A stretch of 30,011 bases of DNA, taken from a virus. The stretch lies in IMG/VR virus record IMGVR_UViG_3300010885_017843, positions 1 through 30,011 of that record; one strand, given 5' to 3'. Below, in pieces: positions 1 to 30,011 of this stretch. The notes under the pieces were generated by a model. The model was given only the letters and a program-made list of their open reading frames with translations. It made no database searches and was not told the origin of the DNA. Each line of letters opens with the position of its first letter. The first letter of the stretch is position 1. Both the position numbers and the translations under genes were made by a program.

Positions 1-15
1 ATCATGCTAAATTTC
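1..15. repeat. 15-bp terminal direct repeat, left copy
   Basis: The first 15 bases, ATCATGCTAAATTTC, are identical to the last 15 bases (29997-30011). The simplest reading is that the contig is a closed circle with a short assembly overlap. No open reading frame is cut at either edge, and the gene order across the join (HNH endonuclease then terminase) is the usual phage order. A true short terminal repeat in the virion cannot be excluded from sequence alone. Confidence 0.85.
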
Positions 16-33
16 AAAATTAAAAAAATTCAA
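4..33 (-). promoter_or_regulatory. candidate late promoter
   Basis: On the minus strand, TTGAAT (bases 33-28) is followed after 18 bases by TAGCAT (bases 9-4), a plausible -35/-10 pair in an AT-rich spacer. Transcription would cross the circle join and enter the small terminase gene, whose start is about 100 bases downstream. Position and orientation suit the late operon, but the -10 match is only 4 of 6. Confidence 0.3.
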
Positions 34-60
34 AATCTTTTTGAAATCTGTGGAAAACTT

Positions 61-77
61 TCTCACTTTTCGTGAGA
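61..77 (-). terminator. putative terminator after the early operon
   Basis: A stem-loop with 6-bp arms, TCTCAC (61-66) and GTGAGA (72-77), and a 5-base loop begins 5 bases after the HNH stop codon. Read on the minus strand it is followed by AAGTTTTCC, a weak U-tract. On the plus strand a TTTT follows, so it could work in both directions. The stem is short. Confidence 0.4.
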
Positions 78-81
78 TTTT

Positions 82-357
82 CTACCAGTGCCGAGTCGCT
101 CCGGGCGTTGATCTCGTCGCCACGTTGTCCTTGCGGCGACTGTTGCAACCATGATGCGCGAGTCTCAAGTTCGCCCGATCGTAGGGAGCGCCGCCCTGGC
201 TGATCGGGATGACGTGGTCGACTGAGTGTCCCCATCGAGTGCGAGGCGGGACGTCGTGGTCAACCACTCGGCCGCATAGCCAGCAGTTCGTCTCCTCGGC
301 ATAGACGACGAGCGTGATCTTCTTCCATGCCCGAGTGCTGCGGCCCTTGCTCGCCAT
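82..357 (-). CDS. HNH endonuclease
   Basis: Start ATG at 357 is chosen because it has GGAGGG just upstream; it gives 91 residues. An in-frame upstream start at 474 exists but adds sequence unlike the family. The protein has the HNH layout: a Cys25-x2-Cys28 pair, the catalytic Asp47-His48 dyad followed by VIP, Asn63 in the ANL turn, then His68 and the Cys71-Asn72 pair. Such small HNH proteins sit beside terminase genes in many HK97-like phages and take part in cos cleavage with the terminase. Here the gene is the last of the early operon, and the terminase genes follow directly across the circle join. A role in packaging is inferred from family and position. Confidence 0.85.
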   Translation of the reverse strand: MASKGRSTRAWKKITLVVYAEETNCWLCGRVVDHDVPPRTRWGHSVDHVIPISQGGAPYDRANLRLAHHGCNSRRKDNVATRSTPGATRHW

Positions 358-376
358 GCTCAGCCCTCCGCGCAGA

Positions 377-400
377 AGCTCAAGCTCGAAGGCTTGAGCT
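377..400. promoter_or_regulatory. stem-loop in the HNH leader
   Basis: A perfect 9-bp inverted repeat (AGCTCAAGC at 377-385, GCTTGAGCT at 392-400) with a 6-base loop lies 20 bases upstream of the HNH start, just before its ribosome binding site. It has no U-tract on the minus strand, so it looks more like an RNA structure affecting translation or stability than a terminator. The 148-base gap 358-505 holds no gene that I can support. Confidence 0.35.
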
Positions 401-505
401 GCTGTCTTAGTGTCTCGCGTCGTAGCATGGCGGCCAGTAGTCGGCGCTCGTGATACTGCCGGAAAGGTTCGCACCGTTTGCGGGTCGAAGTCAACACTAT
501 GAAGA

Positions 506-1024
506 TTATTTTTTTCTCATGGCGCGCAGCACGTCCGAGTCGCTCGGCTTCTTGCCTTGACGCTGCCGCTCGACAAGGGCGACGGGCGGGAGCTTCGGCC
601 TCTGGTTCGTCAGCCCCTCGATGCGGCCGAGAACATTCGAGCAGCTTGAGCAGAGATCGCTCGACCCTTGTCGAGGTGACCAGGTGCCGACCTGCTTACA
701 ACCGAGACAGCCGGGATTGACGTCCGCCGTCGTCGAGGCGACGTGCTCGGTCGTGCGCGTGTTCGGCATTGCGCGCCTGATGATGTCATCGAGCTCGGCG
801 AGGATCTCCGAGCAGCGCCGATAGTCCGAGTCGGTCCGCTCAGGTCCGAGCTCAGCTCGTCGAGTGGCGAGCGTGCCAGTTCGATCAGATCCTCCGCTTG
901 ATGATCCTCCGCCGCTGCCGCCGGCCGGATAGCCGGAGACCTGCTCGACGAGCTTCTGAGTCGCCTGAGTGAGCCGTGAGGTGATCCTCTCGGCCATCGT
1001 GATAAGTGGGTCGAGGTCTTTCAT
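506..1024 (-). CDS. putative zinc-ribbon protein of unknown function
   Basis: The 172-residue protein starts at ATG 1024, overlapping the previous stop by ATGA; the longer upstream reading is a shadow of the preceding gene. Visible parts are an N-terminal amphipathic helix region (residues 1-30), a flexible Gly/Ser stretch (about 34-46), a helical middle (68-90), then two CxxC pairs, Cys106/Cys109 and Cys125/Cys128, spaced like a zinc ribbon, and a basic C-terminus ending in RKK. It is co-transcribed with the replication protein upstream and the HNH gene downstream, so a nucleic-acid role is plausible. I do not recognise the family. Confidence 0.7.
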   Translation of the reverse strand: MKDLDPLITMAERITSRLTQATQKLVEQVSGYPAGGSGGGSSSGGSDRTGTLATRRAELGPERTDSDYRRCSEILAELDDIIRRAMPNTRTTEHVASTTADVNPGCLGCKQVGTWSPRQGSSDLCSSCSNVLGRIEGLTNQRPKLPPVALVERQRQGKKPSDSDVLRAMRKK

Positions 1025-1260
1025 GTTGCTCTCCTGGTCTTGGTCATGATGGCTTGAGCGCCGGCGGTCAACCTCGGCAGAGGTCCGCCGTGAAGAGCGG
1101 CGATGATCTCGTCGAGGGTTCGGTAGATGTCGGTCACCTCGATGACAGTCGTCACGGCCGAGACCGGCGGCGAGGACTGCCGCTCCTCCCAGCTTCGATG
1201 ATGAGTCCGATGCTCGGGAGTGCTGAGCTCTCCGACGAACTGGCAGTGGCACAAGGGCAT
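1021..1260 (-). CDS. small hypothetical protein, possible metal-binding N-terminus
   Basis: A 79-residue protein starts at ATG 1260, with GAGGAGAG upstream, 10 bases after the replication gene. It overlaps the next gene by ATGA. The N-terminus has Cys4-His5-Cys6, and a His cluster follows at about 17-21, a possible zinc site. The rest carries a predicted helix (about 45-57) and a basic tail. I do not recognise it. It is accepted because of the ribosome binding site and the tight packing on both sides. Confidence 0.6.
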   Translation of the reverse strand: MPLCHCQFVGELSTPEHRTHHRSWEERQSSPPVSAVTTVIEVTDIYRTLDEIIAALHGGPLPRLTAGAQAIMTKTRRAT

Positions 1261-1270
1261 GATGCTCTCC

Positions 1271-3817
1271 TCAGAATCCGAGCTCAGCGGCGAAAGTTTC
1301 GCCGTCTGAGTCCTCGGGCTCGGTTTCGGTTAACGCGCGCAAAAATCCGTTAATGGGCTCAGAGGGTGCGTCTACGCCTAAAGAAGAAGAAGAAGATGAA
1401 ATTCGCTCTTTAGGATAACGGATTTTTGCGCGCGTTAAGACGCTCGCTGTGGTCGGCTCACCACTCTCAGTGAGAGAGTCGAGCGTTAACGGATCTAAAC
1501 GCGCGCGCACCCGCGCGCGGTTGATTCCGATCTCTTCGAGGCTGCCCTCGGTGAAAGTGAGCCAACCACGCGCAGCGAGACGCTCGAAGCCAGGGACGAG
1601 CTCCTCAACTGAGCGCAGCCCGAGACCTCGTCGGCGGCTCAGATAGACCTCCCGAGGAGTCAGATCGAGGGTCCCATGCTTGCGAGCGAACTCGATAATG
1701 ACTCGGGCCATCTCCTCAGCGTGACGACTGTCGACGTCCTCACTCCCGCCGGCCACACTCACAGCGTGCTCGGTCCAGTAGTCACCAATCCGAAGCGCTC
1801 GACCCATGACCTCGGCCGAGATGGTCTTCCACTCTGAGTCGGCCAGCGAGAGCAGCGCTGCGACTCTCATCGTGCAGCTCCTGATCTTCGAGCTGGCGTC
1901 GTGAAGTGTGGCGAGGCGTCGCCCGACCTTGAGCTCGGCCTCCATCTCCTCACACCATCTGTAGAACATCTGAGCCGCTTCAGGATCTGGCCGCAGTACA
2001 AGACCCGTCGCTCCGGCGAGCGTGTCAGCTAGAGCAGTCAGCCGCTCCGAGTACGTCTCCGCCTCGACTCCTGGCACTGCAGCGGAGCCGAAGGTCCTCG
2101 TCCCCACGAGCGACGCTGGAACCGACGGCATGAACCGAGCGAAGAACCCTCGCCCCGACAGCTCGACGCTGCTCGTCTGATACTTGGCAATCACCGAGGG
2201 CTGAACGGTCAGCACCACCGAGAGCAGAGCGTTCTCGACGATGGTCGACTCGGGACCATCATCTCCGCCCTTACGGTCTCGCTGGATCGTCTCGCCGCTC
2301 CACGCCTTCAGGTAGACGTCGATGTTTACTGAGCTACCCGACCGGCCTTGACCGCCGACCATATCGAGCAGCCCGGCCTCGGTTGAGATCATGGCGAGGT
2401 TCTTGTGCATCCCGAGAAGCTGAACCAGACGCTCGGGAGTTGCATCGTCAACAGTTAGGCGGAACGGCATCGGCCTCGGCTCGGCCGCCTTGAGGACAAG
2501 CTCTCGCCACTCAGGGTCATCTTGTTGCTTGGAGCCCATAGCGACCGACTCGTCCCACTTCTTCTTCTTCGCCTGAGTCGTCTTCCAGATGGCGCACTCC
2601 ATCGCATGATCCTCGGCCCGATCCTGTCGACGGCCCCGCTCCCACTTGCGCAGCGGCGAGACCATCGCCTTCTCAGCGGGAGACTTGCCAGCGCCTGAGT
2701 GCATCGAGCAGTAGAGGTAAAGGTTCAGGTTCTCTGTCCAGGTGGCGAACTCGACGGTCGCATGTCCCATACAGACAGAGGCGAGGGCCCCGATTCCAAG
2801 CTGGGCGAGGAGATCGACCGGGACCTGCAGTCTGTCCGCTGCAGCGTCGACCTGATCTCTCATCCAAGCGGGCAGCGCATCGACTGGCCACACTGGCAGC
2901 GGCTGAGCATCTGACAGCGCCTGACGCTCAACCTCTGGCTGACGCTCGGGCGGGCGGCTCCAGCCCTGATCGGCCAGCGCTTGAGCTGCTGCGGAGAAGT
3001 CTCCGCCGTGATCCATAGCAGCCAAGAAGCCAAGCTTCGAGTAGACCTCCTCCGTCTTGAGCTGCGGGACCGAGGACGTGAAGACCTTCATGGTGTCGGC
3101 CGGCGTGTAGCCAGTCGTCGCCGAGGTTCCGTCTCTCAGCTCCTTACCTGGTCGAGTCCAGTGCCGCTCGCCTTGCCGGTCGACGTGGTGAAGCTGCCAG
3201 CCTCTCGCCCCGAGGATCTCAGCCCAATCCGTTGCAGCGGCCCAGAGATCGCCCGGCCGATCAGAGGCCGAGACGGTCCGCATCTTCGACCGAGGCGGCT
3301 CGAGGACGTCAGACTCACAGACAAGGTCGAGCAGCCACTCGGGCGCATAGGCGAGGACCTCCTCAAACTCCCACTCATAGGGTCGCCCGTTCGGATGCAC
3401 CGTCGGCGGAGCGACGATCTGGCCGCCCTCGCCTCGGACATCTAAGCCGGGAAGGATGCCGCTCGCGCTGTTGCGGATCGTCCGCCCGTCCGCCGGCCAG
3501 CGATAGACCTGATGCTCGCCACCCGAGCCAGTGATCGAGGTCAACGTCTGCGGGAGTTTGCCGTGAGCCGCTTCGAGATCGTGAAGGCTGTCACGGTCAT
3601 CGACGTCGAGGACCCAGATCCCAGAGCTCTCGCCGGTAGCGATGCCGACTCCGTGCCCTTTGTACTGCTGAGAGAACCACTGAGTGATCGTCTCGGCGTT
3701 GGTCGTGGCGAGGTCTTGCCAAGCATTGAGCGCTGGCCGCTTGTCTCCTGGCATGATCGGCACGACCCGCCAACCTCTGAGCGCATACTTCAGCGCCGCT
3801 TCGAGTGTGTTCATCAT
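1271..3817 (-). CDS. PrimPol-DUF3987 replication protein (primase-polymerase with ATPase)
   Basis: This 848-residue protein is the largest early gene and the likely replication initiator. Residues 1-165 form a bifunctional primase-polymerase domain: the Asp-Val-Asp-Asp metal site is at 71-74, TGSGGEH around His102 follows, and the GLDVRGEGG segment at about 124-132 leads into a VxPP-VHPNG turn. A linker domain (about 190-290) is followed by a DUF3987-type ATPase region with Walker A SGAGKS at 374-379 and a Walker B-like ISTEAG further on. Fusions of this kind prime and unwind DNA in mobile elements and phages. The start overlaps the WhiB-fusion stop by ATGA; ATG at 3814 is an alternative. No separate DNA polymerase is seen, so elongation presumably uses host enzymes. 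Confidence 0.85.
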   Translation of the reverse strand: MMNTLEAALKYALRGWRVVPIMPGDKRPALNAWQDLATTNAETITQWFSQQYKGHGVGIATGESSGIWVLDVDDRDSLHDLEAAHGKLPQTLTSITGSGGEHQVYRWPADGRTIRNSASGILPGLDVRGEGGQIVAPPTVHPNGRPYEWEFEEVLAYAPEWLLDLVCESDVLEPPRSKMRTVSASDRPGDLWAAATDWAEILGARGWQLHHVDRQGERHWTRPGKELRDGTSATTGYTPADTMKVFTSSVPQLKTEEVYSKLGFLAAMDHGGDFSAAAQALADQGWSRPPERQPEVERQALSDAQPLPVWPVDALPAWMRDQVDAAADRLQVPVDLLAQLGIGALASVCMGHATVEFATWTENLNLYLYCSMHSGAGKSPAEKAMVSPLRKWERGRRQDRAEDHAMECAIWKTTQAKKKKWDESVAMGSKQQDDPEWRELVLKAAEPRPMPFRLTVDDATPERLVQLLGMHKNLAMISTEAGLLDMVGGQGRSGSSVNIDVYLKAWSGETIQRDRKGGDDGPESTIVENALLSVVLTVQPSVIAKYQTSSVELSGRGFFARFMPSVPASLVGTRTFGSAAVPGVEAETYSERLTALADTLAGATGLVLRPDPEAAQMFYRWCEEMEAELKVGRRLATLHDASSKIRSCTMRVAALLSLADSEWKTISAEVMGRALRIGDYWTEHAVSVAGGSEDVDSRHAEEMARVIIEFARKHGTLDLTPREVYLSRRRGLGLRSVEELVPGFERLAARGWLTFTEGSLEEIGINRARVRARLDPLTLDSLTESGEPTTASVLTRAKIRYPKERISSSSSSLGVDAPSEPINGFLRALTETEPEDSDGETFAAELGF

Positions 3818-4266
3818 TCACCTATCCAGACGTAAAGCTGTGGCCTGTTCTCAACCTGCACTGTGATCTCGACGAGGCCTCGACCCTCCAGGTCATAGAG
3901 ACAGCGCCGGAGCGTGTTCGTATGCCACTGGTACGTCGTCAGCTCCTGCAGTCTCGCAAGCGTGACGCGCGTCCCCTTGTTCGTACTGAGCACCTCGGCC
4001 ACTGCTCGACTCGCTCCCCGAGGTCCAGCCATGACCGAGTCGGCTCGGCCGAAGCCTCGGTCCGCTGGCGTCGTCCCGCCCCAGTATCCCCACGGCTCGT
4101 CGACTGCAGCTTCGAGACAGGGAGCTACGACTGGGCAGACTGCGCAGATCGGGGCGGCCTTGTTCCACATGGTCACATGGTTGGCGTGCTCGGGGAAGAA
4201 CCACTCCTTCGGATAAGGACGACACTCAGCGAGTGCAGCTTCTTCAGGTGTCACTCGTTGCCGCAT
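3814..4266 (-). CDS. WhiB-like iron-sulfur regulator with C-terminal winged-helix-like domain
   Basis: The 150-residue protein carries the WhiB cluster signature Cys15, Cys41-x2-Cys44-x5-Cys50, followed by the conserved G-Y-W-G-G turn at 60-64. WhiB proteins bind a [4Fe-4S] cluster and act with the primary sigma factor. Unlike a standard WhiB (often under 120 residues), this one continues with about 70 residues resembling a winged helix: helices around 84-95, 100-110 and 113-128, then a beta hairpin of the LEGRGLVEI type. It is the third WhiB of the cluster and directly precedes the replication gene (ATGA overlap). The start has no strong Shine-Dalgarno, and a 13-base gap separates it from the XRE gene. 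The winged-helix assignment is inferred from pattern. Confidence 0.8.
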   Translation of the reverse strand: MRQRVTPEEAALAECRPYPKEWFFPEHANHVTMWNKAAPICAVCPVVAPCLEAAVDEPWGYWGGTTPADRGFGRADSVMAGPRGASRAVAEVLSTNKGTRVTLARLQELTTYQWHTNTLRRCLYDLEGRGLVEITVQVENRPQLYVWIGE

Positions 4267-4279
4267 CGGGAGCAGAGGT

Positions 4280-4741
4280 TCACGGTATCCACCTATCGTC
4301 CACGACTGAGAGAAGCAGCTTTGAGCCGATACCAGGTTGAGCGGTGATTCGCGCTATGACTTCAGAGAAGGACACGCCCTCGGCGAGGACGGTCTTCTGG
4401 ATCTCCTCATGGACTCTGACAATCGAGAACTGCAGGTCATGGCCGGAGACCTTGTGGTCCTCAGAGTGACGAAGCATCTCGGCGACCAAGCCGTCGAGCT
4501 CGGTCACGACGTGGACCTCGAAGAGCTTGTCCGTTGGGATCTCGAACACTTGAGCGAAGGCCAGTAGCTGCTCGACGTTGACTCGCCTCAGCCCCAGCTC
4601 TGTGTTGCTGATCTGCTTCAGGCTTGTCGGGCAGCCTGCTGTCGTCATCTCTTTGGCGAGCTCGCCTTGAGTCCAGTTCAGAGCGAGTCGATAGCGCCTC
4701 ACGTTGTCGGCGACTGCGTTGGGATCTAGTTCTGTGCTCAC
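4280..4741 (-). CDS. XRE-family helix-turn-helix regulator
   Basis: The GTG at 4741 overlaps the preceding stop by GTGA and gives 153 residues; the longer ATG reading runs through the upstream gene in another frame. Residues 10-77 form a Cro/C1-type helix-turn-helix: VRRYR, NWTQGELAKEM (helix 2), then a longer turn and the recognition helix with ISNTELGLR, ending in the typical LLAFAQVFEIPTDKLFE tail. The C-terminal half (78-153) is mostly helical and of unknown function. It lies between the second and third WhiB genes, which suggests all four regulators are made together. Target sites are unknown. Confidence 0.85.
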   Translation of the reverse strand: MSTELDPNAVADNVRRYRLALNWTQGELAKEMTTAGCPTSLKQISNTELGLRRVNVEQLLAFAQVFEIPTDKLFEVHVVTELDGLVAEMLRHSEDHKVSGHDLQFSIVRVHEEIQKTVLAEGVSFSEVIARITAQPGIGSKLLLSVVDDRWIP

Positions 4742-5157
4742 GTCGTGGCCTTTTCTGGGTTTTTCTTTGGGTAGCGGCGTCGGTCGAGTGCTTCTGGCTT
4801 GATGCCGAGGTCGAGCGCTGCGATCTCGTCGTTCTCTGTTGCTGCGATGAAGGCGCGCATCTCCCGCTGGGCGAGGTTGACGCTCACGATGCGGCCCTTC
4901 CTGCGTTGGGTTGATGTCATGCCGCCGACGAAGCCGCTCTCGTACTTGCCGAGGTCTCGCAGACACTCAGCTCGAACTGGACACTCGGCGCAGATTCCTC
5001 GGGCGTGGCTGTGGCCGGCGCCGACAGGGGCGAAGAAGATGTCGGGGTCCATGCCCTTACAAGCTGCGAACCATCGCCAGCCGGCCTGAGCGTTGCGCTG
5101 CTCCATGATGAGGAATAGCTGGTCGGCGACCTCTGAGCGAGGCGGGAGCTCGTTCAC
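4738..5157 (-). CDS. WhiB-like regulator, second tandem copy
   Basis: GTG at 5157 overlaps the previous stop by GTGA and gives 139 residues. The cluster ligands are Cys33, Cys56-x2-Cys59-x5-Cys65. The N-terminus (LPPR-EV, then L-LI-E-RN) and the AACKGMDPD segment match the neighbouring WhiB almost word for word, so the two are tandem duplicates. The turn after the cluster reads G-F-V-G-G instead of the usual G-[VI]-W-G-G, so the conserved tryptophan, which in characterised WhiB proteins helps contact the sigma factor, is lost. The C-terminus has a helix-turn-helix-like ALDLGIKPEALDRRRY and a basic end. It may have diverged in partner or target. Confidence 0.85.
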   Translation of the reverse strand: MNELPPRSEVADQLFLIMEQRNAQAGWRWFAACKGMDPDIFFAPVGAGHSHARGICAECPVRAECLRDLGKYESGFVGGMTSTQRRKGRIVSVNLAQREMRAFIAATENDEIAALDLGIKPEALDRRRYPKKNPEKATT

Positions 5158-5564
5158 TTGCGCGCCGCCCTCTGTCGATAGGAGCGGATCGAGACCGGCG
5201 AGACGCCGAGGTCGTGGGCTGCCATCTCCTGAGACGGATCGGTGAGCCTGATCCACTCTCGATAGACGATCTGGAAGTCCGTCTTTGAGTGCCCGAGCTG
5301 CCTGCGTTGTCGAGCACTGAGTCCGCCCCAGATCCCAGAGAGCTCGTTCGCCCCTACTTCGAGACACTCGGCCGAGACCGGACAGCCTGTGCAGACTGCT
5401 TTCGCTGCGCCGTTGCGACCGCCCTGGTCTCGCTTCAAGAAGAAGACGTCGGGGTCCATGCCCTTACAGGCTGCGGAGTCTCGCCAGTCTCGCTCGTTGC
5501 GCGCCTCGACGATGAGGGTCAGCATCTCTAGCACCTCGGGCCGAGGCGGGAGACTAGACATCAT
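5154..5564 (-). CDS. WhiB-like regulator, first tandem copy
   Basis: Two adjacent ATGs (5564 and 5561) overlap the end of the previous gene; the longer gives 136 residues. Ligands are Cys33, Cys58-x2-Cys61-x5-Cys67, with MDPDVFF after the first Cys and a canonical G-I-W-G-G turn followed by LSARQRR. The C-terminal AAHDLGVSPVSIRSYRQR looks like a small helix-turn-helix and ends basic, fitting DNA binding. WhiB proteins are [4Fe-4S] sensors and transcription factors; phage versions are known, and the one in mycobacteriophage TM4 interferes with host septation. Which promoters this one acts on cannot be read from the sequence. Confidence 0.9.
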   Translation of the reverse strand: MMSSLPPRPEVLEMLTLIVEARNERDWRDSAACKGMDPDVFFLKRDQGGRNGAAKAVCTGCPVSAECLEVGANELSGIWGGLSARQRRQLGHSKTDFQIVYREWIRLTDPSQEMAAHDLGVSPVSIRSYRQRAARK

Positions 5565-5871
5565 CGCCGAGGTCGAGCTGCTCGGGGACGTCTGGCTCGA
5601 CGTCAAGCTCAGCTTCGAGAAAGTCAGCAGCGACGACGATGGCGCTGGCGATGCCACGGATGGCGGCGAGCTTCTGCGCCTTCGTCCCGATGCCGGCCAA
5701 GAAGAAGACCGCTCGGCCGATAGAGAACGAGATGTCTCCGACGTCATCGCCCCGAACCCGAGCGTCGACCATGTCGGCGGTCGTATGGAAGAAGTCGATC
5801 TCGTCGAGCTCCTGATGAGCGGTCGCCCGTATCGCCCTCACGGTACGAGCCGAGGCCTCTCGGGCGGTCAT
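5554..5871 (-). CDS. hypothetical helical protein
   Basis: ATG at 5871 overlaps the previous stop by ATGA and gives 105 residues; the longer upstream reading is a frame shadow. The N-terminal half is helical with His/Asp/Glu residues (AHQELDEIDFFHTTADMVD at about 18-36). The middle is hydrophobic (SIGRAVFFLAG, then IRGIASAIVVAADFL) and the C-terminus is strongly acidic. The hydrophobic stretches look like amphipathic helices more than membrane spans. I do not recognise the family. Its position directly before the WhiB pair in a coupled operon is the only functional hint. Confidence 0.65.
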   Translation of the reverse strand: MTAREASARTVRAIRATAHQELDEIDFFHTTADMVDARVRGDDVGDISFSIGRAVFFLAGIGTKAQKLAAIRGIASAIVVAADFLEAELDVEPDVPEQLDLGDDV

Positions 5872-6197
5872 CTGGCTGCTCGGTAGTCTGCGACGAGGTT
5901 GGCGACGAGCCAAGCGCTGAGATGCTCGGTCTCTCTGCGGACGTAGGCCTTGTGCTCGGTCAGCGTCGGCGTGCTCCACGGCGTGAAGCTGCAGACCTTG
6001 ACCTTCAGCCCCGAGGTCGTCCAGTCGAGCGTCAGGTCGTAGCCGGCCAAGATGCGAGGGTCCGAGTAGCGAGCGATGGCGCTGCGCACACCTTGAGCCT
6101 CGCCCCAGTCGACGAGGCCGTCGTCTGGGGCGAGGCTGTCCAAGTGGGGGAGTGCCATCTCGATGAGGTCGGGCTCCTGGTCTCCGATGTGGTTCAT
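5868..6197 (-). CDS. hypothetical protein
   Basis: A 109-residue protein starts at ATG 6197, overlapping the resolvase-like gene by ATGA and ending with ATGA overlap into the next. It has a beta-rich centre (YDLTLDWTTSGLKVKVCSF at about 53-71) and a helical C-terminus (EHKAYVRRETEHLSAWLVANLV). No motif I recognise. Overlaps on both sides and conserved operon frame support it as real. Confidence 0.65.
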   Translation of the reverse strand: MNHIGDQEPDLIEMALPHLDSLAPDDGLVDWGEAQGVRSAIARYSDPRILAGYDLTLDWTTSGLKVKVCSFTPWSTPTLTEHKAYVRRETEHLSAWLVANLVADYRAAR

Positions 6198-6661
6198 CTG
6201 TTGTGCCTTTCGTGTAGCTCGTTAATGGTGTCGACGACATGGGCGAACGGAACCACGGCCCACAGCTCTGCAGTCCGCTCGCACCATGTCGTCTTTGTTT
6301 GTGGGTTCCCGCCCCATCGGAACCAGTCCGTCGCTGTGATGTGCGCAGTCCAGAGGCCGACGTCGGTCGTGCCGGCCTTCTTGCGGACGACTACGACGAC
6401 GTCGTTCGGATCTGCTGCCATTCGTGCCTGGCTTCTCCAGCTCGGCCAGCTCGAGTTTTTGACGTTCTTCACTTCGATGCTCACGCCGTCAAAGCACCAG
6501 ATGTCGCCCGGCTGCTTGCCGTGGACTCTCTCCAGCATTCGCCGAGCGTCGAGCCAGCCTCTGTCCCAGAGGTAGCGACAGACGTCCCGCTCAGCTTGCG
6601 CGCCCTTGTTCCGGTTGGAACGGCCACGCGAGGAGAGAGTCCGAGCGACATCGTCAGTCAT
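6194..6661 (-). CDS. PD-(D/E)XK nuclease, Holliday-junction-resolvase-like
   Basis: ATG at 6661 overlaps the excisionase-like stop by ATGA and gives 155 residues. The fold signature is clear: RNKGAQAERDV with Glu24, PGDI with Asp53, then Glu63-x-Lys65 in SIEVKN, matching the archaeal Hjc/VRR-like arrangement (E...GD...ExK). Such enzymes cleave branched DNA, and in phages they resolve recombination or replication intermediates before packaging. It sits with an excisionase-like protein and a RecB-family nuclease in a recombination module. A role as a penetrating-end or general nuclease is possible; the junction specificity is inference. Confidence 0.75.
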   Translation of the reverse strand: MTDDVARTLSSRGRSNRNKGAQAERDVCRYLWDRGWLDARRMLERVHGKQPGDIWCFDGVSIEVKNVKNSSWPSWRSQARMAADPNDVVVVVRKKAGTTDVGLWTAHITATDWFRWGGNPQTKTTWCERTAELWAVVPFAHVVDTINELHERHNR

Positions 6662-6840
6662 GCAGCGTCGCCGCCTGGCTGTTGTGCTTCGAGCCATGCC
6701 TCGATGTCGCTCCGCCTGAATCTGAGACTCTTGCCCAGCTTCAAGAAGGGCAGCCCGTTCTCCAGCTTCAGCCGCTCGATGTGTCGCGTCGAGCAGCTCC
6801 AGAGTTCGGCGAGCTCGCGTGTCGAGATGAGTTCGCTCAT
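6658..6840 (-). CDS. xis: excisionase-like helix-turn-helix protein
   Basis: The 60-residue protein is the classic HTH_17/MerR-like DNA-binding unit: ISTRELAELWSCSTRHIERL (residues 5-24) followed by the wing with LPFLKLGKSLRFRRSDIEAWL. Proteins of this size with this fold are commonly recombination directionality factors in actinophages with tyrosine integrases. The start overlaps the preceding stop by TAATG. The attP region carries 10-bp-spaced AGTCG repeats that would suit cooperative binding by such a protein. A plain transcription factor remains possible. Confidence 0.7.
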   Translation of the reverse strand: MSELISTRELAELWSCSTRHIERLKLENGLPFLKLGKSLRFRRSDIEAWLEAQQPGGDAA

Positions 6841-7193
6841 TAGAACTCGCTCACGTCGGTCAGCTCGGGCGGTGCGGTCTTGATGCTGAAGCTCTTACCC
6901 TGCGAGCCCTTGCCGGTCTCGTAGAACCCGATCATCTCGATCAGGATCTTCCCGCCGGGCTGCAGGTCGTTACCTGCGAAGGCGTTCTTCACGCCGGTCT
7001 TGAGGTTGGCGAGACTGCAGGTGACGTTCATGATGCCGTCGGCGGTCTTGATGACGACGAGCGGGCACGGGTTGTTGTCGAAGTCTGCACCATCGGTGAG
7101 ACTTGCCGAGACGATGGTCCCCTCGACCTTGTCTCCGACATTGGTCCATGAGGCGTAGGTTCCGCCGGTCTGGATCTGCTTCCAATCGGTCAT
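6840..7193 (-). CDS. OB-fold-like DNA-metabolism protein, possible single-strand-binding partner
   Basis: A 117-residue protein starts at ATG 7193 with AGAAGGAG upstream. Alternating strands with GDKVEGTIVSA at about 20-30, a central beta region, then PGGKILIEMIGFYETGKGSQGKSFSIK suggest a five-strand OB-like barrel. It follows the RecB-family nuclease by 49 bases. In many actinophages a protein of this type is paired with a RecB-like exonuclease. I infer single-stranded DNA binding or annealing support. Fold assignment is by pattern only. Confidence 0.5.
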   Translation of the reverse strand: MTDWKQIQTGGTYASWTNVGDKVEGTIVSASLTDGADFDNNPCPLVVIKTADGIMNVTCSLANLKTGVKNAFAGNDLQPGGKILIEMIGFYETGKGSQGKSFSIKTAPPELTDVSEF

Positions 7194-7242
7194 ATCTGAG
7201 CTCCTTCTGTTGTGCCTTGCGGCGTTGGTTGGCTCCGAGCGG

Positions 7243-8958
7243 TCACGGTGTGACCACTGCAGAGAGGTCGGCCAGACGGATCGCCTGATCGAAGGTCAGC
7301 GTGCCGAGGAGGCCGCCGACGGTGAAGGTGGGGACATGAGCGTCCTCACCGATAACAAGGGCGAGAGCGTTGCGGACGCCCTCGTCTGGGCTGTGACCTT
7401 CAGCAGGGTCGAAGTCGACAAGGTCGGTCGCAGTGATTGCAGCGGCCGAGATCGCCCAATGGCGAAGCGGTGTCGGCTCTCCAGGAGCAGCCATTCCCCA
7501 CGGCCGGACTCTGTTCCCCTCTCGGACCCATCGGATGACTCGCTCAGCTCTCGCCTTCTCGGAGTCGTCATCGCCTCGGAGCATCCCAGCGAGCAGAACT
7601 CGCAGCCGGGCGACCTCGCTCGGGTCAGCGATTCGGTCGTCCTCGATGACCTCGGGCAGCGTGCGACGTGCGACTGGCTCGGCCTTGCGCGTCCTCTCGG
7701 CGAGCATCTGCTGCTGATAGGCGACGATCTGCGGGTCGTTCGGTCCGAGGCTGAGCTCGTTGACGGCCTCGACGCCGGTGAGAGCTCCGTCGATAGCGTC
7801 GATGTCATCGGCGACCCATGTCCCCTCGCCCTCTCGGAGCATCTTCGGCGTCGCAATGCGAGGAGGCCAAGCGAGGCCGAGCTCGTTGACGTGGCCGGCG
7901 GCCTTGATGGCGTCGATGCGATCCAAGATCCAGCCGGTCCTCGCCTGCAGCATCTGCAGAGGCGAGGTGTCCGACGTGGAGGAGGAAGGAGCGTCAGGAC
8001 CGACGCCCGCAGCCTTACGGCCTGCGGACTCCTCCACGTCGAGGATGCCGACCGAGGGCTGCCCAGCCGCTGCCGTGCTGCTGTTGCCCTCGGTCGACGG
8101 TACAGAGAGGGCGGCGGGGCTGATTACGTTTCCGCCGCCCTCGATCTTCTTGAGGAGCTTCGCCTTGCGCCAGTTCCTGATCGAGATGGCGACGTCGAGC
8201 GCCCTTAGTCCCGCTGCGATGTCGAGCTCGTGAAGGTCACACTGCGCGCTCTCGGGTTGGCAGTGGATGATGATCGCCGTCTCCTGGCTGACCTTAGGCA
8301 TCGGGCGCCGGAGGTCGCTGGAGCCGTCGGTCGCTGCGCCTTGTCGATAGATCGCATCGGCTCGGGCGTAGATGGCGAGCTGGATTGAGTGGTTCAATGC
8401 GTGCAACGTGCGCCCGGTCTTGAGGTCCGCAATGAACAGAGCGCCGTCGGAGATCCTCTCTAGGACCGAGTCAGCAGTGCCGGCGATCTGGTAGGCATCG
8501 AGGACGAGGACCATCTCGGAGTACTCCGGCCGTAGTCGGTAGCCAGCGGCTGAGATCGCGGCGTGAATTGCGGCGATGTCGGCGGCGTAGGGCTCGGGCG
8601 TCTCGAAGGTCGGGTCGATACATGACCGCTCGAAGTAGGTATGGATGAGAGTCCCGAGGTCTCGGCGAGTGTTTGCTCCGCTCGCTTCGAGCGCTGCCCT
8701 GCATATCGAGTTAATCGCCGTGGTGTCTGTCGGGTCTTGGTTCTTGAGAGCGTCGAACAGATCCGGCCGGCCAGCGAGGCCGAGAGCAGTCATCCTCTGC
8801 CCCCAGTCCTTCAAGAAGCCGGTGTCGTCAAGGAGTGAGGAGATCGAGGTCGCCCGGCTGTAGCCGACTGGCTTCGAGGTGCCAGGAGGGCAGACAAGAT
8901 AAGCCCCCCTTCCATTGCGGCGGACTGGAGCGGCGATCTCTTTCATCGCTGCGCTCAT
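7243..8958 (-). CDS. RecB-family PD-(D/E)XK exonuclease with long C-terminal extension
   Basis: Residues 1-235 of the 571 form a RecB/Cas4-type nuclease. GTLIH with His106, Glu145, GTAD with Asp163, the Asp178-x-Lys180 pair in IADLKTG and Gln193...Tyr197 are all in family order. Such enzymes resect double-strand ends for phage recombination. The other ~330 residues are unusual: a low-complexity Ser/Ala/Gly linker (about 285-345) leads into a largely helical region I do not recognise, perhaps an interaction domain fused to the nuclease. The start overlaps the previous stop by ATGA. Confidence 0.8.
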   Translation of the reverse strand: MSAAMKEIAAPVRRNGRGAYLVCPPGTSKPVGYSRATSISSLLDDTGFLKDWGQRMTALGLAGRPDLFDALKNQDPTDTTAINSICRAALEASGANTRRDLGTLIHTYFERSCIDPTFETPEPYAADIAAIHAAISAAGYRLRPEYSEMVLVLDAYQIAGTADSVLERISDGALFIADLKTGRTLHALNHSIQLAIYARADAIYRQGAATDGSSDLRRPMPKVSQETAIIIHCQPESAQCDLHELDIAAGLRALDVAISIRNWRKAKLLKKIEGGGNVISPAALSVPSTEGNSSTAAAGQPSVGILDVEESAGRKAAGVGPDAPSSSTSDTSPLQMLQARTGWILDRIDAIKAAGHVNELGLAWPPRIATPKMLREGEGTWVADDIDAIDGALTGVEAVNELSLGPNDPQIVAYQQQMLAERTRKAEPVARRTLPEVIEDDRIADPSEVARLRVLLAGMLRGDDDSEKARAERVIRWVREGNRVRPWGMAAPGEPTPLRHWAISAAAITATDLVDFDPAEGHSPDEGVRNALALVIGEDAHVPTFTVGGLLGTLTFDQAIRLADLSAVVTP

Positions 8959-9236
8959 GTCGGGCCCTCTGTCATGAGCCGAGTCGCCTCGGTGACGATG
9001 GCGAGCCCGAGCTTGAGCATCTCGTCGACCTGAGCCTCAAGGCTGTCGCCCTTCATGACGAGCCGGACGTGACCGATGGAGAGGCCGACGACCTTGCCCG
9101 CTGCGCTCCAGTGGGCGTGAGCCATGTCGGCCTCGGTCTGCCCCCAAGTGCAGCCCATGCCGTCGTGAGTTTGGAGAGCCTCGAACCAGCCCCTCTCGGC
9201 TGGCTCCTCATTTTCTGCGCGTTGAACTAGACCCAT
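8955..9236 (-). CDS. hypothetical protein
   Basis: The 93-residue protein starts at ATG 9236 with a purine-rich GGGAAGGGATG upstream. It is mixed alpha/beta with WSAAGKVVGLSIGHVRLVMKG in the middle and an amphipathic C-terminal helix (VDEMLKLGLAIVTEATRLM). Overlap by ATGA with the RecB-like nuclease suggests a partner in the same pathway. I do not recognise the family. Confidence 0.65.
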   Translation of the reverse strand: MGLVQRAENEEPAERGWFEALQTHDGMGCTWGQTEADMAHAHWSAAGKVVGLSIGHVRLVMKGDSLEAQVDEMLKLGLAIVTEATRLMTEGPT

Positions 9237-9268
9237 GAGGTCATCCCTTCCCTATTCCCTAGTGGTGA

Positions 9269-9478
9269 TTACTTGCGGCGGAGTTTGTAGATGTTGGTCG
9301 GCTCGGAGGAGCTCGACGGATGCGACTGCTTAGCGTGTGCGATCTCGTTCTGGCGCTGGGCCATCCCAGCCCGATAAGCCGAGACCATCGAGGAGCTGTT
9401 CTTGAGCTCCTTCGAGATGTGGGCTGCAGTGAACCCGATAAAGAGGCCGAGGGCGACTGCTGCGAGGTTGACGATCAT
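9269..9478 (-). CDS. small membrane-anchored protein
   Basis: ATG at 9478 overlaps the stop of the preceding short gene, giving 69 residues. An N-terminal membrane segment (IVNLAAVALGLFIGFTAAHI, residues 2-21) is followed by a charged helix and a Ser/Pro-rich, basic end. The topology suggests a single-pass inner-membrane protein with a cytoplasmic tail. It is second of two tiny membrane genes directly behind the Cro-like gene, a place where superinfection-exclusion proteins are sometimes found; that role is speculation. Confidence 0.6.
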   Translation of the reverse strand: MIVNLAAVALGLFIGFTAAHISKELKNSSSMVSAYRAGMAQRQNEIAHAKQSHPSSSSEPTNIYKLRRK

Positions 9479-9606
9479 CTGAAGACCTCCGGCTGAGTGA
9501 TCCACATATAGGCGCACCATGCGCCGAGAACGACGAGACCGATGCCGGCGAACTTCTGAGTCGCTGACAAGTCCAGGAGGCCAGAGAGGCCGGCGATGAG
9601 GTTCAT
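9475..9606 (-). CDS. 43-residue membrane protein
   Basis: This short gene starts at ATG 9606, overlapping the Cro-like gene by ATGA, and ends by overlapping the next start (ATGATCG). Translation gives an amphipathic N-terminus (MNLIAGLSGLLDLSATQ) and one membrane helix, about residues 19-37 (KFAGIGLVVLGAWCAYMWI), then QPEVFR. Overlap with both neighbours makes it likely real. No family recognised. Confidence 0.55.
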   Translation of the reverse strand: MNLIAGLSGLLDLSATQKFAGIGLVVLGAWCAYMWITQPEVFR

Positions 9607-9908
9607 CTCGGGCTCCTCGGGAAGAGCGCCTCGGTCGTGCTGAACAAGACCCGAGCAATGGCGTCTCGATTGTCTTCAGTTGGGGCGTATGTCCCACGGA
9701 GCCAGAAGTAGATCGTCTGCTTCGAGACTGAAGTGCCGGCGGCGGCGAGTGCTGTGCGGAGATCCTCGACCGAGAGGTCTAGGTGACAGAGGCGAGACCT
9801 GACTAGGCCCCCCCAGATGACCTTCCGCTCTGCTGCGTTACAGGCGTGCAAGGTGGTCAAGTCCCCCCTCCCCCCCGAATTGCGAGTGGTAGTCGTTCCG
9901 CTCGTCAT
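9603..9908 (-). CDS. Cro-like helix-turn-helix regulator
   Basis: The ATG at 9908 has AGGGGC upstream and gives 101 residues; an in-frame ATG at 9950 would add 14 but has a poor ribosome binding site. The C-terminal half is an XRE-type fold: LSVEDLRTALAAAG, SVSKQTIYFWLRG (recognition helix), then a helix ending in ALFP, the common end of this domain. It is the first gene of the early operon, divergent from the repressor candidate, the position of cro. The N-terminal Gly/Ser stretch contains a C-rich run on the plus strand (9863-9876). Confidence 0.65.
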   Translation of the reverse strand: MTSGTTTTRNSGGRGDLTTLHACNAAERKVIWGGLVRSRLCHLDLSVEDLRTALAAAGTSVSKQTIYFWLRGTYAPTEDNRDAIARVLFSTTEALFPRSPR

Positions 9909-9984
9909 GGTTGCCCCTGTTTGTTGTAGCTTCACGATTCGCCCCTTCATGCGTTCGTCGTCCGTCGCCGTTTCTGACGTAGAT

Positions 9985-10022
9985 GTGAATGAGATTCACT
10001 CCCTCGGACGAGCAAGAGTCAA
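9985..10022 (-). promoter_or_regulatory. candidate early promoter with palindromic operator
   Basis: On the minus strand TTGACT (10022-10017) makes a good -35. At the right distance lies a perfect 6-3-6 palindrome, GTGAAT-GAG-ATTCAC (9985-9999), which would overlap a weak -10. A regulator on this palindrome could block the early operon. The -10 match is poor, so the promoter is tentative; the palindrome itself is seen directly. Confidence 0.4.
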
Positions 10023-10057
10023 GCACAACACGACTCGCCAATGTGGGCATTCTTTCG

Positions 10058-10139
10058 GATTAGTTAAGCTGCCGACCGTAAAAAGCCCTAAATCTAGGGT
10101 AATATTTCTTTAGATTAGTTAAGCGTAGCTTGACTAATC
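10058..10139. promoter_or_regulatory. candidate repressor operators
   Basis: GATTAGTTAAGC (10113-10124) and GCTTGACTAATC (10128-10139) form a 12-3-12 inverted repeat with one mismatch. The left arm recurs exactly at 10058-10069, 55 bp away. TTGACT inside the right arm (10130-10135) could be the -35 of the plus-strand repressor gene, which would give autoregulation. A further small inverted repeat, CCCTA-AATC-TAGGG, lies between them at 10086-10099. Binding by the adjacent XRE protein is inferred. Confidence 0.55.
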
Positions 10140-10204
10140 GGAAGCTATGGCAAACTAGAGACCCTCAGTTCGCCACTTAATCAAGCCTGTGGAAGGAGCC
10201 GATC

Positions 10205-10537
10205 ATGTCGAAAGAACTCAGCAAGGACGACGGCTTCGGCCCTCTACTGAAGGCGCTCCGCAAGGCGCACGGCCTAAGCCAGACAGAGCTCGCCGAGGAG
10301 ATCGGCAGGATCTCCGGCCAGAAGTACTCGAAGGTCTCGATCTCGAACTGGGAGACCAACAAGAACCTGCCCTCGGTGAATACTGCCATCGCAGCGCTCG
10401 ACGAGATCCTAGAGACCGGCGGGACCTTCACCGAGATGCTCGGCATCGAAGCGCCGGACGCGTGGCGCTACGCCATCGAGCAGAGACTGGCCTCACTTGA
10501 GAGCGCCGTTTCGACGCTGCTGAAGTTCTCTAGCTGA
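10205..10537 (+). CDS. XRE-family regulator, candidate immunity repressor
   Basis: This 110-residue protein is the only gene on the plus strand. Residues 11-70 are a Cro/C1 helix-turn-helix: LLKALRKAHGLSQTELAEEI, then KYSKVSISNWETNKNLPSV with the recognition helix, and a closing helix. The C-terminal end (about 82-107) is a short helical segment that may dimerise; there is no LexA-like cleavage domain, so SOS cleavage is not expected. AAGGAG precedes the ATG. It diverges from the early operon, with palindromic operators between. Its stop overlaps the integrase stop by 8 bases, tail to tail. Repressor function is inferred from orientation and context. Confidence 0.7.
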   Translation: MSKELSKDDGFGPLLKALRKAHGLSQTELAEEIGRISGQKYSKVSISNWETNKNLPSVNTAIAALDEILETGGTFTEMLGIEAPDAWRYAIEQRLASLESAVSTLLKFSS

Positions 10538-11690
10538 ACAGCTCGTCCATAGCGTCGGCGGCGACGTGGCCGGCGTCGGGCATGAGGTGCCCGTAGACGT
10601 CCGCAGTCATGCGGATGGACGAATGCCCCAGCACCTCGGAGATGAGCTTCAGGTCGACGCCCTGCGCAATCAGGAGCGAGGCTGCAGAGTGTCGCATCGT
10701 ATGCGGAGACCACGCCTCGCCGAATAGGTCGGTCGTCAGCTTGCGCGTTCTTGCTCCGAAGTTGTCAGGGTCCATCGGAGTTCCGAGCGGCGTCCGAAAG
10801 ACCAGGTTGAAGCCGAGGACCTGATCCTTCCAGTCCGCACCGAGGGCGAGCTTCTCGGCCGCCATCATCGCTCGATGGCTGCGCAGCGCTTGAGCGGTCA
10901 TGGCTGGCAAGTGGATCGTCCTGCGCCCCTTCGAGGTCTTGAGCTCGCCCAGTTCGAGGTAGGCACGATCTCCGCCTCGCTTGAGCTGGCGGACGACCTG
11001 CATCGTCGGGCGGATGTTGTCGAGGTCGATGGCCTCCCATGCCAGCCCGAGCAGCTCGCCTCGACGTAGGCCGAGAGTGAGGGCGATGGTGTAGAGCGCT
11101 GCCTCACGCGTGCCGGCGAGCGAGTCGAGCAGTTCGCGCGCCATCTCGGGAGGCATGAAGCGGCCCTCCTTCTGATCCATGCGGACGCCATCGGCGAGGG
11201 CCGCTGGGTTGTTGCCGATGATGCCGTCCCGCTCGGCATATCGCAGAGCTCGACGAAGCGTCGACCGCGCAATCCTGACCGAGTTAGGAGAGAGGCCACG
11301 CTCCGTCGAGAGCGCCTGCATCATCTTGGTGACATCGGAGGGCCGGAGCTTGGTCAGCTCAATCTTGCCGATGTAAGGCGAGATCCACAGACGGCAGTTG
11401 TCGCGATAGTGGCGCTCAGTCGCCGAGGCCACAGTGCCGGGCAGTACGTTGTCGAGCCAGTCGGTGAGGTAGCGGTCGACGGTCATTTTCATCTTGTCGA
11501 CCGAGACGCCGTGGTCGGCTTGGCGCTGGAGCTCCTTCATCTTCTCAAGGACCTCACTTCGAGTTTTGCCAGTCACCATTGAGCGCTTCGTCTTGCGAGT
11601 CTCGGGGTCGTAATCGGTCGTCACTCGACCCTCCCAGCGACCTTTCTGGACGTTCTTGCGGACTGTTCCCTCACCTGATGCTCTTGCCAT
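10530..11690 (-). CDS. int: tyrosine integrase
   Basis: The 386-residue protein has the full phage integrase layout: an N-terminal arm-binding region with a beta-sheet start (EGTVRKN...RWEGRV), a core-binding domain (about 66-160), and the catalytic domain with Arg209 (GLRRGE), Lys254, His330-x2-Arg333 (HTMRH), His356 (LGHSS) and the nucleophile Tyr366 (VYGHL). It inserts the phage circle into a host tRNA gene. GGAGG precedes the ATG. attP lies just upstream, with a possible promoter (TTGTGC, 17 bases, AATTTA) between about 11747 and 11719. The 3' end runs antisense into the repressor stop. Confidence 0.97.
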   Translation of the reverse strand: MARASGEGTVRKNVQKGRWEGRVTTDYDPETRKTKRSMVTGKTRSEVLEKMKELQRQADHGVSVDKMKMTVDRYLTDWLDNVLPGTVASATERHYRDNCRLWISPYIGKIELTKLRPSDVTKMMQALSTERGLSPNSVRIARSTLRRALRYAERDGIIGNNPAALADGVRMDQKEGRFMPPEMARELLDSLAGTREAALYTIALTLGLRRGELLGLAWEAIDLDNIRPTMQVVRQLKRGGDRAYLELGELKTSKGRRTIHLPAMTAQALRSHRAMMAAEKLALGADWKDQVLGFNLVFRTPLGTPMDPDNFGARTRKLTTDLFGEAWSPHTMRHSAASLLIAQGVDLKLISEVLGHSSIRMTADVYGHLMPDAGHVAADAMDELFS

Positions 11691-11772
11691 CCTGGCCTCC
11701 TACAGCCGACTAAATTGCGTGCGGGCTAAAATAGCACAAGAACCTCCTAGCAACCTGTAAGTGAAGTGCCTA

Positions 11773-11875
11773 TTGGTCACCTCGTCGACGAGGGTCCCGA
11801 GATGTCGCCAGTAAACACTGTTTACCGCCTGACCGCGTAGCTAGGTGACCAGTAGGTGACCAACGGGGTGACCAA
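11773..11875. other. attP left arm: four integrase arm-type sites
   Basis: The 10-mer AGGTGACCA[AG] occurs inverted at 11773-11782 and direct at 11843-11852 and 11854-11863; GGGTGACCAA, one base off, is at 11866-11875. Centres are 11 and 12 bp apart, about one helical turn. Two more copies lie on the far side of the core. This is the expected design of arm-binding sites for a lambda-type integrase. Confidence 0.75.
11811..11825. promoter_or_regulatory. 15-bp palindrome within attP left arm
   Basis: GTAAACA-C-TGTTTAC is a perfect 7-1-7 palindrome between the inverted and the direct arm sites, upstream of the integrase promoter region. It could be an operator controlling the integrase or a host-factor site. 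No second copy was found, only a partial GTAAAC at about 12144. Confidence 0.4.
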
Positions 11876-11912
11876 CGATAATTAAAAGTGCCTGTCTGGG
11901 TGAGTCTGCGCC

Positions 11913-11991
11913 AGTCGGCTTGAGTCGTACTTAACCGCTAGAATCCAATGGTTTCAGATTCCTTGAGTCGGCTCTAGTCGGGTCCAGTCGG
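11913..11991. other. helically phased AGTCG repeats, candidate excisionase sites
   Basis: AGTCGG occurs at 11913, 11966, 11976 and 11986, and AGTCG at 11923. Within each group the copies are exactly 10 bp apart. They lie between the left arm sites and the attP core, where excisionase and bending proteins bind in studied systems. Excisionase assignment is inference. Confidence 0.5.
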
Positions 11992-12004
11992 GCAAATAAT
12001 GGCC

Positions 12005-12046
12005 CTGGGGGTCAGGAGGCCGCGAGTTCGAATCTCGCCAGCCCGA
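12005..12046 (+). other. attP: attP core: 3' half of tRNA-Pro(GGG)
   Basis: From the anticodon loop CTGGGGG (12005-12011), the anticodon-stem 3' strand TCAGG, a 5-base variable loop, a perfect T-arm (GCGAG, TTCGAAT, CTCGC) and the acceptor strand CAGCCCG plus discriminator A (12046) follow in register. The implied first pair C1-G72 with A73 and the GGG anticodon point to tRNA-Pro. The 5' part does not continue a tRNA (stem partner missing), so this is a fragment that restores the host gene on integration. No CCA is encoded. Confidence 0.8.
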
Positions 12047-12049
12047 CAC

Positions 12050-12081
12050 GGCGAAACCCCTGCTACGGCGGGGGTTTCGCC
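12050..12081 (+). terminator. strong stem-loop behind the tRNA fragment
   Basis: An 11-bp perfect stem, GGCGAAACCCC (12050-12060) and GGGGTTTCGCC (12071-12081), with a 10-base loop is followed by AGTTTTG. It starts 3 bases after the tRNA end, so the phage seems to carry a tRNA terminator along with the tRNA 3' half. It may be part of the sequence shared with the host attB. Confidence 0.75.
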
Positions 12082-12119
12082 AGTTTTGCGGCCTCGTCAA
12101 AATGCCTCGAAAAGAGGCT

Positions 12120-12141
12120 AGGTGACCAGTTAGGTGACCAG
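12120..12141. other. attP right arm: two integrase arm-type sites
   Basis: AGGTGACCAG occurs at 12120-12129 and 12132-12141, spaced 12 bp, in the same orientation as the left-arm direct copies. Together with the left arm this gives six sites around the tRNA core. Confidence 0.75.
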
Positions 12142-12161
12142 TTGTAAACGGACACGCGAAA

Positions 12162-12209
12162 GAGCCCCCTCACCGGCGCCGTGGGCACGCGCACAAGATG
12201 AGAGGGCTC
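12162..12209 (-). terminator. late-operon terminator
   Basis: On the minus strand GAGCCCTCTCA (12209-12199) pairs with TGAGGGGGCTC (12172-12162) with one mismatch, and the stem is followed by TTTCG. It lies 23 bases after the last late gene (stop at 12232), so it would end the late transcript before attP. The loop is long and partly GC-rich. Confidence 0.65.
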
Positions 12210-12231
12210 CGAGGGTTAGCCGGCGGCTGAG

Positions 12232-12600
12232 CTAGTCAGCGTCTGGGTCGGCTTGGATGATCTGTTCTAGGAGGCTCTTGAGCCGGTCGTCTTGAGCTGA
12301 AAGCTGCGAGACCGTCCGCTCGACGTCTTTGAGCCGGAGGTGCATAGGCATCGTCGAGCCGTTCGGGCCTAGGTGGTGTCGGTTGTAAAGATCCGCCGAC
12401 CTGGTCTCGGAGCGGAGGTCGGCGATGGCCTCGTTCGTTGGTTCGAGGCTGTCTCGAAAGTGACGCTCGAACCATCGGCCGAAGCTGCCGGTGATCTTCT
12501 CGAAGATGACAAACACTGACGCGGTCCCTGCTGCGATGGCGACGATAATCCCGACGGTGAGGCTGACGACTTGGATGGCTTCCAGCTCTGCGGCGAACAT
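12232..12600 (-). CDS. membrane protein with coiled-coil tail, possible second holin
   Basis: The 122-residue protein starts one base after the previous stop. One long hydrophobic segment (about 8-33, QVVSLTVGIIVAIAAGTASVF and onward) follows a short N-terminus. Then comes a polar region with RHFRDSLEP, and a coiled-coil-like end (about 88-115). This plan resembles DUF2746-type proteins of mycobacteriophages, sometimes annotated as holins. It is the last late gene, apart from the endolysin-holin pair. Holin-like, spanin-like or regulatory roles are all possible. Confidence 0.6.
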   Translation of the reverse strand: MFAAELEAIQVVSLTVGIIVAIAAGTASVFVIFEKITGSFGRWFERHFRDSLEPTNEAIADLRSETRSADLYNRHHLGPNGSTMPMHLRLKDVERTVSQLSAQDDRLKSLLEQIIQADPDAD

Positions 12601-12601
12601 C

Positions 12602-12814
12602 TCAGCCGCCGAGCGAGATGATCGCAGCGTCGAGGCCCTCGATGATGGCGGCCTTGATCTCTGGGATCGTGGTCGCTGGATCGAGCCGGACGGTGATCTC
12701 GTCTGAGATCGCCTGAGCTGCGACGACTGTCGGCGGGAGCGGCTCCGGTACTGGCGGAAGGCCGTCGTCGACGACGGTGAGGTTCCCCTCGGTGTCGATG
12801 TGGTTCGTAATCAT
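12602..12814 (-). CDS. small hypothetical protein
   Basis: ATG at 12814 overlaps the fibre stop (TGATG) and gives 70 residues, with GGAAGG upstream. An upstream in-frame start exists but lies inside the fibre gene. The protein has a beta-like start, a Pro-rich linker (LPPVPEPLPPT, about 19-29) and a helical end (IPEIKAAIIEGLDAAI). Placed between a fibre and a membrane protein, it may be a minor virion part or lysis accessory; I do not recognise it. Confidence 0.6.
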   Translation of the reverse strand: MITNHIDTEGNLTVVDDGLPPVPEPLPPTVVAAQAISDEITVRLDPATTIPEIKAAIIEGLDAAIISLGG

Positions 12815-14409
12815 CAGACTGCCTTCCATCGTAAGAACGTGGCGTGGAGGTGTGGGGTCGTGCCGTCGGTCTTGGAGGTCCAAGCCGAGCCGGTGGTGTA
12901 GTCGGCGCTGAGGGTCTCCGATGCGAAGATCCTTGACGAGAAGGTGTTCGCTCCGAGCGCCTGCGGTATCGGGCTAATACCTCCAGCGAGGCGTCTCCAA
13001 GTGGACGAGGTCGTTACGTTGAAGGCGATCAGGTAGACGCCTGGTTGAAGCGTCACCGGCGTGATCTGCTTCGTATAGACCGCTGCGACAGTCGTGTAGG
13101 GAATCGTCCCCTGTGCAAGCACGGTGCCCGTTGGTTGAAGGTTGGCGTCGGCTGTGAAGATGCCGACTCGCAGTGTGCCCGCAGTGCCTGCGACTGTCGC
13201 CTCTGCAGCGAACATATCGACCGAGCTGGGAGCAGTCACCTCAAAGGGCATGTAGTGCGTCTGATTTGCGCTGTAGGACTGCGTGCCGGACGTGCTCCAC
13301 TGTGCGTTCGGCACTCCGAAGAAGTAGCGAGCAGTTGTCACTGAGACGCTCGCAGCGTTCGAGGACGTCTCAGTGAAGGCTAGAGCGTCCTCCTGAGCAG
13401 CATCAAAGTCGGCGTCGCAGACGACCGTCCCACTGATCCCGTTTCGGATGATCGCCCGCTTGAGAACTCCGACGACTTGGTTGCTCCCGATGAGGTTTGA
13501 GCCGAACTCGACAATGGATGTGGAGGAGAAGATCGAGGTCGTCCCCGCTGTAGTGACTGTCCCGAGCAGAGTCCAGGAGGTCGGCTCGGTTGCTGAGTCT
13601 GGCGCAGTGTAGAAGGTTGTGGTCTTGCCGCTTGCGCCGTTGTCGACGTCGAAGGTCATCCGAACCCAGCCTGCCTCGGTCGTGAATGGGACAGCAGTCA
13701 AACACGCCGCGGTGTTGACCGTTGTTCCGTCCGTTGTCCAGTTGAGCGACGGCTTGCCTGAAAGCATAGAGAACACAAAGGACAACTGTCCGGCGCTCTG
13801 CCGCTTGCCGACGATGCCCTGATTTGTTCCCAGCGCCCAGCTTGTCGGCTGCATCCGAGCAGTTATCTCAATGTCGCCGACGATGTCGAGCGCCGCAGAG
13901 TCAGGAGTGGAGGCATAGCTGCCGTTGTTCAGCCCATAGCCGACGAGGCCAGCGGACGAGATGTACGTCTGCGAGGTGTTGACTGCGAGGTCGGAGTTCG
14001 TGCCGAGGTTGTTCAGCTTCGTCTTATCCGCCGCCGACATCGAGCCAGGGAGCGAGATCGTCGCCGCCGAGATCGAGATGGCCGGAGCAGCTCCTCCACT
14101 GGAGACGATGGGAGCGGTCCCGCTGACGGCTGAGACTGCAGCTCCAGAGGTGACCGAGTCGAGCTTGGTCTTGTCGGCGGCCGACATCGAGCCGGGCAGT
14201 GATGGAGTCGAAGCCGCCAGACTTATCGTCGGCGTCGTTGTCGGCGAGGTGACTGACAGAGGAGCGGAGGCGCTGACGTTGGTCACGGTGCCCGAGCCGC
14301 CGCCGGTGGTCGTGGTGATCGAGCGGTCGATGACGAGGGTCACGCCGGAGCGCTCAGAGACGAGCTTGATCGGCGGCTTCGTTGACTTGACTGTCACGGA
14401 GGTCGTCAT
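12814..14409 (-). CDS. tail fibre with repeat shaft and LamG-like domain
   Basis: The ATG at 14409 lies one base after the previous stop and gives 531 residues. Residues 1-65 form a beta-rich base. The segment SLPGSMSAADKTKL occurs twice (about 69-83 and 118-132), a motif typical of trimeric phage fibres. A LamG/concanavalin-like sandwich follows (about 160-350), including GSYASTPDSAALDI and WVRMTFDVDNG. A final beta domain (about 370-531) contains aromatic residues and ends in FLRWKAV. Such fibres bind cell-surface sugars, so this is the best candidate receptor-binding protein. GC and codon use do not differ visibly from neighbours. Confidence 0.8.
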   Translation of the reverse strand: MTTSVTVKSTKPPIKLVSERSGVTLVIDRSITTTTGGGSGTVTNVSASAPLSVTSPTTTPTISLAASTPSLPGSMSAADKTKLDSVTSGAAVSAVSGTAPIVSSGGAAPAISISAATISLPGSMSAADKTKLNNLGTNSDLAVNTSQTYISSAGLVGYGLNNGSYASTPDSAALDIVGDIEITARMQPTSWALGTNQGIVGKRQSAGQLSFVFSMLSGKPSLNWTTDGTTVNTAACLTAVPFTTEAGWVRMTFDVDNGASGKTTTFYTAPDSATEPTSWTLLGTVTTAGTTSIFSSTSIVEFGSNLIGSNQVVGVLKRAIIRNGISGTVVCDADFDAAQEDALAFTETSSNAASVSVTTARYFFGVPNAQWSTSGTQSYSANQTHYMPFEVTAPSSVDMFAAEATVAGTAGTLRVGIFTADANLQPTGTVLAQGTIPYTTVAAVYTKQITPVTLQPGVYLIAFNVTTSSTWRRLAGGISPIPQALGANTFSSRIFASETLSADYTTGSAWTSKTDGTTPHLHATFLRWKAV

Positions 14410-14410
14410 A

Positions 14411-14767
14411 TCAGAGCCCCCATGCCAAGACGACAAAGTTCCCGAAGGCTGCTGGGACGTCGTTCGTGCCGTCGTTCCACTGCATCTGCCACGCGTAGGT
14501 CGCCGGAGTGAGGGTTGCTATCGCTGCGGCGACCTTGATCCGAAACTTTCCGAGGGCGGCGCTTGTCACTGTCACGGTGAACGTCTTGAGAACTGCAGCG
14601 CCAGCGGCCGAGCTCTCGGAGATGTTCGCTGTAATCGTGTAGCCAGTGATGTCGATGGGCGTATCGGTTGAGTCAAGGAGCTGAAAGTCGTCGTACCAAT
14701 CAGTCCCAGCTCGGACCGTGTAGTCGGCCTCTGCGCCGGCGTTGTTGAGCAGCACCATCGCAGTCAT
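14411..14767 (-). CDS. minor structural protein, BppU-like beta domain
   Basis: This 118-residue protein overlaps the holin stop by ATGA. The pattern (charged strand, DSTDTPIDITGYTITANI at about 32-49, then LTPATYAWQMQW and a final FVVLAWGL strand) is the beta-sandwich seen at the N-terminus of baseplate or fibre-anchor proteins of the BppU type. It directly precedes the fibre gene, so a role in fibre attachment is likely. No enzyme motif is visible. Confidence 0.6.
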   Translation of the reverse strand: MTAMVLLNNAGAEADYTVRAGTDWYDDFQLLDSTDTPIDITGYTITANISESSAAGAAVLKTFTVTVTSAALGKFRIKVAAAIATLTPATYAWQMQWNDGTNDVPAAFGNFVVLAWGL

Positions 14768-14949
14768 GCTTCGGGCCCTTTCGTTGAAGTGTTGAATGAG
14801 GCGAGGGAGGTGCCGAGGACAGCTCCGGCGAGACCGAGCCAGAGACTCGCCGTCTGGCCTTCAATGGCTCCCTGAGCGATCAGGAGCGGGACGATGGCGG
14901 TGAGTACCCGATAAATCCATGCCCTAGTGCGTTCGTCCTTGAGGCTCAT
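14764..14949 (-). CDS. r1t-type holin
   Basis: A 61-residue protein begins 13 bases after the endolysin stop. Two membrane helices are clear, about 12-29 (IYRVLTAIVPLLIAQGAI) and 34-52 (ASLWLGLAGAVLGTSLASF), separated by a short polar turn. The N-terminus is charged and the end reads NTSTKGPEA. Size, topology and place behind the endolysin match the phage r1t holin family, which forms membrane lesions that release the amidase to the wall. Confidence 0.85.
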   Translation of the reverse strand: MSLKDERTRAWIYRVLTAIVPLLIAQGAIEGQTASLWLGLAGAVLGTSLASFNTSTKGPEA

Positions 14950-14962
14950 CTGAGGAGCTCCT

Positions 14963-15838
14963 TCATTTGGTTAGCCAGAACCAGGTCGCCGGGCCGATAA
15001 TGCCGTCGACCTTCATCTGTGAGTTGTTGAGCTTGAAAAACTTCTTGACGTTCCGCTGAAAGATCCGAGTCGCAGCTACCGAGGCCGGGCCGAAGTTGCC
15101 GTCGACTGCGAGGTCTGGTCCGTCGAGCTTGTTGTTCAGCAGTGCCTGAGCCCACTTCGCTGCGTCGCCCTTTGAGCCCTGTTTTACGATCTGCTTTGAG
15201 GCTGCCGCTATCCCTGCAGCGATTGCGGCGAGGTCGATACCAGGAGCGGGCGGTGGGACTGGAGCCGGAGGTGGGACTGGAGCCGGTGGTGCTGGGACGT
15301 TGCAGAGCTGCAGGGTCCGAGCTCGCATTGAGTCGCCCGAGATCGTGTGCATGTCAATCTTGCGACGAGGAGCGTATTCCTTATGCATACAACAGGCCGG
15401 GATCTGCGAGGCGTTCCCGGTTAGCAGCGCTGCAGTCGCCCGAGCGATGACGTCGAGCTGCGCATCGGGCCACGGTTCAGCCCTCGGCCCGTCGTTGTAG
15501 CCGGTGTTTTCTGCTTCGATGCCGTAGAAGGCGGAGTTCCCTCCGACTCCCATCGGCGGCCACCCGCCCGCTCCGGCGTGATTCGCTCGCCCTGCGGCGA
15601 TGACGTGGCAGATGCCCGAACGGCTGACGAGGACGTGACAGAGCGGCCCAGCGAGGTCAGGGCGGCCGTTAATGCAGATTCCGAGCGAGGGTGCATCCTT
15701 GCCGATGGCGCTGGCGGTGTGGTGCCACATGACGCCCCGAGGATCGAAGCCTGACGAGCCTCGCTGCTGCCAGCCTGGAGTCTCAGATACTCGAAGCCCT
15801 GCAGCTCGAAGGCGGTCAGCGATCCCGAGGTCTCTCAT
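14963..15838 (-). CDS. endolysin: N-acetylmuramoyl-L-alanine amidase with peptidoglycan-binding domain
   Basis: The ATG at 15838 overlaps the preceding stop by ATGA (291 residues); another ATG at 15850 would add four. Residues 1-180 are an amidase_2/PGRP-type domain: zinc ligands in the MWHHTA motif (His39/His40), His152 in [11 protein letters not shown] and the catalytic-type Lys160-x-Asp162. A Pro/Ala-rich linker (about 181-200) joins it to a C-terminal PG_binding_1-like domain (about 215-291) with [12 protein letters not shown] and [13 protein letters not shown]. It cuts the amide bond between muramic acid and the peptide stem. No signal peptide is seen, so release depends on the adjacent holin. 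Confidence 0.92.
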
Positions 15839-16359
15839 AGCGAGACCCAATGGGCAGAGAGCGAGCCGGTGATGTTAAGCGCCACTCCTGAAGATTGGAA
15901 GCAGCTGAGCTCAATATAGTCTCCAGCGGCGAGCTTATACATTACCGAAACAGTGTCGACGTGACCGTTCGGTCCGGCTGGGTTGATATTTGAGGCCGCG
16001 AGATCGGCACTGCCATTGAGCTTGATTGAAAAAAACCGCTGAGAGGCTGTGCCTGATGCATATGTCAGGTTTCCTATCATGTGGTAGGTCCCGCCGAGAC
16101 CAGTCGGGACAGTGATCCTCGTATTGTTCACAGTCGTTGAGTGGAAGCTGTCGCTGTCCCACTCGTCAGCAGCAGTAAAGGCAAGAGCCGTAAAGGTGGC
16201 TGTGGCGAGCGACTGGACTGCAGTCCTGACGGCCTTGACTGAGGGCGGCGTCGAGAAGAGCTGCTGGTTATCTCGGACAGTGTCGCCCCATGATGCCGGC
16301 GGTGATCCTCCGGTGGTTGGGTTGTGGACCGTTTGCGGGTCGACGTAAGGCGTAGTCAT
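15835..16359 (-). CDS. tail fibre/tip protein with C1q- or TNF-like jelly-roll
   Basis: The 174-residue protein has an N-terminal tail-binding stretch ([16 protein letters not shown], then [12 protein letters not shown]). From about 55 a jelly-roll pattern follows: [29 protein letters not shown], and [16 protein letters not shown] near the end, the usual signature of C1q-like trimeric heads. It lies between the tail-tip gene and the endolysin. A role in surface attachment as a small trimeric knob is inferred. Confidence 0.75.
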
Positions 16360-16368
16360 GATGTCTCC

Positions 16369-18342
16369 TTAGAAAGCCCATCCAGCGGCGCCGCCCCATG
16401 TTGAGGTGCCCCACTTGAAGAAGGAATAGCCGGTCCTTGATGAGTCGAGGCTGAGCGTGACAAGCCAGCCGGCCTCGGTTACTTGATGCTTGATGCCGGT
16501 CACATGGCAGAAGTACTGGACGCCCTCACGGTTGACCTCGACGAGGTTGCCCTCCTCAACCGTCTGAGCAAATGAGGCGTAAAGCGTTGAGTTCCGACTG
16601 ACTGAAACGGTGAGCTCGGTCAGTTTTGTCTGGGGCTCGGAGCGGCTAAGGACGATCCACTCCGCAATCGACAGCGACTGACGGTCGCTCGGGTGGAGTA
16701 GGCCGGTCAGCGTGTACGGGTTGCGGATGCCTCTCGCCGTAATCGAAGCATCATCCTGGACGATCTGCTGCCGGCCGAACGTCGAGTTCACCTTCGCGAC
16801 GTTGGTCACCTCGCGCGTATCGCGTGTCAGGACGAGACCCTCGGCGAGCATCTGGAAGTCGCCGCCGGCGATCTGGGCCGGGTCGTCTGAGAACGTGTAC
16901 TGCACAGTATTCGAGACCGTGTCGTCCCATGCCCATGACCGCTTGGAGAACCTGATCTCCCCGACGCGGTCGATCCAGACTCGGCCCTGCTCGGTGTCCT
17001 CCACCCTCTGCAGTAGGTCAAGCGAAGCGTCCGAGGTGTAGGACTGCTGAGTCACTATGCCAGAGACGTCGAAGGTCCCGACAGCGTTGACAACTCCGAA
17101 CGCTGTAACGAGGTCGGTGAGCCGTTCGTCGAGTCGTTGGTTTGACCAGGGCGAAGAGCCTGCCGAGTAGAGCTCGGCGGCGATGGTGCCAAGATCGGTG
17201 AAGCTGTCAGGGTGGTCTTCCCAGATCAGGACCTCGTCAATGACGCCCCGATAGGAGGTGTCTAACTGACTCGAAGCGCCTCCGATACTTAGCGGCGACT
17301 GCGCAGTGGAGGCGCTTGTAGTGAAAGAGTAGGCGTGGCCGTAGCTAGAGATTTCTGAGCCGTTGAGCCAGCATCCGAAGAACTGGCTTGATGGTGGAGT
17401 GCCTCGGTCAATGTTCTGATTTGGTGTCCACCATTCCGCGTAGGCGGCCGGAGGTTCGACTGCGATCATGAGGTGCTGAACGCCGTCGAGGTGGAGATAG
17501 TCGGCATAGGGTCCGAGGTCGATGGTGAACTGGTTCGCCGTATTCGTAAAGGCGACAGAGATCCGCTCTCCGCCTGCGACCTGTATCACCGAGACGTACC
17601 CGGTCGGGTTGTTCTGCGAGCTGCCCGCTTGCGCAATAATCGTATGGTCAAGGACGATCTCAAGGTTGAGGTCCATCCAGAGCGAGATGACTACTCGCCC
17701 CAAGTAGGGCTCCAGAAGGAGCTCGTCGACCTGTGCCCAGCCGTCGGGGTCGTCTTGCCCGTAGCCTTCATCCTTGCCGTCGATCACTGGGTCGAGCTTC
17801 TTTAGGCCGCCGGTGTGCTTCCATTGCTGCCCGGTCTTGCGTTCAAGCCAGCCCGAGGGCCCGACTTGGAACCATCGGTCCGGCTGCGTTGCCAGCGACT
17901 CGACCTCGGCCTCCCATGCAGTAGCCGGAGCGATGCCCTGAGCAATGAGTCCGAAGAGGTCGAAGCATTCAACCTCGACGGTCTTCTCAGTCTGGCGGTC
18001 GACCTGCGGCCAAGCGTCGACATAGCCTCGCCAGACGGTCTCGGTCGTTGCGCCCTTTGTGAGTCTCAGCCTGATCGGGACGCCGTCGACGACGTCTGGG
18101 TAGTAAGCGCCGGAGGTGTTCTCGGGGTTGAAGTTGTCGCTCTGATTGTTGAGCGTGAGCTTGAGAGTGCCCACTCCGATCTTGTCCGAGAGAGTCGGCC
18201 GGCCCTTCTCGGCGACGATGCCGGAGGAGACAAGGACGCTGCGAGAGATGTCGGTCCAAGTGGGCGACGGGTCATCGGGTCCAGTCGCTCCGAAGCCGAC
18301 CTCGACCGTGATCGTCATTCCTCCTGGGATCGACGCTGTCAT
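16369..18342 (-). CDS. tail tip/minor tail protein with LamG-like insertion
   Basis: The 657-residue protein overlaps the tape measure stop by ATGA. The N-terminal 140 residues (VEVGFGATGPDD, WTDISRSVLV, KLTLNNQSDNFNPEN, and a GYVDAWP strand) resemble actinophage tail-tip proteins combining distal-tail and hub functions. A LamG-like sandwich follows (about 190-370, with GVQHLMIAVEPP and GVIDEVLIWEDHPD), then a hub-like C-terminal part (RVWIDRVGEIRFSKR). No separate distal tail protein is seen, so the tip is compact. The lectin-like insert may bind host glycans. Confidence 0.75.
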   Translation of the reverse strand: MTASIPGGMTITVEVGFGATGPDDPSPTWTDISRSVLVSSGIVAEKGRPTLSDKIGVGTLKLTLNNQSDNFNPENTSGAYYPDVVDGVPIRLRLTKGATTETVWRGYVDAWPQVDRQTEKTVEVECFDLFGLIAQGIAPATAWEAEVESLATQPDRWFQVGPSGWLERKTGQQWKHTGGLKKLDPVIDGKDEGYGQDDPDGWAQVDELLLEPYLGRVVISLWMDLNLEIVLDHTIIAQAGSSQNNPTGYVSVIQVAGGERISVAFTNTANQFTIDLGPYADYLHLDGVQHLMIAVEPPAAYAEWWTPNQNIDRGTPPSSQFFGCWLNGSEISSYGHAYSFTTSASTAQSPLSIGGASSQLDTSYRGVIDEVLIWEDHPDSFTDLGTIAAELYSAGSSPWSNQRLDERLTDLVTAFGVVNAVGTFDVSGIVTQQSYTSDASLDLLQRVEDTEQGRVWIDRVGEIRFSKRSWAWDDTVSNTVQYTFSDDPAQIAGGDFQMLAEGLVLTRDTREVTNVAKVNSTFGRQQIVQDDASITARGIRNPYTLTGLLHPSDRQSLSIAEWIVLSRSEPQTKLTELTVSVSRNSTLYASFAQTVEEGNLVEVNREGVQYFCHVTGIKHQVTEAGWLVTLSLDSSRTGYSFFKWGTSTWGGAAGWAF

Positions 18343-20813
18343 CGGCCAGCGCCAGACAGAACGCCAGAGGAGAGGATGCCGGTCCGAGCGGCCTTCGTGA
18401 TCGTGTCAGTAATCCAGCGGACGCTGTCCTGAGCAACAGGTCCGGCGAAGGTGACCGGGACGGTGACGTTCAGTTGAGAGGCACCTCGGTTGCCGCCTGC
18501 GATGAGCGTGGAGACTCCTCGGAGCATGGCTTGAGTGTCGCCAGCGTTCATGATGAAGCCGGAGGAGCTCGGCGTGAAGAGCTCGGGGCCCTTCTGGTTC
18601 ACCTGATATGTCTGGTTCCCGACTCGACCGCCCCTCGCCATCGGCGTGAAGATGTTTCTATCCTTGCCGCCGCCGCTAATGATCTGCCCGACAAAGCCGC
18701 CAGGGTCGATGACCTTCGGGAAGATGTTGACCGTCTGGGGTGCTGCGAGTTTGTTGATTTCCTGAGCTGCGCCGATGAAGTCGCCCTTTGAGATGGCTGC
18801 GTAGTAGGTGATGAGCTTGTCTTTCGGAGTCGCTGCGATGAGCGTCTGGTAGGCCTCAATCCTGAAGCGGGCGTCGGCATCGCCCGACAACTTGATGGCC
18901 GTCTCGACCTGCTTCGGAGTAAGTCCGAGCGTTGAAAGGTATGCCTCGGTCTGCTCGTCGTTGAGCCCGAGCTGCTTCGCTTGGAGACCGTATGCAAAGC
19001 GGAGCTCCTCGGATTTTCCTCGTACCGTGTCCGCACTAGCGCCTTGCTCAACTAGGCCTGCCAGGTAGCTCGAGTTGGCTTCGCCGGCAGAGACGAGGGC
19101 GTCGATCGACTTCTGCTGTTCTTCGTTGTACTGCCCGAGAGCGAGCTTCGTCAGGTCGATGTCTTTCGGCAGTGCTGCGACGTCGGTCCCGAAAGTCCTC
19201 ATCGTCGTGCCAAGCGTCGAGGCTCCGGCGATGACGTCGTCGAGGAAGGTCGTGTTCTCTAGGGCGTCAGAAAAGCCCTTCGCTGCAGCGGCTGCGCCGT
19301 CTTGGTTAATAGTGGCTAGAACGAGCTGAGCGTCGTAGCCCTTGAGTCGCTCTTCTGTCTCAGCAACCGCATCGCCAGAGCCGAGGATTTGCTCGTTCAT
19401 GCCCAGAGTCGCCTGAGCTGCAGCTTGAGTGTTCTCCTTCGTGGCTTCGAGCTTGCCTCGCATACCGTCTAGCTCATTTTGGAACATGCTCACTGCGATC
19501 CGAGAGGCGTCGCTGCCATCTCCGAGCGAATACTGAGCAGAGGTCAAAGCATCTAAGGAGCTTTGCAGTGTCGCCGTGTCGCCGCTTGCAGCTAGGTCGT
19601 TTAGGACTCGCAGAGCGTCATCGAACTGGATCGTTAGTCCATCGAGGCTGAAGCTCTTGGCGATCGTGTCGGAAAATGTGATGATGTCGTAAAAGGAGTC
19701 AGCAGGCTTGGCGGACGCTTCCGCCATTTGCTGAAACGACTTCGCCGAGACTTCGCCGGTTTTAATTAACTCGGTGCTCAGCTTCGTCAGTGCGGTGTCG
19801 TACTTTGCAGCGTCGAAGGCCGCCTCGTTGAGAGCGGAGGCGATCTCATAGATCGCTATGGCTGCGCCGACTGCGGCGATGGCTCCGGCGGCCTTGCCTG
19901 CTCCGGTCATCTTGCGCGTGGCGTTCTCACCTTCGCCGCTGAGTGTCGTGAAGTTGTCCTTCATCTTCATGACTGCGCCAGTGCCGACAGAAAGCGAGCC
20001 GACGAGCCCGGCTCCGATGGTCCCTATCGCTGCGAGCTTGCCGGTCGCCTCGCCGGCCGCTGGACTGATGTCTCCCGCAGCGGTTGCGATGTTGAGCAGC
20101 GGGTTGACAACGTCAAGCACTCCGCCGCCGATGGACTCCTTCAGCTCCCCGAACTTTGCTTTCGCAATTTCGAGCGAGCCGGCGAAGGTTTTCCCCTGCG
20201 CCTCAGCGAAGCCTCCGACCGTTGAGGCGAGTGCGGCGATGGTGTTGTCTGTCGCTGTCGCCCCGCCTCCTAAATCGGTTACAGAAATGCCCATTTTGGA
20301 AAGGGCCGTGGACGAGCCCTCTGAGCTTTTTCCGATGGCCTTCATACTTGCCTCTAGCGAGATGCCGAGCTTGGAACTGAGATCGACTGCTAGTGGGGTC
20401 AGTTTTTGAATCTCTTCAGAGGATCTTCCGAACTGAACCAGGAGAGCCTGACCGGCGACGATGGCGTCATCGTCTGCGCCGGTCACCTTCATGATGGCGG
20501 TCGCCTGCTCGCGTAGCGCCTTGCCGTTGCCGGCGTAGACCTGATCTGAGTTCTTGATCGAGTTCGTCAGCTTGAGCTGCTGAGTCTCAGCGTCGGCGGC
20601 GTCTTTCGCTAGTCCAGCGAGGCCAGCGCCGAGGGCGATAGCGCCGACGACAGCGCCAGCACCCATCGACATCATCTTCGAGGACATACGCTCAGCGCTG
20701 CCGGTCGCCCGGCCAAGATCCTTGTCGGCTGCGTTGCCGACCTTCTTGAACTCTCGGATCGCCCCGCCTGCGTCTGCAGTGATGAGCATCTGCAGCTTTT
20801 CCATTAACGCCAT
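18339..20813 (-). CDS. tape measure protein
   Basis: With 824 residues it is the longest late gene. It has the tape-measure composition: Ala/Gly/Lys/Ser-rich helices, several hydrophobic stretches (about 45-70 and around two later Gly/Ala-rich segments), and an N-terminus of the MEKLQMLITADAGGAIREF type found in this family. A C-terminal GGRVGNQTYQVNQKGPELF segment, common in phage tape measures, follows. It sets tail length and is ejected with DNA. GGAGGG precedes the ATG. It follows the frameshifted chaperone pair, the standard order in siphoviruses. Confidence 0.92.
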   Translation of the reverse strand: MALMEKLQMLITADAGGAIREFKKVGNAADKDLGRATGSAERMSSKMMSMGAGAVVGAIALGAGLAGLAKDAADAETQQLKLTNSIKNSDQVYAGNGKALREQATAIMKVTGADDDAIVAGQALLVQFGRSSEEIQKLTPLAVDLSSKLGISLEASMKAIGKSSEGSSTALSKMGISVTDLGGGATATDNTIAALASTVGGFAEAQGKTFAGSLEIAKAKFGELKESIGGGVLDVVNPLLNIATAAGDISPAAGEATGKLAAIGTIGAGLVGSLSVGTGAVMKMKDNFTTLSGEGENATRKMTGAGKAAGAIAAVGAAIAIYEIASALNEAAFDAAKYDTALTKLSTELIKTGEVSAKSFQQMAEASAKPADSFYDIITFSDTIAKSFSLDGLTIQFDDALRVLNDLAASGDTATLQSSLDALTSAQYSLGDGSDASRIAVSMFQNELDGMRGKLEATKENTQAAAQATLGMNEQILGSGDAVAETEERLKGYDAQLVLATINQDGAAAAAKGFSDALENTTFLDDVIAGASTLGTTMRTFGTDVAALPKDIDLTKLALGQYNEEQQKSIDALVSAGEANSSYLAGLVEQGASADTVRGKSEELRFAYGLQAKQLGLNDEQTEAYLSTLGLTPKQVETAIKLSGDADARFRIEAYQTLIAATPKDKLITYYAAISKGDFIGAAQEINKLAAPQTVNIFPKVIDPGGFVGQIISGGGKDRNIFTPMARGGRVGNQTYQVNQKGPELFTPSSSGFIMNAGDTQAMLRGVSTLIAGGNRGASQLNVTVPVTFAGPVAQDSVRWITDTITKAARTGILSSGVLSGAGR

Positions 20814-20832
20814 GAAGGGCCCTCCTCTGTAA

Positions 20833-21245
20833 TCACTTGCTAGACATCGACTCGCTCAGGAGCTGGAGCTCCCTAACTGTCAAGCTTCTAGTTTGGGCTG
20901 GGGTCCAGTTGAAGGAGCAGGCTCCGAAGACGATCCACTGGTCGAGACTGATGGATCGTCCTCCGCTTTTGGGAGTCCTCCGCCATAGGTGTCTGGCAGA
21001 TCCTCGGCCACCTGGACGAAGACGTCCGTGATCCGACGAACGGTCAGCACCTCGGGCTCGCAGCCCATCTGCAGACATGCGGCGCTATAGATGTATTTCG
21101 CAGTCCGAGCGGATCGGAACGGACTAGCGAGCAGTTGCCACCACTGCTCGCTAGTGTCCGTTTCGAGTTCGATGAGTTGGTCGAGCGTGAAGTCCGCCAG
21201 TCTCATCTGTCCGCTAGGTGTGTTGACGGCCCACTCGTCAGCCAT
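20833..21245 (-). CDS. tail assembly chaperone, -1 frameshift product (gpGT type)
   Basis: Reading slips by -1 at CCCAAAA (20967-20973), after 93 residues of the upstream frame. It continues for 44 residues to a stop at 20833, giving 137 residues. The extension begins SGGRSISLDQWIVF and contains an amphipathic end (SLTVRELQLLSESM). In phages of this type the extended form recruits the tape measure while the short form coats it. Coordinates span both frames. The slip site and extension are directly visible; efficiency is unknown. Confidence 0.85.
20880..21245 (-). CDS. tail assembly chaperone, short form (gpG type)
   Basis: The unshifted 121-residue product starts 2 bases after the tail tube stop. 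It has an N-terminal beta/helix mix (MRLADFTLDQLIELETD), a central helical part with EQWWQLLASPFRSARTAKYIY, and a disordered Ser/Pro/Glu-rich end (about 94-121) that is replaced in the frameshifted form. Position between tail tube and tape measure is diagnostic. Confidence 0.85.
   Translation of the reverse strand: MADEWAVNTPSGQMRLADFTLDQLIELETDTSEQWWQLLASPFRSARTAKYIYSAACLQMGCEPEVLTVRRITDVFVQVAEDLPDTYGGGLPKAEDDPSVSTSGSSSEPAPSTGPQPKLEA
20967..20973 (-). promoter_or_regulatory. -1 ribosomal frameshift site CCCAAAA
   Basis: On the minus strand the heptamer is phased C-CCA-AAA, the X-XXY-YYZ pattern. After slipping, both tRNAs can re-pair with CCC and AAA. The downstream sequence in the -1 frame is open for 44 codons. 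It sits in the canonical place between tail tube and tape measure genes. Confidence 0.85.
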
Positions 21246-21247
21246 AC

Positions 21248-21661
21248 CTAGATGCCGGTGCTGCTAATGATGGCGCTGGCCGCATTAAACGAACCGCTCA
21301 CTTCGACGGCACCGTCTACGGCGGTGCTGACGCTCATGTCGAAGTGGGCAGTGCCGAACCAGTACAGCGAAGCGTTGTCGGTGAAGTTCGGGTACAGGTA
21401 GACCTTGCGGCCAGATGCGACGCTCGTGGCGACAGCGAACTGCGCGCCGGCGGTGTCGAAGTAGCCCGAGAAGGAACCACTCGCTGAAGGGATACCGGGC
21501 ACGAAAACATGGACGGCATCGCCGAAGGCGGTGACGTCAGTGTTGTCGGTGGAGAGGTCGAGTGACCAATCCTTGAGCAGTGCAACCGGAACGGCTGCTC
21601 CTGTGCCTAGCGCTGTGACGTCCGCCAGTAAGCGGCCTTTTTTACCTGATACTGCAGCCAT
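21248..21661 (-). CDS. major tail tube protein
   Basis: The 137-residue protein begins at ATG 21661 with GAAAGAGAGG upstream. It is beta-rich: GRLLADVTALG, LLKDWSLDLSTDNTDVTAFGD (the conserved turn of short tail tube proteins), GSFSGYFDTAG and a C-terminal VSGSFNAASAI strand. It polymerises into the tail tube. The chaperone gene follows by 2 bases and a glycosyltransferase gene precedes it. Confidence 0.85.
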   Translation of the reverse strand: MAAVSGKKGRLLADVTALGTGAAVPVALLKDWSLDLSTDNTDVTAFGDAVHVFVPGIPSASGSFSGYFDTAGAQFAVATSVASGRKVYLYPNFTDNASLYWFGTAHFDMSVSTAVDGAVEVSGSFNAASAIISSTGI

Positions 21662-21683
21662 GATCTGGCCTCTCTTTCGTTGA

Positions 21684-22706
21684 CTAGAACCCGGCCGCCG
21701 TGATTAGCTGCCGGGCATTGTTCGGGAACGTGCGATCTGCGACCGCCGCTCTTGCTAGAGCAGCCTGCGCCGCCCGTTCTTGAGGATGAGCTAGTGCCCA
21801 TCGGATGAGTTCTCCGAGCTCCTCGGGACTGGTAAAGGTCGGGAGCATCGGGAAGAGTTCGTCTGATTCGCCTCGGCTCTGGCGAGCTTGCCAGCAGCCA
21901 GAAGCTGCGAGCTCGATCTCTCTCGGCCCAACGGCCCAGCCTTCAGCAGTGTCGGAGACGTCGCCGTTCGTCTCGGTGCGGTAGAGGTTGAATGAGGTTC
22001 GGCTTCGGCGGTAGAGCTCGGCGGTGTCTGCGTTGTCGATGCAGTCCTCAACGTCATGAACGACTCGCTCGGTCAGTGACTCGGGGACGTTCTGCCAGTT
22101 GCCAGCGAGGCCGAGGTCGATGCCTGACCAGTCGCATCGCTCCATGAAGGCGACCCTCGACGGGTAGCCAGTGCCGACGAAGATGCAGTCCCGAGACTCG
22201 ATGCTGGTCTCGCCGGGATAGTGGACAGAGGGCCGATAGGCGTGAGGCGTGTAGATGGCGTTCGTCAGGTTCTGGAACTGTGCCAGGTTGGTCGGATCGT
22301 TGAGCGCTACGACGTCAAAGGTCGAAGCGGCTGAGAGCTGTCGAGTGTCCTCATAGGGCGACTCAGTAAAGATGCAGGCCGTCTTCATTCCACGGCTGCG
22401 ACAGACTGCGATGAACTGCGGGTCCAAGATGAAGCCGCTAACGAAGACGATCAGATCCGGCCACCAATAGAAAGCGCTCTGGCTGAGTCCGCTGAGAGCG
22501 AACTGATAGACGTCCTCGGGCTCATTGAACGCTCGGATGAATGTCCCGTCGGTCTTGGAGAGGTGAGCTATCCCGCCCCACGTCAGCCGGTCGCCGAGGT
22601 TGTAATGGGCGACCTCGTGACCGAGAGTCTCGAAGCCTTCAGCCCAGCCGTCGTAAACATCCTGGACCGAGAAGCTCGGGCCGGGATGGACAAGCAGAAC
22701 GCGCAC
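21684..22706 (-). CDS. GT-B glycosyltransferase, CgeB-like, inside the structural operon
   Basis: The GTG at 22706 directly follows the previous stop; 340 residues. The start VLLVHPGPSFSVQDVYDGW and EGFETLGHEV is the first Rossmann half of a GT-B fold. FVGTGYPSRVAFME begins the second half, LYRRSRTSFNLYR and GPREIELAASGCWQ form the nucleotide-sugar side, and the FTSPEELGELI end is typical of CgeB/family-1-like enzymes. No membrane segment is seen. Its place between head-tail and tail-tube genes suggests it glycosylates a virion protein, as reported for some mycobacteriophages; DNA or host-surface modification are alternatives. Confidence 0.8.
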   Translation of the reverse strand: MRVLLVHPGPSFSVQDVYDGWAEGFETLGHEVAHYNLGDRLTWGGIAHLSKTDGTFIRAFNEPEDVYQFALSGLSQSAFYWWPDLIVFVSGFILDPQFIAVCRSRGMKTACIFTESPYEDTRQLSAASTFDVVALNDPTNLAQFQNLTNAIYTPHAYRPSVHYPGETSIESRDCIFVGTGYPSRVAFMERCDWSGIDLGLAGNWQNVPESLTERVVHDVEDCIDNADTAELYRRSRTSFNLYRTETNGDVSDTAEGWAVGPREIELAASGCWQARQSRGESDELFPMLPTFTSPEELGELIRWALAHPQERAAQAALARAAVADRTFPNNARQLITAAGF

Positions 22707-23198
22707 TCAGTTAGCCTCTGCGAGGGCGATGATCTGGGTCCGCTTGTAAGCCTGAATTGCGGGCTCGGTGCCGGCCTTAATTCCAATCGACCAGGCGTTC
22801 GTGCCTCGTCTGCCTGGATGATTGACTCGGGCGTAGAAGGCCGAGCTGCCGAAGTGCATCGTCTTCTTCCCGCCTCGTCGCTTTGACTTCGGAGTCATGA
22901 CGTGCGGAGGCGAGCCCTCCTCCAAGAAATTCCAGATGCCGAACGGCTTCGCCTTGAGGATGGCGCTCGCGTGTACTCCACCTGTGACCTCGAAGCCTGC
23001 TCCGAGCCTCGGGCTCTGCTTCCCTTTCCAGCGTGAGAAGCGGAGGTCGCCGCCGGTGAACTTGGCAGCAGAGCCGAGCGATGAGCCTTTATAGACGACC
23101 GCCGCTGCAGTCACTGCTGTCTTGTTGACGTTCGCCATCGCCTCGCCGTAGTTGACGATCCTCTGCCCGAAGGCGTGCGCGTTGTTCGTTGTTGCCAT
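22707..23198 (-). CDS. HK97 gp10-like tail-completion protein
   Basis: The 163-residue protein starts at ATG 23198 (TAATG overlap). The diagnostic part is in the C-terminal half: WNFLEEGSPPHVMTPKSK, basic GGKKTMHFGSS, then YARVNHPGRRGTNAW, which follows the HK97-gp10 family pattern (W-x-LE-G-x3-H ... HPG). Such proteins sit at the head-tail joint or tail completion site. Gene order agrees. Confidence 0.8.
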   Translation of the reverse strand: MATTNNAHAFGQRIVNYGEAMANVNKTAVTAAAVVYKGSSLGSAAKFTGGDLRFSRWKGKQSPRLGAGFEVTGGVHASAILKAKPFGIWNFLEEGSPPHVMTPKSKRRGGKKTMHFGSSAFYARVNHPGRRGTNAWSIGIKAGTEPAIQAYKRTQIIALAEAN

Positions 23199-23590
23199 TA
23201 GGTCAAGACCTCGACGGTGATGTCTGCGGCGTAGTAGGGGACGTCTGCGATGGTGACCTCTCGGTAGTTCCCGATGGTGTTCACTCGGAGGTTGACGTCT
23301 GGGCTCGCTGCGGCGTCGATGGCGGCCACGATTGAGGAGCTGCCCGAGGAGTCGAGCATCGCATCGAGGAAGGCGAGCTGGTCGACGTGACGGTGCGAGA
23401 CCATGACAGTCAGGTCGACCGAGGTCTCACGGTAGCCGTCGAAGCTGAGCGGGCGGATCGTGAAGCCAGCGACAAAGACGGCCGGCGCTGCGATGTCCTC
23501 GGGTGGATATTTGTAGATGTTGATCCCCTGGCAGCTTGAGAGAGCCAGGGCGATGACGTCTCGGATCTCGCCGTTCGTGATCTCGCTCAC
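23198..23590 (-). CDS. tail terminator-like protein
   Basis: The GTG at 23590 overlaps the adaptor stop by GTGA; 130 residues. It begins with a helix (GEIRDVIALALSSC), then IYKYPPEDIAAPAVFVAGF, DLTVMVSHRHVDQLAFLDAML, a SSIVAAIDAA helix and a closing strand pair ending ITVEVLT. This alpha/beta pattern is that of siphovirus tail terminators. By position it could also be a head stopper. Confidence 0.65.
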   Translation of the reverse strand: MSEITNGEIRDVIALALSSCQGINIYKYPPEDIAAPAVFVAGFTIRPLSFDGYRETSVDLTVMVSHRHVDQLAFLDAMLDSSGSSSIVAAIDAAASPDVNLRVNTIGNYREVTIADVPYYAADITVEVLT

Positions 23591-24213
23591 GCGACGCCGA
23601 AGTTCCCGCCGTGGCGATAGGGCTGCAGCATCTGGACCGCCCGAGGACTCATCGACTTTGAGACCCTCGTCACGCCGAAGTCTGCGAAGCCGACGATCCC
23701 GAGCGGAGCGGACTCCAGCTTCATGACCTCAGCGACGATGATTCGACAGGCTTGCTTGACCTCGACCGGGACTGCAGGCCAGCCCCACGTCCCGTTGATC
23801 TTGATGAGGCCACGCCGGCCAGTCGGGACGACGACCGAAAAGGTGATGTTATTGAGGAGGCGGAGTTCAGAGAACGGCTCAGCTATCGGAGCTCTTGTCG
23901 CTGCTCCGACTGGGCCGAGCTGGTACTGGCCGGCCGTGTAAGTCGTGGCATAGGTTCCGTCGCCGTCGGTGTCCTCGGTGATTGAGGTCGCCGAGGTCAG
24001 GTCGTTAAACGCTCCGAGCTTGAGGACCTGAGAGTCATCGGTGTCGAAATAGCGGATTGCGGTCTCGGAGTAGAAGTGGCGGCCACAGTGCTCGTCGATC
24101 AGGCGACTCGATGCCGTGACGACATCGTCGAGCAGTGCTGTCGAGCCGGCGAGGTTGACGCCCGTATACGCCTGAGCCTCGGCGCTTGTGATGTAGCCGT
24201 TCGTGATGGTCAT
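23587..24213 (-). CDS. head-tail adaptor (connector) protein
   Basis: The 208-residue protein starts with a helical gp6-like adaptor core: EAQAYTGVNLAGSTALLDDV and a SSRLIDEHCGR helix. A beta-rich insertion follows (RYFDTDDSQVLKLG...TSITEDTDGDG). The end, VPVEVKQACRIIVAEVMKL then SPRAVQMLQPYRH, is typical of adaptors docking under the portal. It follows the methyltransferase gene by 4 bases. Confidence 0.8.
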   Translation of the reverse strand: MTITNGYITSAEAQAYTGVNLAGSTALLDDVVTASSRLIDEHCGRHFYSETAIRYFDTDDSQVLKLGAFNDLTSATSITEDTDGDGTYATTYTAGQYQLGPVGAATRAPIAEPFSELRLLNNITFSVVVPTGRRGLIKINGTWGWPAVPVEVKQACRIIVAEVMKLESAPLGIVGFADFGVTRVSKSMSPRAVQMLQPYRHGGNFGVA

Positions 24214-24217
24214 TCGG

Positions 24218-24703
24218 TCATCTCCATGCCGCCGCTCGGACGTCTTCGCCGTGGATGTCGAGGACGTGCTTCGAGAAGCAGGTCTCCAGCACTGCAGCGA
24301 GAGCGTCTGGGGCTATGTTCTGGTAGTGCTCGCCCGGCTGCAGGCGTCCGCCGTCGGCTGCTGAGTGAGGTGCTCGGCCGTAGCCTGCAGCGGTGAAGAT
24401 AAAGAGGCCGCCGTGAGGGTCGACTAGGTGCGAAATGTGGCGGATGTGCTCGGGCCATTCGGCAGTGTGCTCGGCGACCTCAAGGTAGAGGGCGACGTCG
24501 AAGGTTTCGACTGAGCCGAAGTCCAAGACGTCGCCGACCCATGTCACCTCGGGAGCCTCGACGAGGTCGATGATCTCGAAGGTCGAGGTCGAGTCGAAGA
24601 GATAGCGCCCGTGACCGTTAATGTCTCGCCCGCCGACATCGAGGACGTTCTTAGGCCCAGAGGTTGCCCACCTCTGAACCCACTCCAGAACGTCCCTGTG
24701 CAT
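24218..24703 (-). CDS. SAM-dependent methyltransferase (class I)
   Basis: At 161 residues this is a compact Rossmann methyltransferase. Motif I is VLDVGGRDINGHG (20-32), an acidic residue ends strand 2 (IIDLVEAP), WVGDVLDFG is motif III-like, and FDVALYLEVAEHTAEW is motif IV, followed by PHGGLFIFTAAGYG. There is no target-recognition domain or DPPY-type motif, so it does not look like a DNA base methylase. It starts 2 bases after the small capsid-neighbour gene and precedes the adaptor. Substrate may be a virion protein or sugar; unknown. Confidence 0.75.
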   Translation of the reverse strand: MHRDVLEWVQRWATSGPKNVLDVGGRDINGHGRYLFDSTSTFEIIDLVEAPEVTWVGDVLDFGSVETFDVALYLEVAEHTAEWPEHIRHISHLVDPHGGLFIFTAAGYGRAPHSAADGGRLQPGEHYQNIAPDALAAVLETCFSKHVLDIHGEDVRAAAWR

Positions 24704-24705
24704 CT

Positions 24706-24927
24706 TTAGGAGGCTTTAGGCTTGCGGCCGCGTGGTGTGGGTAGTGCTGCGTTCTCGACGCTGAGATCGGCCGAGGCTGTCTCTAGCGAGCCGACGACGA
24801 TCTCGTCCTTGTCGGCGCGTGTAGCGAAGTTGTTCATGATGAGGTTGTCGGCTGTGGCCTTGTCGGCCTCGACGACTGCGCCGGACTCGAAGCCGGACGC
24901 TGCGATCTGTAAACGGATAGCGGGCAT
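24706..24927 (-). CDS. small protein next to the capsid gene
   Basis: The ATG at 24927 has GAAAGGGG upstream, the same type of ribosome binding site as the capsid gene, and gives 73 residues; an ATG at 24960 lies in the hairpin and is unlikely. Sequence: IRLQIAASGFESGAVVEADKATADNLI, then EIVVGSLETAS, ending basic (RGRKPKAS). Small proteins in this position are often head-decoration or completion proteins. Not recognised further. Confidence 0.65.
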   Translation of the reverse strand: MPAIRLQIAASGFESGAVVEADKATADNLIMNNFATRADKDEIVVGSLETASADLSVENAALPTPRGRKPKAS

Positions 24928-24953
24928 CTGTGCCCCTTTCGATAACGCCTTGA

Positions 24954-24985
24954 GGCACACGCCGAGCTCGAGCTCGGCGTGTGCC
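24954..24985. promoter_or_regulatory. 32-bp perfect palindrome after the capsid gene
   Basis: Arms GGCACACGCCGAGCTC (24954-24969) and GAGCTCGGCGTGTGCC (24970-24985) are perfectly complementary. It begins 14 bases after the capsid stop. There is no U-tract on either strand, so it is not a classic terminator. An mRNA-stabilising or partial-termination element that keeps capsid message abundant is likely. Confidence 0.7.
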
Positions 24986-24999
24986 CTTCAGCTAACGGA

Positions 25000-26232
25000 T
25001 TAGGTCAGGTAGGTAAGAACCCGAGCTGCTGCCGCGTCGATGATCTGAGAATCTCCACGCATGATGAAGCGGAAGGTGTTCAGGTCGGTGTTGAATGCGT
25101 AGTCCTGGCTGGACTCAACGCGAACGCCGCCGGCGATGCGGACCATAACTCCACGTCCCCAGTCGCCGAAGGCGAGACCCTTGCCGGCCGTTGTGGTAAC
25201 GGTTGGCATGTTCGGGTCGGTGTAGATCGGCTTGCCGAGAAGCAAGTCAGGCGTGCCTGCTTGGTTCGATGGCTGCCAGAGGTACTGACCAGTGCCAGCG
25301 CCGCCGGACAGATCGCGCAACTTGCGCAGCGTCAGCACGACGGAGTCGTTGCAGATGAAGCTGGCGTTCTCACGGTATGGCCGAGTGATCGAGTGCATCA
25401 GGGTCAGCACGTCATTCATGACGAAGCCCGCAGCGGCTGAACCAGTCGCCGAGGCGACGGTCGTGAAGCCTGCAGAGCCAGCGATGCCGACTGGCTGGGA
25501 TGAGCCGCTGCCGGTAATGGTCGCAGCGCCGAAGCCGTTCCCGAGAGCCTGACCGCCAACCTGAGCCAAGAAGGCCTCGATGTTGACTGCAGCGTCGGAG
25601 AGCAGCTCGCTCGATACCTGTGTCAAGAATGCGTACTTGTACGCCCCGAGGGTGACCTGACCGAAGGCCGGGTCCGATGCTCCGATGGTGCCCGCCTCTG
25701 CGACGAGGGCCGCTGTAGGGAAGGAGCCAGAAGCTGCGGTCGGTACCTGGAGGCCTTCGCCGCCGGCGGTCTCGATGAGCATGGCGTTCGCTGCCATGAC
25801 CGTCGAGTTCTCCTTGAGTGCGACGATGAGCTGGTCGTAGAAAGACGTCGGGACGGTGTTCAGTCCAGCCCCTGCGCTCAGCTTCGAGAGGGTCCGCTTC
25901 TCAGCGGCCTCTGGGCCGAACTCAGCGAAGCGACGCTCGCCACTTGCGAGGGAGCGCAGCATGTCAGAGTCAGAGACCTTGACTTCCGCTGGAGCTTCCG
26001 ACGGTGCGAAGCGCCCGAGGGTTGCTTCGATGTCAGCGTTACGCTGCTCAAGCTCGATGATCGAGTTCAGGCGGGCGTCGAGTGCGTCGAGGTCGGCGTT
26101 ACCCTTTGCCCACTGAATTTCCTCTTCACCTGAGAACTCACGGCCTTCGGCTGCGACGTGATCGGAAAGGGCGCGCATCTCGGCCCATGCTTTGTTTCGT
26201 GCCTCTACGAGGCGCTTGATTTCTGGATTCAT
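25000..26232 (-). CDS. HK97-fold major capsid protein
   Basis: The 410-residue protein starts with a coiled-coil delta domain (about 1-75: IKRLVEARNKAWAEMRALSD, LDALDARLNSIIELEQRN), removed by the protease in this family. The HK97 core follows, with TVPTSFYDQLIVALKENS, then the E-loop/P-domain region (QVSSELLSDAAVNIEAFLAQVGGQAL) and FGDWGRGVMVRIAGGVRVESS near the end. AAAGGGG precedes the ATG. Length is typical. The protease gene lies 87 bases upstream, with no gene in the gap. Confidence 0.95.
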   Translation of the reverse strand: MNPEIKRLVEARNKAWAEMRALSDHVAAEGREFSGEEEIQWAKGNADLDALDARLNSIIELEQRNADIEATLGRFAPSEAPAEVKVSDSDMLRSLASGERRFAEFGPEAAEKRTLSKLSAGAGLNTVPTSFYDQLIVALKENSTVMAANAMLIETAGGEGLQVPTAASGSFPTAALVAEAGTIGASDPAFGQVTLGAYKYAFLTQVSSELLSDAAVNIEAFLAQVGGQALGNGFGAATITGSGSSQPVGIAGSAGFTTVASATGSAAAGFVMNDVLTLMHSITRPYRENASFICNDSVVLTLRKLRDLSGGAGTGQYLWQPSNQAGTPDLLLGKPIYTDPNMPTVTTTAGKGLAFGDWGRGVMVRIAGGVRVESSQDYAFNTDLNTFRFIMRGDSQIIDAAAARVLTYLT

Positions 26233-26319
26233 AATGAATCCCCTTTCGGTTAGCTGCTCCGTCGACGGGATTGCCGGCGGGTATTTCGTTAACAGTGCCG
26301 AGGTGCGTTTCGCGCGAGC

Positions 26320-27027
26320 TCAGCGGGTTGGCGGGTTGCGGCGACCTGTCCGCTTAGAGGGCGAGACGTCAGGTTCACTGGGGGTCTCTGGCTCTTGTGG
26401 CTCTTCCTCGTCTGGAACGTCCGAGGAGCGGACATCTCGAAGGATGAGGTGGTCTAGCGTGCCCAGTCGGGCAGCCTCGGAGACTTGCTCATATGGCAGG
26501 TCTACGAATTGAGAGAGGGAGCGCAGCGCTACTGCGTTGCCGGCCTCCTCTGTTGAACGGTAAGCGGGCGAGGAGACTGGGCCGAGCTCGTAGAGCTGCA
26601 CTGCCTCTAGGCGTCGCAGCGGGAAGCCCTCCTCGGTAGTCGTCCAGGAGTCGGCCAGCGTCGAGAAGCTGAACGACGAGCCGCGCACCTTGCCGGCTTT
26701 GACCTTCGCCATGACGCGCTGAGCGTCTGGGTCGGTCACGTCGAGCTGCATGGCGTAGCGGAGGCCGGTCTCGTCGATGCCGAGCTCCAGCGTGCCTGAG
26801 TCTGTCGTAGCCAAGAGCAGGCTCATGTCGTGATTGAACGCTCCGATGATGTTTCTATCGGCATGGCGCAGAGTGTCCGTGAAGGCTTGAGGGTCGATGA
26901 TCTCGACGAAGCCTCCGAGGTTCTGGCTCAGGCGCTCAAAAGTTGCACCGTAACCCTCTAGTAAAGGTTGAGAGTTTTCGGCGGTCCGCAGTTCTGGCCG
27001 GTCCTTATTCGCTCGCAGTTCATGCAT
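26320..27027 (-). CDS. prohead protease (HK97 U35 type)
   Basis: The 235-residue protein shows LLEGYGATFER (strand 1), GAFNHD with catalytic His66, the TGLRYAMQLD strand, and KVRGSSFSF with the nucleophile Ser117/Ser118. The LEAVQLYELGPVSSPAY strand completes the family pattern. A disordered acidic C-terminus (about 200-235) is probably self-cleaved. It overlaps the portal stop by 8 bases. It trims the capsid delta domain during maturation. Confidence 0.92.
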   Translation of the reverse strand: MHELRANKDRPELRTAENSQPLLEGYGATFERLSQNLGGFVEIIDPQAFTDTLRHADRNIIGAFNHDMSLLLATTDSGTLELGIDETGLRYAMQLDVTDPDAQRVMAKVKAGKVRGSSFSFSTLADSWTTTEEGFPLRRLEAVQLYELGPVSSPAYRSTEEAGNAVALRSLSQFVDLPYEQVSEAARLGTLDHLILRDVRSSDVPDEEEPQEPETPSEPDVSPSKRTGRRNPPTR

Positions 27028-28129
27028 TCGGGCTCGCTTTCACGTCGGCCAGAGGAGGCCGATCTTCGAGTTCTCTGACTTCGTTGACGGTCAAGAAGCC
27101 AGCAGCGAGGGCGGTCGCATAGCTGGCGTAGCGGGTTTGCAGGTCCGAGCGGAGCAAGGCTCCAGTGTTGAATCGGACGTACTGCGGCTGCGGGACTGCA
27201 GCGGTGAGGACCTCTTGAATGAGCACTAGGTCGGCGTTGATGCTGTCGACTAGGAACTGCTGAGCCTGCTGCTCTCGGTTCGCATAGGTCACTGAGGAGC
27301 CACTCGAAGCGACTCCGATCTTCTCGGGCGGGACTCCGAAGACCTGACATATCTCGATGGCGCAGTTCCGCTTGGTCTCTAGGAACTGGCTCTCGTCGGC
27401 GTTGACGTCAATGCTCTCGTACTTGAGGCCGGCCCCGACGACTGCCGGGCGGCGCTTCTTCCATGACGACGTGATGCTTGAGCGGATCTGAGAGGCCTGC
27501 TCGGCGGTGAGTTCTTGGTCGGCGTAGATGATCGAGCTCGGGACTGCGCCGTTTGCGAACCATTCGGAGCCGAACTCCTGCGCCCTCGATGAGAGCTCGA
27601 TGAGGCCGGAGCTCTCAAGTGGTGCGATACCGAACTGCTGACCAGGTACCGGGAAGCCGGGCACGACGAGCAGATCGTCCAGGTTAAAGGGCTGGCCGTT
27701 GTAGCGAACCTGAGCTCGACCGACCGAGGATGCATCGACGACTTGAACGCTGACAGGGTTGAGCCATTCGACAGAGGAGGCATAGCCGGCGGCGTCTCTG
27801 CCGGTAATCGCTCCCCATGCGTTGCCATAGAGGTCTCGGCTCATCGACATCTGCCGCAGCCAGAACGACCTCGGAAGCTTCGATGGTGCCTCGATCAGGC
27901 GAGGCTGGATGGCGACCGGCTGCTGCAGGCCAGAGGCGTCGGTCTGATAAGAGACGAGCGGGAGCTGTGCGATGGTGCTGGCGCGCAAGTTGATGCACGC
28001 GATAACCGCCGAGAGTCTCAGCCCGTCGGTGAGGGTGTAGTTCTTATCTGGATGGAAGTCTCCGCCCGAGCCCCAGATCGACTGGAACGAGATCGCGCGC
28101 TCCTCGCGCTGTGGTCTAAATAGACCCAT
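27020..28129 (-). CDS. portal protein (HK97 family)
   Basis: The 369-residue protein begins GLFRPQREERAISF and carries family blocks LSAVIACINLRASTIAQLPL, FWLRQMSMSRDLYGNAWGAI, and NCAIEICQVFGVPPEKIG near residue 260. The wing and clip regions lie between. It forms the dodecameric DNA gate at the capsid vertex. It starts one base before the end of the tiny membrane gene's stop region and is followed by the protease. Confidence 0.95.
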   Translation of the reverse strand: MGLFRPQREERAISFQSIWGSGGDFHPDKNYTLTDGLRLSAVIACINLRASTIAQLPLVSYQTDASGLQQPVAIQPRLIEAPSKLPRSFWLRQMSMSRDLYGNAWGAITGRDAAGYASSVEWLNPVSVQVVDASSVGRAQVRYNGQPFNLDDLLVVPGFPVPGQQFGIAPLESSGLIELSSRAQEFGSEWFANGAVPSSIIYADQELTAEQASQIRSSITSSWKKRRPAVVGAGLKYESIDVNADESQFLETKRNCAIEICQVFGVPPEKIGVASSGSSVTYANREQQAQQFLVDSINADLVLIQEVLTAAVPQPQYVRFNTGALLRSDLQTRYASYATALAAGFLTVNEVRELEDRPPLADVKASPNA

Positions 28130-28130
28130 A

Positions 28131-28274
28131 TCAGTCGCCGTCGATCATGAAGCCGGCCAGAAATACCACGACGCCCAGAGCAGCCAGGCCGAGAGCTGGG
28201 GCGACAGTAAAAAGAGCGAGGACCACGGCCACGATGCCGATGATCTCTAGAGAGGTCGAGAGAATGTTCTTCAT
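28131..28274 (-). CDS. 47-residue two-helix membrane protein
   Basis: A short gene not usually picked up starts at ATG 28274 with AGGAG upstream (inside the end of terL) and stops at 28131. The product begins MKNILSTSLEII and is almost entirely hydrophobic (about 11-43), with a Pro at 26 making two short helices, and ends MIDGDstop. It fills the whole gap between terL and portal. Function unknown; a small holin or membrane effector is possible. Confidence 0.65.
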   Translation of the reverse strand: MKNILSTSLEIIGIVAVVLALFTVAPALGLAALGVVVFLAGFMIDGD

Positions 28275-28286
28275 GTATGCGTTCTC

Positions 28287-29753
28287 CTAGTAAGCGAAGA
28301 CAGGCGCTGGCGTTGGTTCAGGCGTGGCGCTCACCTGCGAGCAGCCCCAGAGGGCGAGAGTCGCTGCCACTAGCGGAGCGATGTCGACCGAGGAGCTCGT
28401 CCTCGACCATGCCCATGAGTCACCGAGCGCTCTTGTCTTCGCTCCCATGACCGCAGCGATGAGCTCGGGCTGGCCGGTGTGAGTGACTCTCTTCGCCATG
28501 ACGAGATCGAAGAGATGAGTGCAGGCTTGTGAGTACTCTCTCGTGTTCGTCGAGATCACTCGGAGCCCGAGATTCTGCAGTTCGTTGACGAAACTTCCAG
28601 CCGGGCCGAAGCTATCGACGACGAAAGAGCAGCCGGGATAGCGGTCAGATAGCTCAATGCAACGATGAATGAGCCAGTCGGTACCTGGTCGACGGTCAGC
28701 GAGCTCGACTGAGAAGCCGTTCTCGCCTTCTGGAGCACACGCTGCGACCGAGGCCGAGGAGCGATCCGGTGGAATATCGAGGCCGAAGGTCACGCCCTCG
28801 GTGCCTGGAGACTCGTCAACCTTGAGCGCTTCCCAGAGGTGGAGCGGGATCTTGGCGCTTAGGCTCTGGGTCTTCCAGATTCCGAGGTGCTCGACTGCGA
28901 AGTCTTGAGGCGGGAGAGTCCGAAGGGCTCGGTCGATAGCCTCGGGACTGATGCGGATTCCGAGCGCTGGGTTCGTCTTCGCCCAGACTGCAGGGTCCGA
29001 CGGGTCATCTCTCAGGTCGCCGCACCACTCAATCCAGCACAGAGCGCCGGGATCTTCTTGCGAGGAGCGGAGTTTTGTCCGACGTATGTGCTCAGATTGT
29101 TCGTCGATCTCGGCCGGCGAGCTCGTTGCATACCAGACTTGCGGGTTCTTTCGGGCGCTGAGCGTTGGCATCATGGCGGCGAGCATCGCAGCGGGCAGCC
29201 GATAGGCCTCGTCAAAGATCACGCAGTCGGCCGAGAAGCCTCGACCCGAGCCGGGAGTTCGTGCCAGGTACTTAAGGCGAGCCCCAGAAGTGAGCTCGAT
29301 GCCGACGTCGCCGTTCGCCGTGGTCACTCTGCGGACTAGCCGAGAGAGATCCGCCGTCGAGTCGATCATGTGGCGGAGTCTGTAGAAGCACTCCTTCGCA
29401 GTTCCGAAGTTGTGCGCAGTGTGGACGATGAGCTCCTCGCCGAGGATGAACAAGCCGGCGAGCTCACGCGCTTCGAGGACTGCGGACTTGCCGTTCTGTC
29501 TCGGGACGATGAGCCCAACTTCAGAGGCTGCCCACTGCCCGTCGGAGCGCTCCGAGAGAGCCGCATCGAGGGCGAGTTCTTGCCACGGGTCCAAGATGAG
29601 CCCAGCGCTGGCAGCTAACTCGACAGCTTCAGCTCCCGCCGAGCTGATTCTTGTCGGAGGGATGACTAGATGGGTCGGAGTTTGCGACCCTTTGAGCACG
29701 TCGGGCGGCGAGAGAGTCGACAAGGTTGACCTCCGCCCCTTCGTTAATGGCAT
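28287..29753 (-). CDS. terL: terminase large subunit
   Basis: The product (488 residues from ATG 29753) has LDPWQELALDAAL, Walker A VPRQNGKS (83-90), Walker B CVIFDE (177-182) and an ATP-coupling stretch with YATSSPAE. The C-terminal RNase H-like nuclease follows, with GVTFGLDIPPD and FVVDSFGPAG carrying the metal-binding acids. It overlaps terS by 125 bases; a GTG at 29699 would cut this to 71 and is a real alternative because the first 18 residues look like a frame shadow of terS. It packages DNA with cuts at the cos or pac site. Confidence 0.95.
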   Translation of the reverse strand: MPLTKGRRSTLSTLSPPDVLKGSQTPTHLVIPPTRISSAGAEAVELAASAGLILDPWQELALDAALSERSDGQWAASEVGLIVPRQNGKSAVLEARELAGLFILGEELIVHTAHNFGTAKECFYRLRHMIDSTADLSRLVRRVTTANGDVGIELTSGARLKYLARTPGSGRGFSADCVIFDEAYRLPAAMLAAMMPTLSARKNPQVWYATSSPAEIDEQSEHIRRTKLRSSQEDPGALCWIEWCGDLRDDPSDPAVWAKTNPALGIRISPEAIDRALRTLPPQDFAVEHLGIWKTQSLSAKIPLHLWEALKVDESPGTEGVTFGLDIPPDRSSASVAACAPEGENGFSVELADRRPGTDWLIHRCIELSDRYPGCSFVVDSFGPAGSFVNELQNLGLRVISTNTREYSQACTHLFDLVMAKRVTHTGQPELIAAVMGAKTRALGDSWAWSRTSSSVDIAPLVAATLALWGCSQVSATPEPTPAPVFAY

Positions 29754-29910
29754 CGAGGAGCTCGGTCACGATCACGAGCTGGCGCGCAAGAGATGCGAGC
29801 TCAGCTCCGGTCGTCATCGGCGAGTCGATGGTCTCGGCGAGTCGGTCTCGAAGTGCTTCGAGAGTCGCCGGCCGGTCGCCACTTTGCGCAGCTTTCAGAA
29901 CCTCACTCAA
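29629..29910 (-). CDS. terS: terminase small subunit-like protein
   Basis: A TTG at 29910 starts a 93-residue protein. Two helices (SEVLKAAQSGDRPATLEALRD and ASLARQLVIVTELLDAI) with DNA-binding character lead to a polar end, DPSSHPSDKNQLGGS. Small helical proteins in this place are usual TerS candidates in actinophages. It is the first late gene. The TTG start and weak ribosome binding site leave the exact N-terminus unsure. Confidence 0.65.
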   Translation of the reverse strand: MSEVLKAAQSGDRPATLEALRDRLAETIDSPMTTGAELASLARQLVIVTELLDAINEGAEVNLVDSLAARRAQRVANSDPSSHPSDKNQLGGS

Positions 29911-30011
29911 ATTGACCGCCAGTCTGAGTTATCCCCTTTTGTCTGTGGGTAACTCCTGAAAAATCTCAGAGAGAGAAAAAGAACTCTAGGGGCAGGATCA
30001 TGCTAAATTTC
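29911..30011. other. upstream region of the late operon
   Basis: The 101 bases before the terS start hold no gene. They contain TGTGGGTAA (29944-29952), one base from a DnaA box, a purine-rich run (GAGAGAGAAAAAGAA at about 29969-29983) and the right terminal repeat (29997-30011). With bases 1-81 across the join they form one non-coding region of about 170 bases. Confidence 0.45.
29997..30011. repeat. 15-bp terminal direct repeat, right copy
   Basis: Identical to bases 1-15; see the left copy. It marks the circle join. Confidence 0.85.

Follow-up and report, generated by a model that had tools for sequence, protein, structure and literature searches.

A compact operon of three diverged WhiB-type genes in a small temperate actinobacterial siphovirus

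Introduction

In actinophages, genes of the WhiB type outnumber all other regulators, and by the time of a 2021 survey the function during infection had been studied for the WhiB protein of TM4 alone (PMC8612146). Among the 2951 actinophages surveyed, 24% carried whiB, mostly in one copy, and two copies were found in 182 phages (PMC8612146). Multi-copy whiB has also been noted in metagenomic actinophages (PMC6802176), and the three WhiB genes of the mycobacteriophage LeBron have been published (PMC13148394).

LeBron and its cluster L relative Archie, each with three WhiB genes by HMM (gp68, gp77 and gp78 in LeBron), provide a close architectural precedent for the locus described here. In both phages a tandem whiB pair lies just downstream of a RusA-like resolvase gene in the early/replication region, and in our virus a RusA-like gene is likewise located upstream. 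On the other hand, the LeBron and Archie genomes are of 73-76 kb rather than ~30 kb, their third copy stands ~5 kb apart and has degenerated (24.9 bits in LeBron), they have no co-operonic trio, and the copies that we have read do not carry the winged-helix tail predicted for one of our proteins. When over-expressed, gp78 of LeBron is highly toxic, gp68 is mildly so and gp77 is not toxic (PMC13148394). The phage-encoded Wbl protein of the mycobacteriophage TM4, WhiB-TM4, is WhiB2-like according to the literature and, unlike the trio here, is described as the product of a single whiB gene acting on host whiB2.

Wbl proteins with solved structures bind sigma-A through an interface hinged at the [4Fe-4S] cluster (PMC10245118). 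Alanine at F31, F32 or W76 of WhiB3 abolishes the binding to sigma-A4, and the equivalent residues of WhiB1 are F17, F18 and W60; in WhiB7 the Glu of the EPW triplet is required (PMC10245118).

Results and Discussion

The virus and its early region

The viral DNA that we have analysed as a whole (the window, 30,011 nucleotides) corresponds to positions 1-30,011 of the IMG/VR record IMGVR_UViG_3300010885_017843. The ends of the window share a 15-bp direct repeat, and a 20-kb relative, IMGVR_UViG_3300042878_000758 (the sister virus), is collinear with the window across the join of its ends. Together these indicate a complete, circularly permuted genome of ~29,996 bp, which bears out the 30-kb genome assumed in the initial annotation. 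The window encodes an integrase, an endolysin, tail proteins, an HK97-type head, a portal and a terminase, in addition to exonuclease, RusA-like and primase genes; from this gene content the virus is a temperate siphovirus.

The WhiB genes belong to the early operon that runs leftward, with the RusA-like nuclease on one side of them and the primase on the other (Table 1). The operon is divergent from an XRE-type gene that is probably the immunity repressor, given its sub-threshold RstR/DicA-like matches and its divergent position beside the integrase. For the hypothetical ORF next to whiB-A, the profile search found no family match. A promoter scan of the WhiB region found no sigma-70-type promoter, and the Rfam search no RNA element. 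There was no match when the first 12 kb of the window were searched against phages for near-identical sequence, and no relative when genome contigs were scanned with whiB-A and whiB-C.

Table 1 Features of the early region of the window.
Feature	Coordinates	Strand	Length	Evidence and context
primase-polymerase/helicase	1271..3817	-		Prim-Pol and DUF3987 matches; 4-base overlap with whiB-C
whiB-C	3814..4266	-	150 aa	PF02467, E 1.0e-10
XRE/HTH_3-type regulator	4280..4741	-	153 aa	HTH_3, E 1.2e-5; between whiB-B and whiB-C
whiB-B	4738..5157	-	139 aa	PF02467, E 4.1e-13
whiB-A	5154..5564	-	136 aa	PF02467, E 3.9e-18
conserved hypothetical ORF	5554..5877	-		11-base overlap with the whiB-A start
RusA-like resolvase / nuclease	6194..6697	-		phrog_244, E 2.1e-14; upstream of the WhiB genes
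divergent XRE-type gene (probable immunity repressor)	10205..10537	+		RstR/DicA-like repressor matches below cut-off
integrase	10530..11690			adjoins the divergent XRE-type gene

Two further observations concern the other part of the genome. A SAM-dependent methyltransferase-like gene (24218-24703; phrog_32762, E 1e-9) lies between the major head and head-tail adaptor genes, where a gene of this kind is unexpected. In addition, window positions 23244-27378 recur with 100% identity in a viral contig of 4.1 kb (IMGVR_UViG_3300027754_003052, L065) that comes from a different metagenome, which indicates that the same virus has been assembled twice.

Three WhiB genes in one cassette

The initial annotation, made from the sequence without database searches, had proposed three separate WhiB-like genes with an XRE gene between the second and the third, all coupled by overlaps or a 13-base gap. 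The profile searches and the gene coordinates agree with all of this. The three proteins score 66.2 (whiB-A), 50.1 (whiB-B) and 42.4 bits (whiB-C) against PF02467, whose curated cut-off is 23.6 bits, and the same matches are reproduced when the whole record is scanned at the DNA level. The four-cysteine pattern C-xn-C-x2-C-x5-C is present in all three, at C33/58/61/67 in A, C33/56/59/65 in B and C15/41/44/50 in C, as well as in all three proteins of the sister virus. The profile of A/B matches solved Wbl structures, several of which are sigma-A complexes. Judged by the cysteines, each of A, B and C is likely to bind a [4Fe-4S] cluster.

The trio is packed into 1.75 kb. A and B, B and the XRE gene, and C and the primase overlap by 4 bases each, and the XRE gene is separated from C by the 13-base gap. 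By its overlap, the primase is translationally coupled to whiB-C. The share of about 6% of the genome previously given for the cluster holds for the span including the XRE gene (5.8%), while the three WhiB genes alone account for 4.3%.

Rarity of the trio

The set of three had been regarded as unusual. For the tight trio this stands, but the number itself is not unprecedented: LeBron, Archie and a 92.7-kb metagenomic virus (record G065), in which the genes are dispersed, carry three each. We have counted the copies in 75 distinct WhiB-bearing IMG/VR records, many of which are fragments, and found three in 2 records, two in 22 and one in 51; the two three-copy records are the sister virus and the 92.7-kb record. 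Among these 75 records, a trio within 1.75 kb is found in this lineage only. For 60 phage records, sampled across the 1,397 that matched, tblastn showed no more than two WhiB places in any record, though a single-query tblastn undercounts the copies, as it finds two in Archie where the HMM finds three. In the literature that we searched, we found no description of a compact trio, of a partner with the Trp-to-Val change described below or of a WhiB-plus-winged-helix protein. Overall, a copy number of three is already known, and the compact trio with these members is a new arrangement.

Origin of the three copies

A and B share 40% identity over their whole length, both extensions included, and their genes contain in-register DNA repeats that are spaced by 401-407 bp and are 71-88% identical. 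The full-length identity and the in-register repeats together show that the pair arose by tandem duplication. A tree built from 56 WhiB domains contains too few columns for its root to be resolved or for A and B to be placed as sisters. The alignment of C with the other two is confined to the WhiB domain, and by its sequence C is of a different subtype.

Residues of the predicted sigma-A interface

whiB-A has a canonical WhiB domain with F41F42, a GIWGG turn containing W79, and an N-terminal Trp (W27) six residues before Cys1. The Trp at this spacing, the FF pair and an S-G-[IV]-W-G-G turn are features of the WhiB1 class, from which whiB-A differs in that its N-terminus is extended and its C-terminus continues into an HTH-like tail of 50 aa. 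In whiB-B the FF pair and the N-terminal Trp are present, and the turn reads GFVGG, i.e., Trp has been changed to Val; the sister virus has the same turn. whiB-C has FF23-24 and W62 in a GYWGG turn, and is without the N-terminal Trp. In both genomes its turn is directly preceded by the EPW triplet (DEPWGYWGG). EPW before a G-x-W-G-G turn and the absence of the W3-equivalent Trp are both shared with WhiB7. Thus, with regard to the G-[VI]-W-G-G turn, the Trp is kept in A and C and lost in B.

Since the FF/turn-Trp set is intact in A and C and the turn Trp is lost in B, A and C are predicted to bind sigma-A, and B is predicted not to do so in the usual way. These residue patterns suggest that the three proteins have divided the labour rather than being redundant.

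A parallel can be drawn with LeBron, where gp78 has the turn GIWGG and its tandem partner gp77 has GIRAG and, like whiB-B, no turn Trp. The toxicity contrast between gp77 and gp78 is thus suggestively similar to the difference between B and A, an argument by analogy. We have also observed that the annotated start of gp77 (L113 5235-5552) omits the first WhiB cysteine, with the open frame and the HMM match beginning upstream, so that the lack of toxicity of gp77 could reflect a truncated construct.

C-terminal tails

The C-terminus of whiB-C (residues about 81-150) is predicted to form a winged helix. In the structure model, helices and strands follow each other in the winged-helix order over residues 82-148, with a pLDDT of about 55-73 for the tail (60-73 in residues 81-140 and 56 in the last block), and the best structural matches of residues 77-150 are winged-helix proteins (VIA Z 9.8, Foldseek E 0.012). 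Taken as a whole, the models of whiB-A and whiB-C have low confidence, with a mean pLDDT of 56 and 53, respectively, and that of whiB-A is too poor for a fold search. The tail of whiB-C contains no RGR and hence no AT-hook (RGRP), the element with which WhiB7 reads DNA. As a winged helix is predicted in its place, whiB-C may act in a WhiB7-like manner at the sigma face, but we do not file it as WhiB7.

whiB-A ends in a basic tail of ~50 aa with an HTH-like motif seen by eye. The Pfam search on the tails alone gave sub-threshold matches, for whiB-A only (Sigma70_r4_2, E 0.09; HTH_3, E 0.11); from inspection by eye, we infer that the tails of both A and B are HTH-like.

Among 67 EPW-type viral WhiB matches, the winged-helix tail appears in the sister virus only. 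A WhiB with an EPW turn in a 102.9-kb viral record (L184) has a 158-aa tail with cysteine-rich zinc-finger-like and HTH-like stretches, and is by its sequence another candidate for a fusion of WhiB with a DNA-binding domain.

Conservation in the sister virus

Two genomes cover the locus, the window and the sister virus; the other relatives, which were found via the head and terminase proteins, are fragmentary and do not extend over the WhiB region. Between the two genomes the protein identity is 96% for A, 72% for B and 87% for C, with dN/dS values of 0.13, 0.29 and 0.31, respectively, and all three WhiB genes are under purifying selection. An assembly artefact is ruled out, since the same trio, at 72-96% protein identity, occurs in this separately assembled virus.

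The slot of the XRE gene is occupied in the sister virus by an unrelated 104-aa ORF, and neither the XRE protein nor whiB-C has a tblastn match in the phage collection. The initial annotation had counted the XRE gene as part of the cluster, and it does have that position, but its replacement shows that it does not belong to the core of the module and makes it an interchangeable passenger. The conserved unit is the WhiB trio. In the sister virus, a DNA methyltransferase-like gene (named from sequence; L007 4462-5544) also separates whiB-C from the primase, and shares a 4-base overlap with whiB-C. The methyltransferase insertion and the XRE swap suggest that the gene borders at the cassette are exchange points.

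Upstream of its WhiB operon, the sister virus carries a GC-rich array of short repeat units (L007 1539-1898), with units around GGCAT / GGCACGGCATGGC, for which no counterpart aligned in the window.

Proposed mechanism and alternatives

We consider it probable, from the residue and domain patterns and from the early-operon context, that the WhiB proteins appropriate the RNA polymerase early in infection and so redirect the sigma-A transcription of the host. In the lytic phase, A and C would each carry a [4Fe-4S] cluster and attach to region 4 of the principal sigma factor of the host, and would steer or block the RNA polymerase holoenzyme at selected host and/or phage promoters. C would use a WhiB7-style EPW contact, with the winged helix replacing the AT-hook as the DNA reader. 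For B, which is without the turn Trp, ordinary sigma-A binding is probably lost or changed, and it may be a modulator of A or act on another partner. The outcome would be host growth arrest together with a shift of transcription, as reported for the TM4 and LeBron WhiB proteins, and the XRE gene would be a swappable neighbour in the cassette. The negative promoter scan and the low overall confidence of the structure models count against this reading, as does the coverage of the locus by two genomes only.

WhiB-TM4 provides the model for a different explanation, in which the proteins are dominant-negative repressors that compete at a host whiB promoter with no action on sigma-A, leading to a septation block and superinfection exclusion. 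WhiB-TM4 down-regulates whiB2 and phenocopies whiB2 loss, and a superinfection block has been reported (PMC6282962; PMC8612146); the basic or HTH-like tail on each of A, B and C is also consistent with this mode. However, three diverged copies with the sigma contacts intact in A and C fit the targeting of RNA polymerase at least equally well, and the middle motif of C is of the WhiB7 type rather than the WhiB2-type ERF. We thus regard this explanation as unlikely.

The initial annotation had inferred a redox- or iron-sulfur-responsive layer that redirects host or phage transcription, and the four conserved cysteines of each protein might speak for a cassette that senses redox state or nitric oxide and thereby decides between lysis and lysogeny. 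C is without the W3-equivalent Trp; WhiB7 has no such residue either, which leaves its cluster solvent-exposed and O2-sensitive (PMC10245118). The phage is temperate; the context of whiB in cluster T phages has already prompted a lysis-lysogeny proposal (PMC8612146). But there is no redox partner gene. Moreover, Wbl proteins of known structure require the cluster in order to bind sigma-A, and sensing therefore does not follow from its presence. Appropriation of sigma-A is therefore better grounded than redox sensing, which is possible but, in our judgement, quite improbable.

A redundant gene-dosage duplication, largely without division of labour, is very improbable, because although the tandem duplication behind A and B is clear, the Trp-to-Val change of B is found in both genomes, C is of another subtype with another tail, and purifying selection acts on all three genes.

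Implications

A complete 30-kb phage with three diverged WhiBs is a natural experiment on the parts of phage WhiB, whose value lies in the combination, within one operon, of residue-level differences at the sigma-A interface with different tails. It is conceivable, though doubtful, that phages make alternative promoter-selectivity factors by joining the sigma-A-binding module of Wbl proteins to DNA-binding tails that can be exchanged (a winged helix in C, HTH-like in A and B), in which case these proteins would be several reprogrammed sigma-A adaptors of a single 30-kb phage, with B retuned away from ordinary sigma-A binding. If the prediction for whiB-C is true, its fusion of WhiB with a winged helix would represent a new means of giving a Wbl protein a DNA address.
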